DNA from: a virus
Length of the DNA: 64,000 bases
Direction: 5' to 3' (one strand)
IMG/VR virus record: IMGVR_UViG_3300019487_000023
Location: 44,665 to 108,664 of that record
Shown: positions 1-64,000 of the stretch, one piece after another
Numbering within the stretch: the first letter of the stretch is position 1
Layout: each line of letters opens with the position of its first letter
Notes under the pieces: generated by a model
The model's input: only the letters and a program-made list of their open reading frames with translations
Database searches by the model: none
What the model was told of the DNA's origin: nothing
Made by a program: the position numbers and the translations under genes

Positions 1-1
1 A

Positions 2-1189
2 GCTTCAACGATTGGCCTAGCAATTGGACAAAGCATTGAGATGGATGGTGTACCTTTGTATGCCACAATTACAAACGTAGCAGGCCCTGTGGTGACTATG
101 TCGTTTCCAGCGACAAAAACCGCTAACGGAGAAGCAGTTTCGTTTTTAGGCAATCAGCTCACGGGCATCACACCTCCGCTTCCTGCGGTATCAAGCCTAA
201 ACGAGTTTAGCTTATCGTCTCTATCAAGAGCTTCAAATCTTATTGTTACTGGCGTAACTAGTGCCCCTCATGGATTCTTAGAGGGTGAAACAGTAGTTAT
301 CTCAGACAATAGTGGCATCCTAGTGTTTACAACTACAGGAAATACGGCTATTGGCAGCAATCAACTTACTGCTTTGGCCGGTGTTTCTGGAATTGGTTCT
401 GGTCAACTCATCGACATGAGCGGTGTTCCGGCTGGAACAACTGTTCTATCGATCTTGGGCAATACTGTTACGATGTCTGCAAATGCTACCGCTGCTAACA
501 CAGGTGCATCAGTTACTTTTAATGAAAATCTAAATGTTTCTGCTGCACTAACGAGTGCATCAGGTTCTACTTTTACATTCAATCTAATCGGTGCAGACGG
601 TTCCACCACGACTCCTGGAGGTGCTCGCGTTGAGCGCATCGGTATGTCAAACTCTGGCTCTAAGGTCATCCTTTCGGACGCTATCAGCAGAGATCAGTCC
701 CGTATCACGGGGGCGTACGTTTGGGACTTAGCTGCTCCATTCGTTTTGTCGTCTTTGAAGGCCGATATTCAGGACGAAATTAAGGCCGGTACCATCGTTA
801 GGTTGCTCAATACGTCGGCTAGCGATATCCCTGCAGAGGGCGGTTTTGTTATCTTTGACTATGGTCTAAATACCCAAGAAGGTCCAGTAAGGTATCTTTA
901 TAAGCCTACCGCTACCACTATTGCTATCGACCCATCGTATACGTTCCAAAAGAACCATGACATTGGGAGCGCCGTCGTGTCTATTAGATCTAAAGGCCCT
1001 CATCTTATGAGCACTGTGGGTTCCGAGTACCCACCTTATATCACCGACCCTTCACAGGCTAGGTTCATTCTGCAGGATTTGATTAGGTCAGTTAAGTCCG
1101 CTGGTATCTTTGTCAACTTCTTGATTAGGTATCCTGAGCAGCTTTATGCTACCCTTGATGTCTATAGTAGTGGCGTTGATCCAGGTTAA
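2..1189 (+). CDS. Tail/baseplate structural protein, 5' end cut by window edge
   Basis: The reading frame is open from base 2, so the start lies outside the window; about 395 C-terminal residues are visible. They are rich in Thr, Ser, Gly and Ala, with beta-rich stretches (for example GQLIDMSGVPAGTTVLSIL) typical of fibre and baseplate proteins. The last 60 residues are more globular (SEYPPYITDPSQARFIL) and resemble the end of a large baseplate component, but I do not recognise a named family. It is followed after 46 bases by the next tail gene, which has its own -10 box. A virion role is inferred from composition and from the run of tail genes that follows. Confidence 0.6.
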   Translation, partial: ASTIGLAIGQSIEMDGVPLYATITNVAGPVVTMSFPATKTANGEAVSFLGNQLTGITPPLPAVSSLNEFSLSSLSRASNLIVTGVTSAPHGFLEGETVVISDNSGILVFTTTGNTAIGSNQLTALAGVSGIGSGQLIDMSGVPAGTTVLSILGNTVTMSANATAANTGASVTFNENLNVSAALTSASGSTFTFNLIGADGSTTTPGGARVERIGMSNSGSKVILSDAISRDQSRITGAYVWDLAAPFVLSSLKADIQDEIKAGTIVRLLNTSASDIPAEGGFVIFDYGLNTQEGPVRYLYKPTATTIAIDPSYTFQKNHDIGSAVVSIRSKGPHLMSTVGSEYPPYITDPSQARFILQDLIRSVKSAGIFVNFLIRYPEQLYATLDVYSSGVDPG

Positions 1190-1206
1190 GCTAATGCAGT
1201 TCATAG

Positions 1207-1228
1207 TATAATGTTTAAGTTATAGGAG
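1207..1228 (+). promoter_or_regulatory. -10 box and ribosome binding site before the 1092-residue tail gene
   Basis: TATAAT at 1207-1212 lies in a 46-base gap; AGGAG at 1224-1228 precedes a GTG start at 1236 by seven bases. This is a leadered version of the -10 box seen repeatedly in this genome. No convincing -35 hexamer was found. Confidence 0.5.
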
Positions 1229-1235
1229 ATTTCCC

Positions 1236-4200
1236 GTGGCTGTATTAGGTCGCCTACTTGTAAGTTCAGCAGAACGTTTAGATTTACCGGACCTCTTGAG
1301 CGTTGATTCGTACTCAGGCGGCGACTGGAAGTATTTCGTTCGCTCTCTCGTGGGCGGAGATACGCCTTATGTTCTAAAGGGCTTTGATGTCATCGATCCT
1401 CAAAATGCTATCGGTACGCAAAGCTGCTCTATCAGAGTTGCAGACTCTGTAGTCTACTATCCTGGTTCTAATTCTGGTTCTTTCTTCCATGGTCTTGAAG
1501 ATGGCAACGCTAATGCACTCCCATTGGTTCCAGAATTGCGTAAGAACGCTGTTAACTACGTCTATTTGACCTTCAGTACCTTCAATACCTCTATCGATAC
1601 CAGAGCATTCTGGGATCCAGATAAAGACGGTGGCGTTGGTGGTGAGTTTACGCAGGATGTCAACACAGAGGCTGTTCTAAAGGTTGACGTTAACGTTTCA
1701 ACCGGTTCATTCCCAGCTAATACAATCCCAGTAGCAAAGATCACTGTTGGTCCAGTTGTTATCACTGCAATTGAAGATGCTCGCGACTTGATGTTCCGTC
1801 TTGGTACTGGCGGCATTAACCCAGATCCTTTCAGCCGTTACAATTTCCGTAGTTTGCCTTCTTCGCCTTATAAGCGCTCTGAACCACCTACTACGATGAC
1901 TTCGCCTTCGGATCCAAATCCGTTCCAAGGCGCCGATAAGAACATCCTCACCCTTAAGGAGTGGATGGACGTTGTTATGACTAAGCTCACTGAGCTTGGT
2001 GGTAGCGTCTTCTGGTACGAAGATGCTGCAACATACAACCTTGTTGCAAACTTTCAAGATGCTCTTGCAACCAGCTTCAAATCTAAGGGTCAATGGATCC
2101 ACGACAGCTCTACTCCTGGTCTTGTAACCTGGACAGAAGATATCGTCGTTAAGACCACACAAGACACTCGCGACACATATATTCGCGCTGGTTCTAAAAC
2201 ACTTGTTGATGAGCAGGTGATGTATGTTCCTCTTGTTCGTCAACAGCCCCTAAACGGCTCTGATCAAGAAGTGATGTTCATTAACAGCCAAAACTATCTC
2301 AATACCGTTGGTGGTAGCCTTGGATTGTTTACTAACCTTCGCAAAGGCGATTGGGTAAAGAAGATCACCGATCCAAACCACATGTATTTGCAGGTTCAGG
2401 AGTTTTATGACACCATTAACCTTGGTGGCTCAGTAACTACTGCCGCCAATGCTCGCTCTGTTCGCTTGAGCGGTAACTACCTTGGATCTACTGGCGTTGA
2501 AAAAGGTCGCTTCGATAGAGGTGAATACCTTGTCTCTGACGTTGTGGTTTCAAACCGCAATAACACTAATTTGAGTCTTGCTGGTGGTAACTTCCACTGG
2601 ATGGCAATTCGCTCTGACACCATCGAAGATGTTGGTAGCGCACAGTCATACACTCTCTCTGGTACTCTAAGTGAGCCAGATGGACAAACCGCTAAGGTCA
2701 CTGTCACAGCGCACGGTCTCGTTGATGGCGATATCATCGCTGTTTCTGCTCCTGCTGCTCAAGCTGGTGCATACTCTGTTGAAGTAGAAGATGCAAACAC
2801 CTTCTATATCCAGACCACAAACATGACCACTGGCGCCTTTGCGGCAACCTATGCTATCATTACTACTGCTGCTCGCAGCAACGGTTATGGTTTCCAACTT
2901 GAATCTGCTAACCACGGATTCGAAACTGGTGAAACCATCATCATCACTGGTACTACTAATTACAACGGTACGTGGGTAATTAAGAAGCGTGATGCAACTC
3001 ATTTCCAGTTTGCATTAAACTCTGCTCCTGCAACTGAAACACCTGCAGCAGATACTGCATTTGCAACTCTTGCTCGTGTTAACGTTCGTGCAGAACAAGG
3101 CATCATTAAGCTTGTTCAGGGCGAAAGTGCTGACATTGGTGAACTTGAAACTCAAAACATCAAGTCGTTCATCGGCATGCAGTCAATTGCAGAAACTTAT
3201 CCGTTCTACTCTATTCCTGGAGGCTATAACGCTCTTCAAGGAATGCAGAATTACAATAGCCTTGCAACTGACAGCTTGACAACCCGTGCAAGCCGTCTAT
3301 CTGCAATGATGGCCGACAAGGCACAAGACAAGACTATTAAGGCTCTTCCAAGCAATATTCACTTTGTTCTTAATACAACAAATGGTGCTGCTCAGGAGAT
3401 AAGCTTCTTGCCTGCTGCGAGCACACTGACATTTGTGCAACCAGGTTCTCCAAACGGTAATGCTGTTGTTACGCTTCCAGATACTGCCCCTGGTATCAGT
3501 TTGGCTGTTAATCAGGTAGCATACATTCTTCTTGATAGAAATGCTGCTACAACCCCAAGTATCCTAGTCTCTGATCTTGCAACTGCACCAATTGGCGAAA
3601 ACGTATTTGTTGTTGCAATGCGTCTTACAGACACAGAAATTTATCTTTGGGACGGCTCTCTGTGGAGAGCTGGAAAGAATGCAACTCCAGCATTTAAGGC
3701 TCAACAAGACCTAGACATGACCTTAGTTGGTGGTGGCACATGGAGTTGGGACATAAACACCAATCTTCTCACATGGGATGCTGCTGCCTACATTCAAATG
3801 CAAGGTTTGCACCCTAACAGAAACTCGTTTGGTGCAAGCAACGTTTCATTGCTCAACGATGGCGATTGCGCATACGTCACTGTCAACCGCGACGAAGCAA
3901 TTATTGCTGGACTTACAGTAACGGCAACTCCACTTTACCTAGTTCCAGAAGACGTAAACACTAAAGTTATTGCTGTTAGATTTGATAATGTCATCTACGT
4001 GGGCGACACCATGATGTTGATACATGGTGAAAGCAAGCAACTTTATGCTGGCGCTTCTGATCAGACACTTACCTTTATTGGTGCAACCGACGAAGCAGAT
4101 GACGCCCCAGCTTACACAGCGGTCTCTGCCGGCTCACTCAACCTTCCTGACTACAATGGAACTCCAGGAGAAAGCTTAACGGCTCGTCTGGCAAAAGTTA

Positions 4201-4514
4201 CCGCAATGTTAGCGGATGCTCGTCAAGACTTCAATATCGCTCTAGATCCAGGCATAATCACTTGGGATGGTACTAACGTGACCATTTCTTCTGCACAACT
4301 CTCTATCCCTGGCACCACCATCGGTGCAGCTCCTGTCTCGATCAACAACCTAGTATCGACGGCGGTGCCCGCTAATTCGTGTTTGTATGTAGATATCGAC
4401 AGGGTTACAGGCGCTGCTTTGACATTGGCTGTAAGTACGTTGGCAGCATTAACCCCATCTCAACAGCGTCTAGTTGTAGCTAGAAACGTCGCTGGATCGT
4501 TGTTGGTGAGATAA
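1236..4514 (+). CDS. Large tail-fibre/baseplate-associated protein (1092 aa)
   Basis: GTG start chosen because of AGGAG seven bases upstream. The N-terminal 250 residues are globular (MAVLGRLLVSSAERLDLPDL). The middle has short TVTAHGLVDGD and ESANHGFETGE segments, a beta motif common in fibre proteins. The last ~400 residues hold about three copies of a beta domain that ends in a LYVDIDR/ILLDRN-type strand followed by a VVVARN-type strand. The same domain starts the next gene, so the two products are related by module duplication. The stop is two bases before the next ATG, indicating translational coupling. Exact position in the virion cannot be told. Confidence 0.7.
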   Translation: MAVLGRLLVSSAERLDLPDLLSVDSYSGGDWKYFVRSLVGGDTPYVLKGFDVIDPQNAIGTQSCSIRVADSVVYYPGSNSGSFFHGLEDGNANALPLVPELRKNAVNYVYLTFSTFNTSIDTRAFWDPDKDGGVGGEFTQDVNTEAVLKVDVNVSTGSFPANTIPVAKITVGPVVITAIEDARDLMFRLGTGGINPDPFSRYNFRSLPSSPYKRSEPPTTMTSPSDPNPFQGADKNILTLKEWMDVVMTKLTELGGSVFWYEDAATYNLVANFQDALATSFKSKGQWIHDSSTPGLVTWTEDIVVKTTQDTRDTYIRAGSKTLVDEQVMYVPLVRQQPLNGSDQEVMFINSQNYLNTVGGSLGLFTNLRKGDWVKKITDPNHMYLQVQEFYDTINLGGSVTTAANARSVRLSGNYLGSTGVEKGRFDRGEYLVSDVVVSNRNNTNLSLAGGNFHWMAIRSDTIEDVGSAQSYTLSGTLSEPDGQTAKVTVTAHGLVDGDIIAVSAPAAQAGAYSVEVEDANTFYIQTTNMTTGAFAATYAIITTAARSNGYGFQLESANHGFETGETIIITGTTNYNGTWVIKKRDATHFQFALNSAPATETPAADTAFATLARVNVRAEQGIIKLVQGESADIGELETQNIKSFIGMQSIAETYPFYSIPGGYNALQGMQNYNSLATDSLTTRASRLSAMMADKAQDKTIKALPSNIHFVLNTTNGAAQEISFLPAASTLTFVQPGSPNGNAVVTLPDTAPGISLAVNQVAYILLDRNAATTPSILVSDLATAPIGENVFVVAMRLTDTEIYLWDGSLWRAGKNATPAFKAQQDLDMTLVGGGTWSWDINTNLLTWDAAAYIQMQGLHPNRNSFGASNVSLLNDGDCAYVTVNRDEAIIAGLTVTATPLYLVPEDVNTKVIAVRFDNVIYVGDTMMLIHGESKQLYAGASDQTLTFIGATDEADDAPAYTAVSAGSLNLPDYNGTPGESLTARLAKVTAMLADARQDFNIALDPGIITWDGTNVTISSAQLSIPGTTIGAAPVSINNLVSTAVPANSCLYVDIDRVTGAALTLAVSTLAALTPSQQRLVVARNVAGSLLVR

Positions 4515-4515
4515 T

Positions 4516-7257
4516 ATGTCGCAATATAAGTTAAAATCAGGTTCGATCTTAGTAAATCCAACCAACCTGCAACAGGGTTCGGTACAGGATCAACTTGAAG
4601 ACAGATCTTCGTACCTGCGCTCTGATGAGCCTATAACATGGACAGGTTCCGAACTTCAGTTCACTCAGGACATAGTTATTGAGATCGTTCACTCTGCTAA
4701 CGGCACAGTGACAGAGCATATTGTTCAGCTCGCTGACAGCCCAATTCAACTTGCAGATCTTGAAAGCGCTTGGGTCGAGATCGATCGCTCAGCTGCTACT
4801 GAAAACTTAACGGTAAGCCTCTCTGGAACTCTTCCAGTTCCTGCTCACAGCGCTCAAGATAAAGACGTCATCATCCTCTTCAGGAGAGTTGACGCTGGTG
4901 GCGCTGGCTACCTACACATTCCTTTCCACAAACAAGTCCTCGAACCGGGTCAGACTGTTCGTCTTGGCGCTTCTGGTTCTGGATCTGGTGCTGGCGACGG
5001 TCTTGCTGGCGACTATAAAAGACGTCTCGTCCTTTCTCCGTTCGATTATGTGACCCCGAACATCTTCGAGACCGACAAGGTCACGAAGATCGCTTCAGGA
5101 ACCGGCGAATACGATCCCGCGAAGAAGGCCTTCCTGATGAACATCGGTCAGAACATGGTCTCGACCCAGAATCTCGACCCCGAGTTTCTGGCGACCGGAA
5201 CTGACGTCGCGACCCTCGAGCTGTACCTCAACTGGCTCGAAGGCTTCGTCGACTTGGCTGCAACCTATGAAGTTTCCCGCGATGGTGGCGTGAATTGGCA
5301 ACCGATCACGATGTCCCGCGTCGGTCTCTCTGAGACCTTCCGTGGATACCTCAACGTGGTCACCGAAGGCGCCAACAACGACCTCGAGGGTTATTCCGTA
5401 GCCAACGCCGACACCAACCTCGCTTTGAACGCGACGACTACCCAGCAACGCGCTGGATCGTTCGTGGCGACCAACTCTGAGATCGCCAAGACCGTTGAAG
5501 TGTACCTCAACAAGACGGGCTCCCCGACCGGTAACTACAAAGTTCAGGTCGTCAAGGACTCGGCTGGTTCTCCTTCTACCTCCGTCCTCGACGTGATCTC
5601 CGAGAGCGACCTTCTCCCGATTGCCAGCCTAAGCGCTGGTAACAACACGGTTATCGTCGACATCTCTGACATCGGCCTCGTCGCTGGAACGTACTGGATC
5701 GTCTTCGTGACGGACGCGACCTACAAGGGTGTATTCTCGGCTGGCGTGACCCAATTGGCGGTCAGAGCTGATACCTCCGCTCCTACGGGTGGAGCTTCCG
5801 CTCAGTATAACGGCACGGCTTGGTCTGCTACGGCATCGACCTCGACTTGCTTCCAGTTCAAGGGACGTGTTCTCGACGTTCGCGTGAGAGTGACCGCTGG
5901 CACTAACGGAGTCTACCTCCGCGGATATGGCTTGTACTACGGCGTCGTTCAAGGTGTCACCACCCAGAACGTTCGCAAGTACCACAAGACTTCCTTCGCT
6001 GGCGTTGCCGGCGTCGTGACCGTCAACTTACCTTTTATTCCCGATCCCTACCTCCTCACCGTGTACGACGTGTACCGAGGCCAAGTCTACGTGGCTGACT
6101 CCGAGATCTTCCGCATCGATGGTTCTTCGGTCACTTTCATCAGTGACTTGTTCAACTTCATCGGTGAGACCGTAGTTCTCGTATTCCGTCAGAACGACGT
6201 TCCGGCAGCTCAGGACACCAGCGATTCCAATGCTACGCTGATCCAAGCGAATACAAACCGCATCGACGACAATGATTTGCTGGAAACAAACTACGCAACC
6301 AACGCGCAGTTTCGGGGTTTTCAGCGCCAAGTTCCTGCCACTTTGACCACAAAATCTGATGCTGCGTACGGCCCAGACCGTTGGAAATTGTTGACGTCTC
6401 ACACTACTAACGTTCAAAGCGCGCGTGTAGTTGATTCTCCATCCAACTCTCCTTCTAAAAATGCAGTCCAAGTCAGACAAGCAGACGCCACTGCAAGACA
6501 GTTTGGCATGGTCCAATACTTAGATTCTGATCGCGTTTGGGAACTTCGCGGAAGACGAGTAACGTATGGTTTTTGGGTCAAAGCGACCGCAGCGAACATC
6601 CCAAATATTCGCGCGTCCATAGTCGAATGGAACGGTACAGAAAACAGCCTAACCTCAGATCCAGTAGCGACGTGGGCAGCCACTCCTACTCTCGCGGCCA
6701 ACTTCTCGCACGCATCTTCTGTATCAGACTTGGCCATGACTGGTAACTGGGTCTACTTTGAAGTCTCGACGACGTTGTCGGGTTCATTTAATAACTTGGC
6801 TCTGATGATTTGGACTCCTGCGACTGCCGCTCAGAACTCTGATCTTTATGTGACTCAGGTTCAGTTAGTTTCTGGCTCAAAGGCTAGACAATTTACTCGC
6901 ATTGCACTTAAACCCGCAGAAGACATAACTGAGATGGAGCGCTTCTATCAAAAAAGCTATAATTTCGACACAGCTCCTGGAGCAGTTGGCGTACAAAATG
7001 GTGCGATTCAGGTCGAAGAGAAAGGGGCCGCTGGTACCTCAGGGCTCCAAATTCATTTTAGATCTCGACTATTTAAAGATCCCGCTGTCGTTGGGTATTC
7101 GGATGTAACGGGCGCGTCTGGTGTGTTTAATAGAGCCACGATCGATACGGCTATTGGGTCGATTCAAAACACTGGTCAAAATGGATTTATCATTACTGGC
7201 GGTGCGGGGGCAAGTACGTTCTCACGCGTGCATTATACGGCTGAAGCAGAACTTTAA
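4516..7257 (+). CDS. Tail-fibre protein with mosaic centre (913 aa)
   Basis: Residues ~30-150 repeat the beta domain found at the C-terminus of the preceding protein (WVEIDRSAATENLTVSL). A Gly/Ser linker follows. The central part (about 5040-6240) is written in G+C-rich, C-ending codons, unlike both ends. From residue ~580 a carbohydrate-binding-like module begins (NAQFRGFQRQVP ... YGPDRW), and the C-terminal domain has ERFYQKSYNFDTAP and ends HYTAEAEL. The protein at 9803-10900 has the same C-terminal layout, so these are paralogous receptor-binding ends. Receptor binding is inferred. Confidence 0.75.
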   Translation: MSQYKLKSGSILVNPTNLQQGSVQDQLEDRSSYLRSDEPITWTGSELQFTQDIVIEIVHSANGTVTEHIVQLADSPIQLADLESAWVEIDRSAATENLTVSLSGTLPVPAHSAQDKDVIILFRRVDAGGAGYLHIPFHKQVLEPGQTVRLGASGSGSGAGDGLAGDYKRRLVLSPFDYVTPNIFETDKVTKIASGTGEYDPAKKAFLMNIGQNMVSTQNLDPEFLATGTDVATLELYLNWLEGFVDLAATYEVSRDGGVNWQPITMSRVGLSETFRGYLNVVTEGANNDLEGYSVANADTNLALNATTTQQRAGSFVATNSEIAKTVEVYLNKTGSPTGNYKVQVVKDSAGSPSTSVLDVISESDLLPIASLSAGNNTVIVDISDIGLVAGTYWIVFVTDATYKGVFSAGVTQLAVRADTSAPTGGASAQYNGTAWSATASTSTCFQFKGRVLDVRVRVTAGTNGVYLRGYGLYYGVVQGVTTQNVRKYHKTSFAGVAGVVTVNLPFIPDPYLLTVYDVYRGQVYVADSEIFRIDGSSVTFISDLFNFIGETVVLVFRQNDVPAAQDTSDSNATLIQANTNRIDDNDLLETNYATNAQFRGFQRQVPATLTTKSDAAYGPDRWKLLTSHTTNVQSARVVDSPSNSPSKNAVQVRQADATARQFGMVQYLDSDRVWELRGRRVTYGFWVKATAANIPNIRASIVEWNGTENSLTSDPVATWAATPTLAANFSHASSVSDLAMTGNWVYFEVSTTLSGSFNNLALMIWTPATAAQNSDLYVTQVQLVSGSKARQFTRIALKPAEDITEMERFYQKSYNFDTAPGAVGVQNGAIQVEEKGAAGTSGLQIHFRSRLFKDPAVVGYSDVTGASGVFNRATIDTAIGSIQNTGQNGFIITGGAGASTFSRVHYTAEAEL

Positions 7258-7281
7258 GCCCAGATCGGATAAAATAGAGTT

Positions 7282-8022
7282 ATGGGACAAAAGCTTTACA
7301 CAGATAGGATTGGCGCACTGAGCTTCAGCACTCCAAACGTGCTGCTGGCTGCGTCTATTCTGACTATCGGAGGTCAGCAATACGTGACTTCCGCGTTGTC
7401 GGTATCCGTACCGGTCATGACCGCCAACACGCTCTACATGGTCTACGCCGTACAAACCGCCGGCGTCGTGTCCTTGGTCATTTCTGTCAACGTCAACTCT
7501 GTGGGACCTACGGGATACTCCTCGTGGAAGCTGGTGGGCGCGTTTTATACGGATGGCACTGTATCGCCCACGTTGGGTACTTTCGTAACGATCGATGGAG
7601 TTCCTACCGCTCAAACTCCAGTCACTGTAACTTTGACCGTTTCGAATATCCCGCTCACTTCCCAATCCTTCAAGATGCGTCGGGTTGGAGACAAGGCTTG
7701 GATCGAAGGGTATTGCGTAGCTTCAGGTGCTGCCACGGGTAACATTCAATTCGCGCTCCCGTTCGTTCCAGATACCTCTAAACTAGCCCGCTCGGATTTT
7801 CCTACCTTAGGCACCGCCAAGGGTAATGATGGCACCGGCGACCACACTGGTGTCGTATTCAACTTTGGTGGAACTGGAACGTGCGGAATGTCAGGTGATG
7901 ATGGCGCATCGAACTGGAACCCGACAGTGCCATTCACTTGGGCCAATACCAGAATCCTTGAGATCTTTCTTCCAGGTGTTCCTAATTCTGCGTGGACCAA
8001 CACTCCACTGAAGGACCTGTAA
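7282..8022 (+). CDS. Short tail-fibre/receptor-binding module, copy 1 (246 aa)
   Basis: Contains the phage fibre motif ANTLYMVYAVQTAGVVSL with a downstream WKLVGAFYTDGT segment, and ends TNTPLKDL. The protein at 11296-12030 shares the same order (ANTLYFLYLR, LVGAFMANG, ending TSTPLKDL), so the two are paralogs. TAAAAT at 7270-7275 sits exactly six bases before the ATG and no Shine-Dalgarno is present, so the gene may make a leaderless transcript. The next gene's ATG follows the stop by one base. A role at the fibre tip is inferred from family resemblance. Confidence 0.65.
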   Translation: MGQKLYTDRIGALSFSTPNVLLAASILTIGGQQYVTSALSVSVPVMTANTLYMVYAVQTAGVVSLVISVNVNSVGPTGYSSWKLVGAFYTDGTVSPTLGTFVTIDGVPTAQTPVTVTLTVSNIPLTSQSFKMRRVGDKAWIEGYCVASGAATGNIQFALPFVPDTSKLARSDFPTLGTAKGNDGTGDHTGVVFNFGGTGTCGMSGDDGASNWNPTVPFTWANTRILEIFLPGVPNSAWTNTPLKDL

Positions 8023-8023
8023 T

Positions 8024-9322
8024 ATGTCAGGCATAACTGGAAAAGATTCCCTCTCTTATAAGAAACAAGACGTAGCCCAGTCCCGCGTTCCGGCACTCGG
8101 CTTCAAGAAGACCGTGTTCGCCCACAAGGCGACCGCAGGTCAGACCGTCATTTCTCTTTCCTCGCTCACGACTCCCACGGAGATGACCGCCAACGGGTTT
8201 CAACAAGCCTCACTAGCTGAACTCACCTCGGTCAACATCCGTCAGTTCAAGGAGAACTTCACTTTAAGCTCTTCACTCCGCGGCATCCTTCAGCCCTTCT
8301 TGGGATACGTGGTGACCGGCGGAACCTCGATCAAACTCTTGTTCTCAGCCGAAGACGGCGAGATCTTCACGGGTGTATTCGACGCCAACCCCCGCACCTT
8401 CACCAGCGCCGCCGATGCCATTCCGATTTCCGTATCCGGAACCTTGCTCGCTGGCCAAACTGACTTCAACGTCGGCACGGCCTTCAACGTAGGCCTTTTC
8501 CCTGGCTCTCAGCACGGCGCGATCCTAGTGTTCGCCAACGACCGCTTGGTCTACCGCAACGCTTCGTCCCCGACCGGTCCTGGAACGGACGGTGACTACT
8601 ACGAAGTCCCAGCTGGAAACGGTCTCGGCGTCATGATCCGTTTCAACGTCGCCGATCCGGTCTACGACCGTTCCATTTCGGTCGTCTCGATCGGTTCCTT
8701 GATTCAAGCTCCGAGTGGTTCTGAAGTGGCCCTCATCGAGGCTCTGCAAGGTCAAGTCGATTCGATCATTCCTACGCTCGCCGCTCTCGCTGGCGTTCCA
8801 GAGTCCACCTTCCAAGGCGCGCCCAACAACGTCAATCTCAAGGCTTTCGGTGACACGGTTCTAAGCAACACGACTCGGATCACGGCGCTTGAGAATCCAA
8901 CGCAAAGCGAAGTCTGGGTATACGTCGGCAACGGGTACGGCTCGACCAACACTGTAATCCGTAGATTCACCACGGTTGGGAAGAACGTTGGGGCTGGGAT
9001 CAACTACGTCGATTCAGCTACTCTAGGCGCTTCCTTTACGATCGTCGAAGCTGGAATTTACGCCATCGAGTACTCTGACGAATTTAACGCTGGATCTAAC
9101 TTTGGCATCAGTTGCAACTCTAACCAGCTCACGACTCAGATCGCCACTATCACGGCCGCTCATCGACTGGTCGCCTCGAACACCCTGAACGCCAATGAGG
9201 GCAAGACGGTGACGGTAACCTTGCGACTGGAAATTGGCGACGTCATTCGTCCTCACGCCCAAGGAACTGCTGGCGGAGCTGCGACGTGGATCGACAGCTT
9301 CAGAATCACGAAGGTGAGATAA
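8024..9322 (+). CDS. Tail-fibre related protein (432 aa)
   Basis: A G+C-rich gene between two recognisable fibre modules. The N-terminal half contains beta segments (KTVFAHKATAGQTVISL, AILVFANDRLVYRN) typical of proteins that sit on fibre shafts. The C-terminal ~140 residues have a C1q/TNF-like flavour (AGIYAIEYSDEFNAGSNFG), as in many fibre heads. Start ATG overlaps the previous gene's end region; coupling is likely. I do not recognise a specific family, and the virion role comes from context and composition. Confidence 0.6.
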   Translation: MSGITGKDSLSYKKQDVAQSRVPALGFKKTVFAHKATAGQTVISLSSLTTPTEMTANGFQQASLAELTSVNIRQFKENFTLSSSLRGILQPFLGYVVTGGTSIKLLFSAEDGEIFTGVFDANPRTFTSAADAIPISVSGTLLAGQTDFNVGTAFNVGLFPGSQHGAILVFANDRLVYRNASSPTGPGTDGDYYEVPAGNGLGVMIRFNVADPVYDRSISVVSIGSLIQAPSGSEVALIEALQGQVDSIIPTLAALAGVPESTFQGAPNNVNLKAFGDTVLSNTTRITALENPTQSEVWVYVGNGYGSTNTVIRRFTTVGKNVGAGINYVDSATLGASFTIVEAGIYAIEYSDEFNAGSNFGISCNSNQLTTQIATITAAHRLVASNTLNANEGKTVTVTLRLEIGDVIRPHAQGTAGGAATWIDSFRITKVR

Positions 9323-9325
9323 TTT

Positions 9326-9790
9326 ATGGCAAAAGCCCGCAGACAATCGAACAACACTATCACCGGCATTCAAACCGACATTTCCGCATGTGTGGAAGGG
9401 ATCGGCCCGCTAGGCTCTGATGGAATCGAGTCAGATCTTACGACTGGCACGGAAGTCATTGACACCGCCGGGGCTATGAGCTCCTCGCTAGTTTTCACTT
9501 GTCCTCCGGGGCAAGGCGGCAGGTATTTTGTGGCCGGCGTCATCGAGTTTAACGGATCATTTTCCGGCGACGAATCTTGTTTCATCCGCATCAAAAAGAA
9601 CGGGGTGACAAAAACTACAGGATGGGGCGGTTCTGCTACGGCCAACGTCGAAATCGGAGCTCAGGTCATGACGCTATTAGATTTGGTCCCAGGTGACACG
9701 GTGACCTTTTCTAAGCGTTGGAACGGTATCTCTAGCGCTAGCATCAATGGTTCGGTCAGCATCTTCAAGCTAACCGGGACGGCGGCGTAA
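9326..9790 (+). CDS. Small C1q-like fibre head protein (154 aa)
   Basis: Residues ~50-150 read as a jelly-roll-like fold (RYFVAGVIEFNGSFSGDESC, MTLLDLVPGDTVTFSKRW, ending SVSIFKLTG), a layout common in C1q/TNF-like heads of phage fibres. It resembles the C-terminal part of the preceding protein, suggesting duplication. The gene begins three bases after the previous stop and belongs to the same G+C-rich block. Function as an adhesin or trimerising head is inferred from fold-like patterns only. Confidence 0.55.
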   Translation: MAKARRQSNNTITGIQTDISACVEGIGPLGSDGIESDLTTGTEVIDTAGAMSSSLVFTCPPGQGGRYFVAGVIEFNGSFSGDESCFIRIKKNGVTKTTGWGGSATANVEIGAQVMTLLDLVPGDTVTFSKRWNGISSASINGSVSIFKLTGTAA

Positions 9791-9802
9791 AGGAAATAAA
9801 TC

Positions 9803-10900
9803 ATGGGATCTCAACTGCTTACTCCAAGAATCAATCGGCTCGAACCCAACGTCCTCATTAACGGGGCGATGGAGCTTCGTCAGCGTGTCGCAGCTACGGG
9901 TGGACTTTCCAACGCTTACGCCATGGATCGTTTCTACGTCAACAACTTGAACACCTCCATGACGACCCTGGTCGATCAATCGGCCACCGTACCATCAATC
10001 GGAGCTCTGGCCTCGTCCCAGCGCGTCTATAACACCACTACGGGATCGCTCGTGGCTGGCACTCAGTGCGACGTGAGGTACCGGGTCGAAGGCTACGACA
10101 TTCTGCCCTTGGTCACCTCCGAATGGACTCTGATCTTCTGGGCGCGTTCTTCGGTGGCAGGCACATATTCCGTCGCCGTCAAGAACGGAGCCACGACTCA
10201 TTCTTACGTTCGTCAGTACACCATCTCCACGATCAATACGTGGGAGCTGAAGTGCATCAAGTTCCCGGCGCTCTCGACTTGCCCAGGCGCGCTACTCCGC
10301 ACCAACGGCATCGGTCTTGAGATCAAGTGGTCCATCGTGACTGGTACGACTTTCCAGACTGGCTCCTTGAATCAATGGGCCGCGGGCAACTTCGAAGCGG
10401 GTGCAGGCCAAGTCAGCAGCTGGCTCACTTCCGGCAACGAATTCTTAATGACCGGAATCATGGCTCTCCCAGGCGACTGGGAAGCTCTCACCTCGGCTGG
10501 GTACCAGTTCGTGAGATGCGGCCGTAACTTTCAAGAAGAGCTCGCCAAGGCTCAGCGGTACTACGAGAAGTCGTACGACCAAGCCCAAGTGCCCGGAACG
10601 GGCGCCGGTAACTTCAACGGATCGTGGTGCGGTTCAACTCCTTCCGTCACGGGCGGCGGTGACCGTCTGACTGGACCTCACTTCGCGGTCCTCAAGCGCG
10701 CTACTCCTTCAGTAGTGATCTACAACCCGAACACGGCCGGTACCTCGGCTGTCTACGAGGTGAACACGGGCGCCAACAAGGCGACGACCGGATTCGTCGG
10801 GACAGGCGAGCACGGTGTTGGTCAGATCGGCGCCACGGGTAACTCCCTGATCGTCAACAACACGTACCTAATGCACTGGACTGCGGACGCGGAGCTGTAA
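9803..10900 (+). CDS. Tail-fibre receptor-binding protein, paralog of 4516-7257 C-terminus (365 aa)
   Basis: Starts with LEPNVLINGAMELRQRV followed by AYAMDRFYV, the 'NG-M--RQR ... DR' signature of carbohydrate-binding fibre domains. The C-terminal part has AKAQRYYEKSYDQAQVPG and ends HWTADAEL, matching the ERFYQKSY/HYTAEAEL end of the 913-residue fibre gene. AAAGGAAA upstream gives a Shine-Dalgarno. The gene is G+C-rich with C-ending codons, unlike head genes in the same window, which suggests horizontal exchange of receptor-binding modules. Confidence 0.7.
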   Translation: MGSQLLTPRINRLEPNVLINGAMELRQRVAATGGLSNAYAMDRFYVNNLNTSMTTLVDQSATVPSIGALASSQRVYNTTTGSLVAGTQCDVRYRVEGYDILPLVTSEWTLIFWARSSVAGTYSVAVKNGATTHSYVRQYTISTINTWELKCIKFPALSTCPGALLRTNGIGLEIKWSIVTGTTFQTGSLNQWAAGNFEAGAGQVSSWLTSGNEFLMTGIMALPGDWEALTSAGYQFVRCGRNFQEELAKAQRYYEKSYDQAQVPGTGAGNFNGSWCGSTPSVTGGGDRLTGPHFAVLKRATPSVVIYNPNTAGTSAVYEVNTGANKATTGFVGTGEHGVGQIGATGNSLIVNNTYLMHWTADAEL

Positions 10901-10901
10901 G

Positions 10902-11255
10902 ATGAGAACGTGGGTGATCGCAGACATTCAGAGCCTAGAGATCCTGACGACGTATCGTTCAGATTTTTCTCAGCAATCGACCTACGGTGGTCCTTGGGGT
11001 GACACCTCCAAGACCGTCCACTTGCCCGTTCCTCAGGACCTAGAGAACAAGAAGATTCAAGTCTTGGCTCTGGAGTCGACTGAGCTCCAGGACGAAGAAG
11101 GCGACACCATCGTGGACCTTTCGCCTGGTCCCACTCAGGTAGCTCACGACTCGCAAGGCCGGATCATTCTCAACGAACTGGGCAAGCCAACGCTCGTCTC
11201 GTCCTGGGAGTGGCGTCCTCGAATGGGAGCGGCCCTCAAGGTCGTCCTGAAATAA
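10902..11255 (+). CDS. Small tail-associated protein of unknown function (117 aa)
   Basis: Begins one base after the previous fibre gene's stop and has the same G+C-rich codon use. The sequence (MRTWVIADIQSLEILTTYRS; later GRIILNELGKPTLVSSWEW) resembles the small proteins encoded after fibre genes in other phages, such as assembly chaperones, but no motif proves this. There are no membrane segments or cysteine motifs. A fibre-assembly or accessory role is a guess from position. Confidence 0.5.
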   Translation: MRTWVIADIQSLEILTTYRSDFSQQSTYGGPWGDTSKTVHLPVPQDLENKKIQVLALESTELQDEEGDTIVDLSPGPTQVAHDSQGRIILNELGKPTLVSSWEWRPRMGAALKVVLK

Positions 11256-11272
11256 AGTTAAGTTGTCCTAGG

Positions 11273-11278
11273 TATAAT
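11273..11278 (+). promoter_or_regulatory. -10 box TATAAT before fibre module copy 2
   Basis: TATAAT is followed by a short leader containing GGAG and the ATG at 11296. It gives this last fibre gene its own promoter, consistent with modular exchange. No clear -35 hexamer was found. Confidence 0.5.
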
Positions 11279-11295
11279 TAGGATGGAGATTCAAG

Positions 11296-12030
11296 ATGGC
11301 TTCTAAACAACTCAAAGCGACACACCTGATTCCGAACTCGCTCTCCCATTCGGGCGGGACGATCACGGCTGTCTTCAACTCCGGTACGCGCCAGGTCGTG
11401 TTGTCGGCTCTCACGGCCAACACGCTTTACTTTCTGTACCTTCGAACCGTTTCAGGTACGCCAACCCTTTTCTTTGTTACCACGATTCCTAGCACGTACC
11501 ACGCATCCTTCTCTGACGCTATTTTGGTAGGCGCCTTCATGGCAAACGGCCTTACATCTGTTTCTTTTGGTTCTTTCGTCAACATCGAAGGCACTCCCAC
11601 TTCTGACGAGATCCAGTTCAACTCTACCATGACGAACGGCGGTAACGGAGTCTTGAACGCCTACTACGTCCGCCGAGGCAAGCTTGCTGATATATTTTGG
11701 TACTTCTCAGTTGGTTCTTCTATTCCTACCGGTTCAATGTCTTTTGCGATGCCCTTAAATTTGGCTCATGACCAAGCTGCCAGAAGCGGCGATTTCGGTA
11801 TTGGTGGTACAGCCTGGGCTCGCGGCGCTGGTGGCAACGACACCCACATGGGTACCCCTAACATTAACGGCGGGACTCTAATTGTTCCTGGCTATGGTGA
11901 CGATGGCGCCGCAGGTTGGTCCAACACCGTTCCCGTGAATCCGCTCACTGCCAGCACGTCAGTATTCGGCGGCATTCTCCAAGATGTCGGCATTACTGGA
12001 TGGACGTCTACCCCTCTGAAGGATCTATAA
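11296..12030 (+). CDS. Short tail-fibre/receptor-binding module, copy 2 (244 aa)
   Basis: Paralog of 7282-8022: same N-terminal layout (TANTLYFLYLRTVSG, AILVGAFMANGLTSVSFG), a shared AMPLNL/ALPFVP step in the middle and an almost identical end (GWTSTPLKDL versus AWTNTPLKDL). The C-terminal half has a Gly/Asp-rich run (GYGDDGAAGW) equivalent to GMSGDDGASNW in copy 1. Base composition drifts toward A+T around 11680-11870. This is the last full gene of the tail cluster before convergent replication genes. Confidence 0.65.
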   Translation: MASKQLKATHLIPNSLSHSGGTITAVFNSGTRQVVLSALTANTLYFLYLRTVSGTPTLFFVTTIPSTYHASFSDAILVGAFMANGLTSVSFGSFVNIEGTPTSDEIQFNSTMTNGGNGVLNAYYVRRGKLADIFWYFSVGSSIPTGSMSFAMPLNLAHDQAARSGDFGIGGTAWARGAGGNDTHMGTPNINGGTLIVPGYGDDGAAGWSNTVPVNPLTASTSVFGGILQDVGITGWTSTPLKDL

Positions 12031-12031
12031 C

Positions 12032-12124
12032 ATGATCTCCATGCAAGAACTCCTCTCGGGGGGGGGACAAGCAGACCCCCAGAGTGTTGCCAATTGGCAC
12101 AACAAACCCTACACTGTGCTTTAA
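12032..12124 (+). CDS. Possible 30-residue ORF after the fibre cluster
   Basis: ATG lies two bases after the preceding stop region and the frame (MISMQELLSGGGQADPQSVA...) runs 30 codons to TAA. It spans a run of nine G residues (12058-12066) and lies antisense to the HNH remnant. It may be the coupled tail of the fibre operon or chance. No family is recognised. Confidence 0.3.
   Translation: MISMQELLSGGGQADPQSVANWHNKPYTVL
12053..12099. repeat. G9 tract hairpin and 12-base palindrome at the tail/replication junction
   Basis: CTCT (12053-12056) and the G run (12058-12066) can pair with CCCCC AGAG (12076-12084). Just downstream TGCCAATTGGCA (12088-12099) is a perfect palindrome. It lies where rightward fibre genes meet leftward replication genes, so it could act as a two-way terminator or mark a recombination join. 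There is no U tract on the plus strand. Confidence 0.4.
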
Positions 12125-12203
12125 CGCCAAATAAACCATTTTTCTTTTTATGAAAATCAGAAACAGGTTTCTCTAAGCCACAACCTTTACACTTTTTAAT
12201 CAT
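12084..12203 (-). pseudogene. Truncated HNH endonuclease: N-terminal zinc-ribbon only
   Basis: Reading leftward from ATG at 12203, the first ~40 residues (MIKKCKGCGLEKPVSDFHKK, then CRVC) match the N-terminal CxxC...CxxC zinc ribbon of phage HNH/endonuclease VII-type proteins. An intact example is at 28866, which starts MKTCSQCSEEQQLDQFY. After about position 12090 the frame stays open but similarity stops, and no HNH core follows. The ATG overlaps the primase stop in an ATGA arrangement, so it was the last gene of the replication operon before the tail-fibre side replaced its 3' part. Confidence 0.6.
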
Positions 12204-13075
12204 ACTTTTTTGACTTTACTTAAGAAGTAACTTGCTAATTCTTCAAAAGAAAGCTCCTTTAACATGTCATTCCAGTCTTTGTCTGTATCTTCGGTGAAAG
12301 CCACATGAGACACAGATTGATGATCATTGAATTTCTGGAACATCTTGACGCCGGCTTCATCAGTATCCGGTGCGACGATGGTCTTTACTCCTTCGTCTCG
12401 GAGTTCTTTGATTGCGTCTTTTTGATGATCCGTGGCACCAGCACCGGAGCAAGCAATAGCCCTCCAGGGATTACGAGCAATACCGCCGTAACGCAAATTA
12501 AGCGCTTGTTGGAGGCTAAGCGCATTAATGGCTCCCTCTGTGATGATAACACCTTTAACGTTCCCGACAAAACGGCTCTGATTCCAGCCATAAAACAACA
12601 ACCCTAAACGAGTGCCAGGAATAGTGTCCATCTTTTGGAACTCTCCGTCCCCTAGATCTTTTGGGACGATCAACCTGATCTGCGCACCTACAAAATGATT
12701 TCCGAAGTAGTACGGAAACACAATTCCGTTCCTATCCATATCATAATACATGTCGCCTTCAAGAGACATCTTGCGGACGTTTTTTAGATAGTCAACTGCT
12801 GGTTCTGCACGAGGATCCGACAATGGAATGAACGAAGCGGGCCATGCCATGGCTTGCACTTCATTGGGGCGGGCTTCTTCGATTTGGAAATCGCCCTTCA
12901 AGAAGTCAGCAAGTTCAATGCCAGCCTTATAGCAATAGTCATGTAAGGAATAAGCTCGGTCACACTTGTTGCAATAGCACCAAATGTCATTAGTTTCCGC
13001 ATTCTTGTGCCAGTATAGGGTCCTATTCTTAGGACGGCAGATTAGGCACCACCTGTTATCTTTCGGAGTAGCCAT
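12200..13075 (-). CDS. DNA primase with zinc finger and Toprim domain (291 aa)
   Basis: Makes RNA primers at the replication fork. N-terminal zinc finger: C10 and C13 (RWCLICRP) with C35 and C38 (CYCNKC). The Toprim domain follows around residues 170-250: the acidic GVIITEGAINAL strand and VAPDTDEAGVKM, which supplies the D-x-D pair. The length is short for DnaG, so a separate helicase partner is expected; the DnaB-like helicase gene lies immediately upstream, overlapping by one base (TAATG on the minus strand). GGAGG precedes the start. Confidence 0.85.
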   Translation of the reverse strand: MATPKDNRWCLICRPKNRTLYWHKNAETNDIWCYCNKCDRAYSLHDYCYKAGIELADFLKGDFQIEEARPNEVQAMAWPASFIPLSDPRAEPAVDYLKNVRKMSLEGDMYYDMDRNGIVFPYYFGNHFVGAQIRLIVPKDLGDGEFQKMDTIPGTRLGLLFYGWNQSRFVGNVKGVIITEGAINALSLQQALNLRYGGIARNPWRAIACSGAGATDHQKDAIKELRDEGVKTIVAPDTDEAGVKMFQKFNDHQSVSHVAFTEDTDKDWNDMLKELSFEELASYFLSKVKKV

Positions 13076-14079
13076 TATTCCTCCGCAGTGTGATCGTGGA
13101 TCTCTTCTCCAGATTCGATCATCTCTAACTTACGTTCTGCCAAGAAACGCTCAACATCATCAGGTTGCCTTAAGAAGCGACCCTTCTCAAAGGGACAGAT
13201 AATCTTCTTGCCTTGGGCACCGAATCGGTCTTTGTGGATCAAGAAGGCGGACGTCTTGGTCTCAAAGTCAGGTACGACTTCGATGATGACAGTGGCCGGT
13301 TCAACAACCGCTGGACATTCCTTGATTCGAGCATCCATCTCTTTCACACCGCCCTTCTTACCAGTGGAGTGAAGTTGAACGAACAGAACAATTGGGATAT
13401 TAGAGTCCTTGATATATTGACCCATCCAGATCCTTAGGTCATTGAGGACGTCATACCTAGTACGCGACTTATCTTCAACTGAGTATTGAATAAGTTGATA
13501 ATAGTCAATAAGAACGCAGGAGTATTGGCTAGTCTTCACCGCTGAAAGCGCATTCTTAACGCCCTCAAGTTTAGTGGTGATGCCATTCTTAAAGTTAACG
13601 TCTACGACCTTAACATAGTCAGAGATAGAGGGGAACAACTTGAAGAGCTCCATTTGCTCTTCCTTAGACATGAGACCCTTCTTGTAATCGTTAAAGCTAG
13701 AGCCGTGCTCAAGACACGCAATACGCATGATGACGTCTTGGGCTGATTCTTCGTTCGAGATAACGAGAACCTTCTTATTTTGTTTCCAGAGAGGATACGA
13801 GATGTTCGCAGCTACAGTGGATTTACCAGAGCCCGTATATGCGCAGAACAGGTATAGGTTCTCACGCGTAAACGGAACGGTGGCTGTTAAAGACTCATTC
13901 ACTAGAGTGATGCGCTCGGAGAGCATCTTGTTGTAAGCTGCTACTCGCTTAATCATCTCACGAAGTGAGTCTTTGTTACCAAAAGAGTCAATGTCATCGA
14001 ATGACACAGCCATAGCATCACTCTTATCTGCTTCACCCTTTATGATCTTATTGATCTGATCCGCTGTCAATTTCGCCAT
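13075..14079 (-). CDS. DnaB-like replicative helicase, RecA-fold ATPase (334 aa)
   Basis: Walker A is LFCAYTGSGKSTVAANI near residue 85. It is followed by KVLVISNEESAQDVIMR, as in DnaB-family motors, and by a Walker B-like CVLIDYYQLIQYS strand, where the tyrosine-rich end matches DnaB/gp41 proteins. The ~75-residue N-terminal region is shorter than the DnaB N-terminal domain. It overlaps the upstream gene by 32 bases and the primase by one, so helicase and primase are co-translated. It would unwind DNA at the fork. Confidence 0.85.
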   Translation of the reverse strand: MAKLTADQINKIIKGEADKSDAMAVSFDDIDSFGNKDSLREMIKRVAAYNKMLSERITLVNESLTATVPFTRENLYLFCAYTGSGKSTVAANISYPLWKQNKKVLVISNEESAQDVIMRIACLEHGSSFNDYKKGLMSKEEQMELFKLFPSISDYVKVVDVNFKNGITTKLEGVKNALSAVKTSQYSCVLIDYYQLIQYSVEDKSRTRYDVLNDLRIWMGQYIKDSNIPIVLFVQLHSTGKKGGVKEMDARIKECPAVVEPATVIIEVVPDFETKTSAFLIHKDRFGAQGKKIICPFEKGRFLRQPDDVERFLAERKLEMIESGEEIHDHTAEE

Positions 14080-14590
14080 TTGTGTATCCCAAAACGTTTA
14101 AAATATCATCGATGTTCATGTCGGCCAACTCTTTAATTTTGGCCTCAATTTCTGAAACATTCACCGTTTCAAATGATTCTACATATCGTTGTTGCTGACG
14201 GTGCTCCTTGAGGGTTAACCCTCCGTAGCGCTTTGGGGTTTCGTCTTCAGCCTTGATCTTGTAGAAAGAATAGAACGATTCAGTTGCAGCATCTTTGATG
14301 TTATTGTGCCAACCATCAATGAACTCCTTCTCCGTATGTTCTGTGTGGTCCTTGCAGCGTTTATAGACTGCACGAGCTACAGCAGGAGGAGGAAGGTGAG
14401 CCTTGATAGCTTTTGGCAATACTTCTTCGTGAGCAACTTCAAATGGGACATCTGCCTTATAGAGCTTCTCAAAAAGCTCGTCCATATTCCCAGGAACTTG
14501 TTTGTTGCTACGATCTCGCGATGGTAGAGATGCGACCCATTTTTCAAGAATCAGAGACGCATTTCTTTTTGCGTCTTCATTCTTGTCCAT
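14048..14590 (-). CDS. Unknown replication-operon protein, possible helicase loader (180 aa)
   Basis: Start taken at 14590 (MDKNEDAKRNASLILEKW) because AAGGAG lies six bases upstream on the minus strand; a longer start at 14632 lacks this. The product is charged and helical, with no Walker motif, cysteine pairs or membrane segment. It sits directly before the helicase gene and overlaps it by 32 bases. Loader or helicase-accessory proteins often sit here, but the sequence itself shows no such motif. Confidence 0.6.
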   Translation of the reverse strand: MDKNEDAKRNASLILEKWVASLPSRDRSNKQVPGNMDELFEKLYKADVPFEVAHEEVLPKAIKAHLPPPAVARAVYKRCKDHTEHTEKEFIDGWHNNIKDAATESFYSFYKIKAEDETPKRYGGLTLKEHRQQQRYVESFETVNVSEIEAKIKELADMNIDDILNVLGYTNGEIDSGSDQ

Positions 14591-14789
14591 TAGAGTCTCC
14601 TTCGTCATCCACTGACGAAGCGATAGTTTCACCTGTTTTTAGGTTTGTAACTTTGATTTTAGCGGAGTTATTGTGCTTGTCGATGAACATCAACTCAAGT
14701 TTATACTCGTCGTTGATGATGAAGGGACGCTTCTTACCAAGCCACCAGTAGAGGGTGTCTTTAAGCTTATCTGCATACGAAATTTGCAT
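14577..14789 (-). CDS. Small first protein of the leftward replication operon (70 aa)
   Basis: First gene after the divergent promoter region, with a strong AGGAGG (14795-14800 on the minus strand) before ATG at 14789. The sequence (MQISYADKLKDTLYWWLGKK...) is a compact basic/aromatic beta-type protein with an acidic end (SSVDDEGDSNGQE). It overlaps the next gene by 14 bases. No family is recognised; position suggests an early regulatory or replication accessory role. Confidence 0.55.
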   Translation of the reverse strand: MQISYADKLKDTLYWWLGKKRPFIINDEYKLELMFIDKHNNSAKIKVTNLKTGETIASSVDDEGDSNGQE

Positions 14790-14891
14790 ACGATCCTCCT
14801 ATAAATGGATCACAGTAATTATACGATCAGAAAAACGACCGTATTATGGTATGCATACCGAAGTAGTATTGTACCTTCGTATAATTGCACC
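14790..14891. promoter_or_regulatory. Divergent promoter/operator region between replication operon and SF2 helicase
   Basis: Minus-strand TATAAT (ATTATA at 14818-14823) drives the leftward operon; plus-strand TATAAT at 14880-14885 lies six bases before the helicase ATG at 14892. Between them GGTATGCATACC (14848-14859) is a perfect 12-base palindrome, the most operator-like element in the window. A looser inverted repeat (CGAAG ... CTTCG) surrounds 14859-14879. Confidence 0.6.
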
Positions 14892-16283
14892 ATGAACACA
14901 ACAGTCAACAATGACCGCACGATAATTCAAGACCCAACTCAAGATGTGGCAGACTTTATCGAGTCAACTCTAGTTTATCTTGACAAGAGCAAGCAATACC
15001 AACTCAAGAGAATGGCCAGAAATATTTGGCAACGTTCTACCCCTCTATATACGAAGTTGCAGAAAGAAGTGAATGGTCAACTGTTTGAAAAGCTAGCAGA
15101 TGGCTCGTACTCTATTTCCTCTTGCTTCATCAATGCAATTGAAACAGAGTTTCCTGGCTTCGCCTATACAGATAAGCGTAAAGATACTGGTAAAACAGTC
15201 GCACTACCATGGGTTACTAAACCTCATAACATGAGGGATTATCAACAAGAGGCTTGCGACATTATGCTTAAGTCTCATCGTGGCGTTATCAATTTTGCAA
15301 CAGGATTGGGAAAGACCCTTGTAGCTACTCACCTAGCGAAGCAGTGTCGGAAGAGAGCCCTTATCGTTTGTCCTTCAGAATCTGTAGCATCCCAATTCTA
15401 TGAGATCTTCGTCAGTGCCTTTGGAAAACAGAAGGTCGGGTTTTATGGGGACGGCAAGAAGAAGCTGGGCGAATTAACGATCGGTATTGCTGCCTCTGTA
15501 TCTAAACATATCGCAGATTTCCAGAACCATGAACTTGGACTTGTCATTATCGATGAGACACACCATACTCCTGCTACCACGTTCTTCACAATTGCTGAAG
15601 GGTTGGCAGGCGTAGGTAAAGTGTTTGGTCTTACTGCAACCGATTACAGATCCGACGGCAAAGATATTATGATCACTGGTGGATGTGGCCATGTGTTGAT
15701 GCGCCGTGACATTAAGTGGGGCGTCGATAATCAGTGGTTGGCTGAACTATACTTTATCGTTCGTGAAGTTCAAACTGGTGGACGTGATTATAAAGATGAC
15801 AAGTTGAAGTCCTATAAAGAGCATGTGCTCAATAACCAGATTATGAAGGATCAGATTCTTGCTGACTGTCAGAAGATGATGGCCTCTGGCAAAACGATCC
15901 TATGTCTCGTAGATGAAGTAGCTCACGGTAAAGAGTTGAGCGCAGCTCTCGGTATCCCATTCGCCACAGGTCAAGATTCTAAATCGCAAGAATACGTAGA
16001 CCAGCTAAATGCTGGGAAGATCAAGGGATTGATTGGTACAGATTCTAAGGTAGGCGAAGGAACAGATACAAGAAATGTGGATGTATTGATTATGGCCAAC
16101 TTCGTAGCTTCAAAGGGTCCTGTTATCCAAGCAATTGGACGAGGACTCCGTAAACAGGGCACTAAAACGAAATGCATCATTCTCGACTATATTCCTATGG
16201 GTTCAACGATGCTCACTCGCCATGCCCATAATCGTATTGTCTTCTATAGAGAGATCACTGATAAGGTAAAGGTTGTAAAATGA
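14892..16283 (+). CDS. SF2 DNA helicase, UvsW/RadD-like (463 aa)
   Basis: Residues ~110 onward show SF2 motifs in order: RDYQQEACDIML, Walker A NFATGLGKTLVATHLA, Walker B VIIDETHHTPA (DETH box), FGLTATDYRSDG (motif III) and QAIGRGLRKQG (motif VI). UvsW-type helicases remodel branched DNA and support recombination-dependent replication. Start chosen at 14892 because TATAAT ends six bases before it; there is no Shine-Dalgarno, so a leaderless transcript is likely. An upstream in-frame ATG at 14805 would run through the promoter. The stop overlaps the next ATG (ATGA). Confidence 0.85.
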   Translation: MNTTVNNDRTIIQDPTQDVADFIESTLVYLDKSKQYQLKRMARNIWQRSTPLYTKLQKEVNGQLFEKLADGSYSISSCFINAIETEFPGFAYTDKRKDTGKTVALPWVTKPHNMRDYQQEACDIMLKSHRGVINFATGLGKTLVATHLAKQCRKRALIVCPSESVASQFYEIFVSAFGKQKVGFYGDGKKKLGELTIGIAASVSKHIADFQNHELGLVIIDETHHTPATTFFTIAEGLAGVGKVFGLTATDYRSDGKDIMITGGCGHVLMRRDIKWGVDNQWLAELYFIVREVQTGGRDYKDDKLKSYKEHVLNNQIMKDQILADCQKMMASGKTILCLVDEVAHGKELSAALGIPFATGQDSKSQEYVDQLNAGKIKGLIGTDSKVGEGTDTRNVDVLIMANFVASKGPVIQAIGRGLRKQGTKTKCIILDYIPMGSTMLTRHAHNRIVFYREITDKVKVVK

Positions 16284-16516
16284 ATTTCAAAAGACCAAAA
16301 GAAGAAGTAATTGAACGAGCATATATTGCAGCCGACTCGGTTCTATATTCTCAACTTCATCAACTCGCGTATGCAGGAGCTAGTTATTCACCCAATGGTG
16401 TAATCAGCATGTTTCAGATGGCCATGAGTCATGCCATTAAGGAAGCCATCCGATCAGTGGTTGAAGACACATATAGCCACGATGAATTTGAAAGAGACCT
16501 TGGCATAAAAGAGTGA
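16280..16516 (+). CDS. Small protein of unknown function (78 aa)
   Basis: Overlaps the SF2 helicase stop by four bases (ATGA), so it is translationally coupled. The sequence (MNFKRPKEEVIERAYIAADS, ending HDEFERDLGIKE) is mostly helical and charged, with no recognised motif. The endolysin promoter begins at its stop codon. Confidence 0.5.
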   Translation: MNFKRPKEEVIERAYIAADSVLYSQLHQLAYAGASYSPNGVISMFQMAMSHAIKEAIRSVVEDTYSHDEFERDLGIKE

Positions 16517-16529
16517 TATAATGTGAGCT

Positions 16530-17066
16530 ATGCGTCAGCTTAGCTCTGAGGGTGTTAACCTAATTAAAAGTTTTGAAGGTCTATACTTGACCGCCTATCT
16601 AGACATCGTAGGAGTGCCTACGATTGGATATGGATGCACTGAAGGCGTTACCAAGGCCGACGTGCAGAACAAGCGTACAATCACTCCCCAACAAGCAGAA
16701 GACATGCTCCGCACTGAATTAGACAAGTTCTGTGTTGGTGTAGAGAAGTACGTTAAAGTCCCCCTCAATGACAATCAGTTTGCTGCTTTAGTATCTTTTA
16801 GCTACAACCTAGGTTTAGGTTCCCTACAAAAGTCAACTCTACTTAAACTTCTTAACTCTGGCGACTATACTGGCGCTAGTAACGAATTTGTTAAGTGGAA
16901 TAAGGCTGGTGGGAAAGAGGTCAACGGTCTCACCCGTAGACGCAATGCTGAACGCGACCTATTTTTGAAATCTTCAGGTACAATAAAATCAAATAGTCTT
17001 CTTCCAGATGGTCCATCAGATGATGAGATTCGCAAGAAGCTGGAAGCAGCGGAAGGAAAGAAGTAA
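16530..17066 (+). CDS. Endolysin, T4-lysozyme-type muramidase (GH24), 178 aa
   Basis: Cleaves the peptidoglycan glycan strand at lysis. Catalytic Glu lies in LIKSFEGLYLTAYLD, followed by the GYG turn of VPTIGYGCTEG and the Asp/Thr region. The C-terminal NQFAALVSFSYNLGLGSL and GLTRRRNAERDLFL are typical of GH24. There is no signal peptide, so a holin elsewhere is expected. TATAAT at 16517-16522, preceded by TGA, lies seven bases before the ATG with no Shine-Dalgarno: a leaderless, separately promoted lysis gene. Confidence 0.9.
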   Translation: MRQLSSEGVNLIKSFEGLYLTAYLDIVGVPTIGYGCTEGVTKADVQNKRTITPQQAEDMLRTELDKFCVGVEKYVKVPLNDNQFAALVSFSYNLGLGSLQKSTLLKLLNSGDYTGASNEFVKWNKAGGKEVNGLTRRRNAERDLFLKSSGTIKSNSLLPDGPSDDEIRKKLEAAEGKK

Positions 17067-17150
17067 TGCATTAGGTTAATAGGCCTCCCTAAAGCTCGTG
17101 ATTAAGTTTCCGTTATTTCTAATTAACAACTTACTTACGAGGATAAACAA

Positions 17151-17702
17151 ATGAAAGAACAAATCAAAAAGCTTAAGCTCGAACTCAAAGAGTTGGCTAA
17201 GCAGATCAAAGAAAAGAAATCTCAAAGAAAATCGTCTAGCTGTGGCTATGTATCTGGTCTACACGAAGCCCGTGTTGCATTCAGACACAAACATGTTGCC
17301 TATTGTCTTGCGAGGGGCCGAACCCTTGAGCAAGTAGATAAGGGCGAACGTCTTAATATGGACCATGTCCAATGGTACATGGACTCCATGAAGCCAGAAT
17401 CTAAGAAGAAACTATACGCTGTTGTTAGCGACAAGCTCACCCCATCTCAACAAGCAGTACAGGCCGGTCATGCTGTAGCGGAATTCTTGAAGAAGAACCC
17501 GCACACTCAGTGGGATAACGGCTACCTCATCTACCTCACCGAAGCACCAGGATTTGACGGGAACATGCGCGGTTATCGTTGGATGGTCGGTAGTCATCAA
17601 TATGCAGAGTTCGTTGAACCTGACCTTGGGAATAAGATCACCGCGTACGCGTTGTTCGGTCCTGAGGCTGAAAGGATTCTTCAGCGTCACAAACTCCTTT
17701 AA
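17151..17702 (+). CDS. Peptidyl-tRNA hydrolase (Pth2-like) with N-terminal extension (183 aa)
   Basis: Residues ~85-180 match the Pth2 family: KKLYAVVSDKLTPSQQAVQA followed by GHAVAEFL, the strand-helix with the catalytic region, and a C-terminal ALFGPEAERIL. Pth2 enzymes release peptides from tRNAs that drop off ribosomes. The first ~85 residues are a Lys-rich coiled coil plus a basic segment not found in the core family. A Shine-Dalgarno (GAGG) precedes the ATG. It lies 272 bases before an amber-suppressor tRNA, which makes a shared translation role attractive but unproven. Confidence 0.7.
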   Translation: MKEQIKKLKLELKELAKQIKEKKSQRKSSSCGYVSGLHEARVAFRHKHVAYCLARGRTLEQVDKGERLNMDHVQWYMDSMKPESKKKLYAVVSDKLTPSQQAVQAGHAVAEFLKKNPHTQWDNGYLIYLTEAPGFDGNMRGYRWMVGSHQYAEFVEPDLGNKITAYALFGPEAERILQRHKLL

Positions 17703-17723
17703 TATTGATCTACCGGAGGTAAC

Positions 17724-17813
17724 ATGGAAGACAAAATCGATATCAAGAAAGATCTGGAGCTTATGACGAATACCAGGAGGCACTATCCGATATTGAATAA
17801 GTATAATGATTGA
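17724..17813 (+). CDS. Putative 29-residue small protein
   Basis: GGAGG six bases before ATG supports translation of MEDKIDIKKDLELMTNTRRH... to TGA at 17811-17813. The stop overlaps the next small ORF's ATG by one base. No family is recognised. Confidence 0.45.
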   Translation: MEDKIDIKKDLELMTNTRRHYPILNKYND

Positions 17814-17917
17814 TGTGCGGCATCTCGGATAGACGAGAGAACCGTTGGGATAGGATTAAAGAGTTACTAAACAATCCGAGGACGGTTCGAAACGAGCCCG
17901 CCAAAAATATCGGATAA
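17813..17917 (+). CDS. Putative 34-residue small protein
   Basis: Starts MCGISDRRENRWDRIKELL and ends at TAA. TATAAT (17802-17807) lies five bases upstream of the ATG, close to the leaderless spacing seen elsewhere. The TGATG overlap would also allow coupling to the 29-residue ORF. The product is short and basic with no known family. Confidence 0.4.
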   Translation: MCGISDRRENRWDRIKELLNNPRTVRNEPAKNIG

Positions 17918-17974
17918 GGCCTTGATGACTCAGGTGATCCAGTGAGTATAGCTTAACCTCACCCGCACAACAAT

Positions 17975-18052
17975 GCTCCATTAGCTCAGTTGGTCTAGAG
18001 CGGCGATCTCTAAAATCGTGCGTCGTGGGTTCGAATCCCTCATGGAGCGCCA
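17975..18052 (+). tRNA. tRNA-Sup (anticodon CUA, reads amber UAG), tRNA-Trp-like
   Basis: Full cloverleaf: 7-bp acceptor (GCTCCAT/ATGGAGC), D-stem GCTC/GAGC with GG in the loop, anticodon stem GCGAT/ATCGT (one G-U) and loop CTCTAAA, so the anticodon is CTA at 18010-18012. The T-arm has TTCGAAT and one mismatch, the discriminator is G, and CCA is encoded. The anticodon arm core TCTCTAAAA differs by one base from the TCTCCAAAA of bacterial tRNA-Trp (CCA), and G73 fits, suggesting a Trp-derived suppressor. Which amino acid it carries cannot be read from the sequence. Confidence 0.9.
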
Positions 18053-18057
18053 AATTT

Positions 18058-18495
18058 ATGAAACTCGTTAAAGCACTACAAGATGCCCATGCTGGAGAAC
18101 TTGCCGCGTATTACGCATACCAAGGGCACTGGAAGTCTCTCAAAGACCCTGGGGAACGAGTTAAAGTGCAAGAAATCCAAGAAGACGAACTAGAACACAT
18201 CCTATTCCTGTCCCATTACCTTCACAAAATGGGATATCAATCCTCTCCATATAAAGATTTCATCTGGACTCGTATTGGCAAGGCAATTGGTGCTCTTTGT
18301 CACATTACTGGTTGGTGGTTGCCGATGCGCATTGCTGGAATGATGGAAAGAATCGGCACTAAGAGTTATATCGAAATTTCAGTAATAGCTCGTGCCGAAG
18401 GGCATCCAGTGCTAGCAAGAAAACTTCTCGCAATGGCTGAAGTTGAGAAAAAAAACACGAAGAGTACTTCAATACCGTTTCAAGTTAAGATATAA
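18058..18495 (+). CDS. Ferritin-like diiron-fold protein, COQ7-like (145 aa)
   Basis: Helix 1 has HAGELAAYYAYQGHW and helix 2 QEDELEHILFLSHYL, giving the E and ExxH ligands of COQ7/rubrerythrin-like proteins. A GKAIGALCHITGW turn and MMERIGTKSYIEISV follow. The last helix has MAEVEKKN, where family members usually show ExxH, so one histidine ligand appears replaced by Asn. An A8 run lies at that point. The ATG is five bases after the tRNA's CCA, with no Shine-Dalgarno, so mRNA and tRNA are probably one transcript. A MiaE-type tRNA-modifying role is an alternative. Confidence 0.6.
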   Translation: MKLVKALQDAHAGELAAYYAYQGHWKSLKDPGERVKVQEIQEDELEHILFLSHYLHKMGYQSSPYKDFIWTRIGKAIGALCHITGWWLPMRIAGMMERIGTKSYIEISVIARAEGHPVLARKLLAMAEVEKKNTKSTSIPFQVKI

Positions 18496-18497
18496 GG

Positions 18498-19307
18498 ATG
18501 GATTCCTATCTTGACTTTCAAAAATATCGTGATCAATATGGCCTCAACGGTCTTAACACCAACGGCATAGAGGGATTGCCTACTCAAAACGGCGCTCTAT
18601 TCACCGTAGAGTACTTGCTCTGTCTTCTCGCAGATCCTAATGTTCCAGAGTCAATTAAAGTTTCTGAAGTTGAACGACTTAAACTCGTCTACAACTCCTT
18701 AGAGCTATTCCCTGGCATCTCTGTTCGAACCCCAACCTCAAATGAATTCGATTCGATGGATAATGTAGGTGCAATTTGTGCCTTCTCTGGCCTATTCGAT
18801 AACGGGAATTTCTCAAAGCGCTCGTATGAGCATGGGTCAAAAACTAGAGCTGAAGGAATAGATGACGGGCAGGATGCTAGCAATAACCACAAGTACTATC
18901 GCCTAGCTTGGGTATGGAATCTATTCAGAGCTCCTCTATTTTTCTGGAATAACAATAATCCAACTCTATTCTGTTTTCCAGGATGGCATGGTAGGTCGCC
19001 CGGCCACGTAGCGTTCATGAAAATGACCGCAGGAAAGTGGGTAGGTCCATTTGGGCAATTCGCAATCCTTATCAGTCAGTTCTTGGGATGCTTCAAAGAT
19101 AAGGGAGATACAGACGCGCGAAAGCTCCCATATGTGAATTGGCAGTATCTCAAAACCAGAAACTTCGTATGGCGTCTCTTCTATAAGTTTTGGTGTTATA
19201 TCTTGATGAAGCAATATCAAGATGGCATGCGTACCGTCTATTCAACCTACTATAACGATCCAGACCATCCGATCCGAAAATACTCAACTAAGTACATCTC
19301 TGGTTGA
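18498..19307 (+). CDS. Unknown phage protein, aromatic-rich (269 aa)
   Basis: Begins MDSYLDFQKYRDQYGLNGLN immediately after the ferritin-like gene. It is rich in Trp, Phe and Tyr (YRLAWVWNLFRAPLFFWNN; RNFVWRLFYKFWCYILM), which could be membrane-associated but lacks a classical transmembrane helix. There are no catalytic motifs I can name. Related phage hypothetical proteins with alginate lyase-like or GH-type folds exist, but I cannot support either here. Confidence 0.55.
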   Translation: MDSYLDFQKYRDQYGLNGLNTNGIEGLPTQNGALFTVEYLLCLLADPNVPESIKVSEVERLKLVYNSLELFPGISVRTPTSNEFDSMDNVGAICAFSGLFDNGNFSKRSYEHGSKTRAEGIDDGQDASNNHKYYRLAWVWNLFRAPLFFWNNNNPTLFCFPGWHGRSPGHVAFMKMTAGKWVGPFGQFAILISQFLGCFKDKGDTDARKLPYVNWQYLKTRNFVWRLFYKFWCYILMKQYQDGMRTVYSTYYNDPDHPIRKYSTKYISG

Positions 19308-19518
19308 TTTGGGCGGCCCACTCAACTTCCTTAGTCTTCAAATATTTCTTCTCTCACTTACTCACGCACGAAGTGCGTGACCACACGCGGCACGCGTGTG
19401 AAACGTTAGTATATAAATTTCTCTGGTTAGATAGGTTAGTAAGGGGTGGTAAAGACATAGATCTATATACCCGCGACAGAGACATTTTTAACTCAGTTTT
19501 GAAAATAAATTTTACAAG
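19308..19518 (+). promoter_or_regulatory. 210-base non-coding region with two perfect tandem hairpins
   Basis: Hairpin 1: TCACGCAC-GAA-GTGCGTGA (19362-19380). Hairpin 2: CACACGCG-GCA-CGCGTGTG (19382-19400). Both have 8-bp perfect stems, three-base loops and a single base between them. No U tract follows, so they are not ordinary terminators. The rest is A+T-rich and leads into the dUTPase promoter. An RNA stability element, protein-binding site or single-strand origin are candidates. Confidence 0.6.
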
Positions 19519-19538
19519 TATAATGCATGCAATGGGAG
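19519..19538 (+). promoter_or_regulatory. -10 box and Shine-Dalgarno for dUTPase
   Basis: TATAAT 19519-19524. GGGAG 19534-19538 lies five bases before the chosen ATG at 19544. An in-frame ATG at 19532 is seven bases after the -10 box and could be used as a leaderless start instead. Confidence 0.55.
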
Positions 19539-19543
19539 ATTTT

Positions 19544-20059
19544 ATGGATAATGAAACTGCGATTGCGGTAATGGAACAGCTTAAGAAAGAACACTTCGAA
19601 ATTCAAGTAGAGGTTCTTGACGGCGGTAAGATGCCAACAAAGGCACACGCATCAGATGCTGGTTGGGATTTATACGCCACTGAAGACATTAAACTTTACC
19701 CAGGACAAGTTCTTAAACACCCATTGAATATCAGGCTTGCTTTACCGAAGAGCACTTGGGCAGAGATTACCACTAAGTCTGGACTCGGTAGCAAAGGTCA
19801 ACTCGTTTATGCTGGCGTCATCGATCAGGCATATCGTGGAGTTCCGCACGTTGTCATGACGAATGTCTGGATCATCCAAGAGATTGACCCAGAGGGTTTC
19901 CCATTGATGCGCACTGATCCCCTTGTAATCAAGAAGGGCGAGAAAGTAGCTCAACTTATCATGAATCCATACTCTGACAATTTCTATATGGTCCAGGTCG
20001 ACCAAGTTGACTCCAATACTGATAGAGGCGCTGGTGGATTTGGATCCAGCGGCAAATAA
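19544..20059 (+). CDS. dut: dUTP pyrophosphatase (171 aa)
   Basis: Hydrolyses dUTP to dUMP, keeping uracil out of DNA and feeding dTMP synthesis. The trimeric dUTPase motifs appear in order: HASDAGWDLYA (motif 1), ITTKSGLGSKGQ (motif 2, with the Ser-Gly-Leu loop), VIDQAYRGVPHVVMTNV (motif 3), KGEKVAQLIMNP (motif 4) and the C-terminal RGAGGFGSSGK (motif 5). It is slightly longer than typical because of an insert before motif 4. Thymidylate kinase at 51973 would act later in the same pathway. The stop overlaps the next ATG (TAATG). Confidence 0.93.
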   Translation: MDNETAIAVMEQLKKEHFEIQVEVLDGGKMPTKAHASDAGWDLYATEDIKLYPGQVLKHPLNIRLALPKSTWAEITTKSGLGSKGQLVYAGVIDQAYRGVPHVVMTNVWIIQEIDPEGFPLMRTDPLVIKKGEKVAQLIMNPYSDNFYMVQVDQVDSNTDRGAGGFGSSGK

Positions 20060-20487
20060 TGGGACCATACACGATGAATGAGCTTCTACAGGAAGCTTTC
20101 AGAGACTATAAGATCATAGATTTATCGGTAGAGCATGTCTACCATAATTCTCCAATTTTCGTTATGGGAAACCAAAGTCCAGTGGCTCAATCTGGGCACC
20201 ATGAGATTAAGTTAGAGCTCACTATCGTGGGGCCTCACGCAAGTATTAAGAAATTTAACGAAATGTTCAATACTGCTCGCTGTCTGTCCGTTACGGACAA
20301 TACTCCTTATCCCTACTATTTCCAGCCAGATGATCCGATGAAAGATGTCGGTCGTTATGACATTGCATATCAACTTTTGGATATGGATGCATTCATGGAA
20401 GAACTTCAAGATTACGAATACAAACTTTATAGTAAAGAGTTTGACAAGCTTATGGAGAAAGAATTAGATGCTAGTGATTCAGAGTGA
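20059..20487 (+). CDS. Unknown small acidic protein (142 aa)
   Basis: Start overlaps the dUTPase stop by one base; a second in-frame ATG at 20074 (MNELLQEAFRDY) is also possible. It contains a ferredoxin-like alternation (HHEIKLELTIVGPHASIKKF) and an acidic helical end. It overlaps the following HAD gene by 20 bases. No family is recognised; the operon context suggests nucleotide or DNA metabolism. Confidence 0.5.
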   Translation: MGPYTMNELLQEAFRDYKIIDLSVEHVYHNSPIFVMGNQSPVAQSGHHEIKLELTIVGPHASIKKFNEMFNTARCLSVTDNTPYPYYFQPDDPMKDVGRYDIAYQLLDMDAFMEELQDYEYKLYSKEFDKLMEKELDASDSE

Positions 20488-20896
20488 CAACCCAGCATTC
20501 TTTGATGTTGATGAGACTCTAGTTTTGTGGGATTACCCAGCAGAAAGAGAATCAGAGGTTATTCATATCCAGATCCCAGGCAACCCAATTGCCGGGAAGG
20601 TGGTCCCTCATCACCGTCATATCGAGATGGTGAAGCGTCATAAGGCGTGGGGAAACGGTGTAGTTGTGTGGTCACGCTCAGGTTTTGCTTGGGCTAAGGC
20701 TGTAGTTGAGGCATTAGGGTTAGAACCTTATGTTGATGCTGTAGCTTGTAAACCTATGTACTACTATGATGATCGTAAGTGTTGTCAATTTATGAAGGAA
20801 CATCATTACCACGAAGACCGCGTTCCTGAGTATAATGCAGGCAATGGACAATCTAGCGACCCTATTCAAAACCAATGTTCGCATTCAAAACCTTGA
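20468..20896 (+). CDS. HAD-superfamily phosphatase (142 aa)
   Basis: The catalytic motif I is FFDVDETLVLW (DxDxT) at residues ~12-22. Motif II is VVVWSRSGFAWAKAVVEAL (Ser in a beta strand), and the later ACKPMYYYDDRK contains the Lys and acidic positions expected for motifs III/IV. This size fits small HAD nucleotidases or polynucleotide-type phosphatases. A Shine-Dalgarno (GGAGAAAG) precedes the ATG inside the previous gene. The substrate cannot be read from the sequence. The downstream methyltransferase-like promoter lies within its last codons. Confidence 0.75.
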   Translation: MLVIQSDNPAFFDVDETLVLWDYPAERESEVIHIQIPGNPIAGKVVPHHRHIEMVKRHKAWGNGVVVWSRSGFAWAKAVVEALGLEPYVDAVACKPMYYYDDRKCCQFMKEHHYHEDRVPEYNAGNGQSSDPIQNQCSHSKP

Positions 20897-21605
20897 CCCA
20901 ATGGATAAGGATGCAGTCTGGCCGAAGAACACGGAAATCTGCATTACGAGGATCCCAATCCGCAAACGTGACGGATGGGACCCAGAACAGTTTGCTGAGT
21001 TCGCTAAGCGACTTAAGAATCACGTAGTCCAAAACGGAATCGTCTTCCTTATCTGTTACGCCCCCATCGAAGCTAAAGCCCGTCCTTTTGAAGTTGCTAA
21101 GATCATGGCTGATAGCGGTTTCACCCACATAGATAACATCATAGTTCAGAAGACCTGGTTTCCTGGCAAACGCTCAGAGACCAATCTTGTCAACTCCCAC
21201 GAGTACGTTTTGCATTTCTGCAACGGCGATGTATGGAAACTGGACCGTTTACCAGTAAGGGAGTATCTCGAAATTCAGGATGAGGTTACCTGTCCAGGCA
21301 ACACATGGGAGATTGAGACCGGTTCGCTAGACGAGTCTTATCCTGTAGATCTTGCTGAACTACTAATCAGAATGACTGATTGTCTTCCAGGTTCAGTGAT
21401 CTTTGATCCGTATTGTGGCGGAACAGGATCTTTACGGGCATCGATGAAGTTAGGTCATAGTTTTTACGGCTTTGAAAAAGATACAAAGCAGATGAAGAAG
21501 TACGAAAAGGTTATTAAGGAACTAGATAAGGAGACCGTCGATGAGCCAACTCCAAAGCGCAATAAATCAAAGAGTAAACGAAATGATAGCGGAGAACAGG
21601 ACTGA
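20844..21605 (+). CDS. DNA N6/N4-methyltransferase-like protein with degenerate active site (253 aa)
   Basis: The SAM-binding motif I is clear at the C-terminal side, VIFDPYCGGTGSLRASMKLG, with GFEKDTKQMKKY after it, as in beta-class DNA methyltransferases. The N-terminal position where the catalytic DPPY or SPPY motif should be reads CITRIPIRKRDGW, so the catalytic tetrapeptide is missing. The protein may bind DNA and SAM without methylating, or use another target. Start 20844 is chosen because TATAAT (20831-20836) ends seven bases upstream. The C-terminus is Lys/Ser-rich and basic. Confidence 0.7.
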   Translation: MDNLATLFKTNVRIQNLDPMDKDAVWPKNTEICITRIPIRKRDGWDPEQFAEFAKRLKNHVVQNGIVFLICYAPIEAKARPFEVAKIMADSGFTHIDNIIVQKTWFPGKRSETNLVNSHEYVLHFCNGDVWKLDRLPVREYLEIQDEVTCPGNTWEIETGSLDESYPVDLAELLIRMTDCLPGSVIFDPYCGGTGSLRASMKLGHSFYGFEKDTKQMKKYEKVIKELDKETVDEPTPKRNKSKSKRNDSGEQD

Positions 21606-22131
21606 AGAGGATCCGTTTACGGTGGTACGCACTATGGAAGTTGATGATTTATTTGCACCTAATGTTTTGAACTTTTCTCCAAAGACATACCGAGCTCTAA
21701 GTCACAAGACTCAGAATTTGCTGTATCAGTGGAATGAACCTACCAGCCCATTAATTCCACTCGTTGAGTTTCTTGCGAAATTGAAATTGAAGACAGCAAA
21801 GGCAGCTATTGAACAAGGGCAATTTACGTATATACGTAGAGCAGCCCCAGTGGAATTCTATGGTTGCACTGTAAGTGAAGATAAGGTTCAAGAAGCTACT
21901 GACGCCATGATAGCATTTTTGAATGATGTTGGCGACAAAGGTTATATCTTAGCGACTTTATTTTCTCTTGGTAAACTTACATTAGCTACTAAACCCGGCA
22001 CACCAAAGCAATATGCCCTGTTTTCCTACTTTGTGGTGGACCCTAAGGGTCAAACATATGTTGATACTACATATCAAAAGTTTAGCTTTCAAGAAGGCGC
22101 AGTACCTGCAGCATACGAGGACATTAAATGA
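21541..22131 (+). CDS. Unknown protein upstream of GroEL (196 aa)
   Basis: AAGGAG six bases before ATG sets the start, giving a 65-base overlap with the methyltransferase-like gene in another frame. The sequence (MSQLQSAINQRVNEMIAENR; later GYILATLFSLGKLTLATKPG) is a mixed alpha/beta protein with no motif I recognise. It does not resemble GroES: there is no mobile-loop pattern and it is twice as long. It overlaps the chaperonin start by four bases (ATGA), so the two are coupled. Confidence 0.55.
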   Translation: MSQLQSAINQRVNEMIAENRTEEDPFTVVRTMEVDDLFAPNVLNFSPKTYRALSHKTQNLLYQWNEPTSPLIPLVEFLAKLKLKTAKAAIEQGQFTYIRRAAPVEFYGCTVSEDKVQEATDAMIAFLNDVGDKGYILATLFSLGKLTLATKPGTPKQYALFSYFVVDPKGQTYVDTTYQKFSFQEGAVPAAYEDIK

Positions 22132-23846
22132 TTTACGAGAAGTCTAAAGCAAAAAGAATCATCGCAGATAAGAAGCTTATTAAGGGTATTGTTCATAAGA
22201 CCATCGATGAGATGGCTACTGTAGTTGGTGCAACTCTTGGGCCCGGCGGTCGACCTGTCATTATTGAGCGAGACGGCTTGTCTCCTCTAATCACAAAAGA
22301 CGGCGTTACGGTTGCTAAAAATCTTGGCGTTGATCAGGCTGAAGAGAATATCATTATTGAGGCTGCTAAGGAAATCTGTCTAAATACGGCTAAAGAGGCT
22401 GGTGACGGTACCACGACTGCTATCGTTCTTGCAAATGCAATCACGAAGCATGGTCTAGAGTTTCTAGAGAATAGTCCTAAATATAATCCTCAGCGTATGG
22501 TGACTGAACTTCAGGAACTATATGACAAGGTCGTTATCCCATTTTTAAAGACACACGCTAAAGCTGTCAAGACCCGCGAAGAGCTCATTCATGTTGCTAA
22601 GATCTCTGCTAACGGTGATCAGAAGATCGCAGAGGCAGTTGTTGAAGCTGTTATGGCTGCAGGTGAAGACGGAACTGTTCTTCTTGAGGAAGCTCAAGGT
22701 TCTCAGTTGCGCGTCGAGACAATCGATGGGTATGTGGTAACTTCTGGCTTGAAAGATATCGGTCAGGTTGGACCTGCATTCATCAACGATCGTGCCAATC
22801 AGCAAGCGAAGATGGACAACGGCTTGATCTTCCTATATGATGGTTCCATGAACGATCTTAAGGTTCCAGGCGTTATTCAGACTGCTGTCGAGAATACAGA
22901 CCATTTCGGGAAACCGATCATTGTGTTGGCTCACGCCTTCTCTGATGTTGTTCTAGAGAGGTTTGCAAAGTCTACTAAAGGCGGTTACACTGTAGTTCCT
23001 GTTAAGACCCCAATGGCCGGCGTTGCAAATTCGCGCTCAATGTTCCTACAAGACATGGCAGCATATACCGGTGGGAAGGTTTATGATCCAGGCAATATCG
23101 ATCAGATGGTGAATGAAGACGAAGAGGAAGGATTCGGAGTATTTCAATCTGCAAAGGTTGGCATGTACGAGTGTTTCTTGAATTGCGTATCAGAAGCCGA
23201 TCACATCGATGGTCGCGTTGCTGAGTTGAAGTCTTTGTTACTCGCAGCTCCTAGTGAATTTGATAAGATGCATATCAGGGCCGCAATCGGTAAACTAACT
23301 GGCGGGATCTCCACCATTTGGGTTGGAGCAGCCTCTGAACTTGAAGCTCGCGAAAAGAAAGCTCGCGTTGAGGACGCTGTTGAGGCTGTTCGTTCTGCTA
23401 TTGCGGAGGGAATTGTCCCTGGTGGTTGCGGTGTTCACCTTGTTCTATCAGATATGCTATTGCGTCACCCAGAAGCAAAACCTTCTTGGAGCATTATGGC
23501 TAAGGCCCTTCGTGCACCTTTCGAGATGCTACTTTCGAATTGTGGTGAAGATATTAATGATATTTGGGGGGCGCTAGATCAATATGTGCTTGGAAAAGAT
23601 GAGCCACCTAAGGTTATCTTTGATGCCAATCAGCACCTCATGGTTGATCCCATGGAAGTTGGCATTATCGAACCTGCGAAGGTTTGCCGTGTAAGTATCG
23701 GAAATGCGCTCTCTGTTGCATCCCTACTAATCACTGTCGGAGGTATCGTTGTTGTTCCTCGTGATGCTGGTCTTGAAAATCAGCTTGCAATGAGCAAGCA
23801 GGCTTTTAGGGACATGATGAGTGGTGGAGGTGTTGGTGCCGAATAA
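22128..23846 (+). CDS. groEL: GroEL-type chaperonin (572 aa)
   Basis: Phage-encoded chaperonin, expected to fold phage proteins in an ATP-driven ring. Conserved elements include ATLGPGGRPVII (residues 35-46), the nucleotide-site GDGTTTAIVLAN (92-97 for GDGTTT, with the catalytic Asp), apical-domain VVTSGLKDIGQVGPAFIND and the equatorial AIAEGIVPGGCGVHLV. The end is MSGGGVGAE, a GGM-like tail. Full-length family size. No groES gene is seen in the window, as with the single chaperonins of phages EL and OBP. An HNH endonuclease starts inside its 3' end. Confidence 0.93.
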   Translation: MIYEKSKAKRIIADKKLIKGIVHKTIDEMATVVGATLGPGGRPVIIERDGLSPLITKDGVTVAKNLGVDQAEENIIIEAAKEICLNTAKEAGDGTTTAIVLANAITKHGLEFLENSPKYNPQRMVTELQELYDKVVIPFLKTHAKAVKTREELIHVAKISANGDQKIAEAVVEAVMAAGEDGTVLLEEAQGSQLRVETIDGYVVTSGLKDIGQVGPAFINDRANQQAKMDNGLIFLYDGSMNDLKVPGVIQTAVENTDHFGKPIIVLAHAFSDVVLERFAKSTKGGYTVVPVKTPMAGVANSRSMFLQDMAAYTGGKVYDPGNIDQMVNEDEEEGFGVFQSAKVGMYECFLNCVSEADHIDGRVAELKSLLLAAPSEFDKMHIRAAIGKLTGGISTIWVGAASELEAREKKARVEDAVEAVRSAIAEGIVPGGCGVHLVLSDMLLRHPEAKPSWSIMAKALRAPFEMLLSNCGEDINDIWGALDQYVLGKDEPPKVIFDANQHLMVDPMEVGIIEPAKVCRVSIGNALSVASLLITVGGIVVVPRDAGLENQLAMSKQAFRDMMSGGGVGAE

Positions 23847-24306
23847 GTATGCTGACTATAACAAGACGTGGAAAGAAAACAACAAAGACCGTGAATTGGA
23901 TAATTGTAGGCGTTGGGCCAAAGAAAACTTAGAACATAGAAGACAATATAAAAGATTGTTGCACCAAAAACAGATGCAAGATCCAAATTATAGACTTAAA
24001 AGAATATTAAGAAATAGATTTTATAAAGTTATAAGTGGTCGCTCTAAGGTACAGTCAGTTTTATGTTATATAGGGTGCACTGTCGATGAACTAAGGGTTC
24101 ATCTAGAAAAACAATTCGTTGATGACATGTCATGGGACAATCATGGCAGCTATTGGCACGTAGACCATGTCGTGCCGCTAACGTTATTTGATCATTCGAA
24201 CCAAGATGAAACAGCCAAAGCGTGGCATTTTTCTAATTTACAGCCATTAAAAGCGTTAGATAATCTTCGTAAGGGCAGTAAGGTTTATTTATGTGGGATA
24301 AAGTAA
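23836..24306 (+). CDS. HNH homing endonuclease, copy A (156 aa)
   Basis: GTG start at 23836 chosen because GGAGG sits five bases upstream within the chaperonin's last codons. A basic N-terminal helix region with several Lys/Arg-rich turns (RLKRILRNRFYKVISGRSK) precedes the HNH core: SYWHVDHVVPLTLFD and HFSNLQPLKALDNLRKG. It is closely related to the protein at 25361 in its last 80 residues. Free-standing, overlapping the genes on both sides, as homing endonucleases do. Confidence 0.8.
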   Translation: MPNKYADYNKTWKENNKDRELDNCRRWAKENLEHRRQYKRLLHQKQMQDPNYRLKRILRNRFYKVISGRSKVQSVLCYIGCTVDELRVHLEKQFVDDMSWDNHGSYWHVDHVVPLTLFDHSNQDETAKAWHFSNLQPLKALDNLRKGSKVYLCGIK

Positions 24307-25001
24307 AAACCTTCGTTGAAGGAAGCAAGGTAGCACAATTCGTACTTGTACTCCTTTTGGGAGTAGCGATTGGGGCCATCTTTTATCCCACAAAGCGCAT
24401 TGAAGAACGTGAGAAGTCTCGTTACGAAGAGCAATTGAAAATTACGAAAGAAGCCAACGAGAAGGAAGTTAAGCAACTCAATGAGAGGCTTGATAAGTCA
24501 GTAGAAGAAACTAAACAAGTTAGACAAGAGTCTGAAACTAAAATCTCTAAGCTTACTACTCAGGTTCATGATTTACAATCTAAGCAGAAGACCTCTTACT
24601 ACAAACTTGTAAAGCCCGATGGTACTGTTGAGATTAAGAAGTACTCTGAATCTGAAGTAACAGAGTCTACAAAGGTAATCACACAGATTCAAGAAGAGTT
24701 TAAGACAAAGATTGAATCTATTGAAACCAAATGGGAAACTCTACATAAGGAACGCGTTGAGACTCTTCAAAAGGAATGGTCTTCAAAAGAGCAAACCTAT
24801 CAAACAAAGATTGCTGAGCTAGAGAAATCAAAGGTCACTGAGATCAATCAGAAGAAATTTGGACTAGAAGCTGGTTTGATGTCTAACCTAAACTATTATG
24901 GTCACTTCAATGCTGATATCTTTGGTCCGATCTTTATCGGTGGTCAAGCAGAATTTGGTCCTGCACCAGCATTTGGATTGGGCCTCGGAATTCGATTCTA
25001 G
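24291..25001 (+). CDS. Membrane-anchored coiled-coil protein ending in amber TAG (236 aa)
   Basis: Residues ~15-33 are one transmembrane helix (AQFVLVLLLGVAIGAIFYP), followed by ~150 residues of charged coiled coil (KEVKQLNERLDKSVEETK) and a Gly/Phe-rich C-terminus (AEFGPAPAFGLGLGIRF). The layout resembles an inner-membrane spanin or an envelope-spanning protein, but cannot be proved. The stop is TAG at 24999-25001. The next gene's ATG is in the same frame 12 bases further, so suppression would fuse the two. Confidence 0.6.
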   Translation: MWDKVKTFVEGSKVAQFVLVLLLGVAIGAIFYPTKRIEEREKSRYEEQLKITKEANEKEVKQLNERLDKSVEETKQVRQESETKISKLTTQVHDLQSKQKTSYYKLVKPDGTVEIKKYSESEVTESTKVITQIQEEFKTKIESIETKWETLHKERVETLQKEWSSKEQTYQTKIAELEKSKVTEINQKKFGLEAGLMSNLNYYGHFNADIFGPIFIGGQAEFGPAPAFGLGLGIRF

Positions 25002-25007
25002 TATAAT
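25002..25007 (+). promoter_or_regulatory. Leaderless-type -10 box before the zinc-ribbon gene
   Basis: TATAAT directly follows the TAG stop of the previous gene and ends six bases before ATG 25014. There is no Shine-Dalgarno in the six-base gap. Confidence 0.6.
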
Positions 25008-25013
25008 AGAGTC

Positions 25014-25364
25014 ATGCCTAAGTATAAATTCAAGTGTCCTGCCTGCAATGAAGAACGCGAGAAGTATACCTCTAAGGACATAGAGGAAGTACCTTGTCAC
25101 AAATGCGAAGGGCAACCTATGTTTCGCCAATTGCCTACAATCACCGGCCAAGAAGTACGGGAAACTGTAGACCCTATCCTTAATACTAAGTGGAAACAAG
25201 ATCACAAGCAGATCATCAAGGATCGCCATGATGATCACTATTGGGAAGTCGAGGTTCCTCGTCTTGTCCAAAAGTACTCTGTCGAAACCTGTTTAGAGCA
25301 ACAGTGGCTCATTTATAACGAAAAGGGCGAACTGGTCATCAATAAACCACCAAAAAAACGATGA
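25014..25364 (+). CDS. Zinc-ribbon protein, FmdB-like N-terminus (116 aa)
   Basis: Starts MPKYKFKCPACNEEREKYTS with C8/C11 and a second CxxC at C28/C31 (PCHKCEG), the zinc-ribbon layout of FmdB-type regulatory proteins. The remaining ~70 residues are charged and helical. The gene has its own -10 box with a six-base gap. It ends overlapping an HNH gene by four bases (ATGA). DNA or protein binding is plausible; the function is unknown. Confidence 0.6.
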   Translation: MPKYKFKCPACNEEREKYTSKDIEEVPCHKCEGQPMFRQLPTITGQEVRETVDPILNTKWKQDHKQIIKDRHDDHYWEVEVPRLVQKYSVETCLEQQWLIYNEKGELVINKPPKKR

Positions 25365-25867
25365 AAAGCTTTTATTCATTAGGAAAACTGTGCACTTGTG
25401 GCGCAAGATTAGCAAACCAAAATAAAACTAATCTTTGCAGAAAATGTTATATGTTAATTTATAATGAAAAACACAAAAATGTTATGAAGTTGTATTATAA
25501 AGAAAAATATCAACTTAATAAACACGACATTAATAAGCATAAAAAGTGGCTATATCAAAACAATGTCCAATTTAAGCTTAAAGATAATCTTCGTCGTAGG
25601 TTGCGAAGTTGCATAAAGGGTAAAAAGGTCGGCTCAGCTGTAAAAAATTTAGGTTGCACTGTTCAAGAACTTAAAATTTATTTAGAATCCAAGTTTCAAT
25701 CAGGGATGACCTGGGAGAATCATGGTAAGTTTGGGTGGCACATTGATCATGTTAGGCCACTTTCTGAATTTGATTTAACGGACACTGAACAGCTAAAAGA
25801 AGCGTGTCACTACACTAATCTTCAGCCGTTGTGGTGGCAAGATAATTTAAGTAAAAGCAATTTATGA
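25361..25867 (+). CDS. HNH homing endonuclease, copy B (168 aa)
   Basis: Contains N-terminal Cys pairs (LCTCGARLANQNKTNLCRKC) forming a zinc finger, then a basic region, then CTVQELKIYLESKFQSGMTW and the HNH core GWHIDHVRPLSEFD with YTNLQPLWWQDNLSK. It is paralogous to 23836-24306 in the last half. Four-base overlaps (ATGA) at both ends show insertion by precise coupling to neighbours. It lies immediately before the SbcC-like gene, probably its homing neighbour. Confidence 0.8.
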   Translation: MKSFYSLGKLCTCGARLANQNKTNLCRKCYMLIYNEKHKNVMKLYYKEKYQLNKHDINKHKKWLYQNNVQFKLKDNLRRRLRSCIKGKKVGSAVKNLGCTVQELKIYLESKFQSGMTWENHGKFGWHIDHVRPLSEFDLTDTEQLKEACHYTNLQPLWWQDNLSKSNL

Positions 25868-27606
25868 GAGTAAAGTCAATCGAAATTAAAGACATTTTGA
25901 GTATTAAGGACTTCAGGCTTGACTTTACAGATTCTGGTCTTGTGCTCGTTGAAGGGTGGAACTATGATGCCAACCGCGCTAATGGTGCTGGAAAGACTGC
26001 TATCTTTAATTCCCTTTCTTTTGGCCTCTTTGATAAGATGCCTCGTAAGATCACGTCCAGTCAAATCCTTCGCCGCGGTGCTAAAAGCGGTACGGTCACT
26101 GTTGAACTTGAGTCTGGAGGAGATCTTTATAAGGTCATCCGTCATAGACCAAAAGGTGTTGAGTTCTACAAAAATGGCATCAAGCAAGAAATCACGCAAG
26201 AAGAATGGGAAAGCAAGCTCCGCATGAACTATGACCAGTTCTTGCTAACCCTTTATAACGCCCAGATCACTGTTGGTGGTTTGTCTCCGCGTTTCTTGTT
26301 GGTGAATGATTCAGATAAGAAGGCCTTCTTATTACAGCTTCTTAATCTCGCCCACTTCAGTTCCTGCAAGAAAAAGGCGGATGAAGCAGTGTCAAGGTTT
26401 GAAGCAGCTGTTTCTGCAGATCTAAATTCTATTTCTTCCACGCAATCCAAGATTGAAGCATACTCTGAATCAATGGTAGATGCATTTGAAACTTCTAATA
26501 CTATTAAGGAATTAGAGCTCGATATTGCATACATGATGGATGAAATTACAGAGCTCTCTAATACCCAAAAACCAGATGTCTCTAAGTATCAGAGAATTGA
26601 AGACGGTCTCCGTGCAAAGATTTCTGCATTCGATACGGCTAAGGCACGTCGTTCTGTGTTACATGATAATTACCGCAAGCAAAATGCAAAGCTTCATCCT
26701 TTTGATGGTGCAGCACAGTGTCTTGAGTGCGGCACTACTCTTGATATTCAGGATGCTATGCAGGCTCATGAGCAGCAGCAGGACAAGATTCGCGCAGAAG
26801 CCTCTTTGACAAAAGTTTTGATCGACGAATGTGATGCACTTCTAGCAAATGAAAATGAAGTACTAGAACTTCTTCGTAAGTTGAAGATCAAGAAAAATCA
26901 AGAAACTGCAGAGTACGATACTGCACATGCCAGGATTCTAGAACTTAACTCTTCTCTTAGAATTAAGCAAAACTTGAAAGAAAGTGCTGTATTAAAACTT
27001 GCTAAAAATCAAGACTTAGTTAACAAGGTTAAAGACTTAGAAACTACGTGCCAAAAACTCCGTGACGCAATAGCCTTGAATAAACGCAATATTGAGCTTT
27101 ACAAAACCGTAGTTGCACTGTATTCACCTACAGGTGCTCAGGCCTATGTTCTTGATTCTGTTATTGATTGTTTCAATGAAACAGTAAAAGAATACATTGA
27201 TATCGTGTGGCCAAACGCCTCTTACACCCTCAACTCCTATAAAGAGAACGTTCGTGGAGATGTGGTTGCAAAATTCTCTGAAACCCTCGTTATGAACGGT
27301 GAAGAAGTCTCTATTGGTTCCCTCTCTGGCGGTGAGTTTAAGGCATTGTCCCTATGCGTTGATTTCGCGATGCTAGACGTCCTAGAGAAGCAATTTGGCA
27401 TCTCGTTAAACCCTGTCATCCTTGATGAGCCGTTTGATGGCCTAGATGCTGTAGGGCGTGAATTAGTGGTTGATTTGCTCACCAAACTCTCTGTTGACCG
27501 TCAAATCTTTGTGGTTGATCATGCTAGTGAGGTCCGTGCTTCGTTTAGTCAATGCATAAAGGCAGAAAAAAGAGATGGCATATCTACGTTTGATATGACC
27601 ATTTAA
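25864..27606 (+). CDS. SbcC/Rad50-like recombination ATPase, T4 gp46 type (580 aa)
   Basis: Walker A: NGAGKTAIFNSLSFGLFDKM near residue 42. A coiled-coil middle carries a zinc-hook-like CLECGTT. The ABC signature SLSGGEFKALSLCVDF is followed by Walker B NPVILDEPFDGLD and a D-loop/His switch VVDHASE. Together with the SbcD-like nuclease at 38393 it would resect DNA ends for recombination-dependent replication and host DNA breakdown. The length is normal for gp46. Its last 23 bases overlap a convergent GIY-YIG gene. Confidence 0.92.
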   Translation: MRVKSIEIKDILSIKDFRLDFTDSGLVLVEGWNYDANRANGAGKTAIFNSLSFGLFDKMPRKITSSQILRRGAKSGTVTVELESGGDLYKVIRHRPKGVEFYKNGIKQEITQEEWESKLRMNYDQFLLTLYNAQITVGGLSPRFLLVNDSDKKAFLLQLLNLAHFSSCKKKADEAVSRFEAAVSADLNSISSTQSKIEAYSESMVDAFETSNTIKELELDIAYMMDEITELSNTQKPDVSKYQRIEDGLRAKISAFDTAKARRSVLHDNYRKQNAKLHPFDGAAQCLECGTTLDIQDAMQAHEQQQDKIRAEASLTKVLIDECDALLANENEVLELLRKLKIKKNQETAEYDTAHARILELNSSLRIKQNLKESAVLKLAKNQDLVNKVKDLETTCQKLRDAIALNKRNIELYKTVVALYSPTGAQAYVLDSVIDCFNETVKEYIDIVWPNASYTLNSYKENVRGDVVAKFSETLVMNGEEVSIGSLSGGEFKALSLCVDFAMLDVLEKQFGISLNPVILDEPFDGLDAVGRELVVDLLTKLSVDRQIFVVDHASEVRASFSQCIKAEKRDGISTFDMTI

Positions 27607-28219
27607 AACTTTTATAGTGGGCGATTTTACCCTTGCAACTCTGCACAATTCCAGAATTAATAAAGCGTTTATCGGCCCCCGCATGAGTTAAGTGAAGGAT
27701 TTCGCCGGTTTTAATGTGAACACCTAGGACAGGCCGTCTTTTTGAGAGATTTAATTTTTTGATGTGGTTTTGGGTTTTTGGACTATTTTGTTGAGCAATA
27801 GACATGTTGCGTTTTTGTTCTGCGGTCGCAAGCAAACCCTTATTGCTTGGACTTTTGTAAACTCTATTTGCGCTAATTTTTAATTTAGTTTCTGGACTGT
27901 GTGTTCTGCCAAGAGTGTTTCCGGCAGTTTTACATAAGTTATAGCCAATATTTGGCAAATAGCTTTTATATAGATCTAAATAGTGTTGTTCTTTTTCGAG
28001 ACATTGTTCTGGTTCACAAAGCTCTAATATTTCTAACTTAAAAACTGATAGTCCATGCTTTGTGGCTGCATTTTGTAGATGCTTATTGACATGCCTTTGA
28101 TTTTTAAGTGCACTTTTATGTTGGTACCATCGATCAACGATACCGCGCCTACTAGCAGAACTTCCAATGTATATTTTGTTGTTTGCCGTGTTTCTGATTA
28201 AATAGACGCCAGTTTTCAT
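27584..28219 (-). CDS. GIY-YIG homing endonuclease with NUMOD domains, minus strand (211 aa)
   Basis: GIY-YIG core: GVYLIRNTANNKIYIGSS at residues 4-21, then catalytic-region VDRWYQHKSALKN. The C-terminal half has a NUMOD3-type GRTHSPETKLKISANR and a NUMOD1-type PVLGVHIKTGEILHLTHAG. Its stop is TAG (27584-27586 complement). On the minus strand TACAAT (28226-28231), preceded by TGA, ends six bases before the ATG, matching the leaderless spacing of other genes here. It lies opposite to its neighbours, so it carries its own promoter. Confidence 0.9.
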   Translation of the reverse strand: MKTGVYLIRNTANNKIYIGSSASRRGIVDRWYQHKSALKNQRHVNKHLQNAATKHGLSVFKLEILELCEPEQCLEKEQHYLDLYKSYLPNIGYNLCKTAGNTLGRTHSPETKLKISANRVYKSPSNKGLLATAEQKRNMSIAQQNSPKTQNHIKKLNLSKRRPVLGVHIKTGEILHLTHAGADKRFINSGIVQSCKGKIAHYKSFKWSYQT

Positions 28220-28286
28220 TTTTTGATTGTATCACGCGTCTGACGCTAAGGAGAAATAATCTTAATTAGCATGATAATATTGAGTT

Positions 28287-28823
28287 ATGGATAAGTTGGT
28301 CAAGGCACTCGCCGAAATGAAAGAAATTCTAGAGAAAGGACTTGCTCCAGCTACCCCAAGCAAGATCCCAGCTCTACCATCTATCCAAACGCCTCCCGTC
28401 CCTTCAATGAAGGCTAAAGTCCCTAAGAAGATGCCTGGTATCAAGCCAGCTTCCACTAAGGACCCTAAGAAGGTTGCTCAGCAGATCAAAGAAGGCAATC
28501 CACAGCAAGCTAAAGTTCCAATGTTGAAATATGATATAATAAAAGACATGGATGAATTTTTGAAGTTTGATAAAAACGGTCAATGGAGCTTAGAAAAGAG
28601 TGTTTTTAATGCCGGAACTCACCCACCTAAAGGTTATGTTCCTGGACAAAAGAAACTTAAAGATACTCATGCAGAGTATGATCCAAAGTATTCTTTTAAA
28701 GATAATAGAGAACTAGTGAGAATGCATCATCAGGATCATAAAATACCTGTTAGAGATGAAGCTCATTTAGATTCACTTACAAGAGCTGCCGCAAAACGTG
28801 GCGGACATACTATAAAAGAATAG
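28287..28823 (+). CDS. Unknown protein with Pro-rich N-terminus and possible internal start (178 aa)
   Basis: The N-terminal ~85 residues are Lys/Pro-rich (MDKLVKALAEMKEILEKGLA; PSIQTPPVPSMKAKVPKK). The C-terminal ~90 residues (MDEFLKFDKNGQWSLEKSVF; RELVRMHHQDHKIPVRDEAH) are a separate, more conserved-looking domain. A second -10 box TATAAT (28535-28540) lies seven bases before the internal ATG at 28548, so the C-terminal domain could be expressed alone. The stop is TAG. No family is recognised. Confidence 0.5.
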   Translation: MDKLVKALAEMKEILEKGLAPATPSKIPALPSIQTPPVPSMKAKVPKKMPGIKPASTKDPKKVAQQIKEGNPQQAKVPMLKYDIIKDMDEFLKFDKNGQWSLEKSVFNAGTHPPKGYVPGQKKLKDTHAEYDPKYSFKDNRELVRMHHQDHKIPVRDEAHLDSLTRAAAKRGGHTIKE

Positions 28824-28865
28824 TTCCGTGTCCATTAAAGGATACTTCACTGATACAATGTCTTT

Positions 28866-29351
28866 ATGAAGACATGTAGTCAATGCTCTGAAGAGCAACA
28901 ATTAGATCAATTCTATAAAGATAAAAAATCAGCCGATGGATTGCGCGCAAGTTGCAAAACTTGTGTTGCAGCACAGAAGCGTATTTATTTTGAAAAACAT
29001 AGAACTCGAGAACTTAATAAGTTAAAAAAGTGGAAACAACAGAACCCACAAAAAGTTAAAGAAGGTAATCTTCGTAATTTATATGGGATTACAGCAGAAC
29101 AATATTCTGAAATGTTGTTAGCACAAAATAATTGTTGTGCCATTTGTAAGTGCCATAAATCTAAAAACGTTACAGATAAACGTAATGATAAAGTTAGAAA
29201 TTTAGCGGTCGACCATGACCATAAATCTAAAAAGATTCGTGGCTTGTTGTGTTATCGTTGCAATATTGCAGTTGGAATGTTGGTTGATAGCGCCGAACGG
29301 GCTTCTAATTTAGTAGAATACCTTAAATTGCATGAAAAAGAAAACTTATAA
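28866..29351 (+). CDS. Recombination endonuclease VII-like protein (161 aa)
   Basis: An N-terminal zinc ribbon (MKTCSQCSEEQQLDQFYKDK, then CKTC) is followed by the endonuclease VII/HNH core: NCCAICKCHKS, LAVDHDHKSKKIRGLLCYRC and NIAVGMLVDSAERA. The family includes T4 gp49, which resolves branched DNA, and many free-standing homing relatives. The small size and position among HNH genes favour a mobile endonuclease. TACAAT (28854-28859), preceded by TGA, lies six bases before the ATG with no Shine-Dalgarno. Confidence 0.85.
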   Translation: MKTCSQCSEEQQLDQFYKDKKSADGLRASCKTCVAAQKRIYFEKHRTRELNKLKKWKQQNPQKVKEGNLRNLYGITAEQYSEMLLAQNNCCAICKCHKSKNVTDKRNDKVRNLAVDHDHKSKKIRGLLCYRCNIAVGMLVDSAERASNLVEYLKLHEKENL

Positions 29352-29859
29352 TCAAAATGTTGTTATTAGAGGTGCTTTAAGACGAGCATTTGCCCGTAGT
29401 CCTGTGGTTCAAGAAGCTATGCAGGCAAGTCGTAAAGAAGAACCTCGCTATAACAAGGATGGGTCTCGTCATAAACGAAATTGGGTTAAACGTCAATGTC
29501 AAGTATGTGATCAATGGGTTCCAACGTCTAAAATTGCAGTCGACCATATTGATCCTGTTGTTTCGGTTGATGAAGGTTTCCAGGATTGGAATATCTTTGT
29601 AGATCGTCTCTGGTGTGCCAAAGACAACTTACAACGTATTTGCGATGACTGTCATCAGAAGAAAACTAACGCAGAGCGATTTGCTAGATCGTATAAACAA
29701 GAACTAGAACACCTCGCAATCTATGAAGTCTCTAAAGATGAAGAGGCAAAGAAGTTCGTCAAGAAATTCGTCAAGAAGCGCATACAGAAATACCCCTATC
29801 CTCAAGAGTTTGTGGATCGCATCGTCACTCTCAGACGCCATTTCAAGATGAAGGTATAA
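29332..29859 (+). CDS. HNH endonuclease family protein (175 aa)
   Basis: Overlaps the endonuclease VII-like gene by 20 bases. It has a C-x-x-C pair in KRQCQVCDQWVPTSKIAVDH, then HIDPVVSVDEGFQDW and DNLQRICDDCHQKKTNAERF, which together form the H-N-H/zinc core. The basic C-terminus (KKFVKKFVKKRIQKYPYP) suits DNA binding. The tandem arrangement of two endonucleases suggests successive insertions. Confidence 0.8.
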   Translation: MKKKTYNQNVVIRGALRRAFARSPVVQEAMQASRKEEPRYNKDGSRHKRNWVKRQCQVCDQWVPTSKIAVDHIDPVVSVDEGFQDWNIFVDRLWCAKDNLQRICDDCHQKKTNAERFARSYKQELEHLAIYEVSKDEEAKKFVKKFVKKRIQKYPYPQEFVDRIVTLRRHFKMKV

Positions 29860-29889
29860 ATAACGGCAAACGCCCTTTAAGGATAAATT

Positions 29890-30186
29890 ATGGCAAAGAA
29901 TGATACTGTTCGTAAGGTTTTGAGTAAGTCTTTCGTGGACAATCACGAGAATGTTAACCAGGATGTGGCTGCAGACCTTATCGTTAAGGCTGAGCAAAAG
30001 ATCCTAGCGATCAAGGAAGAGCGTGCCGCTGACGACAAGTTGGCTGCTGCTAAGCAGATTGTTAAGGACCTAAATGCTGCCTATACCAGCACTATTAAGT
30101 ACGAAGAGGCCAAGATTCAGTTCTTGCTTGAGAAGATCGCTGAGATCGAAAGCGGAGCAGTGAATCCAGGCTCAGGCGCTCATTAA
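29890..30186 (+). CDS. Small helical protein of unknown function (98 aa)
   Basis: AAGGA precedes the ATG by the usual distance. The sequence (MAKNDTVRKVLSKSFVDNHE; later KYEEAKIQFLLEKIAEIESG) is predicted almost wholly helical, likely one or two coiled coils. It is followed by another small gene and a strong terminator, so the two form a short transcription unit's end. No family is recognised. Confidence 0.55.
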   Translation: MAKNDTVRKVLSKSFVDNHENVNQDVAADLIVKAEQKILAIKEERAADDKLAAAKQIVKDLNAAYTSTIKYEEAKIQFLLEKIAEIESGAVNPGSGAH

Positions 30187-30211
30187 TGGTAAGATTTAGG
30201 CTGGAGGTTTT

Positions 30212-30574
30212 ATGAGCTTAAAAACAGATTATTTTGATGGTGCAACAGGCCTTCAGGCTAAGTTAAACGATGCCTTTGATGAAGGCGCTACCTATGTTAC
30301 TACGAACCTAACAGCCCTACAGTCTGCTCTATTGAGTGCAGCTGCTCAGGGAAGTACAAAGTTCACTGTAACGATTACCGGCACTGGTGCTTTGAACGCT
30401 GGATACCTAAGGGCCAACAACGGAGACAATCTTCTCCTTAAGGCTTTCTTTGCTGGTATCCAAGACGGGCTGGCTGCAGAAGAAATTTACAACTACGAAT
30501 GCTCTTTGAAACTTAATGTCTCTGACACAATCAACACAAACGTAGATTTCTTGTTCAACTTCCAAACCTCCTAA
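30212..30574 (+). CDS. Small protein with structural-protein character (120 aa)
   Basis: GGAGG precedes the ATG at six bases. The sequence MSLKTDYFDGATGLQAKLND and KFTVTITGTGALNAGYLRAN resembles short virion proteins seen in large phages, with a C-terminal beta section (LNVSDTINTNVDFLFNF). It is the last gene before a strong terminator. Virion location is inferred only from composition. Confidence 0.55.
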   Translation: MSLKTDYFDGATGLQAKLNDAFDEGATYVTTNLTALQSALLSAAAQGSTKFTVTITGTGALNAGYLRANNGDNLLLKAFFAGIQDGLAAEEIYNYECSLKLNVSDTINTNVDFLFNFQTS

Positions 30575-30599
30575 TTTGATGCGTTGTTATCTTTGATAG

Positions 30600-30630
30600 G
30601 GCGCTGTAGCTTCGGTTACAGCGCCTTTTC
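30600..30630 (+). terminator. Intrinsic terminator with UUCG tetraloop
   Basis: Stem GGCGCTGTAGC / GTTACAGCGCC (30600-30625, one G-U) closed on a TTCG loop, followed by TTTTC. It ends the 29890-30574 unit, and the polymerase -10 box begins six bases later. Confidence 0.9.
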
Positions 30631-30635
30631 ATTTG

Positions 30636-30641
30636 TATAAT
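30636..30641 (+). promoter_or_regulatory. Leaderless-type -10 box for the DNA polymerase gene
   Basis: TATAAT ends six bases before ATG 30648, with no Shine-Dalgarno. It lies directly after a strong terminator, so it must supply polymerase transcription by itself. Confidence 0.65.
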
Positions 30642-30647
30642 ATCCGC

Positions 30648-32903
30648 ATGAATCGTTTTAAAGAACCAGCGCAACTTCATAATCACTCTAAATATTCACT
30701 GTTAGATGCTGTTCCATCACCAGAAGAATGGGTTGGATGGTGTTTAGAGAACAATACACCAGCGCTAGCAGTCACTGACCATGGTACCGCCATCTCAATG
30801 TTTGATGCGTTGCGTGCTAAAGAGTTTATCAAAGAATACAATAAAGAACATAAGACTAATCATCCGTTGGATGCTGTAACCCTTATCCCTGCCGTAGAGC
30901 TCTACGTCAAGATGAATGCAGAGGACAAGAGTCATCACCACATTACAGCTTGGGCTGCAAGCAAAGAGGGGTATTTCAATTTAATGAAGTTGGCCTCAGT
31001 TGCGTACAACGATACAGTTTCGTACTTCGGTTCCGTTAAGGCTCGTGTTACGTTCGAAGACATTAAACAGTACAAGAAGGGCATTAAGTTCGGTACCGGC
31101 TGCATTGCAGGACCAATTGGTCATGCCTTCTGGCATGGAGATCTTAAGCTTGCAGAAGAGCGCTTTGTCATGTATAAGGAACTCTTCGGTGACGATCTCT
31201 ATGTTGAATTTCACTGCGGTGACGTCACCCATAACTTCAATAAGAAAACCGGCAGCTTCGATCCTATCGAACCAGATGAATGCTCTTGCGATGGTAACAA
31301 GCAAAAGGGCTACAACATCTTCTTGTCTAAGATGGTTGATAAGTATGGTGGCAAATGCGTTCCAGTAACAGATGCCCATTTTATCAATCCTGAGGACAAG
31401 ATCGTCCAGGATTGTTTGCTCAAGAACGGTAATAGCAACGGCTGGTACTTTCATGAGTCGTACCATCAGATGCGATCTGAAGAGATGTTTACGAAGCTTA
31501 AGAGGCACCTTGGGAATTGGCTCACTGAAGATATGTTCATTCAGTGGGTCGAAAACACTTTTGAGGTGATGAATGCGGCTAAAGGCATCGAAGTTAAGTT
31601 CGACTATCATCTACCGTTGATCGATATTCCACAGGACATTAAAGACTTGCATCTAGAGGACTATAACCAGCAGACGCTTCAGTATATGATGCGCCTCATT
31701 AAGGATCATGGTCGTTGGAATGACTCGCCAGAGTATGTAGCGCGATTCAAGCAAGAGCTTGATGTCATCATGGATAATGAGAAGCTAAACTTCATCCCGT
31801 ACTTCCTAGTATATGAGGATATCGGTAGGTTTGCGCGTTCACAGGGCGTTCTTCAGGGCGTTGCTCGTGGATCTGCGGGCGGATCTCTCATCTCCTACTA
31901 TCTAAAAATCATTCATGTTGATCCCATTGCTGCTCACCTTCCATTTGAGAGATTCTTGTCTCATGCACGTATTAGAGCGGGTTCTTTCCCTGATATCGAT
32001 GCCGATATCGGTGATAAGGCGCGTTCTCTTATCATGGATTATCTAAAGAAGAAGTATGGTTTGGGCTTTGCACAGATTGCCACCTTCAATAAGATGAAGA
32101 CTAAGAATGCCATTAAGGATGCGATGTTTGCGCTATATGGGCGCAATCGCAACGATCAAGAAGTGATGGCAGTATGTAAAGACATCGAAGATAGCCCTCA
32201 AGGCGTTGACGAACATGACTTTTTGTATGGATACACAGACCAAGAAGGTAACTATAACGCCGGTCAGATTGAGATTAATAAGCAATTAGCCAATTTTTTC
32301 CAAACGTATCCAGATGTGGAAGCAATGGTTAAAAAGCTTATTGGTACGATCCGTGGTCTATCTAGACATGCGTCTGCATTCGTTATTTCAACCATGGATC
32401 TATCTGCATCTCGTGTTCCAACCATGATGATGACTGATGCTGATCTTGGTGAAATTCAAGTCACTCAGTACGATGCAAAGATGGTTGAAAAATGTGGTCT
32501 AGTTAAGGCTGATATCTTATGTATTAAAACCCTAACAGCTGTATCAGAGTGTATCGATTTGGTGAAGAGAAATGCCAACATTAACTACTTGATTGAGCAA
32601 GAAGGTTTGTCTCTCATATACCGTCTTCCGGAGGACAAGGATGTATATGCGGACTTCTATAACAAGCAGACCGATTCGTCATTCCAGTTTAATACTGAAT
32701 TGATTAAGGGATACATTCAAGAATTCTGCCCTCTACAGAGAGCCGATCTATCTGCCATGACAGCCTTGTGTCGACCTGGTGCATTAGACGCACCCTTAGG
32801 TTTTAATGCAGTGGTTGTAGTAGAATATGAAGATGGAACCTCAATTGAAGTTCCAAAAGAGGAGTATTCTATATGGGTCGAAAAGTGGAAAAAACAACAA
32901 TAG
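30648..32903 (+). CDS. dnaE: DNA polymerase III alpha (DnaE-type), N-terminal catalytic part (751 aa)
   Basis: The PHP domain begins LHNHSKYSLLDAV (H11, H13) with LAVTDHGTA. The palm shows PDIDADIGDKAR (acidic residues 449, 451, 453) and GLVKADILCIKTLT (D622), the C-family catalytic aspartates. Fingers begin with AMTALCRPGALDAPL. The family sequence then breaks: ~34 unrelated residues (VVVEYEDGTSIEVPKEEY...) lead to TAG. The missing remainder is encoded at 33415, after an HNH gene. Start 30648 follows TATAAT by six bases; the TTG at 30633 overlaps the -10 box and is rejected. Confidence 0.9.
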   Translation: MNRFKEPAQLHNHSKYSLLDAVPSPEEWVGWCLENNTPALAVTDHGTAISMFDALRAKEFIKEYNKEHKTNHPLDAVTLIPAVELYVKMNAEDKSHHHITAWAASKEGYFNLMKLASVAYNDTVSYFGSVKARVTFEDIKQYKKGIKFGTGCIAGPIGHAFWHGDLKLAEERFVMYKELFGDDLYVEFHCGDVTHNFNKKTGSFDPIEPDECSCDGNKQKGYNIFLSKMVDKYGGKCVPVTDAHFINPEDKIVQDCLLKNGNSNGWYFHESYHQMRSEEMFTKLKRHLGNWLTEDMFIQWVENTFEVMNAAKGIEVKFDYHLPLIDIPQDIKDLHLEDYNQQTLQYMMRLIKDHGRWNDSPEYVARFKQELDVIMDNEKLNFIPYFLVYEDIGRFARSQGVLQGVARGSAGGSLISYYLKIIHVDPIAAHLPFERFLSHARIRAGSFPDIDADIGDKARSLIMDYLKKKYGLGFAQIATFNKMKTKNAIKDAMFALYGRNRNDQEVMAVCKDIEDSPQGVDEHDFLYGYTDQEGNYNAGQIEINKQLANFFQTYPDVEAMVKKLIGTIRGLSRHASAFVISTMDLSASRVPTMMMTDADLGEIQVTQYDAKMVEKCGLVKADILCIKTLTAVSECIDLVKRNANINYLIEQEGLSLIYRLPEDKDVYADFYNKQTDSSFQFNTELIKGYIQEFCPLQRADLSAMTALCRPGALDAPLGFNAVVVVEYEDGTSIEVPKEEYSIWVEKWKKQQ

Positions 32904-33457
32904 ATGCAGCTATTGATTATTTTGTAAAAAACAACGTGCGTTTTATTGATATATCAGAGAAATTTAAAATCAGTACCAGTACTATTTCTCAACATTTAAA
33001 AAAAAGAGGCATTAAGGTTGATTCTCAAAGAACAAGGAGAGGTAGGTCTTCTTGGAATTCTGGGAAAAATAAGTATAGCGATACGCGAGTTGCAAAAAAT
33101 GCGAAGTCTTTATCTGATGCAAAAACAAAAACAGGACTTCGTTCGGGTTATCAGACAATATATGTCGATGAGTTAAAAAAGCGAATTAGATTACATGAGT
33201 ATGTTTGGTTTAAAAATACCGGAGTATGGCCAGATGGTAAAAATAGAGAACAAGTTCATCATATAGACGGAGATAAACTTAACAACGATTTTGATAATCT
33301 CTTGTTGGTAAAGACAGATGAGCACTCTAAAATCCACAAAGAGTACGAGATAGTGTTTTTGAAGTTATTAAAGCTAGGTTTGATTAAATTTGATAAAATT
33401 GCAAGAGGTGTAGATTGGCGGAGCTTCGAAGAGTTGATAAAAAAATTAAAAGTGTAA
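32873..33457 (+). CDS. HNH homing endonuclease splitting the polymerase gene (194 aa)
   Basis: The N-terminal helix-turn-helix (FVKNNVRFIDISEKFKISTS, then TISQHLKKRGIK) is a DNA-binding domain of the type used by homing enzymes. The HNH core is REQVHHIDGDKLNNDFDNLL with an upstream RIRLHEYVWFKNTG. Start has GAGGAG upstream and lies 31 bases before the end of the first polymerase part. It ends 43 bases after the TTG start of the second part. Most likely it inserted in a polymerase gene and left both halves translatable. Confidence 0.9.
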   Translation: MGRKVEKTTIDAAIDYFVKNNVRFIDISEKFKISTSTISQHLKKRGIKVDSQRTRRGRSSWNSGKNKYSDTRVAKNAKSLSDAKTKTGLRSGYQTIYVDELKKRIRLHEYVWFKNTGVWPDGKNREQVHHIDGDKLNNDFDNLLLVKTDEHSKIHKEYEIVFLKLLKLGLIKFDKIARGVDWRSFEELIKKLKV

Positions 33458-34779
33458 CTATTAGACCTTTGTATGACACAACAGCTGCCCAGTATTACAT
33501 GGATGTTCGAAATGCAAAGCGCTCTGTAGAGTATTTACACGATGATTTGGCGCTTATCCTGAAGGACAGCAATGGAGTTTTTGTCTATCAAGAGGAAGTA
33601 ATGAAGTTCCTCGTGGATATTGTTGGATACACATGGGAGGAGTCTGATCGTATTCGTGATGCTATCGCTAAGAAGAAACACGAAGTCATTATGGCTACGT
33701 TCGATAAGATCAGGGTGTCTTGTGCTGCCCGAGGATGGGACCATGGCGCTATTGAGACCGTGTGTCAGCAGATTCAAGCATTCTCACGTTACTCCTTTAA
33801 CAAGAGTCACTCCCATGCCTATGGTGAACTAGGATACATCACGATGTATTTGAAACATCATCATAAGCTAGAGTGGTGGTGCAGTATTTTGAACCTAAGT
33901 TTGGATGACTCAGAAGAGAAGACACGTAAGTATATTGCGCTTCTTGGAGATTTGGTTAAACCACCTTCGTTGAAGCACCCAACTTCTAAGTTCGAAATTC
34001 GTGAAGTTGATGGCGAAAGAGTCATCATTACACCAATCTCTGCTATTAAGGGATGTGGTCCTGCGGTTGTTAATGAACTCTGCACAAAGGGTCCATTTGC
34101 TTCTATCGAAGATCTCATTGAGCGTATCGATCATCGTAAGGTCAATACTGGCTGCATCTCGTCCTTGATTAAGGGTAGAGCAGCAGATGACATGATGGAT
34201 GCTGATGTGCCTGTCTATAGCGATAGGAGACTTAAGTTCATTGAGGACTTTAAGCGTATCAGAGCAAAAGAAGTTAAGTTGCAACCAGATGTGTTTAACG
34301 TAGATCCTCTCTCTATCTTTATGCAAGAGAAGGAATACAACACGGCGTTCAACAAAGCACTTCTCTCATCTCTTGAGATTGTGGATGTATTAAAATCAAA
34401 GTGGCCAGCGCTTTCAACAACGGGTCGCGCAGGTGCGCCTCTCTTGATGAAGGTTGATGGCAAGCAGATTCCAGTGCTTGCAAATTTAAAGGTTGCTGAA
34501 GGCTTTTTGAAGAAAGGCTATAGTAGCGAGATTGGACTCATCTTGCTGTATGAAGAGTCTACTGCTAAGAAGGGTATCTCTAAGAGAAGCGGCAAACAGT
34601 GGTCTAACTTGACAGTCCACCTATCTGATGGCTTCCATCAAATTGAGTGTGTAGACTGGAAGAAGAGCGTCGCACTAAAGTGGCCAAAGAATACCATCGT
34701 TTACGTAAGAGGTATATTGGAAGAGGGTTGGAAAACACCAGTCTCTTTGAATATCAAGGAAATCGAAAGGATTGAATAA
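33415..34779 (+). CDS. dnaE: DNA polymerase III alpha (DnaE-type), C-terminal part (454 aa)
   Basis: TTG start supported by AGAGGTG five bases upstream. After ~19 residues, family sequence resumes at LYDTTAAQYYMDVRNAK, then GVFVYQEEVMKFLVDIVGYT, YSFNKSHSHAYGELGYITMY (fingers), ISAIKGCGPAVVNELCTKGP (helix-hairpin-helix) and a C-terminal OB-like region (WSNLTVHLSDGFHQIECVDW). These are exactly the portions missing from 30648-32903, so the two should assemble into one enzyme, as split NrdA does in phage Aeh1. Adjacent, co-directional and without a promoter of its own. Confidence 0.9.
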   Translation: MAELRRVDKKIKSVTIRPLYDTTAAQYYMDVRNAKRSVEYLHDDLALILKDSNGVFVYQEEVMKFLVDIVGYTWEESDRIRDAIAKKKHEVIMATFDKIRVSCAARGWDHGAIETVCQQIQAFSRYSFNKSHSHAYGELGYITMYLKHHHKLEWWCSILNLSLDDSEEKTRKYIALLGDLVKPPSLKHPTSKFEIREVDGERVIITPISAIKGCGPAVVNELCTKGPFASIEDLIERIDHRKVNTGCISSLIKGRAADDMMDADVPVYSDRRLKFIEDFKRIRAKEVKLQPDVFNVDPLSIFMQEKEYNTAFNKALLSSLEIVDVLKSKWPALSTTGRAGAPLLMKVDGKQIPVLANLKVAEGFLKKGYSSEIGLILLYEESTAKKGISKRSGKQWSNLTVHLSDGFHQIECVDWKKSVALKWPKNTIVYVRGILEEGWKTPVSLNIKEIERIE

Positions 34780-35297
34780 TGGCTAAATTTGTAGTCGTTG
34801 ACGAAGCACCAGAGAAACTAGAGTCTGGTGAAGTAATTATTAATACTCCAGACTTTGTAGAGCAGATTCGCGAAAACGCAGCAAAAGCACCTCGCGGTGG
34901 CCTCACTGCCGTGAATCACCTGCGCTATATCGTTGGCTCTATCGGTCAGAAATATGATCCAGAGGGAACCAACGCGTGGAGCGTACGTCCGACATTGTTT
35001 GAAGGTCGCGCTTATGCTAATGAAGCAGAACTAAGTGCAATCGTGGTTGAGATGCTTAAATCTCAACACCCAAAGATCTTCGACAAGTATCTTGACCACA
35101 AGATTAAGAATCGCCCACAAGGCACAAAGCTCATCTACTTTGTCGGTCCTCTATCTCAAACAACTGCATTCTTTCAACATGGCGTCGATATGCTTGATGC
35201 AAAGGATGTAGATGTTTACATGGGACGCAAACAGAAGAGAGTGGTTGGAAAACCAGCAGTTACAAAAGAAGAAGCAAACGAACTAAATAATGAATGA
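34779..35297 (+). CDS. Unknown protein between polymerase and SSB genes (172 aa)
   Basis: Start overlaps the polymerase stop (TAATG) with AAGGA upstream. The sequence (MAKFVVVDEAPEKLESGEVI; later GTKLIYFVGPLSQTTAFFQH) is a mixed alpha/beta protein with no catalytic motif. Position between DNA polymerase and the ssDNA-binding protein suggests a replisome accessory role, which is inference only. A promoter for the SSB gene begins just after its stop. Confidence 0.5.
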   Translation: MAKFVVVDEAPEKLESGEVIINTPDFVEQIRENAAKAPRGGLTAVNHLRYIVGSIGQKYDPEGTNAWSVRPTLFEGRAYANEAELSAIVVEMLKSQHPKIFDKYLDHKIKNRPQGTKLIYFVGPLSQTTAFFQHGVDMLDAKDVDVYMGRKQKRVVGKPAVTKEEANELNNE

Positions 35298-35303
35298 TCG
35301 TGG

Positions 35304-35359
35304 TATAATATATTCAATGCCAACTGTGGCATTTAAACATAACCTATGAAGGAAATTCT
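35304..35359 (+). promoter_or_regulatory. SSB promoter and hairpin-containing 5' leader
   Basis: TATAAT at 35304-35309 is followed by a perfect 7-bp hairpin AATGCCA-ACTG-TGGCATT (35316-35333) and then GAAGGAA before ATG 35360. A structured leader before the SSB gene resembles in kind the T4 gene 32 leader, where SSB binds its own mRNA. Autoregulation here is inference. Confidence 0.55.
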
Positions 35360-36361
35360 ATGACCCCTACGAACTCTAAGATCAAGATCAATCTCGATTC
35401 TCTCAAATCCCGCCGTGAATGGAAGCGACACAAGGTAAAAGATGGACACAACATCTTTCGCATCCTACCTCCTTTCGGAGATGCTTCTAACGGATACCCA
35501 TACAGAAAGTGGCAGATCATCTGGGGCCTTGTCGATCCCGACAGCGGCCGCGCGCGTCCTTTCGCCTCGTCTATGACGAGCGAGAAGCGTTGTCCTGTTA
35601 CTGAGTATGTGGCTAAGCTCAAGAAGAAGGCCGATACTCTTAAGGCGCAACTCCAGGCTTCTGGAACCGCTGAAGAAGATATTCGTGACCAGCTCAAGGG
35701 CTTAAATGATCTCATCAGTAACCTTTCTCCAAAAACTGTTTATCTCTACAATGCTGCTGACAAAGCAGGTGAAGTCGGTATTCTTGAACTCAAGTCTACT
35801 GCTCACAAGGCAATGAAAACCGAGATGAACCAGTATGTTCAAGATTACAACCAAGATCCTACTTCTCTAACAAGCGCCGACGACGACTCGGGTGTGTGGT
35901 TTGATATCACCCGTCAAGGTCTCGGTCGCGATACTGAGTATGACGTTAAGAAGTGCCAGATCAAGGTGAAGAAGGCAGGCGGAGGCATGGTCTTCGAAGA
36001 TGACCGCTCTCCTCTTCCTGAAGCTGTCGTGGAAAATTACGATAGCTTGGCGTATGATTTGACTGCTGTTTATCAAGTCAAGACGTTCGATGAACTCCAA
36101 GAAATCTTGGATTTCAATCTCGCAGCTATCACTGATGCTGTACCAGAAGCCGCTCTCGACGGTTCTGCTCCAGCTCTCGTGAAAACTGTTTCAAAGCCAG
36201 CTGTTTCCGCAGCTAAGGCTGGCAGCAAGCCAGTAACCACGAAATTCTCTGATTCGGATGACGAAGAAGGTGCTCCAGTTGCTAATAAGTCTGCAGCAGC
36301 GGCTTCTACATCGATGGATGATGATTTCATGGCAGAAGCGGACGCAATTCTTAACGGCTAA
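35360..36361 (+). CDS. Single-stranded DNA-binding protein, gp32-like (333 aa)
   Basis: Coats ssDNA at forks and recombination intermediates. The N-terminal LKSRREWKRHKVKDGHNIFR and GYPYRKWQIIWGL are as in gp32-type proteins of large phages, with a CPVTEY element near the usual zinc site. The low-complexity linker (KTVSKPAVSAAKAGSKPVTT) and acidic tail (SMDDDFMAEADAILNG) fit an SSB C-terminus that recruits partners. The neighbours are DNA polymerase and RecA. A strong leader with a hairpin suggests translational control. Confidence 0.85.
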   Translation: MTPTNSKIKINLDSLKSRREWKRHKVKDGHNIFRILPPFGDASNGYPYRKWQIIWGLVDPDSGRARPFASSMTSEKRCPVTEYVAKLKKKADTLKAQLQASGTAEEDIRDQLKGLNDLISNLSPKTVYLYNAADKAGEVGILELKSTAHKAMKTEMNQYVQDYNQDPTSLTSADDDSGVWFDITRQGLGRDTEYDVKKCQIKVKKAGGGMVFEDDRSPLPEAVVENYDSLAYDLTAVYQVKTFDELQEILDFNLAAITDAVPEAALDGSAPALVKTVSKPAVSAAKAGSKPVTTKFSDSDDEEGAPVANKSAAAASTSMDDDFMAEADAILNG

Positions 36362-36371
36362 GGTGTAATCA

Positions 36372-36833
36372 ATGGAAACTACTGCTCTCGAGCAGCGTTT
36401 ACAGGCCATTGATGTTACTAAGCTAGTCGAATATACGAAAAAACTCAGGGAAATTGGGAGCTTCAATAAAATGATGACTCCCACCTACCTGAGGGATTTC
36501 ATCGTAGCTTATGACATCACTAATACCATGTATGCGTCTGCTGTAAGGTGTGATATTGAAGCCCAAACTGCTTTGGATCGCGCTCGTTCTATCGCTTATC
36601 TTGATAGAGCTGGTGACTATCTGAAGGAGAAGGGTATTAAGGAATCGTCTGAGGCAAGAAAGCAGTATGTAGAAATTGATGAGCAAGTCATTTCTGCCGC
36701 TGATTTCAAAGCTAAAACAACCGCCCTATGTGCTTTCCTGAAGAATAAGATGCAGGAATTCCGTATGGCTCATGATGACGTTAAAAAGATGGCCTATGGT
36801 GAAAATTACCTAAGCCCAGAAGAAGGATATTAA
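36372..36833 (+). CDS. Unknown helical protein after SSB (153 aa)
   Basis: AAGGTG lies before the ATG, ten bases after the SSB stop. The sequence (METTALEQRLQAIDVTKLVE; later FKAKTTALCAFLKNKMQEFR) is nearly all helical, with amphipathic repeats. It lies between SSB and RecA; T4 has a mediator (UvsY) in such a setting, but no sequence proof exists. Recombination-mediator function is therefore only a suggestion. Confidence 0.5.
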   Translation: METTALEQRLQAIDVTKLVEYTKKLREIGSFNKMMTPTYLRDFIVAYDITNTMYASAVRCDIEAQTALDRARSIAYLDRAGDYLKEKGIKESSEARKQYVEIDEQVISAADFKAKTTALCAFLKNKMQEFRMAHDDVKKMAYGENYLSPEEGY

Positions 36834-36834
36834 T

Positions 36835-37101
36835 ATGAAGACTAAATTTACTAAAGCAAGCAAAAGAGACAATTTCTTGGTTACCGTATCATTGTCAGTA
36901 CTGGACCTTGGAGGTCTTGTTATTAAGGATATCAATGGTCGAGGCGGTAGCGTTCTAGACCTCTCCAATGGAGACCGTTTTATTCTCGAAGTAGACGGCA
37001 TTCCTACTGTATTCACCGTGAACCGTGAAGGTAAGACTGCTCGCACACTCTCTTCCTCGTCATTTGAGGCTTCCAACATTGAAGCGCCCTACTTACGGTG
37101 A
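36835..37101 (+). CDS. Unknown small beta-rich protein before RecA (88 aa)
   Basis: Begins one base after the previous stop, with GAAGG upstream. The sequence (MKTKFTKASKRDNFLVTVSL; SVLDLSNGDRFILEVDGIPT) suggests a compact beta barrel of OB or SH3 type, without metal or catalytic motifs. It is the last small gene before the RecA-like gene. No family is recognised. Confidence 0.5.
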   Translation: MKTKFTKASKRDNFLVTVSLSVLDLGGLVIKDINGRGGSVLDLSNGDRFILEVDGIPTVFTVNREGKTARTLSSSSFEASNIEAPYLR

Positions 37102-37138
37102 AGTGAGCAAATTCGGTATCATGTTCTAAGGAGAAATT

Positions 37139-38245
37139 ATGGCTACAAATAAATGGATGTCCCGACTTACGTCGGACTTCGGCAAGATTGCCGCTGACAT
37201 TCCAAAACCGACTGATTCGGTTATTCCACTGTCTTCGCCATCCCTTAATTGGGCTATTGGTAATGGTGGATTGGTTGTCGGCAAGGCTCTCTGCTACTTT
37301 GGTCCTGAATCTGGTGGTAAATCGTTGCTAATGCAGCTATCGCTTATTCAGATCCAGAAGCAAGATAAGGATGCAATCTGCGTTCTGTTCGATGCAGAGT
37401 ATGCATTTAACCCTGAGTGGTTCAAAAAGCTTGGTGGAGACCTTAATAGGTTATATGTCCGCCAAACTAATGATCCTCTCAAGATCTTTGACTATATCTC
37501 TGGTGAGATGCTAGAGTTGATTCAAGACGGTTGTCCTATTAAAGCAATCGCTATCGACTCTGTTAAGAGTATCAAGTATCCTAAGGATATGAAGAAGCAA
37601 TCCACTGACCAGACAATGGGTGGCGGTGGTGCTTCGTATCTCGGGTCTGCTCTTAAGCATGTCACTCCAGTGATCCGCGAGAACAACATCACTTGTATCC
37701 TTGTTCAGCAAGTTTATGAGGAGATGGACCAATATAAGAAGATGCGCAATCCATACATCGTTCCAGATGGACGCGCATTGAAGCACTTCTGCGACTACAT
37801 GGCCCAAGTGGATAAGCTAGAAACCAAGGAGTTCATCCTTGAAGCTGGTGAGAACATCCACGGTGGAGCAGCTCAGATTGGTCACAAGGTTCGTGTTAAG
37901 TTCAAGAAGAACCGCGTTGGAGCTCCTTATCGCACTGCACAGTTCACTCTTGATTATGAACATGGCATCGTAGATACTGGTAATGAAGTGTTTGATCTCG
38001 CTAAGAGTCTAAACATCATCTACCATCCAATCAACCCAGATACTGGTAAAGAAAATAACCAGATGTGGAAATTTGGAAATTACGACCCAATCCGTGGTGA
38101 AGCGAACATGAGGACGTTTGTCTTGTCGTCGAAGCAAGTTCAAGACGAAATCATGGATGCTTGCAACGGAGCTTCTGAAGATCAAATCAAACTTCGTAAT
38201 GCAGAAGTCGGTGAAGTGACCGACGATATTACGGTCGAAGTATGA
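37139..38245 (+). CDS. RecA/UvsX-type recombinase (368 aa)
   Basis: ATP-dependent strand exchange. Walker A is GPESGGKS (residues 55-62), followed by LMQLSLIQIQKQ. The Walker B region is IKAIAIDSVKSIKYPKD, after a catalytic-Glu strand CVLFDAEYAFNPEWF. The L2-like loop TMGGGGASYLGSALKHVTPV precedes ITCILVQQVYEE. The size fits UvsX. AAGGAG precedes the ATG. With SbcCD, SSB and the SF2 helicase it forms the phage recombination-replication set. The end overlaps the next gene by four bases. Confidence 0.92.
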   Translation: MATNKWMSRLTSDFGKIAADIPKPTDSVIPLSSPSLNWAIGNGGLVVGKALCYFGPESGGKSLLMQLSLIQIQKQDKDAICVLFDAEYAFNPEWFKKLGGDLNRLYVRQTNDPLKIFDYISGEMLELIQDGCPIKAIAIDSVKSIKYPKDMKKQSTDQTMGGGGASYLGSALKHVTPVIRENNITCILVQQVYEEMDQYKKMRNPYIVPDGRALKHFCDYMAQVDKLETKEFILEAGENIHGGAAQIGHKVRVKFKKNRVGAPYRTAQFTLDYEHGIVDTGNEVFDLAKSLNIIYHPINPDTGKENNQMWKFGNYDPIRGEANMRTFVLSSKQVQDEIMDACNGASEDQIKLRNAEVGEVTDDITVEV

Positions 38246-38499
38246 GCGATCTCTGCGCTTGCGGTAAAGAAAGCGAATTCGGTTGTCACGGGATAACTCA
38301 AGGAGAGATCTACGATGAGTACTACTGCGAAGCTTGCTATAACATCAAGAAGCGCGGCGGTACAACGACAGTAGAAGAAAAGGAAGAACAAATTGAAACT
38401 TCTACTGATAGGCGATCCTCACCTCAAGATAACCAGATTCGACTCAGCCAAACAATTTCTGGAATGGCTGAACAAAACTATTCAGGAGCGCAAGCCTGA
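38242..38499 (+). CDS. Small cysteine-rich zinc-finger protein overlapping SbcD (85 aa)
   Basis: ATGA overlap with the RecA-like gene gives a coupled start. The N-terminus has CxC (LCACGKES), a Cys-His pair (GCHG) and CEAC (YYCEACYNIKKR), a likely zinc finger. The last ~35 residues are Ser/Gln-rich and low complexity, and this part overlaps the SbcD gene in another frame for 107 bases. The real C-terminal domain may be short; the function is unknown. Confidence 0.5.
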   Translation: MSDLCACGKESEFGCHGITQGEIYDEYYCEACYNIKKRGGTTTVEEKEEQIETSTDRRSSPQDNQIRLSQTISGMAEQNYSGAQA

Positions 38500-39409
38500 T
38501 CTAGTCGTCAATCTAGGTGATACGTTCGATACCCATGCCGTTCTAAGGTCAGAGATTATGGCAGAGCTTATGGCTCACGTAAATCTGGTACTCGGCATGG
38601 GTATCCCTTATGTATATGTTTTGGGCAACCACGACATGTACAAGCCAAACGATGCTAAGTATCACGCCCTCTCTGCCTTAAAGGGCACAATCAAAAACTT
38701 TCATGTTGTTGATGAGGTTACTAACCTATTCGACATCACGTTTGTTCCTTATATTCATAAGGCCGCTAATTTCCCAACCAACACATTAGATTTATGTATC
38801 GCTCATCAGACCTTTAAGGGCGCTGATTTTGGCGATATCACCACTAAAGATGGCGTAGATGCAGATCTAATCTCTGCCTCTTTCATCATCTCTGGACACA
38901 TCCATAAGCGTCAGAGATTCTTATCTGTCGGTGGCAAAACTATTCTTTATCCTGGAACGCCATTCTCTCAGAATGCCTCAGACATTAATCAGGTTAAAGG
39001 AGTCTCTATGTTTGATACAGAGACTTATAGAGATGAACTAATTGAATGTCCGCTCCCTGCATGGAGGGGCATCAGGTTCGAACTATCTCCTTCCCTAACA
39101 GTCCAGGACATGCACGAGCAACTTATCTCCACTATCAATAAGCAGGATCACTGGGTTGTAGAGATGAAAGGTAGAAGAGCAGAGATCACAGGATACCTGT
39201 CATCTAAGGAATATAAGAAGGCAATAGCAGGAATTGATGTAAAGGTGAAAACCGATTACACAGACAATGAGAAGCGTAGCGTTAGGATTAACGCTATGTC
39301 GATGGACCAGATTGTATCAGAATACATTGTTAAAATTTACTCAGGTTCCTTGGATAAGGAAGAATTAAAGCGAGCCTCGCTTGAAGTTCTTGAGGCTGCT
39401 CAACAGTAA
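38393..39409 (+). CDS. SbcD/Mre11-like nuclease, T4 gp47 type (338 aa)
   Basis: TTG start with AGGAAG six bases upstream, inside the previous gene. Metallophosphoesterase motifs in order: LLLIGDPHLK (D-x-H), VVNLGDTFDTHA (GD), YVYVLGNHDMYKPN (GNHD), IAHQTFKGADFG and IISGHIHKRQR (GHxH). This is the nuclease partner of the SbcC-like ATPase encoded at 25864, although the two genes are 11 kb apart rather than adjacent as in T4. The complex would process double-strand ends for recombination. Confidence 0.92.
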   Translation: MKLLLIGDPHLKITRFDSAKQFLEWLNKTIQERKPDLVVNLGDTFDTHAVLRSEIMAELMAHVNLVLGMGIPYVYVLGNHDMYKPNDAKYHALSALKGTIKNFHVVDEVTNLFDITFVPYIHKAANFPTNTLDLCIAHQTFKGADFGDITTKDGVDADLISASFIISGHIHKRQRFLSVGGKTILYPGTPFSQNASDINQVKGVSMFDTETYRDELIECPLPAWRGIRFELSPSLTVQDMHEQLISTINKQDHWVVEMKGRRAEITGYLSSKEYKKAIAGIDVKVKTDYTDNEKRSVRINAMSMDQIVSEYIVKIYSGSLDKEELKRASLEVLEAAQQ

Positions 39410-39419
39410 CATAGCCTGG

Positions 39420-39425
39420 TATAAT
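39420..39425 (+). promoter_or_regulatory. -10 box before the packaging region
   Basis: TATAAT followed by a 22-base leader with GGAGA before ATG 39448. It begins the block that runs through sigma-like, terminase and portal genes. Confidence 0.5.
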
Positions 39426-39447
39426 TGGACTAAGTGGAGAACTTGTA

Positions 39448-39900
39448 ATGGAACCAAAAGAAATTGTTGAATATATGGATCAACAGAGATGGCTCTTGAA
39501 CAACGGACTAATATCCGATGGTATCAAGAATCAACTTTTCTTTTGCGGTTCTATAGTTCACAAAGAAGTCCAAGCAGTGGAATTAGGTATTGAAGCAGAG
39601 AAAAAGCTGGTTCAGTATCGCATTTACGTTGATAAAGACCTTCTAAAGAAAATTGAACTTTATAATAAACTCTCCACGTCGACTTCCTTGTTTGGAATGT
39701 GGCGCTTTAAGCGTTTGCTTAAGAAAGAGGGTGCTCTAGATTTCAGGCAGATCCTAAATAAGTTTGTTAGGGACTTCTGCGGACCGAGTTGGTCTGCTGA
39801 GGTTGAGGTAGTCGACTTTGCTCAATATGTAGATAGCATCGGAGATGACTACAATGACCCAAGAGAAGGTCAGCACCCTAATCAACTGTCTGACAAATAA
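39448..39900 (+). CDS. Unknown protein, first gene before the terminase block (150 aa)
   Basis: GGAGA precedes ATG; own -10 box upstream. The sequence (MEPKEIVEYMDQQRWLLNNG; later FVRDFCGPSWSAEVEVVDFA) has no named motif. It overlaps the next, sigma-like gene by 47 bases. Position just before late genes makes a regulatory or packaging role possible but unproven. Confidence 0.5.
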   Translation: MEPKEIVEYMDQQRWLLNNGLISDGIKNQLFFCGSIVHKEVQAVELGIEAEKKLVQYRIYVDKDLLKKIELYNKLSTSTSLFGMWRFKRLLKKEGALDFRQILNKFVRDFCGPSWSAEVEVVDFAQYVDSIGDDYNDPREGQHPNQLSDK

Positions 39901-40249
39901 TGAGGATCTCCGCCAGGAACTTTGGGTACATTACTTAAGTGGAAACTCAGTAGACACTTTTGCGGATCACTTACATCGGCTCTCCTTAGAACATTCTATT
40001 GACGAAAAGCTGCGCAATGCAGTTATAGACGCCATTCACAATCCCCCTTCTGAACAACTTAAGTCCGTTCTAGAGCGATTCTCGGAGTTCGAGCAGTCGA
40101 TTATGTGCCTTCTTGCGTTGGGCCTAAACTCTACCGAGGTTTCCGGGTATAAAAAGATATCGGATGTTAGGATACGTCAGACTATAGACTCGATCGCTAG
40201 TAGCCCTTGTTGGAAAGATATTTATGGCATTGAAGAAAAAACTGACTGA
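39854..40249 (+). CDS. Sigma-factor-like small protein, region 4-type helix-turn-helix (131 aa)
   Basis: Start 39854 chosen because GGAG lies nine bases upstream; ATG 39845 would put it at zero spacing. The N-terminus TNNEDLRQELWVHYLSGNSV recalls the start of small phage sigma-like proteins. The C-terminal LERFSEFEQSIMCLLALGLN followed by SDVRIRQTIDSIASS fits a sigma region-4 helix-turn-helix. Such proteins redirect host RNA polymerase to late genes. The gene lies directly before terminase and overlaps it, which fits that role. Moderate certainty. Confidence 0.55.
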   Translation: MTQEKVSTLINCLTNNEDLRQELWVHYLSGNSVDTFADHLHRLSLEHSIDEKLRNAVIDAIHNPPSEQLKSVLERFSEFEQSIMCLLALGLNSTEVSGYKKISDVRIRQTIDSIASSPCWKDIYGIEEKTD

Positions 40250-40862
40250 AGAAGAAAGATACGGACTCACAGAAGACGAAGCTAAACTCGCAGAGAAGTA
40301 CCTTCGTAAGCACAAGACAGCTGGCGCTTTAAAGGATCTAGAAGCAGCGAAGTTATTTGAGTTATATCTTCTTGGTGATTCTATTGGTAAGATTGCTCAA
40401 CAGTTCCCTCAGTATGAGGTAGGACAGATTTGTCTTACAGCTGCACTACGTGGCTGGGGAAGAGACCGCGACAAGATGATGCATACCCTTCAGGACAGGG
40501 TTCGTGCTAAGGTTGTTAAGTCAGTACTTGAGCAAGTGGATTTCCTTACCACCATGCTTTCGGTCTCTAATGCAGAGCATTTGGAAGCTATGATGAAGTA
40601 TATTCAAGATCCAGTTAATAACCCAAAACCGCAGATGCGAATTGGCAACATTAAGGAATACAAAGATGTAGCAGAAACTCTCTATAAGATTGTTGCTGGC
40701 GCTACACCTAGTGGGGAAGGCGACAAGAAGAAGTCTCCGATGTTTTCGGCGCTAACTCCTACTCAGCCTCGTATTGCTGCAGTGGAAACACCACAGGAAG
40801 AAAAGGAACTATCTATCGCTGATGTGGTAGATATTACGCCAATAAACAATGGCCAAAGCTAA
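40224..40862 (+). CDS. Terminase small subunit, putative (212 aa)
   Basis: Assigned by position and shape: it overlaps the large terminase start by 14 bases, has a helix-turn-helix-like AAKLFELYLLGDSIGKIAQQ region near residues 43-63, then a helical oligomerisation region and an acidic C-terminal tail (EKELSIADVVDITPINNGQS). Small terminases recognise phage DNA for packaging. No strict sequence signature exists for this family, so the call rests on context. Confidence 0.65.
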   Translation: MALKKKLTEEERYGLTEDEAKLAEKYLRKHKTAGALKDLEAAKLFELYLLGDSIGKIAQQFPQYEVGQICLTAALRGWGRDRDKMMHTLQDRVRAKVVKSVLEQVDFLTTMLSVSNAEHLEAMMKYIQDPVNNPKPQMRIGNIKEYKDVAETLYKIVAGATPSGEGDKKKSPMFSALTPTQPRIAAVETPQEEKELSIADVVDITPINNGQS

Positions 40863-42786
40863 ATCACAATTCACATTTGATCAGCGCAAGAAGCTGCTCT
40901 TGACTCCTTGTAAGACAAGAGATGAGTTGAAGGCATGGATTAAGTTTCACCTCAATCTCGAGCTACCTGACGTTACTGTTTCTCGTTACTCCGACACTAA
41001 TCCGTTGGATGTTATCTGGGAAGTGTATCGTATTTGTGTGCTGAGACATAATCCCGACAATATTCAGGAATTGCTATTCGTTGCTGGTCGAGGTTCGGGA
41101 AAGACTCTCGGCATGGCTATTGCCGAACTAATGATCCTTCTTCATGATTCTCGCGATGTAGTGCATGTCGGCGCGATCCAGAATCAAGCTGAGCGCTGTT
41201 ACGCATACCAGAAGAACTTCCTATATAATCGCCAACTGAAGCCAATCGTGATGCCCTCTGACATCCCAGAGGATCAACGTATTCTTGAGAAGGCCAACAT
41301 GTCGAAGTCTATCTTCAATATTGGCCATGAAAAAGTTACTCTAGAAGTTCTTCCATGTACTCTTAAAGCATGTAATGGCCCTCACGTTCCTCTAGTTGTC
41401 GTTGATGAGATCGACACGGTTTCCGGTGAAGGCTTAAAGGCCTTTAAAGAAATCTCAGGCATGCTTGACTCGAAGGCTGGCAAGAAGGCTCTTCGCGTTG
41501 GTATTTCTACTCGTAAGTCTCGCTATGGCCTGATGAATCAAAAGATTGAAGAGATGGAAGCATCCACAGACAAGACTCGCGCTGTTCGTCGTTGGACTGC
41601 ATTTGAGTTTACTGAGCGTTGCCCTGATACTCGTTCTGGCACTAAGCAGATTGACCTATTTGTAAACCAGGACAAGATGGAAGTCTTGAATACCGAAGAG
41701 TTTTCAAAGAAGGATAGAAACAAGCAGAAGGAGTTCGTGCACCATAAAGGTTTCGAAGGATGCCATAAGTGTCCTCTATTCTCTGTATGCCTAACGGATG
41801 CTAAGAAGCAGACGTCTGCTTCTCCAATGCTTAAGACTCTAGATGAAATGGTTCAAAAGGTTCGTTCTGAGGGCGCAGACTGGACTCTAGCTCAGTTGAT
41901 GAACCTAAAACCATCCGTTGAAGGCATTATCTTCCGTGAGTTTGAAGAGAAGATTCATGTCAAGACTTGGAACCAAATGTGGCTCATTCTCACCGGTAAG
42001 GAATTCCCTGGTGAGTGTACTCATGACTTGTTTGTTAAGAAGTGCCATGAGATGCAACTACCATGTTATGGTGGCATCGACTGGGGTTTCTCAGCTCCAA
42101 ACACTGTGGTTTACTTCTTTATGGATAAGCGCGATAACGTCTTCGTTGTTCGCTGCGACGGTATGACTTTTATCAGTCAACCTACTTGGATCCATCATTT
42201 GAAGACAAAATACAACAACATGTATCGTTGCCAACTCTATGTTCCTGATGCCGCTGACCAAGGCGCTGTCCAAGAAATGAAGAAGGCAGGTCTTCCTGTA
42301 GCCAATCAACCTGACAAAGGCCAGATTAATACTGGTATTCAGGTCATTAAGAAGCTTCTTAAGGTCCCTGGAACTTCTGATTCAAAGATCTTCTTTGCTA
42401 AGGAAACCACCCAAGCCATCGTTAATGAGATGGGCCTTTATCACTATAAGACTGATGCTGCAGGCCTCATCACCGATGATCCTGACACAGAGCATGACCA
42501 TTGGATTGACGCCCTAAGGTATCCGCTCACCCTATTGTTAGGAAAAGCTAACATTATTCTAGGTGGCGGACTTGAGTTGGATACAAGCTACGGTCTACAA
42601 GACAAGCAAGGCAACTTCAATCGTGTTCCTACGGCTCAGGAGTTCGCTGCGGCTAAGGGGCTCCAGCTCAATGTTAATGAGCCTGATGTTTCCAAACTTG
42701 GTAAGATAGGTAAAGCATCTGAACTTGAAGGTAATGACCCCGATGATGATTCAGGTAGCTCCGGCGGGTTCTTGTGGTCATTCTAA
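40849..42786 (+). CDS. Terminase large subunit: packaging ATPase and nuclease (645 aa)
   Basis: Walker A GRGSGKTLGM (residues 80-86 for GRGSGKT), Walker B VPLVVVDEIDTVSG and a C-terminal RNase H-type nuclease domain beginning YGGIDWGFSAPNTVVYFF with later DHWIDALRYPLTLLL. In between is a Cys cluster (EGCHKCPLFSVCLTDAKKQ) that probably binds zinc and is unusual for the family. It pumps DNA into proheads through the portal encoded next and cuts the concatemer. Size is normal for myovirus terminases. Confidence 0.93.
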   Translation: MAKAKSQFTFDQRKKLLLTPCKTRDELKAWIKFHLNLELPDVTVSRYSDTNPLDVIWEVYRICVLRHNPDNIQELLFVAGRGSGKTLGMAIAELMILLHDSRDVVHVGAIQNQAERCYAYQKNFLYNRQLKPIVMPSDIPEDQRILEKANMSKSIFNIGHEKVTLEVLPCTLKACNGPHVPLVVVDEIDTVSGEGLKAFKEISGMLDSKAGKKALRVGISTRKSRYGLMNQKIEEMEASTDKTRAVRRWTAFEFTERCPDTRSGTKQIDLFVNQDKMEVLNTEEFSKKDRNKQKEFVHHKGFEGCHKCPLFSVCLTDAKKQTSASPMLKTLDEMVQKVRSEGADWTLAQLMNLKPSVEGIIFREFEEKIHVKTWNQMWLILTGKEFPGECTHDLFVKKCHEMQLPCYGGIDWGFSAPNTVVYFFMDKRDNVFVVRCDGMTFISQPTWIHHLKTKYNNMYRCQLYVPDAADQGAVQEMKKAGLPVANQPDKGQINTGIQVIKKLLKVPGTSDSKIFFAKETTQAIVNEMGLYHYKTDAAGLITDDPDTEHDHWIDALRYPLTLLLGKANIILGGGLELDTSYGLQDKQGNFNRVPTAQEFAAAKGLQLNVNEPDVSKLGKIGKASELEGNDPDDDSGSSGGFLWSF

Positions 42787-42798
42787 GTTACAGTAAGG

Positions 42799-42804
42799 TA
42801 TAAT
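42799..42804 (+). promoter_or_regulatory. Leaderless-type -10 box for the portal gene
   Basis: TATAAT ends exactly six bases before ATG 42811 and no Shine-Dalgarno is present in the gap. A highly expressed structural gene with this layout is notable. Confidence 0.65.
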
Positions 42805-42810
42805 CAAACC

Positions 42811-44778
42811 ATGGCGTGGTACGACGATTGGCTAAAAAGTAGAATTAAGGGCGAAATCCAAGATCTTTTAAAGACCGATGGAGTCGACTCTTCTCCTGAC
42901 CCTCAAACCCAGGCTTCAGGGGACTCCCTACCTATTAAGCCCGAAGAGCACGATGCTTCTAAGCAAGTAGGTCGCAAAGCTATTGTCGATGACCCATATT
43001 TTGACAATACCAGCCAGCAATACAACTATAAGTACAAGCTTTCCCGCATCTCTAACAAGACCCTCAAGGACGTCTCTGTCCGTGACTGGCTTGTCTCTGC
43101 TATTATTCAGTGCCGTGTAGATACACTGCTTCGCTTCTCTCGCCCAGAACATCGTCGCTTTGAGATGGGTTTCCGTATCGTTAAGCGCGTTGAGACTGAT
43201 CACTATAGCGATGACGAACGTAATGAGATTGCAGCATTAGAGGACTTCGTTTACAACTGCGGTCGTAAAGAAGGAACCCCAGCCGATGACAGGATGTTAT
43301 TTGGTGAGTTCTTGAAACTTGTCTCTCGCGATGCCCTTACATTTGGTAACGTGGCGATTGAAAAGGTTAAGACCCGTGGCGGTGGGTTGCACAGGTTCCG
43401 TCCTCTACCTGCGGAATCCGTATATTTGATCAACAAATCTGTGTCTAAGAAGCAGATTGAAGAGACGCAAGAATCTACTGATCAGATGTACCGTAAGCCT
43501 AAGAGCGACAACGATCCTAAGGCCGATCAACAAGTTAATGAAGTACCTATCGACTACTACAAGTATGTCCAGGTCTCTTATGATAATCGTCCGCTGAATA
43601 ACTTCGGTGACGAAGACCTCATCTTTAAGCTTTTTAATCCACAAAACTTTGTGGACCTAAACGGATACTGCTATTCTCCTCTTGAACTAGCAATCATCAA
43701 TATTACTAATCACATGAATGTAGAGAATTACAATGCTAACTTCTTTACTCATGGATATGCAGCTCGCGGCATCCTTCACTTGAAGGGCACTGTTACACAA
43801 GCTCAGTTGATGAACTTCCGTCGTCAGTTCTATAACACCATCTCTGGAACGCAGAATGCATGGAGAACCCCTATCGTCTCTGGTTTGGACGAAGTTGAGT
43901 GGGTGCCAATGTCTGCCTCCGCTAAGGAGATGGAATACATCAACTTCAACAACCACTTGATGCGTATCCTTTGCGCTCAGTTCCAAATTGACCCAGTTGA
44001 ACTTGGTCTCGATTATCTTGTTTCTGCAAATGGTCGTGCACCAACCCAACAGGCAAATAACGAATATAAGATTGTCTACTCTCGTGAACGTGGTCTAGTA
44101 CCTATTCTCATGTTCATTGAGGATTTGGTGAATGGTGACATTCTTCCAGCAGTGAGCCCAGAACTTGCTAACAAGTATAAGTTCGTGTTCACTGGATATA
44201 CAGACGAAACCCCTCAGACCGAAATTGCTCAGATGCAGGCAGAAATGACTGTATGGAAGAGCATGAACGATCTTCTAGCACAGGCTCAAAAGGACAAGCT
44301 ATCCGTCCCAGGATCTGATCTTCCAATGAACCAGGCATTCTGGGCACTCATCGAGAAGAACTACACACGCGGTGAAATTCGTGAGAAATTCTTTGGAGAC
44401 AAAGATGCCTCAAAGCGCCGCGAGCTTCAATACATTCCTGGAGACCCAAGCTTCATGGCGTGGCAGCAAACTTTGCTAGCTATCGATAATGCCGAGAAGC
44501 AAGAAGAACAGATGGCTGCTCAGGCTCAGGCTCAACAGCAAGAAGCCCAAATGAAGCAGGCAGAATCTGAAACCAAGAACCGCCACGCAGAAGCTAAGCA
44601 TGGTAGGGAACAAGAGAAGCACGAGATGGAGATGGAGCAAATGAAAGCTCAAGCTGCCATGAACGCTGTAAAGCACGGATCTTTTAAGGATTCGGCTAAG
44701 CAGTTTGGTGCAACCAAAGCAGAACACATCGGCGGTAAGACTCTTGCAAACCCAATCAATGCGATGGATGACAAATAA
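42811..44778 (+). CDS. Portal protein (655 aa)
   Basis: Identified by its place after the large terminase, its size and family-like segments: VRDWLVSAIIQCRVDTLLRF, DLIFKLFNPQNFVDLNGYCY followed by SPLELAIINITNHMN and NYNANFFTHGYAARGILHLKG, typical of phage portals. The last ~100 residues are a Gln/Glu/Lys-rich coiled coil (EEQMAAQAQAQQQEAQMKQA) before the NPINAMDDK end. It forms the dodecameric DNA channel at one capsid vertex. Its transcript is predicted to be leaderless. Confidence 0.9.
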   Translation: MAWYDDWLKSRIKGEIQDLLKTDGVDSSPDPQTQASGDSLPIKPEEHDASKQVGRKAIVDDPYFDNTSQQYNYKYKLSRISNKTLKDVSVRDWLVSAIIQCRVDTLLRFSRPEHRRFEMGFRIVKRVETDHYSDDERNEIAALEDFVYNCGRKEGTPADDRMLFGEFLKLVSRDALTFGNVAIEKVKTRGGGLHRFRPLPAESVYLINKSVSKKQIEETQESTDQMYRKPKSDNDPKADQQVNEVPIDYYKYVQVSYDNRPLNNFGDEDLIFKLFNPQNFVDLNGYCYSPLELAIINITNHMNVENYNANFFTHGYAARGILHLKGTVTQAQLMNFRRQFYNTISGTQNAWRTPIVSGLDEVEWVPMSASAKEMEYINFNNHLMRILCAQFQIDPVELGLDYLVSANGRAPTQQANNEYKIVYSRERGLVPILMFIEDLVNGDILPAVSPELANKYKFVFTGYTDETPQTEIAQMQAEMTVWKSMNDLLAQAQKDKLSVPGSDLPMNQAFWALIEKNYTRGEIREKFFGDKDASKRRELQYIPGDPSFMAWQQTLLAIDNAEKQEEQMAAQAQAQQQEAQMKQAESETKNRHAEAKHGREQEKHEMEMEQMKAQAAMNAVKHGSFKDSAKQFGATKAEHIGGKTLANPINAMDDK

Positions 44779-44785
44779 GCTATAC

Positions 44786-44932
44786 ATGAATCGTAGGAAC
44801 GGCGTCATAATCAACTATGATGCCTACCTATCGCTAATGTATCTTCTTAAGGTTCTTCTCCGCCTAAAAGTAATCAAAACAAAACACGTATTAGACGTGG
44901 TAATGGAGTACCAGCCTATAGATTTTGATTAG
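44786..44932 (+). CDS. Small protein of unknown function ending in TAG (48 aa)
   Basis: The frame MNRRNGVIINYDAYLSLMYL... starts eight bases after the portal stop; an in-frame ATG at 44768 inside the portal gene is also possible. It is hydrophobic and basic, possibly one amphipathic helix (LKVLLRLKVIKTKHVL). No clear Shine-Dalgarno. The stop TAG directly abuts the next -10 box. Confidence 0.45.
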   Translation: MNRRNGVIINYDAYLSLMYLLKVLLRLKVIKTKHVLDVVMEYQPIDFD

Positions 44933-44958
44933 TATAATCCCCCTGAAGGTATCAGGAG
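44933..44958 (+). promoter_or_regulatory. -10 box with Shine-Dalgarno-masking hairpin before the kinase
   Basis: TATAAT 44933-44938. The leader can form CCTGA-AGGTA-TCAGG (44942-44956), whose 3' arm overlaps AGGAG (44954-44958). This could limit translation of the kinase gene at 44962. Confidence 0.5.
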
Positions 44959-44961
44959 ATT

Positions 44962-45786
44962 ATGGCGCTCATTATTCTAGAAGGTTTAGACCGAACCGGC
45001 AAAAGTTCAGTTGCCCAAGATTTCCAAGCGAAGGGCTATGAACTTATTCACATGTCGGCACCTAGTAAAGAACTATCTCAACCTGGTTACACAGGCCCTT
45101 CCTACTTAGATCAAATTATTGAACTTGTGGCTAGTGCAGCTCACAAGGATATTGTTTTGGACCGTTCTCATTACGGAGAATTAGTTTGGCCACAGATTTA
45201 TGGTCGCGATCCAATGCTCACTGACGATGACATTGAGATTATTCGCGAGATTGAAGAATCTGTTGGCACCACTCGTATCCTCATGCATGATACTGATTCA
45301 GAGTCTCATTGGGCGCGCTGCGTTGCAAATAAGGAACCTCTCACAAAGGCTCAGTTTCTTCGTGCTCGTAACCTATTTGATCGCATGGCAAATAAATATA
45401 AGTTTGAAAAGAAAACCCTCCCAGAGGTTTCTGCCAACTTCCTTCAAACAGATCCACCACCAAATATCGATATGAGCAAAGTGGTTACGGTCACTAATAC
45501 AGATAACAGCACAACCATCATTTCGTATCCTCAGCCTCAACCTAAGAAACAAACAGAGATGGAGAAGCTTGAAAAGGCTAATGCCATTAACGATGTTCTT
45601 TCTAAGCGCATCATTAAGTCAAAAGGTGGAATTTACGACGAGTTAGAGACTGACGTTAGGAATTACCTCACCAAACGTCTTGGAGAAATTTTTGGACAAT
45701 CGAGTGACGATGCATTGTCGCCAGATGAGGTACAACTACTCAAATTAGTTTGCAAGAGAATGAAAGACAAGGAGAGCAAGCAATGA
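44962..45786 (+). CDS. P-loop nucleoside-monophosphate kinase-like protein (274 aa)
   Basis: Walker A LIILEGLDRTGKSSVAQDF at residues 3-21 is of the thymidylate/dNMP kinase type. VLDRSHYGELVWPQIYG supplies the DR-type nucleotide-binding element. The kinase core ends near residue 150; the rest is a Pro/Gln linker (SYPQPQPKKQTEMEKLEKAN) and a helical tail unrelated to kinases. It likely makes deoxynucleoside diphosphates, distinct from the thymidylate kinase at 51973. It is placed oddly among head genes. Confidence 0.75.
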   Translation: MALIILEGLDRTGKSSVAQDFQAKGYELIHMSAPSKELSQPGYTGPSYLDQIIELVASAAHKDIVLDRSHYGELVWPQIYGRDPMLTDDDIEIIREIEESVGTTRILMHDTDSESHWARCVANKEPLTKAQFLRARNLFDRMANKYKFEKKTLPEVSANFLQTDPPPNIDMSKVVTVTNTDNSTTIISYPQPQPKKQTEMEKLEKANAINDVLSKRIIKSKGGIYDELETDVRNYLTKRLGEIFGQSSDDALSPDEVQLLKLVCKRMKDKESKQ

Positions 45787-46361
45787 ACGGTTTCAGACAA
45801 CAGCCTCAGGGTTCTAAGAAAGAAAAACTTCGTGCCTTAGAGACTGAGCTACAGAACGCTACTATGGCTAATCGCATCAGCCAGCTAATGATTAAGCAGA
45901 TGTTGCAGAATAGTCAGGCAATGCAGGAAGACCTCAGCAAGGCGCTGAACCTCATCACTGATTTGCAATATCGTACGTTGGCCCTTCAAAAGGTCACTAA
46001 TGTGGATATGACGCAGCTTGCTAGCGTTGCTGATGAGCTCCGTCTAAAGGATTTCAATGAAGCGTCTGCTAAGGAAAATGCAGAGAAGAATTACGCTGTC
46101 GGCACTACTGTAAACGATGAAAGTGTGGTCGTGATCACCTCTACTACTGACGTGGCAGATCAAGGCATATTCCGCTCTAAGTTAAAACTAGCCGATTGCG
46201 GAGTTCCTGATCTCATCAAGGCCTTCAACGGTCGTGAAGTCGGTGCTAAGGCTGTCGTTAAGCTCAACGGTATTGATCATACAGTTGAACTTCTTGAAGT
46301 GCTTCAGCCACCTGCAGTCGCAGAGACTGCTCCTGCGGCTGAAACCGCTGCTCAGGCCTAA
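45783..46361 (+). CDS. Unknown protein with coiled coil, head-gene region (192 aa)
   Basis: Start 45783 overlaps the kinase stop (ATGA) with GGAG eight bases upstream. An N-terminal coiled coil (LRALETELQNATMANRISQL, MQEDLSKALNLITDLQYR) is followed by a globular beta region (SVVVITSTTDVADQGIFRSK; AVVKLNGIDHTVELLEVLQ) and an Ala/Pro-rich tail. It may be a head-assembly or scaffold-type protein, inferred from location only. Confidence 0.5.
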   Translation: MNGFRQQPQGSKKEKLRALETELQNATMANRISQLMIKQMLQNSQAMQEDLSKALNLITDLQYRTLALQKVTNVDMTQLASVADELRLKDFNEASAKENAEKNYAVGTTVNDESVVVITSTTDVADQGIFRSKLKLADCGVPDLIKAFNGREVGAKAVVKLNGIDHTVELLEVLQPPAVAETAPAAETAAQA

Positions 46362-46362
46362 T

Positions 46363-46776
46363 ATGTCTAAAAAGGACTGCGAGATGGATTCTAGGTGCCC
46401 TCGTGCACTCGAGTCGACCCCCGACAAGTGGTGTCCTCTCGCAGTCCTCCGTCTTAAAGCTATAAGGAACGCTGGTAGGGAACTTACCGAAGAGGAAGAA
46501 GCCCTACTTCCAGGTTGTCCTTGGGCTATCAACCATCAGCTAGCCAACTATTGCTTCTTTAAGTACATGGCTGACTATACTGGTGATAAGCCACCCTCTG
46601 ACGTTGAGATGGCTTCATTGAACTCTCTTTCAGTTGAGACCGTAAAGAAGACTGAAAAGAACGCTCTAGCTAAAATCAGAGAAACTGAGCAATTTAAGTC
46701 CATTAAAGAGTCTCATGGCGACAGTGCCATCATCTCTGACTCTCCCTCCGACGACGACTATAAGATCTATCGTTAA
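46363..46776 (+). CDS. Cysteine-rich protein with sigma-4.2-like helix-turn-helix (137 aa)
   Basis: Start 46363 (MSKKDCEMDSRCPRALES) follows the previous stop by one base. It has several Cys residues (C6, C12, WCPLAVL, GCPWAINHQLANYCFF) that may bind zinc. The segment ASLNSLSVETVKKTEKNALA, followed by KIRE, resembles sigma region 4.2 (VTRERIRQIEAKALRKLR in E. coli sigma70). A transcription-linked role for late genes is possible; evidence is one helix-turn-helix-like stretch. The acidic C-terminus is low complexity. Confidence 0.5.
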   Translation: MSKKDCEMDSRCPRALESTPDKWCPLAVLRLKAIRNAGRELTEEEEALLPGCPWAINHQLANYCFFKYMADYTGDKPPSDVEMASLNSLSVETVKKTEKNALAKIRETEQFKSIKESHGDSAIISDSPSDDDYKIYR

Positions 46777-46826
46777 GCAATAAAAACTTACTTTTACTCT
46801 AGTTAATTTGTGATATAATGTTATTT

Positions 46827-47453
46827 ATGTCACAAATAGGCATTTATTGCATTAAAAACATAGAAAATAATAAGCGATATATAGGTTCGTCAAGAAACAT
46901 TCCTGGCCGTTGGCGCGTTCACAAAAGTCGCCTAAAGCTAGGTAAGCATCACTCTTCTCACCTCCAAAAGTCCTACCTTCAAAACCCTAATAAATTCGTT
47001 TACGAAATTCTAGAGTCTGTGGATGATATTTCTATGTTAGAAATTCGTGAGCAGTACTGGGTCGACTATTTTCAATCACATAAAAGTGAATATGGTTATA
47101 ATGCTGTTCGTACCGTATCAACAATCGGTTCTCATAGAATGAAAGAACGTTGGGCAAAGCCAGGTGCCAAAGAAGCTCAATCTGTTCGTATGAGAAATAT
47201 ATGTTCTAGCACAGAACATAGACAAAAATTATCTATTGGGCATATTGAATATTTTAAGAACACTGAGAATAAGTTCAAAAAGTCTTTAGAGTCACCCCAC
47301 CGCAAACCTGTAAAATGCGTTCAAACTAATCAAGTATTTGTCTCTATTAATCAAGCATCTAAAAACTTAGGTGTCTCTATTGTTAAAATAAGAGATAGTG
47401 CTAATGGCAAAAGAAAGTCAAATGGCGGAATTTCTTTTGAGTGGGCCAAATAA
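46827..47453 (+). CDS. GIY-YIG homing endonuclease (208 aa)
   Basis: GIY-YIG core GIYCIKNIENNKRYIGSS at residues 5-22, followed by RNIPGRWRVHKSRLKLG. The C-terminal NUMOD1-like KPVKCVQTNQVFVSINQASK ends at GISFEWAK. Start 46827 is chosen because TATAAT (46814-46819), preceded by TGA, lies seven bases upstream; the ATG at 46818 overlaps the -10 box. The stop overlaps the protease ATG (TAATG), so its insertion preserved the neighbour's coupling. Confidence 0.88.
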   Translation: MSQIGIYCIKNIENNKRYIGSSRNIPGRWRVHKSRLKLGKHHSSHLQKSYLQNPNKFVYEILESVDDISMLEIREQYWVDYFQSHKSEYGYNAVRTVSTIGSHRMKERWAKPGAKEAQSVRMRNICSSTEHRQKLSIGHIEYFKNTENKFKKSLESPHRKPVKCVQTNQVFVSINQASKNLGVSIVKIRDSANGKRKSNGGISFEWAK

Positions 47454-49114
47454 TGAAAAAAAGAGCTTTAGAGATTGATGGTATTTTAGGCAGTCAGTTG
47501 CGCGACACCCAAGGCGAAACGCTTTCTGTTGAGGGCGCAGACATATCTGATTTGGAGGCCGGTAGAGGCCGTTGGAACGATAATCACGGAAAAGGCTTCT
47601 TTAATTCCTTAGGTTGTATTACTACTGCAAAAAAAATCTTTAAGGTAGAAGATTGCACTGATCCACGCCACAAATATTACTGGGACATGATTAAAACCCC
47701 GTTCATATATGGACGTGGGTATTTGTTCGACGACGAAGAGCATCCTAATGCTAAAGCTGCAGCCGCTATTTTAAGAAACATTCACAAATCAGATTCACCG
47801 CTCAAACTGAAATTAAGCGTAGAAGGTGGAGTAATTTCAAGAGGAATAGCAGATAAATCTTTACTGGCAAGAACTAAAATTCATTCTTGCGCAATTACAT
47901 TTACTCCAGCGAATAATGCTACTCTGGTTGAGCCACTTAATTTAGATAAGTCTTCATATGATGAAGCTGCAGACATGGAACTCATCAAGAGCGTGCTGCA
48001 CCTTGCAGAAACTAACATCCCATCATTTCGTCATATTGCTCGTGATGCCTCTGCTAGTAAGGTTGAAAAGAACTTACAGCGCATTGCAGAATTGATGAAG
48101 GGCGATGCAGACGTTAGTTTGCCTACTAAACAAGAAATTCTAGATGCATCATTAGAGTCTAAGATTAAATCTAACGTTGCTCGCATTCATGAACTTGTTG
48201 CTGAACTGCGTGAAGAAGAGATGGAAAAAGGCTGGAAAGACGCTGCCGCTGGAGCTGCCATGATGGGCGCAGCAGCCGCTGGATTAGGTGCTAAACCAGC
48301 TAATCCTCCTGTGCCACAAGTAAAGGCTCCTGTTGCTGCAGCAACACCAGCACCTGACCTATCTAATATGGGTCCAGAGCATCAAAAAGCTTATCAAGAG
48401 ATCGCGAAGAAAAACCCTCTCCTAGGCGCAATCGGCATGATTGAATCTAGCGGCGGAAAGAACTACAAGCATTCAATGATTAATGACCCTGACTCCATGC
48501 ATCACCAACATGTAGCTGGCGGTATGTTCGGCATGATGCCAAACTCTGCGTCATTTATCCTTGCTCGTGATCCTGAGCTTGCCAAGAAGTATCCTGACCT
48601 CGTAGAGGCTGCCAAGGACATGAAGACAAATCATGGCAAGTTTACAGAGAGATTCAATGGCGATCCAAAAGCTGCTATTGAGTTTGCAGAAGCGTTTTTC
48701 AACAGAAACAAGAAGAAGACAAAGAATCGTGATATGTTGGTTCACTCGTGGAATCACGGTCTAAAGGGTACATGGGAACGTTATAAGAAGGATGGTATGG
48801 ATGCCATCACTTCAGCTCCTTATGTTCAAAACGTCCTTAAGACATTTAACAAAATGAACAAAAAGCCGCAAAAAGAAGCAGTTAAGAAGGCACTTACCGC
48901 AGGGTATGGTGGGGCAGGTAGTCCAACCTCACTTGGTGGCGGAGGGGTATTTCAAGCAGAGATGGTTGAACAAGGTCGTCCAAAGTTGAAATACGTTAAT
49001 TGTGAAAATTGTGGAAAAGAACAAGTATATGGCAAGCACCAAGTCAAATGTAGACAGTGCGGCCATAATTGGAGTCTCGAAAAGCTCTTCAGGGTAATGA
49101 AGGGAATCGAGTAA
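47453..49114 (+). CDS. Prohead protease fused to a transglycosylase-like domain and zinc ribbon (553 aa)
   Basis: Residues ~1-170 match phage prohead proteases: PFIYGRGYLFDDEEHPNAKA, LKLKLSVEGGVISRGIADKS and IHSCAITFTPANNATLVEPL. A linker (VPQVKAPVAAATPAPDLS) leads to a lysozyme/transglycosylase-like domain (LLGAIGMIESSGGKNYKHSM ... GGMFGMMPNSASFIL) with the catalytic Glu in MIESSGG. Residues ~480-507 repeat a segment of the major capsid protein (TAGYGGAGSPTSL). The C-terminus is a zinc ribbon (CENCGKEQVYGKHQVKCRQC). It should mature the capsid. Confidence 0.75.
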   Translation: MKKRALEIDGILGSQLRDTQGETLSVEGADISDLEAGRGRWNDNHGKGFFNSLGCITTAKKIFKVEDCTDPRHKYYWDMIKTPFIYGRGYLFDDEEHPNAKAAAAILRNIHKSDSPLKLKLSVEGGVISRGIADKSLLARTKIHSCAITFTPANNATLVEPLNLDKSSYDEAADMELIKSVLHLAETNIPSFRHIARDASASKVEKNLQRIAELMKGDADVSLPTKQEILDASLESKIKSNVARIHELVAELREEEMEKGWKDAAAGAAMMGAAAAGLGAKPANPPVPQVKAPVAAATPAPDLSNMGPEHQKAYQEIAKKNPLLGAIGMIESSGGKNYKHSMINDPDSMHHQHVAGGMFGMMPNSASFILARDPELAKKYPDLVEAAKDMKTNHGKFTERFNGDPKAAIEFAEAFFNRNKKKTKNRDMLVHSWNHGLKGTWERYKKDGMDAITSAPYVQNVLKTFNKMNKKPQKEAVKKALTAGYGGAGSPTSLGGGGVFQAEMVEQGRPKLKYVNCENCGKEQVYGKHQVKCRQCGHNWSLEKLFRVMKGIE

Positions 49115-49201
49115 AGGTACAGGTGGGCCCATGGTGTTTAACTCTGGGGCCATGGTATAGTTAATCATAATTGAGTTTTACTCATCTATAGGAGAGGAAA
49201 A
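49115..49201 (+). promoter_or_regulatory. Intergenic region with GGGCCCATGG/GGGGCCATGG repeat
   Basis: An imperfect repeat of GGGCCCATGG and GGGGCCATGG surrounds 49123-49156 and can fold on itself. It is followed by an A+T-rich stretch with TATAGT/CATAAT elements and AGGAGAGG before ATG 49202. It probably contains the promoter for the decoration, scaffold and capsid genes. Confidence 0.4.
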
Positions 49202-49603
49202 ATGGCACAATCTAAAGCAATTCTATTCAAGCTTGCCCGTAACGCGCAGGTGCTCGGCATGACTGTGGTTTCACAGTCGGAGACCGCTGTCGTTATTGAC
49301 AACGGCTCGAACGATCTCACAATCAGCTATGTTGACGCAGTATTCACCCCATCTGTCATGGGCGGCGTGGATCCTCAGACTTCCCCATTCTTGGGCATTG
49401 GCGTTGGTAATCCAGGCCAAGTGAAGATTAAGTCTGCTATCAATACTGGCGGCACTGCTGCTGACGTTCTTGATTCGCTAACTGCTGCTAAGGTTCTAGC
49501 TATGTGCGCTGCACTTGCAAACGACCTTATCATCGAAAATTCTGACGCTTCTTTCAGCGGTCAAATTCGCGGACACAGTGATCGTATCGGCCTCGGTCAG
49601 TAA
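49202..49603 (+). CDS. Putative head decoration/structural protein (133 aa)
   Basis: AGGAGAGG precedes the ATG. The sequence (MAQSKAILFKLARNAQVLGM; GGVDPQTSPFLGIGVGNPGQ; SFSGQIRGHSDRIGLGQ) is small, Gly/Ser/Ala-rich and compact, without catalytic motifs. It lies between the protease and scaffold/capsid genes, the usual place of a decoration or minor head protein. No named family is recognised. Confidence 0.6.
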   Translation: MAQSKAILFKLARNAQVLGMTVVSQSETAVVIDNGSNDLTISYVDAVFTPSVMGGVDPQTSPFLGIGVGNPGQVKIKSAINTGGTAADVLDSLTAAKVLAMCAALANDLIIENSDASFSGQIRGHSDRIGLGQ

Positions 49604-49631
49604 TCACTTTTAACGAAGGAGAAATCTGACT

Positions 49632-50411
49632 ATGGACGCAGAAATCAAAAAGAGTCTTACAGACCTGATTGATGAAACTTTGATGGAGCTCGAAGAGCTT
49701 AAGAAGTCAAAGTTCTCTGCTGCTGAGATCAAGATCGAAGGTCCTGGCGACAGCCACTTAGCTGGCAAGCCTGTGAACGGCGATCTTCATGCGAAGGCAG
49801 AAGACAAGAAGGACGAAGACGAAGAAGATAAAGACGATGACAAGGATATGGATAAGGGCGAGAACGAAAAAGCCGATCCAAATGCAGGTCATCACCAGCC
49901 AGTAGCTAAAGGCGAAAATGAGAAGGCAGACCCAAACGGTGGCCATCATCAGCCAGTAGCGAAAGCTGAGGACAAGAAGAAAGACGACGACAAAGACGAC
50001 GAGAAGAAGGATAAGGATGCCAAGGGCGGAGAACGCCATGAAGCCGAAGAGAAAAAGGCTATTGGTAAACTTGCTGACCTCGCCGGAATGAAGAAGTCCG
50101 AAGAAGAAATGCAAAGCTTGATGAAGAGCTATTTTGACGAGCGCGTAAAGCCTCTTGAAGATTCTCTCGCAAGCATTATGGATCTTGTCAAGAAAATTGC
50201 TGATCAGCCAGTGGCTCCTAAGGGTGCTACGGTTCGTACGGTTCCGTTGTTAAAGTCTACGGAAGAAGTTGAGACCCTTTCTAAGGCACAAGTTGCTACC
50301 AAGCTATTTGACCTTAAGAAGAGCGGATCTGCAGTTGATTCCTTGGATGTGACCAAGGCTGAAATGGGCCAAGATCTAGACACTATTATCAGGAAGTACA
50401 AACTTTCGTAA
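49632..50411 (+). CDS. Capsid scaffold protein (259 aa)
   Basis: Placed directly before the major capsid gene. The central region is extremely charged, mostly Asp/Glu/Lys (DKKDEDEEDKDDDKDMDKG), with a tandem 18-residue repeat (GENEKADPNAGHHQPVAK twice, ending 49971). The C-terminal half is helical (ASIMDLVKKIADQPVAPKG). Low complexity and helical character suit scaffolds, which are removed by the prohead protease before DNA packaging. AAGGAG precedes the ATG. Confidence 0.75.
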   Translation: MDAEIKKSLTDLIDETLMELEELKKSKFSAAEIKIEGPGDSHLAGKPVNGDLHAKAEDKKDEDEEDKDDDKDMDKGENEKADPNAGHHQPVAKGENEKADPNGGHHQPVAKAEDKKKDDDKDDEKKDKDAKGGERHEAEEKKAIGKLADLAGMKKSEEEMQSLMKSYFDERVKPLEDSLASIMDLVKKIADQPVAPKGATVRTVPLLKSTEEVETLSKAQVATKLFDLKKSGSAVDSLDVTKAEMGQDLDTIIRKYKLS

Positions 50412-50429
50412 TCAAAGGAGAGAACGAAA

Positions 50430-51878
50430 ATGAACGACGCACTTAACCAAGTATTGCAAGGCCTAGATCAGGGTCTCGTGTCGGGCGACGACATCGAGAA
50501 ACTGAATAAGGCTATCACCGCCGGTTACGGTGGTGCAGGCAAGCCTACTGACCTCGTCTATGGCGGAGTCCTTCAGGCTGAATCTCTCGAAGCTACGCTC
50601 AAGAGCGTTACCTTCGACATGAAGAACCTCAAGCTATGGCCAGCCATTTCGGTTGACAAAGCTTACAACCTATTCGAACAGTACAATCGTTTGATCTCGT
50701 ACGGTTCTGATAGCGCGCCATATATCGGCGAAGGTGGAGCTCCTCAAGAGGAAGATTCGACCTACGTACGTGATGGTCAGAAGATCGTGTTCTTCGGTAC
50801 TCGCCGTAGGGTCTCTCACCAGATGACCTTGGTTCGTACCACTGTGGGCGACATTGTTGCTCAACAGGCAAAAGAAGGCACGATGCATCTTCTCAAGAAC
50901 ATCGAGCGTGAAATGTATTGGGGTCATGCCCACTTCATGAATCAGCAAACCGGAGCTATGAACGGCTCTCCTGCTGACCTTCCAACTAATTCGATCGCTA
51001 TGAGCGGCGTGCTTCAGCAGCTTCTCTTCGGCGACACCGACGTTCTACAACGTTCTGGTGACTTCGAAGGATACGGCGACGCCCGTTCCATCGCTCAGGA
51101 CCTAGCCGGTAACGTGCTAGCCCAGGACGATATCGAACAGCTTGCTGTTATCGCCCTTGAGAACTTCGGTTCTCCATCGGAACTTCATATCGAACCAGCC
51201 GCTCTTTCGGCTTTCGTTAAGCAGTTCTATCCTCAGTTCCGTTCTGCCCCAGGCTTGAGCGGTCAGACTGTTGGCTACGACGTTGCAAAGGTGACCACCA
51301 CCGCTGGTAACGTTGACTTGAAGCCAAACTTGTTCCTACGCCCACGTGCAGGCGCTCGCGCTCTTGCCGTGAATGCTCAGGCCCCAGCTGCATCCTTCAC
51401 CGTAACTGGTGCAGGCGCTGGTACTGGTTCTCCTTTGGCCGCTGGTGCTTACCAGGTTAAGGTCACTGCTGTGAACGATGCGGGCGAAGGCGCTCCTGTC
51501 CAGGAAGCTGGCGGCGTGACCATCTCTGCTAACCAGAACATTGACCTCACCATCGGCTCTATCCCTGCCGGCGTTAAGTACTTCAAAGTGTACATGAGCG
51601 CTGTCGGCGGTGCAGTTGGTACCGAAAAGTTCGTCGGTAACATTGCAAACCGTGGTGCTGGCGTCTACCGTGTAAACGGTTCGAAGATGCCAGGTCTTGG
51701 TGAAGCATTCTTGCTCGATCTTGGTGCCGAGTGCATGAAGTTCAAGCAACTTGCTCCTCTAAGCAAGATCAACTTCGCTATTGTTACGACCGCACTTGAG
51801 TTCGCGATCGTGTTGTACGGAGCTCTCTTCGTCTACACGCCACGTTACAACTGCGTGTTCAAGAACATGGGCAAGTAA
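50430..51878 (+). CDS. Major capsid protein with inserted Ig-like domain (482 aa)
   Basis: Strong Shine-Dalgarno (AAAGGAGAG). HK97-fold features: an N-terminal region ending LQAESLEATLKSV, then EQYNRLISYGSDSAPYIGEG, HLLKNIEREMYWGHAHFMN (spine-helix-like) and a C-terminal beta segment FAIVLYGALFVYTPRYNCVF. Residues ~315-410 are an Ig/FN3-like insertion (AGAYQVKVTAVNDAGEGAPV ... GVKYFKVYMSAVGG). Residues 28-55 match a segment near the end of the protease. The N-terminal part is probably cleaved. A strong terminator follows. Confidence 0.9.
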   Translation: MNDALNQVLQGLDQGLVSGDDIEKLNKAITAGYGGAGKPTDLVYGGVLQAESLEATLKSVTFDMKNLKLWPAISVDKAYNLFEQYNRLISYGSDSAPYIGEGGAPQEEDSTYVRDGQKIVFFGTRRRVSHQMTLVRTTVGDIVAQQAKEGTMHLLKNIEREMYWGHAHFMNQQTGAMNGSPADLPTNSIAMSGVLQQLLFGDTDVLQRSGDFEGYGDARSIAQDLAGNVLAQDDIEQLAVIALENFGSPSELHIEPAALSAFVKQFYPQFRSAPGLSGQTVGYDVAKVTTTAGNVDLKPNLFLRPRAGARALAVNAQAPAASFTVTGAGAGTGSPLAAGAYQVKVTAVNDAGEGAPVQEAGGVTISANQNIDLTIGSIPAGVKYFKVYMSAVGGAVGTEKFVGNIANRGAGVYRVNGSKMPGLGEAFLLDLGAECMKFKQLAPLSKINFAIVTTALEFAIVLYGALFVYTPRYNCVFKNMGK

Positions 51879-51910
51879 TCCCTCCCAATAACACAATAAA
51901 AGTGTAGTAT

Positions 51911-51941
51911 AAGGCTCTGGTGGAAACACCAGGGCCTTTTT
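51911..51941 (+). terminator. Intrinsic terminator after the major capsid gene
   Basis: Stem GGCTCTGGTG / CACCAGGGCC (one G-U pair) with a GAAA tetraloop, followed by TTTTT (51937-51941). Flanking AA/TT pairs extend it. It separates the capsid operon from the thymidylate kinase promoter. Confidence 0.92.
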
Positions 51942-51960
51942 ACTTTGTAGTGTTTCTTCG

Positions 51961-51966
51961 TATAAT
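51961..51966 (+). promoter_or_regulatory. Leaderless-type -10 box for thymidylate kinase
   Basis: TATAAT ends six bases before ATG 51973, with no Shine-Dalgarno. The preceding bases TTCG are the same as those before TATAAT at 14880. Confidence 0.65.
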
Positions 51967-51972
51967 CCCTCT

Positions 51973-52632
51973 ATGAAAATGGCACGTTATATCTGTCTCG
52001 AAGGCACTGAAGGCGTAGGTAAAACCACTCAAACCCAAAAGTTGGTTGATTTCTTACGAAGCAAAGGATATAGCGTTCTTCAAACGAAAGAACCTGGGAC
52101 ACCTCTATCTCCCCTAACGATGCAACTCAGGGCCATCATGCTTGACAAACAGTACGATGCAGAGCTCACTGCTCCTGCTCGTGAATTAGTGAGTCAAGCG
52201 ATTCGTTCAATCCATCTTGAAAAAGTAGTGCAACCTGCCTTGTCGAAGTACGACTTCATCGTACAAGATAGAGGCATCTTGTCTGGTTTCTCTTATGGAA
52301 CAGCCTGTGGGAATGACCCAGATTGGCTCCAGGAGCTCACTGCGAAGATCGTCCCTGCAGACATGTATATGAACAACGGGAAGCTCCTGTATGACGATGT
52401 TATCGTTTTAACAGGTAATATATCTAAAGGGCTTGAACGTGCGCTCTCTTCTAAACAGGAGTTTGCTGCAGGGGATGCCATGGAAGCACGCGGCACGTCA
52501 TTTTTGAACTCGGCGTCCGTTAACATGATTAACATGTCAAAAGATTTTAATGCGAATGTAATTTCGGTTGATGGTAAGAACATTGACCAAGTATTCGCAG
52601 ACATTTCGGCAGCTCTTCATATCGAGGAATAA
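51973..52632 (+). CDS. tmk: Thymidylate kinase (219 aa)
   Basis: Converts dTMP to dTDP. The P-loop ICLEGTEGVGKTTQTQKLVD at residues 6-25 and VLQTKEPGTPLSPLTMQLRA carry the family's EPG element, and YDFIVQDRGILSGFSYG contains the DR motif of the nucleotide site. The length is standard for bacterial-type TMK. It has its own leaderless-type promoter. With dUTPase upstream in the window it forms a dTTP-supply path. An alternative ATG at 51979 (MARYICLEG) is possible. Confidence 0.93.
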   Translation: MKMARYICLEGTEGVGKTTQTQKLVDFLRSKGYSVLQTKEPGTPLSPLTMQLRAIMLDKQYDAELTAPARELVSQAIRSIHLEKVVQPALSKYDFIVQDRGILSGFSYGTACGNDPDWLQELTAKIVPADMYMNNGKLLYDDVIVLTGNISKGLERALSSKQEFAAGDAMEARGTSFLNSASVNMINMSKDFNANVISVDGKNIDQVFADISAALHIEE

Positions 52633-52635
52633 GCA

Positions 52636-53490
52636 GTGGCAAAAACTAAAAAGTCGCCAAAGTTCAAACGTTATGCTGCCCCAGCCAATCAACCAAAAAT
52701 TCTAGTATTCGACATTGAAACTGCTCCTATTATCGCCCATGTGTGGGGATTGTGGGAGAACAATGTTGGATTGAATCAAGTCGAGTGCGATTGGCATGTC
52801 TTGAGTTGGAGTGCGAAGTGGAAAGGCGCTCCAGAGAATGAAGTTATGTACATGGATCAACGCCATGCGAAGCGCGTTGATGATGACACAGAGATCCTTA
52901 CAGCGATCTGGGAACTGTTAGATGAAGCAGATGTTGTCATTACACAGAACGGTAAGAAGTTCGACCAGAAAAAGTTGAACGCTCGTTTTGTTATCAAGAA
53001 GATCAAAGACCGCCATCCTCCTAGCAGCTTTAAGCATGAGGACACGAGGCAGATTGCGTCTAGGCATTTTGCATTTACGAGCAACAAGCTTGAATATATG
53101 ACCGACAAGCTATGCACTAAATACAAGAAGCAGAAGCACAAGAAGTTCCCTGGTCATGAAATGTGGACAGAATGCTTGAAGGGTAATCTTGAAGCGTGGA
53201 ATGAGATGGAAGAATATAACAAGTATGACGTTCTAGCTCTAGAAGAGCTATATAACATATTGGCACCGTGGAGTGGAAACACGGGAGTGAATTTCAACCT
53301 TTACAGCGACGACCTCACCAATGTGTGTAAATGCGGTAGCAGCTCCATTATCAAGAATGGCTTCTATCATACGACTGTTGGTAGATACCAACGATACAAG
53401 TGCAAGGACTGCGGCGCTGAATCCCGCGATAGGAGCAATCTCCTTCCTAAGGACAAGCGAGAGGCATTGCAGACAAGCACCGTGAGGTAA
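52636..53490 (+). CDS. DnaQ-like 3'-5' exonuclease with C-terminal zinc ribbon (284 aa)
   Basis: Exonuclease motif I is ILVFDIETAPI (D-x-E); motif II lies near ADVVITQNGKKFDQKKLNAR, and motif III in EYNKYDVLALEELYNIL. The C-terminal ~60 residues hold a zinc ribbon (VCKCGSSSIIKNGFYHTTVG, then RYKCKDCGAESRD) like those in IS1-type transposases. It may proofread for the split polymerase, whose genes lack an obvious exonuclease domain, or process DNA ends. GTG start four bases after the kinase stop. Confidence 0.82.
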   Translation: MAKTKKSPKFKRYAAPANQPKILVFDIETAPIIAHVWGLWENNVGLNQVECDWHVLSWSAKWKGAPENEVMYMDQRHAKRVDDDTEILTAIWELLDEADVVITQNGKKFDQKKLNARFVIKKIKDRHPPSSFKHEDTRQIASRHFAFTSNKLEYMTDKLCTKYKKQKHKKFPGHEMWTECLKGNLEAWNEMEEYNKYDVLALEELYNILAPWSGNTGVNFNLYSDDLTNVCKCGSSSIIKNGFYHTTVGRYQRYKCKDCGAESRDRSNLLPKDKREALQTSTVR

Positions 53491-53493
53491 TGT

Positions 53494-54048
53494 ATGCATT
53501 TTAAAGAAATCGAGACCAAGTACTACGCAAAGGATATTGACATCAATAAGTTCGTAGATTTGGTAGAACCACTCAATCCTGAGTGGATTATGGTAAGTAG
53601 CTATGATGACTATTTTACTAATGCTGACGGTGAGTTCATTCGTTATCGCTATACGGATAATCACGGCGAGCTTACTATTAAGAGAAAAACGTCGGAACTG
53701 AATAATAACAATCGCATTGAGGTTAACCTTAAGACCTCAGGGAAGTCCTTTAAGGATGTCTCGGCTTTCGTAGATCTGTTGGGCTATAAACTCAACTTTA
53801 GCATCTATAAGACATGCAAGATTGCATTCCTGGAGAAAATCGTCCTTGTGTACTATGTTGTTTACGATAGCAAGCTTAATGAGCTTCAACGCTTTGTCGA
53901 GATCGAAGCTAAAGAACAGTATCCTTGGTCTTCTGAAGAAGAGGCTTGGCAGGAAGTAACTAAGTACGAGAAGCTTCTTGAGCCCCTGGGTATCACGCCT
54001 AAGCATCGACTTAAAAAGAGCCTATTCGAGATATTCCGAAAGTCCTGA
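53494..54048 (+). CDS. CYTH-domain protein (184 aa)
   Basis: Starts with the CYTH-type FKEIETKYYAKDIDINKFVD (E-x-E-x-K signature EIETK at residues 4-8), followed by charged beta strands expected of the tunnel fold: FIRYRYTDNHGELTIKRKTS, RIEVNLKTSGKSF and LQRFVEIEAKEQYPW. CYTH enzymes act on triphosphates such as thiamine triphosphate or inorganic polyphosphate, or make cAMP. The exact substrate cannot be told. Such proteins are rare in phages; a nucleotide-signalling role is possible. GAGGT precedes the ATG. Confidence 0.75.
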   Translation: MHFKEIETKYYAKDIDINKFVDLVEPLNPEWIMVSSYDDYFTNADGEFIRYRYTDNHGELTIKRKTSELNNNNRIEVNLKTSGKSFKDVSAFVDLLGYKLNFSIYKTCKIAFLEKIVLVYYVVYDSKLNELQRFVEIEAKEQYPWSSEEEAWQEVTKYEKLLEPLGITPKHRLKKSLFEIFRKS

Positions 54049-54121
54049 CTTTCGAAGTTTCGGCAAACTAAGCCTCTCTTAAGGTATAATCTAAGTAAGA
54101 TTTCCACCTTAGGAGAGGTAC
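54037..54121 (+). promoter_or_regulatory. Hairpin at gene end, then -10 box and structured leader
   Basis: CGAAAGT-CCTG-ACTTTCG (54037-54054) spans the CYTH stop codon. TATAAT lies at 54085-54090. CTAAG (54091-54095) can pair with CTTAG (54108-54112), whose end touches the Shine-Dalgarno AGGAGAGG (54111-54118) of the next gene. Confidence 0.5.
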
Positions 54122-54433
54122 ATGAGAACATCAAATTTAGCTAACCAGGCTCTACGCCATGCCGAAACTGGCCAGGTCTGGGAAGAAAAACTAACAAATG
54201 CAATGGGAACGGTCCAGATGGCCAGATACACGACCTATAGGGTTCGTGCTACTGGTGCCACTGTCGTTACCGTAGACGGCACTCTCGCCATGACGATGTC
54301 AACCGGCGAAGTAGCTATCTTCAACGCTGGCGGCGGCGATAACACTGATACTAAGCAATTGGTTGACGTGGTAATCACTGGCGCAGCATGCTTTCTTCAA
54401 GTCGCACGCGACAAAGATAGACCAGCATCCTAA
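54122..54433 (+). CDS. Small virion-type protein (103 aa)
   Basis: A very strong Shine-Dalgarno (AGGAGAGG) suggests high expression. The sequence (MRTSNLANQALRHAETGQVW; ATVVTVDGTLAMTMSTGEVA; GAACFLQVARDKDRPAS) is small and beta-rich, like capsid or tail surface proteins. It opens the second block of structural genes. No specific family is recognised. Confidence 0.55.
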   Translation: MRTSNLANQALRHAETGQVWEEKLTNAMGTVQMARYTTYRVRATGATVVTVDGTLAMTMSTGEVAIFNAGGGDNTDTKQLVDVVITGAACFLQVARDKDRPAS

Positions 54434-54442
54434 GGAGTGACC

Positions 54443-55528
54443 ATGGAACTGAAGAGTTTCAAGGAACTCCTTCTTAAGAAGGTTTCCGGAAATCCATATT
54501 TAGAAACGCTCATCAAGGTCGCAAAAGATGAGCTTATTGCGGACGAAGTCATCGAGTCTCTCCTTAAGATGGCCGAGCCATCCGCCGCGATGGGTCGCGG
54601 AGCGAATTCTGCTATCACTGCATATGCAGGCCAAATGGACAATTCGGACATTGAGCAGCTCCGCGACGCCCTCGCACACCATATCTCCCACTACAAGAGC
54701 GCATTGAAGCACGGTCATCGTGACGTTGCTGATAAGCATCTCGAGAAGATCATCCCAATGATGCATCTTGCAGGCAGAGCTGCACGTCACACTGGCGGTA
54801 AGCTTGCTCTAGATTACGTATCAACTACCCCTTGGGAGTCTAACTACACCACCACAGCTCGTCACCCAGATACTGGAAAATTGATCGAGGGAACAAAAGA
54901 CCTTGGTCGTAGACCTCGTAAGAGTCGTTACGGTGACATTGAGTCTCATCAACGTACAGAAGAACATCGCGGTGTTCCTGACTATCGTTACCTTGAGATG
55001 GCACCACATGCTGGACACGGTGAAACAGATAGAATGCCTCACAAAGGTGGATATCCTTTTGAAGAAGTTCAATTGGGATCTCCAAGCAAGAAGGACGCTG
55101 GACAAGCTTACCTTCCTATTGAGGATATTGCAGAAACCAAAGAGTTCACCCCTCACCCTTTTGACATGCACCCTATTCATGCGGTTGCAGACAATCCAGA
55201 ACATAAGATGTCTCCGCAAGAGAAAGAATCTTTCATTAATGCTTTGGCAGGATGGAAGAGCGGAGAACATCATAAAAACTGGCTTGCTTCTCAGAAGCAA
55301 AAGTTTCAGGCAAACCCTGATGCATATAAGACCCGTGGTCATGTAAAGCCTGGTCATCACTTCGAAGGGCTAAAGCTCCTTGATCAACCTGGACACGCTC
55401 GTGGAAAACAAAGCGAAGCGGTGTCAGGAAGTGCACCAGCTGCTCCAGCACAACCTGCGGCAACGCCAGCCATTAATACCTCAGTCCTTCCAGCATCGCT
55501 GAAGGCTAAGTATGGGATTAAGGATTAA
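54443..55528 (+). CDS. Unknown virion-region protein, His/Pro-rich (361 aa)
   Basis: ATG at 54443 has AAGGAG five bases upstream, preferred over the GTG at 54437. An N-terminal helical region (MELKSFKELLLKKVSGNPYL; EQLRDALAHHISHYKSALKH) is followed by a His/Pro-rich centre (YPFEEVQLGSPSKKDAGQAY) and an Ala/Pro-rich C-terminal linker (SGSAPAAPAQPAATPAINTS). It may be an internal head or assembly protein. No catalytic motif is visible. Confidence 0.5.
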   Translation: MELKSFKELLLKKVSGNPYLETLIKVAKDELIADEVIESLLKMAEPSAAMGRGANSAITAYAGQMDNSDIEQLRDALAHHISHYKSALKHGHRDVADKHLEKIIPMMHLAGRAARHTGGKLALDYVSTTPWESNYTTTARHPDTGKLIEGTKDLGRRPRKSRYGDIESHQRTEEHRGVPDYRYLEMAPHAGHGETDRMPHKGGYPFEEVQLGSPSKKDAGQAYLPIEDIAETKEFTPHPFDMHPIHAVADNPEHKMSPQEKESFINALAGWKSGEHHKNWLASQKQKFQANPDAYKTRGHVKPGHHFEGLKLLDQPGHARGKQSEAVSGSAPAAPAQPAATPAINTSVLPASLKAKYGIKD

Positions 55529-55530
55529 TC

Positions 55531-57342
55531 ATGCCAGCATTCATTCGCAATAAGTCAGATGAAGCTAGATGGAGCAAAGCAAAGGCTGCTGCTTCTAAAT
55601 CTAAGAAGAAAGAGGAATCTTCGTTCACGGACCAAGATTGGGCTCTTACCAACCATATTTATCATCAGATGACTAAGAATGAAGAGTTTGAGAAGAAGTT
55701 ACAAGAAGTAGTGGAGTTTTCGAAGTCCACAAAAGATGAAGCAATCTTATCTGAGGTCATCGCCTTGCTTGAAAAAGCACGTCGTCGCGCTTCAGATGAA
55801 ATGCCCGATGAGGACGAGGATCCGCAGGATTTCTCTGAAGATCAGGGTTTTAGAGAATTTGATCCCGACGCTGAAGAGTCTGAGGGAGACAAATGGTTAA
55901 ATGAAAACGATCCAGAGAGGAATCAAGATGACGATGAAGAAACTGAAGAAGAAGATCCATACTATGATGAGTATGGTCCAGAAGATGATGAAGAAGCTCA
56001 TCAAGAAGATCCAGAAGTGGACGAAGAAGAGCAACCTGTCGAGTCAGATGAAGAATCTGATGAGCCTGAAGCTGAGGCTGAACTGCCTGTGTCCGGCGCT
56101 GAAGAAGTGCGACCAGAAGTGTCCGTGCCCAGTGTGTCATCTGAAGAAGAGCCACAAGAAGAAGTAAGTTCTAAGGGCGGTCGCTTCCCACAACCTTCAA
56201 AAGAAGATATCATCGGTATGCGCGAGTACACGCGTCCATGGGAACGTCGTGCTCGCGATACTCAACGTCTTCAAGCTGAAGCTCATAAGAATCCAGTTCT
56301 TCACCATGAAGGACAGATTGTTGAAGCTCACAACGCTTCCCACAAGGATCGTCAAGCTGCGTATGACAAGATGACCGCATCTCCTGAGTATCAAAATGCT
56401 GACCCAATCACTCAAATGGAAATGGACTCTAAGTTCCATACCGATTGGCACGCCCAGAATCCAGAGTACCTATCTAATGCCGTAAGTTCACACAGTGAAG
56501 CGCATCAGAGAGGAAGAAAGGCTAAAGATGTTCATGCTGCTGCGAAGGATGAGCAAATTCGCCATATTCTTTCTGGAGGAGCTCAGCCTGAGACTGGTAT
56601 GTCAGCTGAGGAAGCTCTACAGCACATTGGCGGCGCTAAAGGTGAAGAAGGTACTGAAGGAAGTATCGGACAAGATAGAGCTGCTAGTTTTGCTGCTGGT
56701 AATAAGGATTTTATTGACCAGTATGCGAAGAACTATGCGCAAAAACAAAAGAAACCCGTTTCTCTAGAAGAGATGGAAAACTACGACGAAGGTAGCCAAA
56801 AGGACATTGGTCGTATCCTAGGCGAGCATCCTAATCTTAAGGATCCTGCCAAGAAAGCTAAAGTTGATCAGTTCTTTAAGCAATACCATCCATTGATTAG
56901 CATGAGTGCGTCTCGCGTCATGAATAAGCTAGGTCTTGATCCTCGCAAGGGCGACATTGACCTTGGTATGTTACATGAAGCCGGTATGCATGGTTTGTTC
57001 CAAGCTATCAACGATTATGAGCACGAAAACCCTTCAAAGGCTAGCTTTGCTACTCATGCAGGCAATAAGATTCGTGGCTTGATGCAAACTGCATTGAGAA
57101 ACCACGATCAAATTCCTGCTGAGATTCGTCAGGCTGCAAAGAAGTTCCATCAGGGTAAAGCTGCTCCAGCAACTCCAGTTGCGGCGCCCGCACAGCCTGA
57201 AGCACCAAAACCAAAGGTTGATTTGCACCAGATGTGGTCATCTCATCCAAAGGGCGCTGACATGTCTGACCGCTTGAAGCGCATTGAGACTGGTCGTGCC
57301 ACACAAGCAATTAAGAAGCCACCTACGGGAGGTCAACAGTAA
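55531..57342 (+). CDS. Very acidic protein with sigma region-2-like domain (603 aa)
   Basis: Residues ~85-215 are almost all Glu/Asp. Residues ~448-535 align with sigma-70 region 2: FFKQYHPLISMSASRVM, LHEAGMHGLFQAINDYEHEN and KASFATHAGNKIRGLMQTAL parallel E. coli DLIQEGNIGLMKAVDKFEY ... KFSTYATWWIRQAI. The WW pair and base-reading Gln/Thr of region 2.4 are replaced (GNKIRG, then LMQ). The C-terminus is Pro/Ala-rich and basic. It lies among structural genes and could be a packaged transcription modifier or a repurposed fold. Confidence 0.6.
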   Translation: MPAFIRNKSDEARWSKAKAAASKSKKKEESSFTDQDWALTNHIYHQMTKNEEFEKKLQEVVEFSKSTKDEAILSEVIALLEKARRRASDEMPDEDEDPQDFSEDQGFREFDPDAEESEGDKWLNENDPERNQDDDEETEEEDPYYDEYGPEDDEEAHQEDPEVDEEEQPVESDEESDEPEAEAELPVSGAEEVRPEVSVPSVSSEEEPQEEVSSKGGRFPQPSKEDIIGMREYTRPWERRARDTQRLQAEAHKNPVLHHEGQIVEAHNASHKDRQAAYDKMTASPEYQNADPITQMEMDSKFHTDWHAQNPEYLSNAVSSHSEAHQRGRKAKDVHAAAKDEQIRHILSGGAQPETGMSAEEALQHIGGAKGEEGTEGSIGQDRAASFAAGNKDFIDQYAKNYAQKQKKPVSLEEMENYDEGSQKDIGRILGEHPNLKDPAKKAKVDQFFKQYHPLISMSASRVMNKLGLDPRKGDIDLGMLHEAGMHGLFQAINDYEHENPSKASFATHAGNKIRGLMQTALRNHDQIPAEIRQAAKKFHQGKAAPATPVAAPAQPEAPKPKVDLHQMWSSHPKGADMSDRLKRIETGRATQAIKKPPTGGQQ

Positions 57343-58172
57343 TGCCTATTAGCAAGACGCCTACAAAGGCAGTATTTCCAGAGCAGAACGTAGTTCAGGA
57401 TCCTTCAGCAAGAAGGTACGCTCCTCTTCCTACTCCTGCGTCGTTGCGCGCTAACCAACTATTTGGTATTCCTTTGAAGTCTTTCCTCACTGGCGATACT
57501 GTCACTGACGAGACACTTCAGAGCTATATTGATGCAGCTATCTCTGAAATTGAACATGTTCTTGACTTATATATCACTCCAGTAACCTTTGAAGAACGTC
57601 ATGATTACAATCGCGAACTTCAGTTCTGGAGCTTTGGTTACCTAAAGGTCGACCATGGCCCTATCATCAATGTTGAGAAGTTTCAACTAACGTTCAACAA
57701 CGGGAACCCTCAGGTTCCACCCCTTGTTGATATCCCCCTGGAATTCATTCATACCCAACCTCAGGAACAAACAGTTCAATTGGTTCCAACTATGGGCATG
57801 ACGATTGCGGGATTGATCGTGAGCATTTACTCTGGTCTTGGGTTCCACGCATTTAACTCTCAAGTTATTTCGACATGGCCAGGATGCGTCATTATTCGTT
57901 ACACAGCTGGTTTTGAGAAGGATAAGGTTCCTGCACTTATCACTGACTTGATTGCTAACATGGCAGCATTTAAGTTCTTGTCGTCACTCGGTCCTATCTT
58001 GTTCCCACATAACTCTGTAAGCATCGGTATCGATGGTACAAGTCAATCTGTGGGCACACTTGGACCTGCATACCTGCAGCAACGCCTTGGCGAACTGTCT
58101 GGCATGATTGACAAGCAGATGGATGCCGCTAAAGGCTACTATCAGAAGAGATTCTTGGTGGACTTTATTTAA
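57342..58172 (+). CDS. Head-tail connector/neck-type protein, putative (276 aa)
   Basis: Starts at the previous stop (TAATG). The sequence LTGDTVTDETLQSYIDAAIS, then EIEHVLDLYITPVTFEERHD, resembles gp6/adaptor proteins of tailed phages, which are helical and bind the portal. LITDLIANMAAFKFLSSLGP and a C-terminal helix follow. Predicted function is to join head and tail. Recognition rests on the N-terminal helical pattern and the position. Confidence 0.55.
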   Translation: MPISKTPTKAVFPEQNVVQDPSARRYAPLPTPASLRANQLFGIPLKSFLTGDTVTDETLQSYIDAAISEIEHVLDLYITPVTFEERHDYNRELQFWSFGYLKVDHGPIINVEKFQLTFNNGNPQVPPLVDIPLEFIHTQPQEQTVQLVPTMGMTIAGLIVSIYSGLGFHAFNSQVISTWPGCVIIRYTAGFEKDKVPALITDLIANMAAFKFLSSLGPILFPHNSVSIGIDGTSQSVGTLGPAYLQQRLGELSGMIDKQMDAAKGYYQKRFLVDFI

Positions 58173-58181
58173 GAGGTTTAT

Positions 58182-59276
58182 ATGGACAAAAGTGACATGA
58201 TTGAGGTCACGCCTGATGGCAAGCAAGAGCTTGTAGAAGGCAAAGAACCTCTAAAGAAAGATCCGGACGTGAAGAAGAAGTGGAAGAAGCTCAAGAAGGG
58301 CTTGAACCACCTTGAATCTATCATGGACCTTAAGGAAGAGGGACAACCCGATGAAGAAGAAGCCCCAGAAGCTACTGAGGAAAATCAGGAACAGGCGCAA
58401 GAGGAACCAGTCATCCCGCAGATTCCAGAAGAACAAGGTGACGATGACTCTGGAGATACACAACAGGTATCAGCTGGAGAAGGCGGAAGTGGACATGGAG
58501 ACCCTGAGCAAATTCCTGAGGGCGAGAATGTCGCTTCGGAAGATGAAATCATTGCCGCGCTTAAAGAGCAGGGCTACAGTGATCCAGAGATTGCTTACAT
58601 AATTCACAACCAGCATTCTCCTGAGATCGATGAGACCAAGGAAGCTAAAGCTGACGCTACTCGCGCAATGACCGACGTTGATGTCGACAATGCTAAGCAA
58701 ATGGGAAGTCACGAACTTGAGCACAAGAAGCGCATGAGCGATCTTGAGTATGAACAGGCTCGTGCACAAGCCCCAGATCCTGAAACCGAGAAGCAGCACG
58801 CTAAGCGTATGGCTGATCTTGAGTTTGAAAATGCTAAGAATGCTTCGCCAGATCACAACAAGGAGAAGGAGCACCGTCACAGGATGCTTGACCTTGAATA
58901 TGAGAATGCCAAGGCTCAGTCCCCTGACATGACAGAGGATAAAGAAGCTAATAAGGCTATTAAGCAACTTGAAGTTGAAGCCAAGAAGATCGAACTTGAA
59001 GCTAAGAAGAAGCAAGTTGAACTTGAGCTTGAATTCAAGCAAAAGGAACATGAGCTAAAGCTTAAAGCTATGGAAGCTCAGATTAAGCAGCAAGCAAAGC
59101 AAAAAGATGAGCTTGCACGAGAGAAACATAAGCATAAGCTTGCAGATGCTAAGAAGCCACCTGCGAAGAAACCTTTAAAGAAGTCTGACGATGAATTCGG
59201 AGAAGAGTATGGACAAGACGAAGAGAATGGAAGAGCTGGAGAAGAAGCTGAAGGAACTGAAGGAACAGCTGAATAA
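58182..59276 (+). CDS. Acidic coiled-coil protein with three 25-residue repeats (364 aa)
   Basis: AGAGG precedes the ATG. Residues ~50-110 are Glu/Gln/Pro-rich. Three tandem 25-residue units follow at residues ~180-255, beginning HKKRMSDLEYEQARAQAPDP, HAKRMADLEFENAKNASPDH and HRHRMLDLEYENAKAQSPDM. A long Lys/Glu coiled coil (EVEAKKIELEAKKKQVELEL) completes it. It may be an internal or elongated scaffold-type virion component. The end overlaps the next gene by 68 to 86 bases. Confidence 0.6.
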   Translation: MDKSDMIEVTPDGKQELVEGKEPLKKDPDVKKKWKKLKKGLNHLESIMDLKEEGQPDEEEAPEATEENQEQAQEEPVIPQIPEEQGDDDSGDTQQVSAGEGGSGHGDPEQIPEGENVASEDEIIAALKEQGYSDPEIAYIIHNQHSPEIDETKEAKADATRAMTDVDVDNAKQMGSHELEHKKRMSDLEYEQARAQAPDPETEKQHAKRMADLEFENAKNASPDHNKEKEHRHRMLDLEYENAKAQSPDMTEDKEANKAIKQLEVEAKKIELEAKKKQVELELEFKQKEHELKLKAMEAQIKQQAKQKDELAREKHKHKLADAKKPPAKKPLKKSDDEFGEEYGQDEENGRAGEEAEGTEGTAE

Positions 59277-60132
59277 GGCTGATCCTATCACCGCTCCTAG
59301 TCCTAGGAAGCCTGTTAACGCTCTAGGCGTTGGTTGGTCGCAAGATCCAGGCACTGGTGCATTTCATCACTCTACGCACGGCATCATTAGCACATCCAAG
59401 CACCCTGATGGGTATTTTGCTATCACCCATGGTGGCAGACCTGTTGGCCGCACAAACACTATCGAGGAAGCTGGCGCTAAGATCAAGAATTATGTCAACT
59501 CTCTTCAGCCTCTAGATACTGGTTCTCATGCTGGTGATCCTATGGCTATGAAGTCTGAAGACGATCTTGAGAAGTCAGGATATGGTCCTAAGGGGAGCAA
59601 GCTATACAACCCCGCTGATAATGCTAAACGCAAGGCTAATAACGTAGGAGATCGCGTTGAGGGGATCGGCCAGAACGCTAACGTTAAGGCTTATAGCTCT
59701 AAACCGGGTCAACTAAGTGCAAAGGCCCAAGCCACCGTAGAGGCAGCTCGTGCCAAGAAGTTGAGTGGCCCAGTGAAGCAGTTCACTCCTGAAGAGATCG
59801 AAGAATATAAGAAAAAGAAGGCTCTTGAGAAGGCGCAACCTGAGTGGTCTGAAGATGAGCTTGCAAGACGCCTATCTAGCATTATTCCTTTTGGTCAAAA
59901 GTATCAGCCTCAACCTACCGATGAGCAAATGTTTGGTCACCTAGTAATTACTCCTGAGCAACAGAAGGCCGCAGAAGCTCAGTACCAAGGTAAGTTTGGT
60001 AACTTCTTCTCTGAGGTTCAAAAGCCTCTCTCTGAGTTGAAGAAGTTCGCTACTGAAGAAGAAGAGATCGCCTACTGGCGTAAGCTTGGAACTTCCGGCA
60101 GTGGCGGCGGAGATAATGAAGGCGGCTACTAA
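59209..60132 (+). CDS. Unknown virion-region protein overlapping the previous gene (307 aa)
   Basis: ATG 59209 (MDKTKRMEELEKKLKELKEQ) is preferred since GGAG lies six bases upstream; ATG 59191 is also possible. It starts as a coiled coil, then has a small domain (GVGWSQDPGTGAFHHSTHGI, SKHPDGYFAITHGGRPVG) of unknown function, and a helical C-terminus ending GGGDNEGGY. Part of the structural gene run. No named family. Confidence 0.5.
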   Translation: MDKTKRMEELEKKLKELKEQLNKADPITAPSPRKPVNALGVGWSQDPGTGAFHHSTHGIISTSKHPDGYFAITHGGRPVGRTNTIEEAGAKIKNYVNSLQPLDTGSHAGDPMAMKSEDDLEKSGYGPKGSKLYNPADNAKRKANNVGDRVEGIGQNANVKAYSSKPGQLSAKAQATVEAARAKKLSGPVKQFTPEEIEEYKKKKALEKAQPEWSEDELARRLSSIIPFGQKYQPQPTDEQMFGHLVITPEQQKAAEAQYQGKFGNFFSEVQKPLSELKKFATEEEEIAYWRKLGTSGSGGGDNEGGY

Positions 60133-60145
60133 GTTCATTTTGGTG

Positions 60146-60199
60146 TATAATCTAACCATAAGCCTATGAAGGGTCATAGGTGTTTGGATTAGGTTAGGA
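60146..60199 (+). promoter_or_regulatory. -10 box and folded leader before the 182-residue gene
   Basis: TATAAT 60146-60151. The leader has a 7-bp hairpin CCTATGA-AGGG-TCATAGG (60163-60180) enclosed by CTAACC (60152-60157) pairing with GGTTAG (60192-60197), which overlaps the AGGA Shine-Dalgarno (60196-60199). Confidence 0.55.
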
Positions 60200-60203
60200 C
60201 AAA

Positions 60204-60752
60204 ATGGCTTTCGAGAAGAAGATGGCAGAGGTGCCACCTCAACCGCTATTGCAAGATGGCGCTGTTGATGGTGTCGTCAAGGTGCCAGATACCGCATTTT
60301 TTAAAGTGAAACAAGAGGTAACAATCTCGGGTTCCACTATTCCTAAACTAAACCTAGAAGTGAAACGCGTGCTTGACGAGCACACCATGATCCTTGGTCC
60401 TCGTCGTACATCAATCACTGATTATACAAATCTCACCCTATACACCACCGATAACGGCAGCGTCATCTTCGCCCCAGAGCAGAAGCGCAACCTAATTCCT
60501 GAGCAGGAAGTTCCAGTAGTAACCTACGAAGAAGAACCCACTGTTGCTCAGCGTGTTATTCAGGTTGACAAATATGGCCGCCGCTACGATAAGGAAAATC
60601 GCATACCGGTTGACCCAGATGGTGCGCAAACAAGAATTACTAACAACCTATTGGCGATGCAAATCGCCGGCATCGATCCAACCATTTATTTGGTTAATAA
60701 CGATGGCTTCTTTATTTTCAACAATGAAGGCGACTTCATAAAGGCAGAGTAA
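60204..60752 (+). CDS. Structural-type protein before the tail-fibre gene (182 aa)
   Basis: ATG 60204 follows AGGA. The sequence (MAFEKKMAEVPPQPLLQDGA; FKVKQEVTISGSTIPKLNLE; KYGRRYDKENRIPVDPDGAQ) has a beta-rich N-terminal half, like baseplate or fibre-attachment proteins. It ends one base before the next ATG. Its folded leader suggests regulated translation. No family is recognised. Confidence 0.5.
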   Translation: MAFEKKMAEVPPQPLLQDGAVDGVVKVPDTAFFKVKQEVTISGSTIPKLNLEVKRVLDEHTMILGPRRTSITDYTNLTLYTTDNGSVIFAPEQKRNLIPEQEVPVVTYEEEPTVAQRVIQVDKYGRRYDKENRIPVDPDGAQTRITNNLLAMQIAGIDPTIYLVNNDGFFIFNNEGDFIKAE

Positions 60753-60753
60753 C

Positions 60754-63700
60754 ATGGCTGGAAACAATATCCACTCACAGATAATCGACTCAGCAGAGAT
60801 TCACGTACCTAAAGGGTTTACGGAAGCTGACAACTATACGGGTCCTATTAAGAACTCAGTGGGCCAGCTTGAATGGCGCGATCTTGATCAACTAGGGAAG
60901 CAAAATAACTTCACAGCAACTGTTGATCCTACATCTATTGATGATGCTGCTCATGGATATAGTGTTGGTTCTCGTTGGGTGAATATCACTCAAAGGAATG
61001 CCTTTACATGTGTAGATGCCACCACTAACGCTGCCGTTTGGCGCGTAACGATCCGCAATAACCCTAACGCGATCATTGATCCTACGGTTAACGATGATGC
61101 CTCTAAGGGTTATGTTCCTGGATCTGTTTGGATTAACGTTGCAGATGGACGCGAAACATGGATGTGTACCGATAACCTAATCGGCTATGCTGAGTGGAAG
61201 TCCTTAACAACTCCAGATATTGTTGGTCTTGACCATCGTACACTTTCGCATCTTGAATCCGATGACCACCTTCAGTACCTAAATCGAAGCGGTGTCAGAC
61301 CTATGACTGGCGATCTAGACATGGATGGCCACTCTATCTCTAATGCTGTTCAATACAACGGCGTTAAGCTTCCAGAAGCTAATATCGCTCGCGTTCGCAA
61401 GGATCCAGGCGATAATGAGTATGGCTCTATTGCTGACGCTCTTGCTGACATCACTACTGCAAGTATCAGCAATCCATGGGTTGTTGACGTTGGTGCTGGT
61501 GTGTTCTCTGAACCTCAACTAGTGATGAAGCCTTTCGTTTCTATTCTTGGACGTGGATATGAAGCCACCGTCATCCAAGCTCTTGATCCTTCTGACCACT
61601 TAATCGTTGGCGCTGGAATGGCTGCCGTCAGAGGAGTTACAGTTAGTGGTGTAAGCGATACTGGAAAAGCGGGTATCTACTACAATGGCAGCATTGTGTT
61701 TGAAGTTGACAACGTCATCTCCACCAACAACGCTATCGGTATCTTGTTTGAAGGTGCTGCAACAGGAACTCCAGTTATCGTTCGTAATACGATTGTTACA
61801 GGAGTTTTCCAGGTCGGTATTCGTACTGCGTCTACTGGCGGAAACTCAATCTCTGCTTTGATTGATGGTTGCTCTGTCGAAGGTCCACTAGCAGATCCTT
61901 CAGCACTTAGCATCGATATTTCTGGCTCTAACAACATCACTCTATTAAGAGATCTAGTAATCTCTGGTAACGGCACATCGTCGGGTGTTTCGTTTAGTAA
62001 TGGTGCTGCTCTAAAAATCTCAAGCGCAAATATGAGGAACTTGGGTATTGGCGTTTCTAACCCAAGCACTGGTGCTGCTCCATCTATTGATGCCTCTGCA
62101 ATCAATTTTTCAAACTGTGCTCAAGAAATTGATTTACAGAATGTCGGTACTACTGGCGCACTTGTTTTCTTTGGTGACCAAAGCAAATACTATTCAGCCT
62201 CTAACATGCTGGCATTACAGTTGCTTGACAAGGTAACCTCTGACCTAATCTTTAGCGGCAAGCTAAGAGTTCTTCAGAGTGATCAAACTATCGAAGATCT
62301 AAGCACACTTATTGTTGAGACTGCAACAATGGGTATTGAAGAAGGCGGAGACCTCTCTGTCAATACAGGTTTGACGATTAACCTCACTGCTGGCTTTGGT
62401 TATATCGAAATTGAACCTGAATTAATTCGTCGCTTTGACTGGCCAGATCAAATCGTGGCATTCCCACCTAACGCTGTTAGATACTTGTACTTTGATCCAA
62501 GCGGAACGCTAACACAAAATGCAACGTCTCCAGACACAGCTTACAACATTTTGTTGGGCAGAGTTGTTACCGGCGCATCTTCCATCATTCTCATCGATGA
62601 CATTGCGATGATTGCCGAGCACACCTCTAATCGCTATGACAGGATGTTTAGAGAAGCTTTTGGACCTATCTACAAGAGTGGCTCTAGCGTTACTGAAAAT
62701 GGTACTCGTCAGCTAGATGTTACTGCAGGACAATATTTCGTATCATCTTGTGAATATACGCCGGTTGGTGGTACTGCATTAAGCTGGACTTCTGTAAGAG
62801 GTAACGGCAGCGGTGGGTTTATCTTGGGTTCTCAGAACACGGTAGATAATGCCACATATGATGACGGCTCAGGTTCACTGGCTCCTCTAACTGCAGGATA
62901 CTGGGCAAAGCACTCCTTCTACACGATTGGCGAATCTACCAACGAGAAGTACTTCTTGGTGTATTCACAGGCTGAGTATTCAGCTCTAACACTTGCTCAA
63001 CAGGCGTCAATTCCAACTCCTCCTTCTTACTTCACTGAAGGCGTGACGCTAATTGCTTCGATCATTGTTCAGCAAGGAGCTACAAACATTGTTGAGATTC
63101 GTGACGAACGTCCACGCATCGGCTTTACAGCCTCTGGTGTTTCGGCTACGACCTTCCATAGCAATCTACTTGGTCTAACTGTTGGAGACGACCATCCTCA
63201 GTACTGGAGAAACGATGGTACCCATGTTGCCTCTGGTAACTGGAACATGGGTGGAAACAGCATCTCGAACATTGGAACGCTAAATAGCGTGACGATTGAA
63301 AACCATAAGGCGCGCCATCAACCTGGTGGAGCAGATGCAATTCCTACGGCTGCTGCAATCACTCAGAATCCAGATCAAGCTAACGCTGAAGGTTCTTCAA
63401 CGAGTTTGTCAAGAGCGGATCATACCCACCAAATCCCTACTGCTACCGCAGTAACTTTGAGTGGTGATACTACTAACACTCAGGGAAACTCTACTAGTTT
63501 CTCAAGAGCCAACCATACCCATGCAATCACCACTGGTATTGTGTCTACACAGACTCCAGATCAGTCGAATGCTGAAGGAACTGCTGCGGCTCTAAGTCGT
63601 ATTGATCATGCACACAATATCCCTACTGCTACCGCTGTAGGTATGAATGCCAATAGTACCAATCAACAGGGCGTTGCGGCCACGTTCTCTAGGTCAGATC

Positions 63701-64000
63701 ACGTTCACTTCATCTTGAGCGGAACACCATCCACTCAGAATCCTGACCAGACAAACACAACTGGTACTGCGACTGGCTTTGCTCGCGCTGACCATATTCA
63801 CCAAATCCCTACTGCTACCGCTGTAGGTATGAACGCGAATACGGCTAATGCTCAAGGTGTGTCAACCTCTTTCTCAAGAGCCGACCATGCCCACGCAATT
63901 GCCTCTGGCGCAGCTGCTGCGCAAGCTCCAGATCAAGCTAATGCGGCTGGAACATCTACGAACTTTGCTAGAGCCGACCACGTTCACAACATTCCTACGG
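60754..64000 (+). CDS. Long tail-fibre/tailspike protein, 3' end cut by window edge (>1080 aa)
   Basis: Open from ATG 60754 to the window end. The N-terminus has two copies of a 'DPT--DD---GY--GS-W' module (VDPTSIDDAAHGYSVGSRWV; DPTVNDDASKGYVPGSVWIN). A right-handed beta-helix section follows (KPFVSILGRGYEATVIQALD; VRGVTVSGVSDTGKAGIYY), then an adhesin region. Near the end the HKARHQPGGADAIPT signature opens 31-residue repeats with HxH motifs (ADHTH, NHTH, DHAH). Probably the host-recognition fibre; the C-terminus is not in the window. Confidence 0.8.
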   Translation, partial: MAGNNIHSQIIDSAEIHVPKGFTEADNYTGPIKNSVGQLEWRDLDQLGKQNNFTATVDPTSIDDAAHGYSVGSRWVNITQRNAFTCVDATTNAAVWRVTIRNNPNAIIDPTVNDDASKGYVPGSVWINVADGRETWMCTDNLIGYAEWKSLTTPDIVGLDHRTLSHLESDDHLQYLNRSGVRPMTGDLDMDGHSISNAVQYNGVKLPEANIARVRKDPGDNEYGSIADALADITTASISNPWVVDVGAGVFSEPQLVMKPFVSILGRGYEATVIQALDPSDHLIVGAGMAAVRGVTVSGVSDTGKAGIYYNGSIVFEVDNVISTNNAIGILFEGAATGTPVIVRNTIVTGVFQVGIRTASTGGNSISALIDGCSVEGPLADPSALSIDISGSNNITLLRDLVISGNGTSSGVSFSNGAALKISSANMRNLGIGVSNPSTGAAPSIDASAINFSNCAQEIDLQNVGTTGALVFFGDQSKYYSASNMLALQLLDKVTSDLIFSGKLRVLQSDQTIEDLSTLIVETATMGIEEGGDLSVNTGLTINLTAGFGYIEIEPELIRRFDWPDQIVAFPPNAVRYLYFDPSGTLTQNATSPDTAYNILLGRVVTGASSIILIDDIAMIAEHTSNRYDRMFREAFGPIYKSGSSVTENGTRQLDVTAGQYFVSSCEYTPVGGTALSWTSVRGNGSGGFILGSQNTVDNATYDDGSGSLAPLTAGYWAKHSFYTIGESTNEKYFLVYSQAEYSALTLAQQASIPTPPSYFTEGVTLIASIIVQQGATNIVEIRDERPRIGFTASGVSATTFHSNLLGLTVGDDHPQYWRNDGTHVASGNWNMGGNSISNIGTLNSVTIENHKARHQPGGADAIPTAAAITQNPDQANAEGSSTSLSRADHTHQIPTATAVTLSGDTTNTQGNSTSFSRANHTHAITTGIVSTQTPDQSNAEGTAAALSRIDHAHNIPTATAVGMNANSTNQQGVAATFSRSDHVHFILSGTPSTQNPDQTNTTGTATGFARADHIHQIPTATAVGMNANTANAQGVSTSFSRADHAHAIASGAAAAQAPDQANAAGTSTNFARADHVHNIPT
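63409..63999 (+). repeat. 93-base tandem repeats encoding HxH-containing units
   Basis: Units begin at 63409, 63502, 63595, 63688, 63781, 63874 and 63967, exactly 93 bases apart. Each starts with (S/A)R-x-(D/N)-H-x-H. Two subtypes alternate: one with PTATAVGMNAN, one with Q-x-PDQ. The result is a 186-base higher-order period that runs off the window edge. Confidence 0.9.

What the first reader, a model, noticed from the sequence alone, without database searches (positions are those of the whole stretch)
17975..18052. Phage-encoded amber suppressor tRNA that looks derived from tRNA-Trp
The cloverleaf is intact and the loop CTCTAAA gives anticodon CUA. The anticodon region differs by one base from the tRNA-Trp CTCCAAA loop, and discriminator G73 also fits Trp. 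E. coli su7 arose by the same change and is charged with Gln. Few genes here end in TAG (24999, 28821, 32901, 44930 and 27584 minus), so readthrough would be limited to a small set.
Basis: partly seen in the sequence, partly recalled or inferred. Interest (0 to 1): 0.8.

Follow-up and report, generated by a model that had tools for sequence, protein, structure and literature searches.

The report
Phage stop-reading tRNA and partner protein
This phage carries a tRNA that reads a stop signal as an amino acid, and across many unrelated phages such tRNAs sit beside a gene for a protein shaped like an enzyme that handles tRNAs, which suggests an undescribed two-part phage tool acting on translation.

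Summary
The tRNA at 17975-18052 is real (ARAGORN cta; Rfam 61.9 bits) and the only tRNA found in the 108,664-base phage record. It is no passenger: in its phage clade the anticodon CUA and the locus are kept while 18 of 21 stem pairs change on both sides. Origin from tRNA-Trp is not supported: the body scores Lys 47.6, Trp 45.8, and only 2 of 33 clade tRNAs score Trp-like. UAG is not recoded (8 of 104 genes end in TAG) and no conserved readthrough target was found. New here: the gene just upstream (17151-17702) has a PTH2 (peptidyl-tRNA hydrolase 2) fold and travels with the tRNA: 33 of 34 CTA-bearing clade loci, 0 of 36 without. Beyond the clade: 42 of 119 amber-tRNA loci against 1 of 120 tRNA-Trp loci, and that one also has an amber tRNA. 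In reverse, 66 of 77 loci found by the protein alone have a CTA tRNA within 3 kb, always same strand. Phage amber tRNAs also have a weak 27:43 pair (94 of 151 not Watson-Crick; 293 of 1235 in other isotypes), published as strengthening stop reading. Most likely a two-gene stop-reading module; chemistry and purpose are inferred.

The parts
17975..18052 (+). Amber-suppressor tRNA gene, CCA encoded; only tRNA found in the record
18010..18012 (+). Anticodon CTA, invariant in the clade's syntenic tRNAs
18003..18003 (+). Position 27 (G) of the weak G27-U43 pair at the top of the anticodon stem
   Evidence: pair is GU or unpaired in 23 of 25 clade tRNAs with letters on both sides
18019..18019 (+). 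Position 43 (T) of the weak G27-U43 pair
17151..17702 (+). Partner gene (183 aa): helical N-terminal domain plus PTH2-fold domain; co-occurs with the CTA tRNA
17409..17699 (+). PTH2-fold domain (aa 87-183); in 79 diverse relatives Q104, H107, E156 and T164 are kept and the canonical lysine position (Q100) is mostly Q or Y
17151..17405 (+). N-terminal helical domain (aa 1-85); a separate gene or absent in some relatives

Best explanation
17975-18052 encodes a functional amber-suppressor tRNA that is one half of a conserved two-gene phage module; the other half is the PTH2-fold protein of 17151-17702, just upstream on the same strand. Shown by sequence: a real, selected tRNA; a fixed CUA anticodon; a weak 27:43 pair; linkage and joint gain or loss with the PTH2-like gene; UAG still an ordinary stop in this phage. 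Inferred: a host synthetase charges the tRNA (Lys-like body, amino acid unknown); during infection it competes with release factor 1 at UAG, helped by the weak 27:43 pair and possibly reaching UAA; the PTH2-like protein binds the acceptor arm of the charged or peptidyl form of this tRNA and clears or limits it, so that readthrough does not tie up tRNA and ribosomes. I put the module at about 0.9, suppression of UAG in cells at about 0.8, and the clearing or limiting role of the protein at about 0.4.
For: tRNA real and selected. Same place in the clade: 34 of 70 loci that could be judged have it. PTH2-like gene in 33 of 34 CTA+ and 0 of 36 CTA- loci; the 34th, L281, keeps a remnant ORF. On the helicase tree CTA needs 11 changes, and 7 of 7 supported independent pairs change both traits together. 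Outside the clade: 42 of 119 CTA loci against 1 of 120 Trp loci, Fisher p 6e-14; by lineage 14 of 34 against 1 of 56, or 26 of 70 against 1 of 89; the one Trp locus has a cta tRNA 7 nt after its PTH2-like gene. Reverse: 66 of 77 loci found by the protein alone have a CTA tRNA within 3 kb, 70 of 70 such tRNAs on the same strand, next commonest anticodon 14 times. Named phages: Mycobacterium phage IkeLoa, gene 151 'peptidyl tRNA hydrolase' then tRNA-Pyl(cta); Lak-B4, Lak-C1 and LR745208 have tRNA-Stop(tta) beside the gene. Fold: Bit1 1q7s Z 10.8, Sulfolobus Pth2 1xty Z 10.2. 27:43 not Watson-Crick in 94 of 151 thinned CTA tRNAs against 293 of 1235 others, p 7e-21; PMC13092985 (passages) reports that an unpaired 27-43 makes CUA tRNAs read UAG better, or UAA too.
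Against: No expression, charging or readthrough data. No phage gene was found that needs the tRNA. UAG is neither recoded nor clearly avoided. The catalytic lysine of PTH2 appears to be missing, so hydrolysis is unproven. The window's own protein has no PF01981 hit; homologues reach the cut-off. Half of the CTA loci with 3 kb on both sides lack the local PTH2-like gene (15 of 31 have it). Phosso, CBB and phiN3 lack it within 3 kb. One lineage (G012, G017) has a PTH2-like gene without a CTA tRNA. The 27:43 weakness does not depend on having PTH2 nearby. The HMM and the alignment were seeded with CTA-linked proteins.
Confidence: 0.55

Rival explanations
1. One reading: a former tRNA-Trp with one anticodon change, charged with Gln as su7 is, reading through a handful of TAG-ended phage genes.
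For: Loop one base from CTCCAAA and G73 in this copy; Trp is the second-best body score, 45.8 against Lys 47.6.
Against: 2 of 33 clade tRNAs score Trp; discriminator T 14, A 11, G 8; 1:72 is G:C in 32 of 33, whereas su7 has A1:U72 (recalled). No conserved readthrough.
Confidence: 0.08
2. The pair is aimed at the host: readthrough of host UAG (and perhaps UAA) stops upsets host proteins or defence, and the PTH2-like protein shields the phage from the clean-up cost.
For: Conserved in many lineages without any phage target; anticodon stem weakened as in strong suppressors.
Against: No host data; phage genes ending in TAG (4-19% of calls in CTA+ genomes) would be read through too.
Confidence: 0.3
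3. Counter-defence: the tRNA replaces or decoys a tRNA attacked by a host toxin, and the PTH2-like protein removes blocked aminoacyl-tRNAs, as Pth does with acetylated ones (recalled).
For: PTH2 fold and tRNA partner; phage tRNAs in general are linked to defence (recalled).
Against: A decoy would not need CUA kept in every member while the body drifts to 71% mean identity; matched Trp tRNAs lack the partner.
Confidence: 0.12
4. Recoding: the phage reads UAG as a sense codon throughout.
For: A CTA tRNA is usual in recoded phages (PMC13037316, passages).
Against: Major genes are open under the standard code; TAG ends 8 of 104 called genes; no TAG inside aligned homologues.
Confidence: 0.02
5. 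Hitch-hiking: both genes merely tend to lie in tRNA arrays and have no shared function.
For: A PTH2-like gene is known in cluster C mycobacteriophage arrays (PMC5966550, passages).
Against: In the window the tRNA is alone. Trp loci hold more tRNAs (6.8 against 4.1 per locus) yet almost no PTH2-like gene. Joint gains and losses.
Confidence: 0.06

Closest known systems
Phage amber-suppressor tRNAs without known target (Stenotrophomonas phage Summit PMC9022506; Xanthomonas phage XacN1 PMC5852040)
   Same: CUA tRNA in a phage whose UAG codons are treated as stops; those authors found no gene needing it (passages).
   Different: Here the tRNA is shown to be clade-conserved, linked to a PTH2-like gene, and to have a weak 27:43 pair.
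Suppressor tRNAs of recoded (code 15) phages, including Lak megaphages
   Same: Stop-reading tRNA; Lak-B4 and Lak-C1 also have the PTH2-like gene beside a tta tRNA.
   Different: This phage keeps UAG as a stop.
PTH2 peptidyl-tRNA hydrolases (Bit1/PTRH2, archaeal Pth2; PF01981)
   Same: Fold of aa 84-183 (Z 10.2-10.8, rmsd 2.3-2.5).
   Different: Lysine position mostly Q or Y; invariant E156 and T164; fused helical domain.
Cluster C mycobacteriophage tRNA arrays (PMC5966550)
   Same: Array with a PTH2-like gene (passages); in IkeLoa it lies directly before tRNA(cta).
   Different: That paper treats arrays in general; the words suppressor and Pyl do not occur in it.
4-bp anticodon-stem tRNAs that read stops (PMC13092985)
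   Same: Top anticodon-stem pair weakened.
   Different: Those read UGA with CCA; these have a stop-cognate CUA and are phage-borne.

Membership tests
tRNA | Cloverleaf supported by compensatory changes | tested here: met
tRNA | Processed and aminoacylated in cells | not testable with these tools
   no RNA data
Amber-suppressor tRNA | CUA anticodon with U33, conserved | tested here: met
Amber-suppressor tRNA | Raises UAG readthrough | not testable with these tools
   needs an assay
tRNA-Trp derivative | Body closest to tRNA-Trp | tested here: inconclusive
   Lys 47.6, Trp 45.8 for this copy; clade 2 of 33 Trp; self-test imperfect (Lys 9/12, Trp 11/12, not held out)
tRNA-Trp derivative | G73 conserved | tested here: not met
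   G in 8 of 33
tRNA-Pyl (ARAGORN label) | Lacks G18-G19, very short variable loop (recalled) | tested here: not met
   GG in the D loop, five-base variable loop
tRNA-Pyl (ARAGORN label) | PylS gene nearby | not tested
   not searched
Recoded phage, code 15 | TAG inside conserved genes; TAG unused as stop | tested here: not met
PTH2 (PF01981) | PTH2 fold | tested here: met
PTH2 (PF01981) | Profile match over cut-off | tested here: inconclusive
   met by L282 (23.1) and L307 (23.0), cut-off 23; not by the window protein
PTH2 (PF01981) | Catalytic lysine of the GK..Q..HA motif (role recalled) | tested here: not met
   alignments; Q 43, Y 19 at that column, K not among the six commonest letters
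PTH2 (PF01981) | Peptidyl-tRNA hydrolysis | not testable with these tools
   needs an assay

The most novel reading that the evidence does not exclude
A widespread phage stop-codon takeover module: an unpinned CUA tRNA reads UAG, and through C34-A3 pairing also UAA, during infection, while a dedicated PTH2-fold protein with a non-canonical invariant Q/H/E/T site acts only on that tRNA's acyl or peptidyl form. It sets how far ribosomes run past stops, and is kept in at least a dozen phage lineages, in standard-code and recoded phages alike.
Probability: 0.3. Interest if true: 0.92.

Novelty: new variant of a known kind. Interest (0 to 1): 0.8.

Why it matters
Amber-suppressor tRNAs in phages with the ordinary code have been reported with no target and no function (PMC9022506, PMC5852040). 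A linked partner protein and a shared anticodon-stem signature turn that into a testable system, present in cultured Mycobacterium phages (IkeLoa group; 193 Mycobacterium records with the gene). It may also bear on how recoding phages began, since Lak phages carry the same kind of gene beside their stop-type tRNA, and could yield a natural protein partner for suppressor tRNAs.

Tried and rejected
Recoding of TAG: no. Fusion of 24291-25001 with 25014-25364 through TAG: relatives match the two parts apart or separately. DNA polymerase TAG 32901 as a readthrough site: the gene is split by an HNH endonuclease insert, and G003 has it as one gene; no Rfam intron there. Conserved readthrough extensions: 100 TAG queries gave nothing consistent; the output was cut, and TAA and TGA controls gave the same kind of noise. 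Back-up stops after TAG: median 7 codons in CTA+, no different from other stops. Phage release factor: 1 of 22 records. Host: a helicase search of the genome collection gave only distant helicases, so no host. Canonical Pth1 motif near CTA tRNAs: none; canonical PTH2 motif in 4 CTA loci and no Trp locus. Theta ribozyme beside the tRNA (PMC10879173, passages): no Rfam match of that kind in 16900-19600. tRNA-dependent lysogeny (PMC10865867, outline and passages): not about suppressors. PF01981 anywhere in the record: 23 of 49 further CTA records against 6 of 49 Trp records, but the Trp records are shorter, so I give it little weight; these were 49 of the 75 CTA loci without a local hit and 49 of the 120 Trp loci. 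In one search I dropped 12 'short' loci and 12 near-identical ones before the tree. In one search I aligned 26 of the 33 distinct clade tRNAs. Publications: searches listed no paper whose title or abstract start links PTH2 to suppressor tRNAs; only listings and the passages named were read. One folding-library search (viral) was not made.

Full report
Observation. ARAGORN reports one tRNA in the window, 17975-18052, anticodon cta; Rfam scores it 61.9 bits. The window is the last 64,000 bases of a 108,664-base virus record, and no other tRNA is found in that record. Terminase, portal, DNA polymerase and helicase genes mark it as a tailed phage. Its nearest named relative by terminase is Myxococcus phage Mx1, at only 28% identity. 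The host is unknown.

Is it selected? A scan with an alignment of the neighbouring helicase kept 80 viral loci; with L013 and the window, 82 were examined. Judging by ARAGORN and by neighbouring genes, 34 have a CTA tRNA downstream of the helicase, 36 lack it although a gene beyond it is present, and 12 are too short. Some of these loci are near-copies of each other. The 33 distinct tRNAs share 71% mean identity, with loops CTCTAAA 29, TTCTAAA 3, CTCTAAC 1. Over 26 of them the cloverleaf is paired in 95.0% of cells and 18 of 21 pairs show changes on both sides. One pair stands out: the top anticodon-stem pair (27:43) is G-U in 13 and unpaired in 10 of 25, and never G-C or C-G.

Which tRNA is it? 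With the anticodon masked, profiles made from tRNAs of the fetched loci give Lys 47.6, Trp 45.8, Val 42.4 for the window copy; over the clade Lys 16, Trp 2 of 33; discriminator T 14, A 11, G 8; pair 1:72 G:C in 32 of 33. These profiles are rough (self-test not held out). They speak against a fixed Trp identity and do not settle the amino acid.

Does the phage need it? TAG ends 8 of 104 genes of the record, 4-19% in 15 CTA+ contigs and 1-29% in 8 CTA- contigs. No homologue was found with a TAG inside a well-aligned stretch, no conserved extension past a TAG emerged, and the stretch after a TAG is about as long as after other stops. So UAG is an ordinary stop here, and the target, if any, is not visible. 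Authors of the Summit and XacN1 papers came to the same dead end (passages).

The neighbour. The gene at 17151-17702 encodes 183 aa. AlphaFold gives pLDDT 95.6; aa 84-183 match PTH2 structures (Bit1 Z 10.8, Pyrococcus 10.7, Sulfolobus Pth2 10.2; Foldseek ranks 1-10 are PTH2-type entries, though with E only 1.5e-3 to 1.7e-2). Homologues reach the Pfam PTH2 cut-off, the window protein does not. An HMM of 21 sequences finds the domain in 33 of 34 CTA+ and 0 of 36 CTA- loci. The odd one, L281, has a short ORF that keeps the start of the helical domain and the end of the PTH2 domain. On a helicase tree of 54 rows CTA needs 11 changes, and in 7 of 7 supported independent pairs the two traits differ together. 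On contigs, 14 of 15 CTA+ and 2 of 8 CTA- records have the domain; the two belong to one lineage and have a divergent gene near a tRNA-like sequence with a gct call.

Beyond the clade. A PTH2-like ORF is in 42 of 119 and 1 of 120 at E 1e-4. The one, L457, has a cta tRNA 7 nt after the gene. Joining loci that share proteins, it is 14 of 34 CTA lineages against 1 of 56 Trp lineages (one shared protein) or 26 of 70 against 1 of 89 (two). The CTA set includes members of the window's clade, on which the HMM was trained; the lineage counts limit that bias. In reverse, a scan with the protein alignment alone kept 80 loci; of the 77 new ones 66 have a CTA tRNA within 3 kb, all 70 such tRNAs on the gene's strand, and the next commonest anticodon (cat) occurs 14 times. 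The alignment was made of CTA-linked proteins and some hits belong to the window's clade, so the figure describes this subfamily, not all PTH2.

Named phages. Mycobacterium phage IkeLoa: gene 151, annotated peptidyl tRNA hydrolase, then tRNA-Pyl(cta). Lak-B4, Lak-C1 and the uncultured LR745208: tRNA-Stop(tta) beside the gene; LR756501: two cta tRNAs about 2.2 kb on; LR745206: no stop-type tRNA within 6 kb. XacN1 and RAS14 have the domain at the end of a longer protein with no tRNA within 4 kb. Phosso, CBB and phiN3 have stop-type tRNAs and no such gene within 3 kb.

The active site. In 79 domains under 70% identical (plus the window's), Q104, H107, E156 and T164 (window numbering) are kept in 78-79; the column aligned with the lysine of the PTH2 GK..Q..HA motif holds Q 43, Y 19. 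That the lysine is catalytic is recalled. The family therefore has a conserved site of its own, and hydrolysis is possible but not shown.

The 27:43 pair. Over all fetched loci, thinned at 80% identity, 94 of 151 CTA tRNAs have no Watson-Crick pair at 27:43, against 293 of 1235 of other isotypes and 24 of 78 Trp. PMC13092985 (abstract and passages) reports that an unpaired 27-43 makes a CUA tRNA-Thr read UAG better and a CUA tRNA-Trp read UAA. This suggests tuning for stop reading. The signature is equally common with and without PTH2 nearby.

Mechanism. The tRNA most likely acts as a suppressor in infected cells; why a phage would want stops read is open (own genes, host genes, or rescue at stops). 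The partner has the fold of enzymes that act on the acyl end of tRNA, so the simplest role is on the charged or peptidyl form of this tRNA: clearing it when it falls off, or holding it in check. PMC5966550 (passages) made a related guess for Pth, RF-1 and tmRNA in mycobacterial arrays.

Limits.

Noticed in passing
window 30633-34779: DNA polymerase III alpha-like gene split in two ORFs by an HNH endonuclease ORF (32873-33457); relatives G003, G005 and G007 match both halves, G003 as one gene. No Rfam intron match.
   Followed up: partly
L284 10167-10248, L264 4860-4943, L270 6624-6703, L272 10161-10241, L269 10224-10310, L266 10112-10207, L010 5019-5100, L273 10160-10242: A second tRNA-like RNA upstream of the CTA tRNA position (in L273 without any CTA tRNA): acceptor, D and T arms (CCA in most) as in tRNA, but a deviant, often longer anticodon arm without a consistent anticodon. 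None found in the window.
   Followed up: partly
L268 8331-8486, L269 11505-11660, L272 11215-11368: Two different CTA tRNAs in tandem in three clade loci.
   Followed up: no
window 18058-18495: COQ7/ferritin-like gene starting right after the tRNA (35.5 bits, cut-off 23.5); largely absent from the relatives.
   Followed up: no
window 17818-17915: Stretch just upstream of the tRNA that folds somewhat better than shuffles (z -1.99, 6 of 200), no convincing Rfam match.
   Followed up: partly
G009 153829-154014: Release-factor (RF-1) domain in one clade phage that carries two CTA tRNAs and about 30 tRNAs.
   Followed up: no
XacN1 ORF364 (L560 3461-4300), RAS14 (L562 3515-4300): PTH2-like domain fused to an HD-type N-terminal part (HD by eye) in two jumbo phages.
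   Followed up: no
L026, L033, L064: Helical domain like the partner's N-terminal part near a CTA tRNA without a local PTH2-like gene.
   Followed up: no

Follow-up and report, generated by a model that had tools for sequence, protein, structure and literature searches.

The window analysed here is a 64,000-nt stretch (positions 44,665 to 108,664) of the virus record IMGVR_UViG_3300019487_000023. At positions 30648–34779 of the window, a C-family (DnaE-type) DNA polymerase is encoded by two genes flanking an HNH gene. The first ORF (30633–32903) opens with TTG, with an ATG in frame at 30648, and terminates at a TAG codon after 34 residues that have no counterpart in relatives; the HNH ORF (32873–33457) is read in a different frame, and the third ORF (33415–34779) occupies the third frame, its TTG start being preceded by AGAGGTG. 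The features of the locus are as follows:

30648..32798, + strand: DnaE (Pol III alpha) N half with PHP, palm and first half of the fingers; 717 codons common to whole relatives
32799..32903, + strand: N-half tail from the cassette, 34 aa, then TAG; without counterpart in whole relatives, present in all split alleles
32859..32864, + strand: GAGGAG, probable HNH ribosome-binding site, within the tail codons; from the sequence
32873..33457, + strand: HNH homing endonuclease gene, 194 aa, with an HTH-like N part and an HNH_3 domain; from the HNH_3 match and motif alignment
33404..33410, + strand: AGAGGTG, probable C-half ribosome-binding site; from the sequence
33415..33471, + strand: C-half head from the cassette, 19 aa, basic, overlapping the HNH 3' end out of frame; from relatives and allele comparison
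33472..34779, + strand: DnaE C half with the remaining fingers, HhH and an OB-fold-like part; from Pfam and whole relatives
32799..33471, + strand: complete insert, 673 nt (remainder 1 on division by 3); from the empty site in whole relatives

Pfam domains PHP, DNA_pol3_alpha and finger positions 1–80 were found on the first ORF, HNH_3 on the middle ORF, and finger positions 82–161, HHH_6 and a below-cutoff OB-fold match on the third; the break in the finger domain therefore falls between profile positions 80 and 82, and none of it is missing. The preliminary description had given the same ORFs, overlaps and stop codons, and its claims that the polymerase is split by an HNH gene and that the break lies inside the fingers also held against Pfam and the whole relatives.

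The empty site and the state of the polymerase

In whole relatives the gene is uninterrupted, with RPGALDAPL and YDTTAAQYY read straight across the joint and codon 717 (nt 32798) joined to nt 33472 with no extra base; thus, the insert is exactly 32799–33471. Its 673 nt consist of the 585-nt HNH ORF and 88 nt outside it, against about 85 non-ORF bases claimed in the preliminary description. Continuous ORFs in relatives, which had been posed there as a possible sign of an assembly artefact, do exist, and they represent the empty site, which L003, for example, carries.

Related HNH cassettes occupy the same codon in 8 of 101 sequence clusters, corresponding to seven lineages, and the polymerase is whole in the other 93. 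Chance and assembly artefact are excluded by the homologous cassettes at this codon in six lineages besides the window and by a second contig (7472 nt, 1 mismatch) that agrees with the window; altogether, second assemblies support the split in three lineages. The bin of L381, another of the split loci, suggests a Flavobacteriaceae host. A clean insertion between codons of a gene with existing whole homologues meets one criterion of genes in pieces of the Aeromonas phage Aeh1 type. Another, a homing endonuclease gene between the halves, is met by the HNH_3 match and by HNH motif residues invariant in 5/5 aligned alleles, while cleavage by this endonuclease is inferred.

The C-family DnaE-type identity of the polymerase is shown by its PHP, Pol3 alpha and finger domains and three catalytic Asp residues, placed by alignment to Taq. 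The catalytic residues are retained in all split (7/7) and whole (43/43) rows of the polymerase alignment. This C-family enzyme is the sole polymerase detected in the 108,664-nt record, and no family A or B polymerase was found there; the record is possibly incomplete, and a further polymerase cannot be excluded. For the N halves of L346 and its relative L133, dN was 0.049 and dS 1.2; for most of the 22 pairs compared, dS had reached saturation. The identity of this pair is 92% in the N half and 71% in the C half, and the faster divergence of the L346 C half may reflect relaxed constraint or recombination.

The tail and the head encoded by the cassette

In every split allele, the N half carries a tail of 29–34 residues and the C half a short head (15–20 aa). 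The 34 residues regarded as foreign in the preliminary description are indeed present, but they constitute a conserved, coding-type tail that the cassette brings along, and the C half bears a head that matches it. The tail frame is open in 7/7 alleles, and pairwise differences in the tail at codon positions 1, 2 and 3 are 0.446, 0.325 and 0.565. In the head, position 3 of the C-half frame is the most variable (0.554 vs 0.381 and 0.429). Tail and head thus evolve as coding sequence, with mostly third-position change. The two downstream genes are each provided with a start signal: a purine-rich run lies upstream of the HNH start in all seven alleles, and the C half is preceded either by AGAGGTG ahead of TTG (the window, L052, L342, L346) or by a GGAG-type motif ahead of ATG (L036, L347, L343). 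The tail partly overlaps the HNH start signals, so it may be conserved in part for the sake of the HNH gene.

The net charge is -1 to -7 for the tail and +1 to +5 for the head in 7/7 alleles, with weak values in L343 (-1/+1); as the alleles are homologous, these are not seven independent observations. Modelled as part of a single chain, the tail forms two strands (722–726 and 732–736) and a helix (737–750), with pLDDT block means of 75–81; in a model of the C half by itself, the head is unstructured (pLDDT < 50). All structure models are of single chains, so docking itself is inferred. The presence, conservation and opposite charge of these insert-encoded extensions are findings; their role in assembly is an inference without binding data.

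Horizontal movement of the cassette

Seven changes are required on the DnaE tree to account for the seven split rows, and a single split clade is rejected (p-AU 2.4e-42; 43 of 85 rows were taken in this test). L052 and L347 are 77% identical in DnaE and only 37% in HNH, and the corresponding values for L052 and L342 are 47% and 64%; over 21 pairs, HNH and DnaE similarities gave a rho of 0.18. The HNH tree rejects the L052+L347 pairing (p 0.0034) and, weakly, the L342+L346 pairing (p 0.039). The number of changes, the absence of a single split clade and the discordance of the two trees indicate that the cassette moved horizontally, as predicted for homing. One criterion of homing, scattered occupancy together with an endonuclease tree discordant with that of the host gene, is thereby fulfilled, with endonuclease activity itself inferred.

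Co-conversion of the flanks adjoining the site showed no general excess and was not significant overall; the only conspicuous pair is L052–L342, which ranks 13th among 698 windows. All strong matches to the tail (53–65 bits) and to the HNH (221–313 bits) fall at this dnaE site, and no further strong match in another host gene was obtained in HNH scans of viral and genome contigs or with tail and HNH profiles over the collected loci. The next-best HNH match scored 72.7 bits, and the weaker matches whose neighbourhoods were inspected (11 loci) sit elsewhere; the next tail matches, L340 and L283, are short V-E-Y-x-D/N-G similarities.

Proposed mechanism, its rivals and related systems

The reading that we consider likely is that a homing cassette interrupts an essential polymerase and itself provides a clasp by which the pieces dock non-covalently, akin to Aeh1 nrdA/mobE with swapped charges. 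In this view, a mobile cassette, an HNH endonuclease gene flanked by a translated tail and head, was inserted after codon 717 of the phage dnaE. Without splicing, three genes that overlap but have separate start signals would yield the N half (PHP, catalytic palm, half of the fingers, tail), the endonuclease, and the C half (head, remaining fingers, HhH, OB). Docking would be non-covalent, between the acidic tail with its hairpin and helix and the basic head, at a loop tolerant of length change, and the docked halves would restore an active polymerase. In a mixed infection, the endonuclease would cleave empty dnaE alleles, and the cassette would then be copied in. What is shown is the exact insertion, its recurrence at one codon, the discordant trees, the intact catalytic residues, the coding-type tail and head, and the lack of any intron or intein that could be recognised. 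With no data on transcripts, proteins or activity, it is inferred that both halves are expressed, that they dock, and that the polymerase and the endonuclease are active.

The rival that survives best, though unlikely, is assembly of the halves through native polymerase surfaces, tail and head being mere by-products of the HNH ribosome-binding site and the gene overlap. In its favour, this ribosome-binding site lies inside the tail, the head shares sequence with the 3' end of the HNH gene, the tail is short and about 40% identical on average between alleles (only Y10, G13 and W26 are invariant), and alleles with more similar HNH proteins tend to have more similar heads (rho 0.62). Against it, the excess of third-position change shows the tail to be conserved as protein ahead of the overlap; in the head, most of which lies within the overlap, constraint falls on the C-half frame; the hairpin-helix is modelled with pLDDT 75–81; and tail and head are oppositely charged.

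An undescribed group I-like intron excised from the mRNA is very unlikely. Phage HNH genes are frequently located in introns, and the last base of the insert is a G (33471). However, the conserved ribozyme core expected of a group I or II intron was not found: at the gathering threshold, Rfam gave only a tRNA for the window, L036 and L052 and no match for L342, L343, L346, L347 and L381, and at a relaxed threshold, positions 32500–33800 gave five sub-threshold matches to eukaryotic or sRNA families and no intron. The insert folds no better than its shuffles (z -0.43), and merely 88 nt lie outside the ORF, so the earlier claim that the insert is too small for an intron core held. Moreover, splicing would make pointless both the protein-like evolution of tail and head and the start signals kept in every allele.

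A degenerate split intein that still trans-splices is all but excluded. Fractured genes with split inteins and a homing endonuclease are known, including PolB of phage MIJ3 (PMC6892783), and were reportedly described by Dassa et al. (2009); the MIJ3 case resembles the present one in that a phage polymerase gene is in halves with an HNH gene between them. The tail spacing V8-D12-G13, which we take to be reminiscent of intein block A, and Ser as the first residue in 3/8 tails speak for this rival. At the same time, Cys is first in none of the eight tails and Gly, Ile or Lys in five, and no head terminates in His-Asn, the heads being just 15–20 aa long. A Pfam scan of six tails returned no intein but weak matches to Rib, DUF7141, Med16 and Tudor alone, and an hhalign profile comparison with a genuine intein of this polymerase family gave nothing. 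Fractured split-intein genes carry intein splicing blocks, whereas none was found in the dnaE cassette; the requirement for Hint blocks and a terminal His-Asn is not met.

Programmed bypass or frameshifting to a full-length chain can be practically ruled out: the A_AAA_AAA at 33439–33445 in the HNH frame would permit a -1 shift into the C-half frame, but this would yield an HNH-polymerase fusion, the motif is missing from L052 and L036, and a whole DnaE could arise only if ribosomes jumped over most of the HNH gene. Recoding of the TAG by a CUA tRNA was rejected as well, since readthrough lengthens the N half by only 7 codons. A broken, decaying gene or an assembly artefact, suggested by the interruption itself and by the fast-diverging L346 C half, is set aside with equal confidence in view of the second assemblies, the seven split lineages, the intact catalytic residues, the fully open halves and the lack of another detected polymerase.

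The clasp reading finds its closest parallel in Aeh1 nrdA-A/mobE/nrdA-B, as already proposed in the preliminary description; the parallel held, with assembly of the halves remaining inferred. In both cases an HNH gene splits an essential phage nucleotide or replication gene, and both halves carry insert-encoded tails (about 32 and 25 aa in Aeh1) of opposite net charge. The Aeh1 enzyme has no intron and is active as two chains (PMC2988022, PMC3653736, PMC3267527). It differs in the host gene, which encodes ribonucleotide reductase rather than a polymerase, and in the reversed charge polarity (tail +6, head -10). No relationship between the present HNH and MobE was detectable (E 0.21), so membership of the MobE family is not supported. 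If the clasp reading is true, the strategy would be a convergent one, given that the Aeh1 element is unrelated and its tails too are oppositely charged. The mobE start site is reportedly hidden by an RNA hairpin; no common fold masking the HNH start was found here, the seven leaders folding differently (z +0.13 to -3.34).

Split gene 43 with seg43(25) in Aeromonas phage 25 and T4 gene 60 with mobA are likewise two-piece replication genes adjoining a homing endonuclease gene, but they involve a family B polymerase or a topoisomerase and other endonucleases. The 43A and 43B proteins co-purify and polymerise, and whether the endonuclease caused the gene 43 split was left undecided in the review (PMC2988022). 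The ShiLan domain is an out-of-frame HNH in a phage methylase that is reported to be neither intron nor intein (PMC11855218); there the host frame continues through the insert to give one chain, whereas here it stops and restarts. No description of an HNH-split dnaE was found in the literature searched, mostly as titles and abstract openings, which is weak evidence of absence.

What is added beyond Aeh1, and shown, is the recurrence of the cassette at one codon in seven lineages, with an HNH phylogeny discordant with that of the polymerase. A bolder reading, for and against which the case is evenly balanced, is a self-contained "docking element", an endonuclease gene flanked by two clasp halves and carried from allele to allele. 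Protein assembly would then do for the cassette what RNA splicing does for introns and protein splicing for inteins, a view as likely to fail as to stand, and such an element could, with no greater certainty, repeatedly invade the core of an essential replicative polymerase. The seven natural tail/head alleles form a set for testing clasp function and interchangeability, and the natural split sites and pairs are usable for split-protein work. Where one enzyme of two chains may be made, gene callers will list a pair of polymerase "fragments". If the proposed mechanism is true, selfish genes have a third, splice-free means of residing in an essential gene, and this would be a recurrent strategy rather than an Aeh1 one-off, equipped with a portable protein clasp and here affecting the catalytic subunit of a replicative polymerase.

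Layout of the locus and limits of the insert

The window (bases 44665-108664 of the 108,664-base IMG/VR virus record) carries three overlapping ORFs in three frames at 30633-34779 (+).

Features of the window
17975-18052, +: tRNA gene, anticodon CUA (amber), CCA encoded in the gene (Rfam 61.9 bits; ARAGORN label Pyl)
22128-23846, +: phage-borne chaperonin of Cpn60/TCP1 type (E 1.5e-44)
24291-25364, +: TAG-terminated ORF sharing its frame with the following ORF (zinc ribbon; ATG of its own at 25014)
29332-29859, +: second, different HNH gene, closely upstream of dnaE
30633-34779, +, ORF1 (N half): PHP, DNA_pol3_alpha and first half of DNA_pol3_finger (profile 1-80)
same interval, +, middle ORF: HNH_3
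same interval, +, ORF3 (C half): second half of DNA_pol3_finger (profile 82-161) and HHH_6; OB fold below the cut-off

Models of the two polymerase halves, each built separately, matched solved Pol III alpha structures. The phmmer alignment of an uninterrupted relative (L003) with Taq alpha (2hpi) placed the break at approximately Taq residue 707, just past the RPG motif of the fingers. Of the 57 + strand ORFs in a greedy gene set, just three end in TAG, among them the N half; the ORF at 24291-25364 and its neighbor are likely two genes.

A tblastn search with both halves revealed relatives with whole genes (e.g., loci L003, L005 and L045; N half approximately 80% identical), in which YDTTAAQYYM comes immediately after codon 717 (...DAPL). 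Because whole relatives join these positions, the insert is delimited as 32799-33471 (673 nt), and insertion is thereby shown. Many whole relatives carry an in-frame linker at this spot (at most 72 nt between the aligned ends), and 48 of 97 distinct sequences have 4-90 nt there; since the linker varies in length, the spot is considered to be a loop tolerating length change. At approximately 2160-2190 of locus L049, the C half runs on in another frame, owing to a frameshift or a sequencing error.

Recurrence and discordant histories of the cassette

Viral contigs were searched with the C half, the N half, the HNH protein and the tail pattern, and genome contigs with the HNH protein only. Both sides of the site were visible in 262 loci, with six set aside as partial; clustering at 95% identity over up to 600 nt resulted in 101 clusters, 93 whole and eight split. 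The sample is biased toward splits because the HNH protein was among the queries, and L342, L344 (= L345, L346) and L381 were found in this way. The split clusters are the window allele (with L053), L036 (with L037), L052, L161 (= L347), L176 (= L343), L342, L344 (= L346) and L381; since L381 is close to L343 (N half 85%, HNH 76% identical), seven lineages were counted. Independent assemblies were concordant, with one difference each in 7472 bases (L053 and the window), 8264 bases (L036 and L037) and 6457 bases (L344 and L345). The L381 contig (JALWTD010000010.1, 73 kb, split dnaE) belongs to a Flavobacteriaceae bin, a hint at the host.

A DnaE tree was built from 43 of the 85 usable rows (seven split and 36 whole rows of our choosing, L381 being left out). 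The split state required seven changes on this tree, a single split clade was rejected (p-AU 2.4e-42), and an 85-row FastTree was concordant by eye, so that recurrence is shown. The discordance between HNH and host-gene histories is likewise shown: L052 and L347 share 77% identity in DnaE and only 37% in HNH, L052 and L342 share 47% and 64%, respectively, and the two similarities were uncoupled overall (Spearman 0.18; 21 non-independent pairs). The eight-row HNH tree grouped L052 with L342 (support 95.6), rejecting L052+L347 (p 0.0034) and, weakly, L342+L346 (p 0.039). The G+C content of the insert was below that of both host-gene halves in six of the seven lineages, the exception being L342. 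Co-conversion of the flanks, expected of recent homing, gave no overall signal; only the closest HNH pair, L052-L342, was conspicuous (rank 13 of 698 windows).

A tblastn search of 50,697 phage records with three HNH alleles (window, L343 and L346) brought up no cultured relative of the cassette: the window allele had zero matches, and L343 and L346 had only partial ones (102 and 23 records, respectively; below 60% identity and always over less than 80% of the query), with DnaE named in none of the ten records listed for each. Remoter HNH relatives (L350, L352, L353, L354, L375 and L378) sit directly upstream of ORFs resembling ThyX by eye, and a Vibrio phage HNH match carries a thymidylate synthase annotation.

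Insert-encoded extensions and the state of the polymerase

In every allele, the N half gains a tail of 29-34 residues ended by a stop codon inside the HNH gene, and the C half gains a head of 15-20 residues, its start overlapping the HNH 3' end. A purine-rich run precedes the HNH start in all seven alleles; the C-half start signal is AGAGGTG then TTG in the window allele, L052, L342 and L346, and a GGAG-type run then ATG in L036, L347 and L343. The eight aligned tails (consensus xxNAVxVVEYEDGTIEYxxExEYxKW) hold Y10, G13 and W26 constant, and in 7/7 alleles the tail frame is free of stops, the two shifted frames carrying 0-6. Pairwise differences by codon position were 0.446, 0.325 and 0.565 in the tail before the HNH start (22 codons, 21 pairs) and 0.381, 0.429 and 0.554 in the head in the C-half frame, which shows, for both segments, the pattern of protein under selection; the head pattern, measured largely within the HNH overlap, favors the C-half frame. 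Tails have a net charge of -1 to -7 and heads of +1 to +5 in all seven alleles (L381 not counted).

The AlphaFold2 model of the N half (50 rows, mean pLDDT 87.2) gave the tail two strands (722-726 and 732-736) and a helix (737-750), with ten-residue means of 75-81, adjoining the poorly predicted break region. In the C-half model (44 rows, mean 87.4), head residues 1-18 fell below 50, as would be expected, we infer, for a segment needing its partner.

The PHP-domain residues H11, H13, D44, E187 and D250 and the aspartates D449, D451 and D622 (matched to Taq PDID and KxDxLG in the alignment), which we take to be the functional residues of the polymerase, are identical in 7/7 split and 43/43 whole rows. 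For L346 against whole L133, the N halves gave dN 0.049 and dS 1.2; in other comparisons, dS was mostly saturated and dN 0.07-0.27. With one PF07733 match and none for PF00476 or PF00136, the split DnaE is the only replicative polymerase seen in the record, which may be incomplete. Against the enzyme being kept stands the C half of L346, only 71% identical to that of L133 compared to 92% for the N half (whole-whole control L133-L131, 87% and 83%). Smaller deficits occur in the window allele, L052 and L347, and none in L343 or L036; the deficit could stem from constraint that relaxed once the gene was split, or from recombination.

Comparison with known systems and proposed mechanism

The closest known case is nrdA/mobE of phage Aeh1, where the similarity to T4 NrdA runs as far as residue 438 in NrdA-A and sets in at residue 26 in NrdA-B. 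Its tails are also oppositely charged (last 32 residues of NrdA-A, net +6; first 28 of NrdA-B, net -10), but the polarity is reversed and the HNH proteins have no detectable kinship. The Aeh1 enzyme works as two chains, and 43A/43B, the split pair of Aeromonas phage 25, purify together and show polymerase activity (reviewed in PMC2988022, PMC3267527); Crona et al. (2011), by their title, credit protein interaction domains that derive from the mobile element. Split-intein polymerase genes such as MIJ3 PolB (PMC6892783) have splicing blocks, whereas none were found in the DnaE cassette, which shows no recognized intron or intein. In the ShiLan element (PMC11855218), unlike the present one, the HNH insertion brings neither a stop nor a restart. 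Within the same polymerase family, L140, L120 and L121 carry an in-frame intein with a LAGLIDADG domain (approximately 2840-3916 in L140), approximately 40 codons 3' of the HNH site, and L147, perhaps also L402, apparently has another before CAYAELGY.

We propose that three overlapping genes would be expressed without splicing, that the two polymerase chains would be joined into an active enzyme by docking through a tail-head clasp encoded by the insert together with the native interface, and that the cassette would be spread by cleavage by its HNH nuclease; expression, docking, activity and cleavage are all inferred. The DnaE cassette is thus best classed with the Aeh1 kind, and its new features are the host gene, its recurrence, and the conserved tail and head.

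Follow-up and report, generated by a model that had tools for sequence, protein, structure and literature searches.

The T4 protease (gp21) cuts itself at its substrate motif, while herpesvirus pUL26, lambda C/Nu3 and P2 gpO carry the sequence of an assembly protein, by which they enter the procapsid, and cut themselves. In SPN3US, the protease gp245 bears the motif at which its substrates are cut, and there it cleaves off a C-terminal propeptide of its own, 64 residues long (PMC10052503). Here we describe a phage whose prohead protease carries a copy of a 28-residue segment from the N-terminal part of its major capsid protein.

The window analysed is a stretch of 64,000 nucleotides (positions 44,665 to 108,664 of the IMG/VR record IMGVR_UViG_3300019487_000023), and the features of the locus are collected in Table 1. 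The portal (42811), protease (47441), scaffold-like (49632) and capsid (50430) genes follow the SPO1 3.1-3.2-3.3-6.1 order, with extra genes between portal and protease. The capsid protein belongs to the SPO1/Twort/phage-812 family. Its homology to 9vel covers most of the chain, and 5lii and 9row were weaker matches in the PDB. We set aside the AlphaFold2 model of the capsid, which is poor over its N-terminal half (pLDDT 25-50).

Table 1. Features of the protease–capsid locus, in window coordinates.
Feature	Position	Strand	Remarks
Prohead (head maturation) protease gene	47441..49114	+	557 aa from GTG; phrog_1028 'head maturation protease', E 2.4e-10
His49 (NDNHG), presumed catalytic	47585..47587	+	invariant in 55 proteases
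Ser126 (LSVEGG), presumed nucleophile	47816..47818	+	invariant in 55 proteases
Middle domain resembling lytic transglycosylase (SLT)	48368..48865	+	Pfam SLT E 0.034; 8.2e-5 in the best relative
Capsid-like segment in protease, K483-E510	48887..48970	+	Lys codon 48887-48889; predicted scissile bond K483-A484, between 48889 and 48890
C-terminal C4 zinc-ribbon-like domain (C521, C524, C537, C540)	48992..49111	+	four Cys invariant in 55 sequences; pLDDT ~90
Putative scaffolding protein, between protease and capsid	49632..50411	+	gene order as SPO1 3.2-3.3-6.1; without the segment
Major capsid protein, 482 aa	50430..51878	+	phrog_752 'major head protein', E 1.8e-54; PDB 9vel (SPO1 gp6.1), E 3.1e-57
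Predicted capsid N-terminal propeptide, residues 1-27	50430..50510	+	homology to 24 residues absent from the mature phage-812-type chain 9row
Original segment in capsid protein, K27-E54	50508..50591	+	Lys codon 50508-50510; predicted scissile bond K27-A28

The protease consists of a catalytic domain (approximately residues 10-165), a helical linker, a middle domain, the capsid-like segment and a C4 zinc ribbon. Comparison with relatives suggests that it starts at the ATG at 47453 rather than at the GTG. All 55 proteases of our alignment match phrog_1028, and Pfam Peptidase_S78 is reached by the SPO1 and S2G3 proteases but not by that of this phage. Those proteases of SPO1 and of Staphylococcus phages with a Peptidase_S78 match have the [FL]S[VI]EG motif as well, and H49 and S126 are presumed to be catalytic by analogy to S78-type enzymes. 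A phmmer search of the PDB with the middle domain returned no matches. Foldseek placed the AlphaFold2 model of the protease closest to pseudorabies pUL26N (E 0.047), with a further match to the lytic transglycosylase MltC (E 0.44); both neighbours are weak, and fit the domain assignment. The ribbon is predicted to be well folded, with weak zinc-ribbon matches in Pfam among the relatives' proteases, and residues 478-513 are predicted to be disordered (pLDDT <50).

The segment runs from K483 of the protease (KALTAGYGGAGSPTSLGGGGVFQAEMVE) and from K27 of the capsid protein (KAITAGYGGAGKPTDLVYGGVLQAESLE), with 20 identities over 28 residues and no gaps. This match had been noted in a preliminary description made from the DNA letters, which was exact except for residue numbers that were off by 1-3, and its remark that the codons differ widely is borne out by the same codon being used at just 5 of the 20 identical residues. 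The local alignment of protease and capsid scores 105. When the capsid N-terminus was shuffled the best score was 50 (200 shuffles), and none of 1000 shuffles reached 105. Searched against the parent record of 108,664 bases, the capsid sequence matched only itself and the protease copy (E 2.4e-7), and the segment alone found exactly two places, the protease copy at E 2.1e-9. These shuffles and E values rule out chance similarity as the source of the segment.

We scanned IMG/VR with the capsid and protease sequences, which gave 91 loci. The segment is present in every protease of these relatives that has an intact C-terminal part, and all 61 distinct protease/capsid pairs that were compared have the copy, so the observation stands on the point of conservation in relatives. 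The mean ungapped identity of protease to capsid segment is 64% over 27 positions, the few low values arising from a deletion of one or two residues in the protease copy. Identical codons are used at 36.2% of 1034 shared residues, and 36.2% is expected from the codon usage of these genes. Since synonymous codons are at random expectation, the likeness is kept by selection on the protein, as the preliminary description had argued. The same codon randomisation leaves no trace of gene conversion, and we reject gene conversion or recent duplication as its origin.

The rest of the protease is far more variable. Its length ranges from 284 to 1007 residues among the relatives, and the SLT-like middle domain of this phage is replaced by HEAT repeats in three loci (L053, L074 and L077), by a GNAT-like domain in L026 and by almost nothing in L067. 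A long stretch separates segment and ribbon in L042. Thus, the segment is the constant element while the domains that flank it are swapped. The copy is retained in six loci in which the protease gene is inverted. In most genomes the two copies lie within approximately 2 kb of each other.

We then took the protease and capsid sequences of 22 cultured phages. The copy is found in 20 of these: SPO1, Twort, A5W, S2G3, Stau2, PMS2, P100, EFDG1, Semele, 3-521, SAC12B, Lb338-1, Bp8p-C, Troll, Exiguobacterium phage 132, LysYB1, Goe26, AVP, Morganella phage Mecenats66 and Myxococcus phage Mx1. In these and the phage of the window none of 1000 shuffles reached the observed score, and the segment is weaker and gapped in 3-521, SAC12B and Lb338-1. 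In the other two, Bacteroides DAC19 and Chryseobacterium MA9V-3 (protease guessed from its position), the best protease-capsid match lacks the segment and no neighbouring gene carries a copy. A search of PDB sequences with the SPO1 protease returned only the SPO1 capsid, by way of the segment (E 2.4e-6), and the Staphylococcus S2G3 protease found the phage-812-type capsid in the same manner (E 9e-5). The preliminary description had thought it unusual for an enzyme and its substrate to share such a segment, which does not hold for this lineage, as sharing is the rule in phages of the SPO1, Twort and Listeria type. It is not a general property of phage proteases: in T4 the protease-capsid score is reached by 38 of 500 shuffles and no significant segment is shared, and the weak score in HK97 (4 of 500 shuffles) comes from a different, gapped region which we regard as unrelated.

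Each lineage has its own version of the segment, found in both of its proteins, for instance KSLEAGYEVDPEKMEGGDVFRKESL (protease) and KALEAGHTVNPLDLEGGGAFRVESL (capsid) in SPO1, KSFLTGHGTSPDTQVDAGALRKEEI and KSFQTGYGITPDTQIDAGALRREIL in A5W, and KAMEAGNFNAAPSTLQGGSALQSES and KAMEAGNFNAKPSTLVQGSAMQIED in Mx1. The mean score is 96.6 for a phage's own pair and 65.2 for other pairs, a value not reached in 100,000 permutations, which ignore phylogeny. Part of this excess comes from the common ancestry of the two genes, and the excess therefore demonstrates parallel divergence rather than contact between the proteins.

The scaffold does not carry the segment. Its score against the capsid was within the shuffle range in 23 phages, this phage included, and a third copy is absent from the 108,664 bases of the parent record, itself possibly incomplete. 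Thus, the core proteins do not all bear the segment, and a general cleavage tag on them is ruled out. The scaffold would need another motif if it is digested.

Position by position, the segment has a sharp left edge. Across the 61 pairs the similarity starts at an invariant Lys, which we number P1, runs for approximately 27 residues downstream and fades after about P27'. Identity between protease and capsid is complete at P1 (61/61) and P4'-P5' (1.00) and high at P1' (0.98), P12' (0.93), P22' (0.93) and P24' (0.90). Upstream, it is at most 0.13 from P4 to P16, and just P3 is partly shared (0.56), being hydrophobic in both proteins. The P1 residue is Lys in 61/61 of both proteins, P1' is Ala in 60 of one and 61 of the other, and P4'-P5' are Ala-Gly in all.

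The position of this edge can be compared with a related mature capsid. The full phage-812-type chain (5lii, 463 residues) reads DVVK-SFQTGYG at the homologous site, and the 439-residue chain of 9row, 9rox and 9roz begins at SFQTGYG, with S25 directly after the homologous K24; this start is the chain as entered by the depositors, for a distant relative of the phage studied here. The homologous Lys is hence the last propeptide residue in the related mature capsid, as deposited. Together with the edge of similarity, this indicates that the shared module comprises the maturation cleavage site and the N-terminus of the mature capsid, and not the propeptide. A homologous Lys/small-residue site is present in the capsid of this phage, which by homology would lose residues 1-27. 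Because the similarity begins at Lys and 9row starts there, cleavage after the terminal Glu (after QAE, as in T4 and phiKZ motifs) is less likely, a second site at that point being conceivable.

On balance, the evidence leans towards a cleavage site common to both proteins, whereby the protease would read an extended prime side and cut the capsid protein, and itself, after Lys. We consider this the most likely reading because the Lys edge is the maturation site of a relative, P1' is small, the tail that follows is of constant size and the SPN3US protease removes its own C-terminus. The tail after Lys has 74 residues in this phage and 80-96 in 14 Herelleviridae proteases. The persistence of the segment during the turnover of domains before and after it, and its flexibility as predicted by AlphaFold2, also count in favour. 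Counted against it, conservation over 27 prime-side residues is unusual, since motifs of the T4 and phiKZ type are short and lie on the non-prime side, and the scaffold lacks the module. The long tails of Mx1 (997 residues) and L042 (about 620 residues), where a single cut would free most of the protein, also speak against it. Among the three proposals of the preliminary description, that of a cleavage-site region is the best supported, as the similarity begins at the Lys preceding the mature phage-812-type chain.

We infer self-cleavage of the protease, extended prime-side recognition and a tether-and-release mechanism, as follows. The module would consist of Lys at P1, a small residue (A/S/G/T) at P1' and a further stretch of approximately 26 residues from the mature N-terminus of the capsid, and an extended surface of the protease would recognise the long prime-side stretch. 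Cleavage of the capsid between K27 and A28 would remove a propeptide of 27 residues, and self-cleavage between K483 and A484 would shed a C-terminal tail of 74 residues, consisting of the segment and the zinc ribbon. The uncut tail would hold the protease in the prohead, and the cut would free the catalytic part. Cleavage and docking could be combined in this way, with tethering first and cutting later.

Docking could also be the whole function, a reading that we hold to be possible though doubtful, in which the segment plugs into neighbouring capsid subunits, or into a scaffold or portal partner, as the mature N-arm does. It would bring the protease into the prohead, the tail might stay as a minor part of the shell, and a cut at Lys would not be required. 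The idea of a tag that binds a common partner, also raised in the preliminary description, would similarly be viable. That the protease shares the mature N-terminus of the capsid rather than the propeptide argues for docking, as does the parallel divergence of the two copies between lineages, the latter being confounded with phylogeny. The protease has moreover been reported in the virions of fRuSau02, CKA15 and JS1 and is annotated as a 'virion component' in A5W and Twort, but such detection is silent as to what portion of the protease stays there. The protease copy of this clade does not retain several residues that are invariant or near-invariant in the capsid (P11' K/R, P14' D, P15' L and P17' Y), and this freedom argues against binding at the same lattice site as the capsid N-arm. 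A more speculative and rather unlikely extension is that the tail, whose new N-terminus after self-cleavage would resemble that of the mature capsid protein, acts as a capsid N-arm mimic in N-arm sites of the shell, e.g. around the portal vertex. One gene would then supply an enzyme and a minor capsid part, with cargo domains (transglycosylase, HEAT repeats, acetyltransferase) spliced ahead in different phages.

It is improbable that the segment is an intramolecular pseudo-substrate, occupying the active site of the protease and silencing it until assembly, as the preliminary description had further proposed. The segment does resemble a substrate, its P1 Lys is invariant and a flexible region could reach the active site. 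However, a true cleavage sequence makes a poor long-term inhibitor, and in several relatives hundreds of residues lie between the segment and the catalytic domain. The proposal likewise gains no support from the AlphaFold2 model, in which residues 478-513 are a disordered, low-confidence stretch that is compatible with a pseudo-substrate too. Finally, a functionless relic of segmental duplication, or of repeated gene conversion between neighbouring genes, is very hard to credit, for despite the closeness of the copies in most genomes the codons bear no sign of recent conversion, and the copy persists in all 61 pairs and across the Herelleviridae through the turnover of flanking domains and the inversion of the protease gene in six loci.

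In the large phages of the SPO1, Twort and Listeria type, several of which serve in therapy or food safety, the copy offers a sequence-based approach to prohead entry by the protease, to its recognition of substrates and to its activation. Being conserved, it predicts where the capsid and the protease are each cut in hundreds of sequenced phages. With Lys predicted at P1, a maturation cut would look the same as a tryptic one in trypsin-based proteomics, and it may have been overlooked for this reason. In the open-licence literature, annotation and papers on Herelleviridae phages make no mention of the segment; older subscription papers could. Self-cleavage at substrate motifs and the sharing of scaffold sequence are both known from proteases, and it is the sharing of approximately 28 residues with the major capsid protein across the Herelleviridae that we did not find described there.

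Among the closest systems are the Herelleviridae proteases themselves (SPO1 gp3.2, Staphylococcus A5W Pro and Listeria P100 gp15), which have the same gene order and capsid family and a capsid-like segment after the catalytic domain. They are shorter, at approximately 250-270 residues, lack a zinc ribbon and have the segment immediately adjoining the catalytic domain, whereas the protease of this phage has the SLT-like insertion and the ribbon; a different C-terminal region takes the place of the ribbon in the SPO1 and Staphylococcus phage proteases. Like gp245 of the SPN3US/phiKZ type, the enzyme is a prohead protease, and the removal of the C-terminal propeptide by gp245 would have its counterpart in the proposed self-cut. 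The motif of that type spans a few non-prime-side residues, of which the last is Glu, whereas here it would be a P1 Lys and approximately 27 prime-side residues. In pUL26, lambda C/Nu3 and P2 gpO the shared partner is the scaffold and the genes are nested or fused, while in this phage the sharing is with the major capsid protein, and the two copies are separately encoded.

The middle domain of the prohead protease is exchanged among relatives, being SLT-like, composed of HEAT repeats, GNAT-like or missing altogether (window and related loci L053, L074, L077, L026, L042 and L067). Its two neighbours, the catalytic domain on one side and on the other the capsid-like segment (the protease's copy of the mature major capsid N-terminus), are constant. 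The middle domain looks like a cargo slot for head-carried proteins.

Coordinates of features in the head gene block, its surroundings and Myxococcus phage Mx1
Feature	Sequence	Position	Length (aa)
Thymidylate-kinase-like gene, first	window	44962-45786	
GIY-YIG homing endonuclease	window	46818-47453	
Protease middle domain, SLT-like	window	48368-48865	
Putative scaffold	window	49632-50411	
Thymidylate-kinase-like gene, second	window	51973-52632	
RNase_H_2-type exonuclease-like protein	window	52636-53490	
Mx1 prohead protease	L095	5003-8722	1239

Part of the putative scaffold is a highly charged K/D/E region in which near repeats are seen, and GENEKADPN[AG]GHHQPVAK is present twice. Directly 5' of the protease gene, and touching its start, is a GIY-YIG homing endonuclease gene with a NUMOD-like domain (Pfam E-values of 3.3e-10 and 2.9e-7). 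The head gene block is bracketed by two thymidylate-kinase-like genes, both of which match phrog_761. Downstream of the second, the RNase_H_2-type exonuclease-like protein carries a zinc-finger-like CxC...CxxC at its C-terminus.

The protease and capsid genes lie on opposite strands in six related loci (L019, L023, L024, L025, L026 and L032), and the capsid-like segment is retained in all six inverted proteases. In the Mx1 protease the segment is located at residue 242, and the stretch of approximately 1000 residues that follows it gives a PI3/4-kinase-like match, a weak one.
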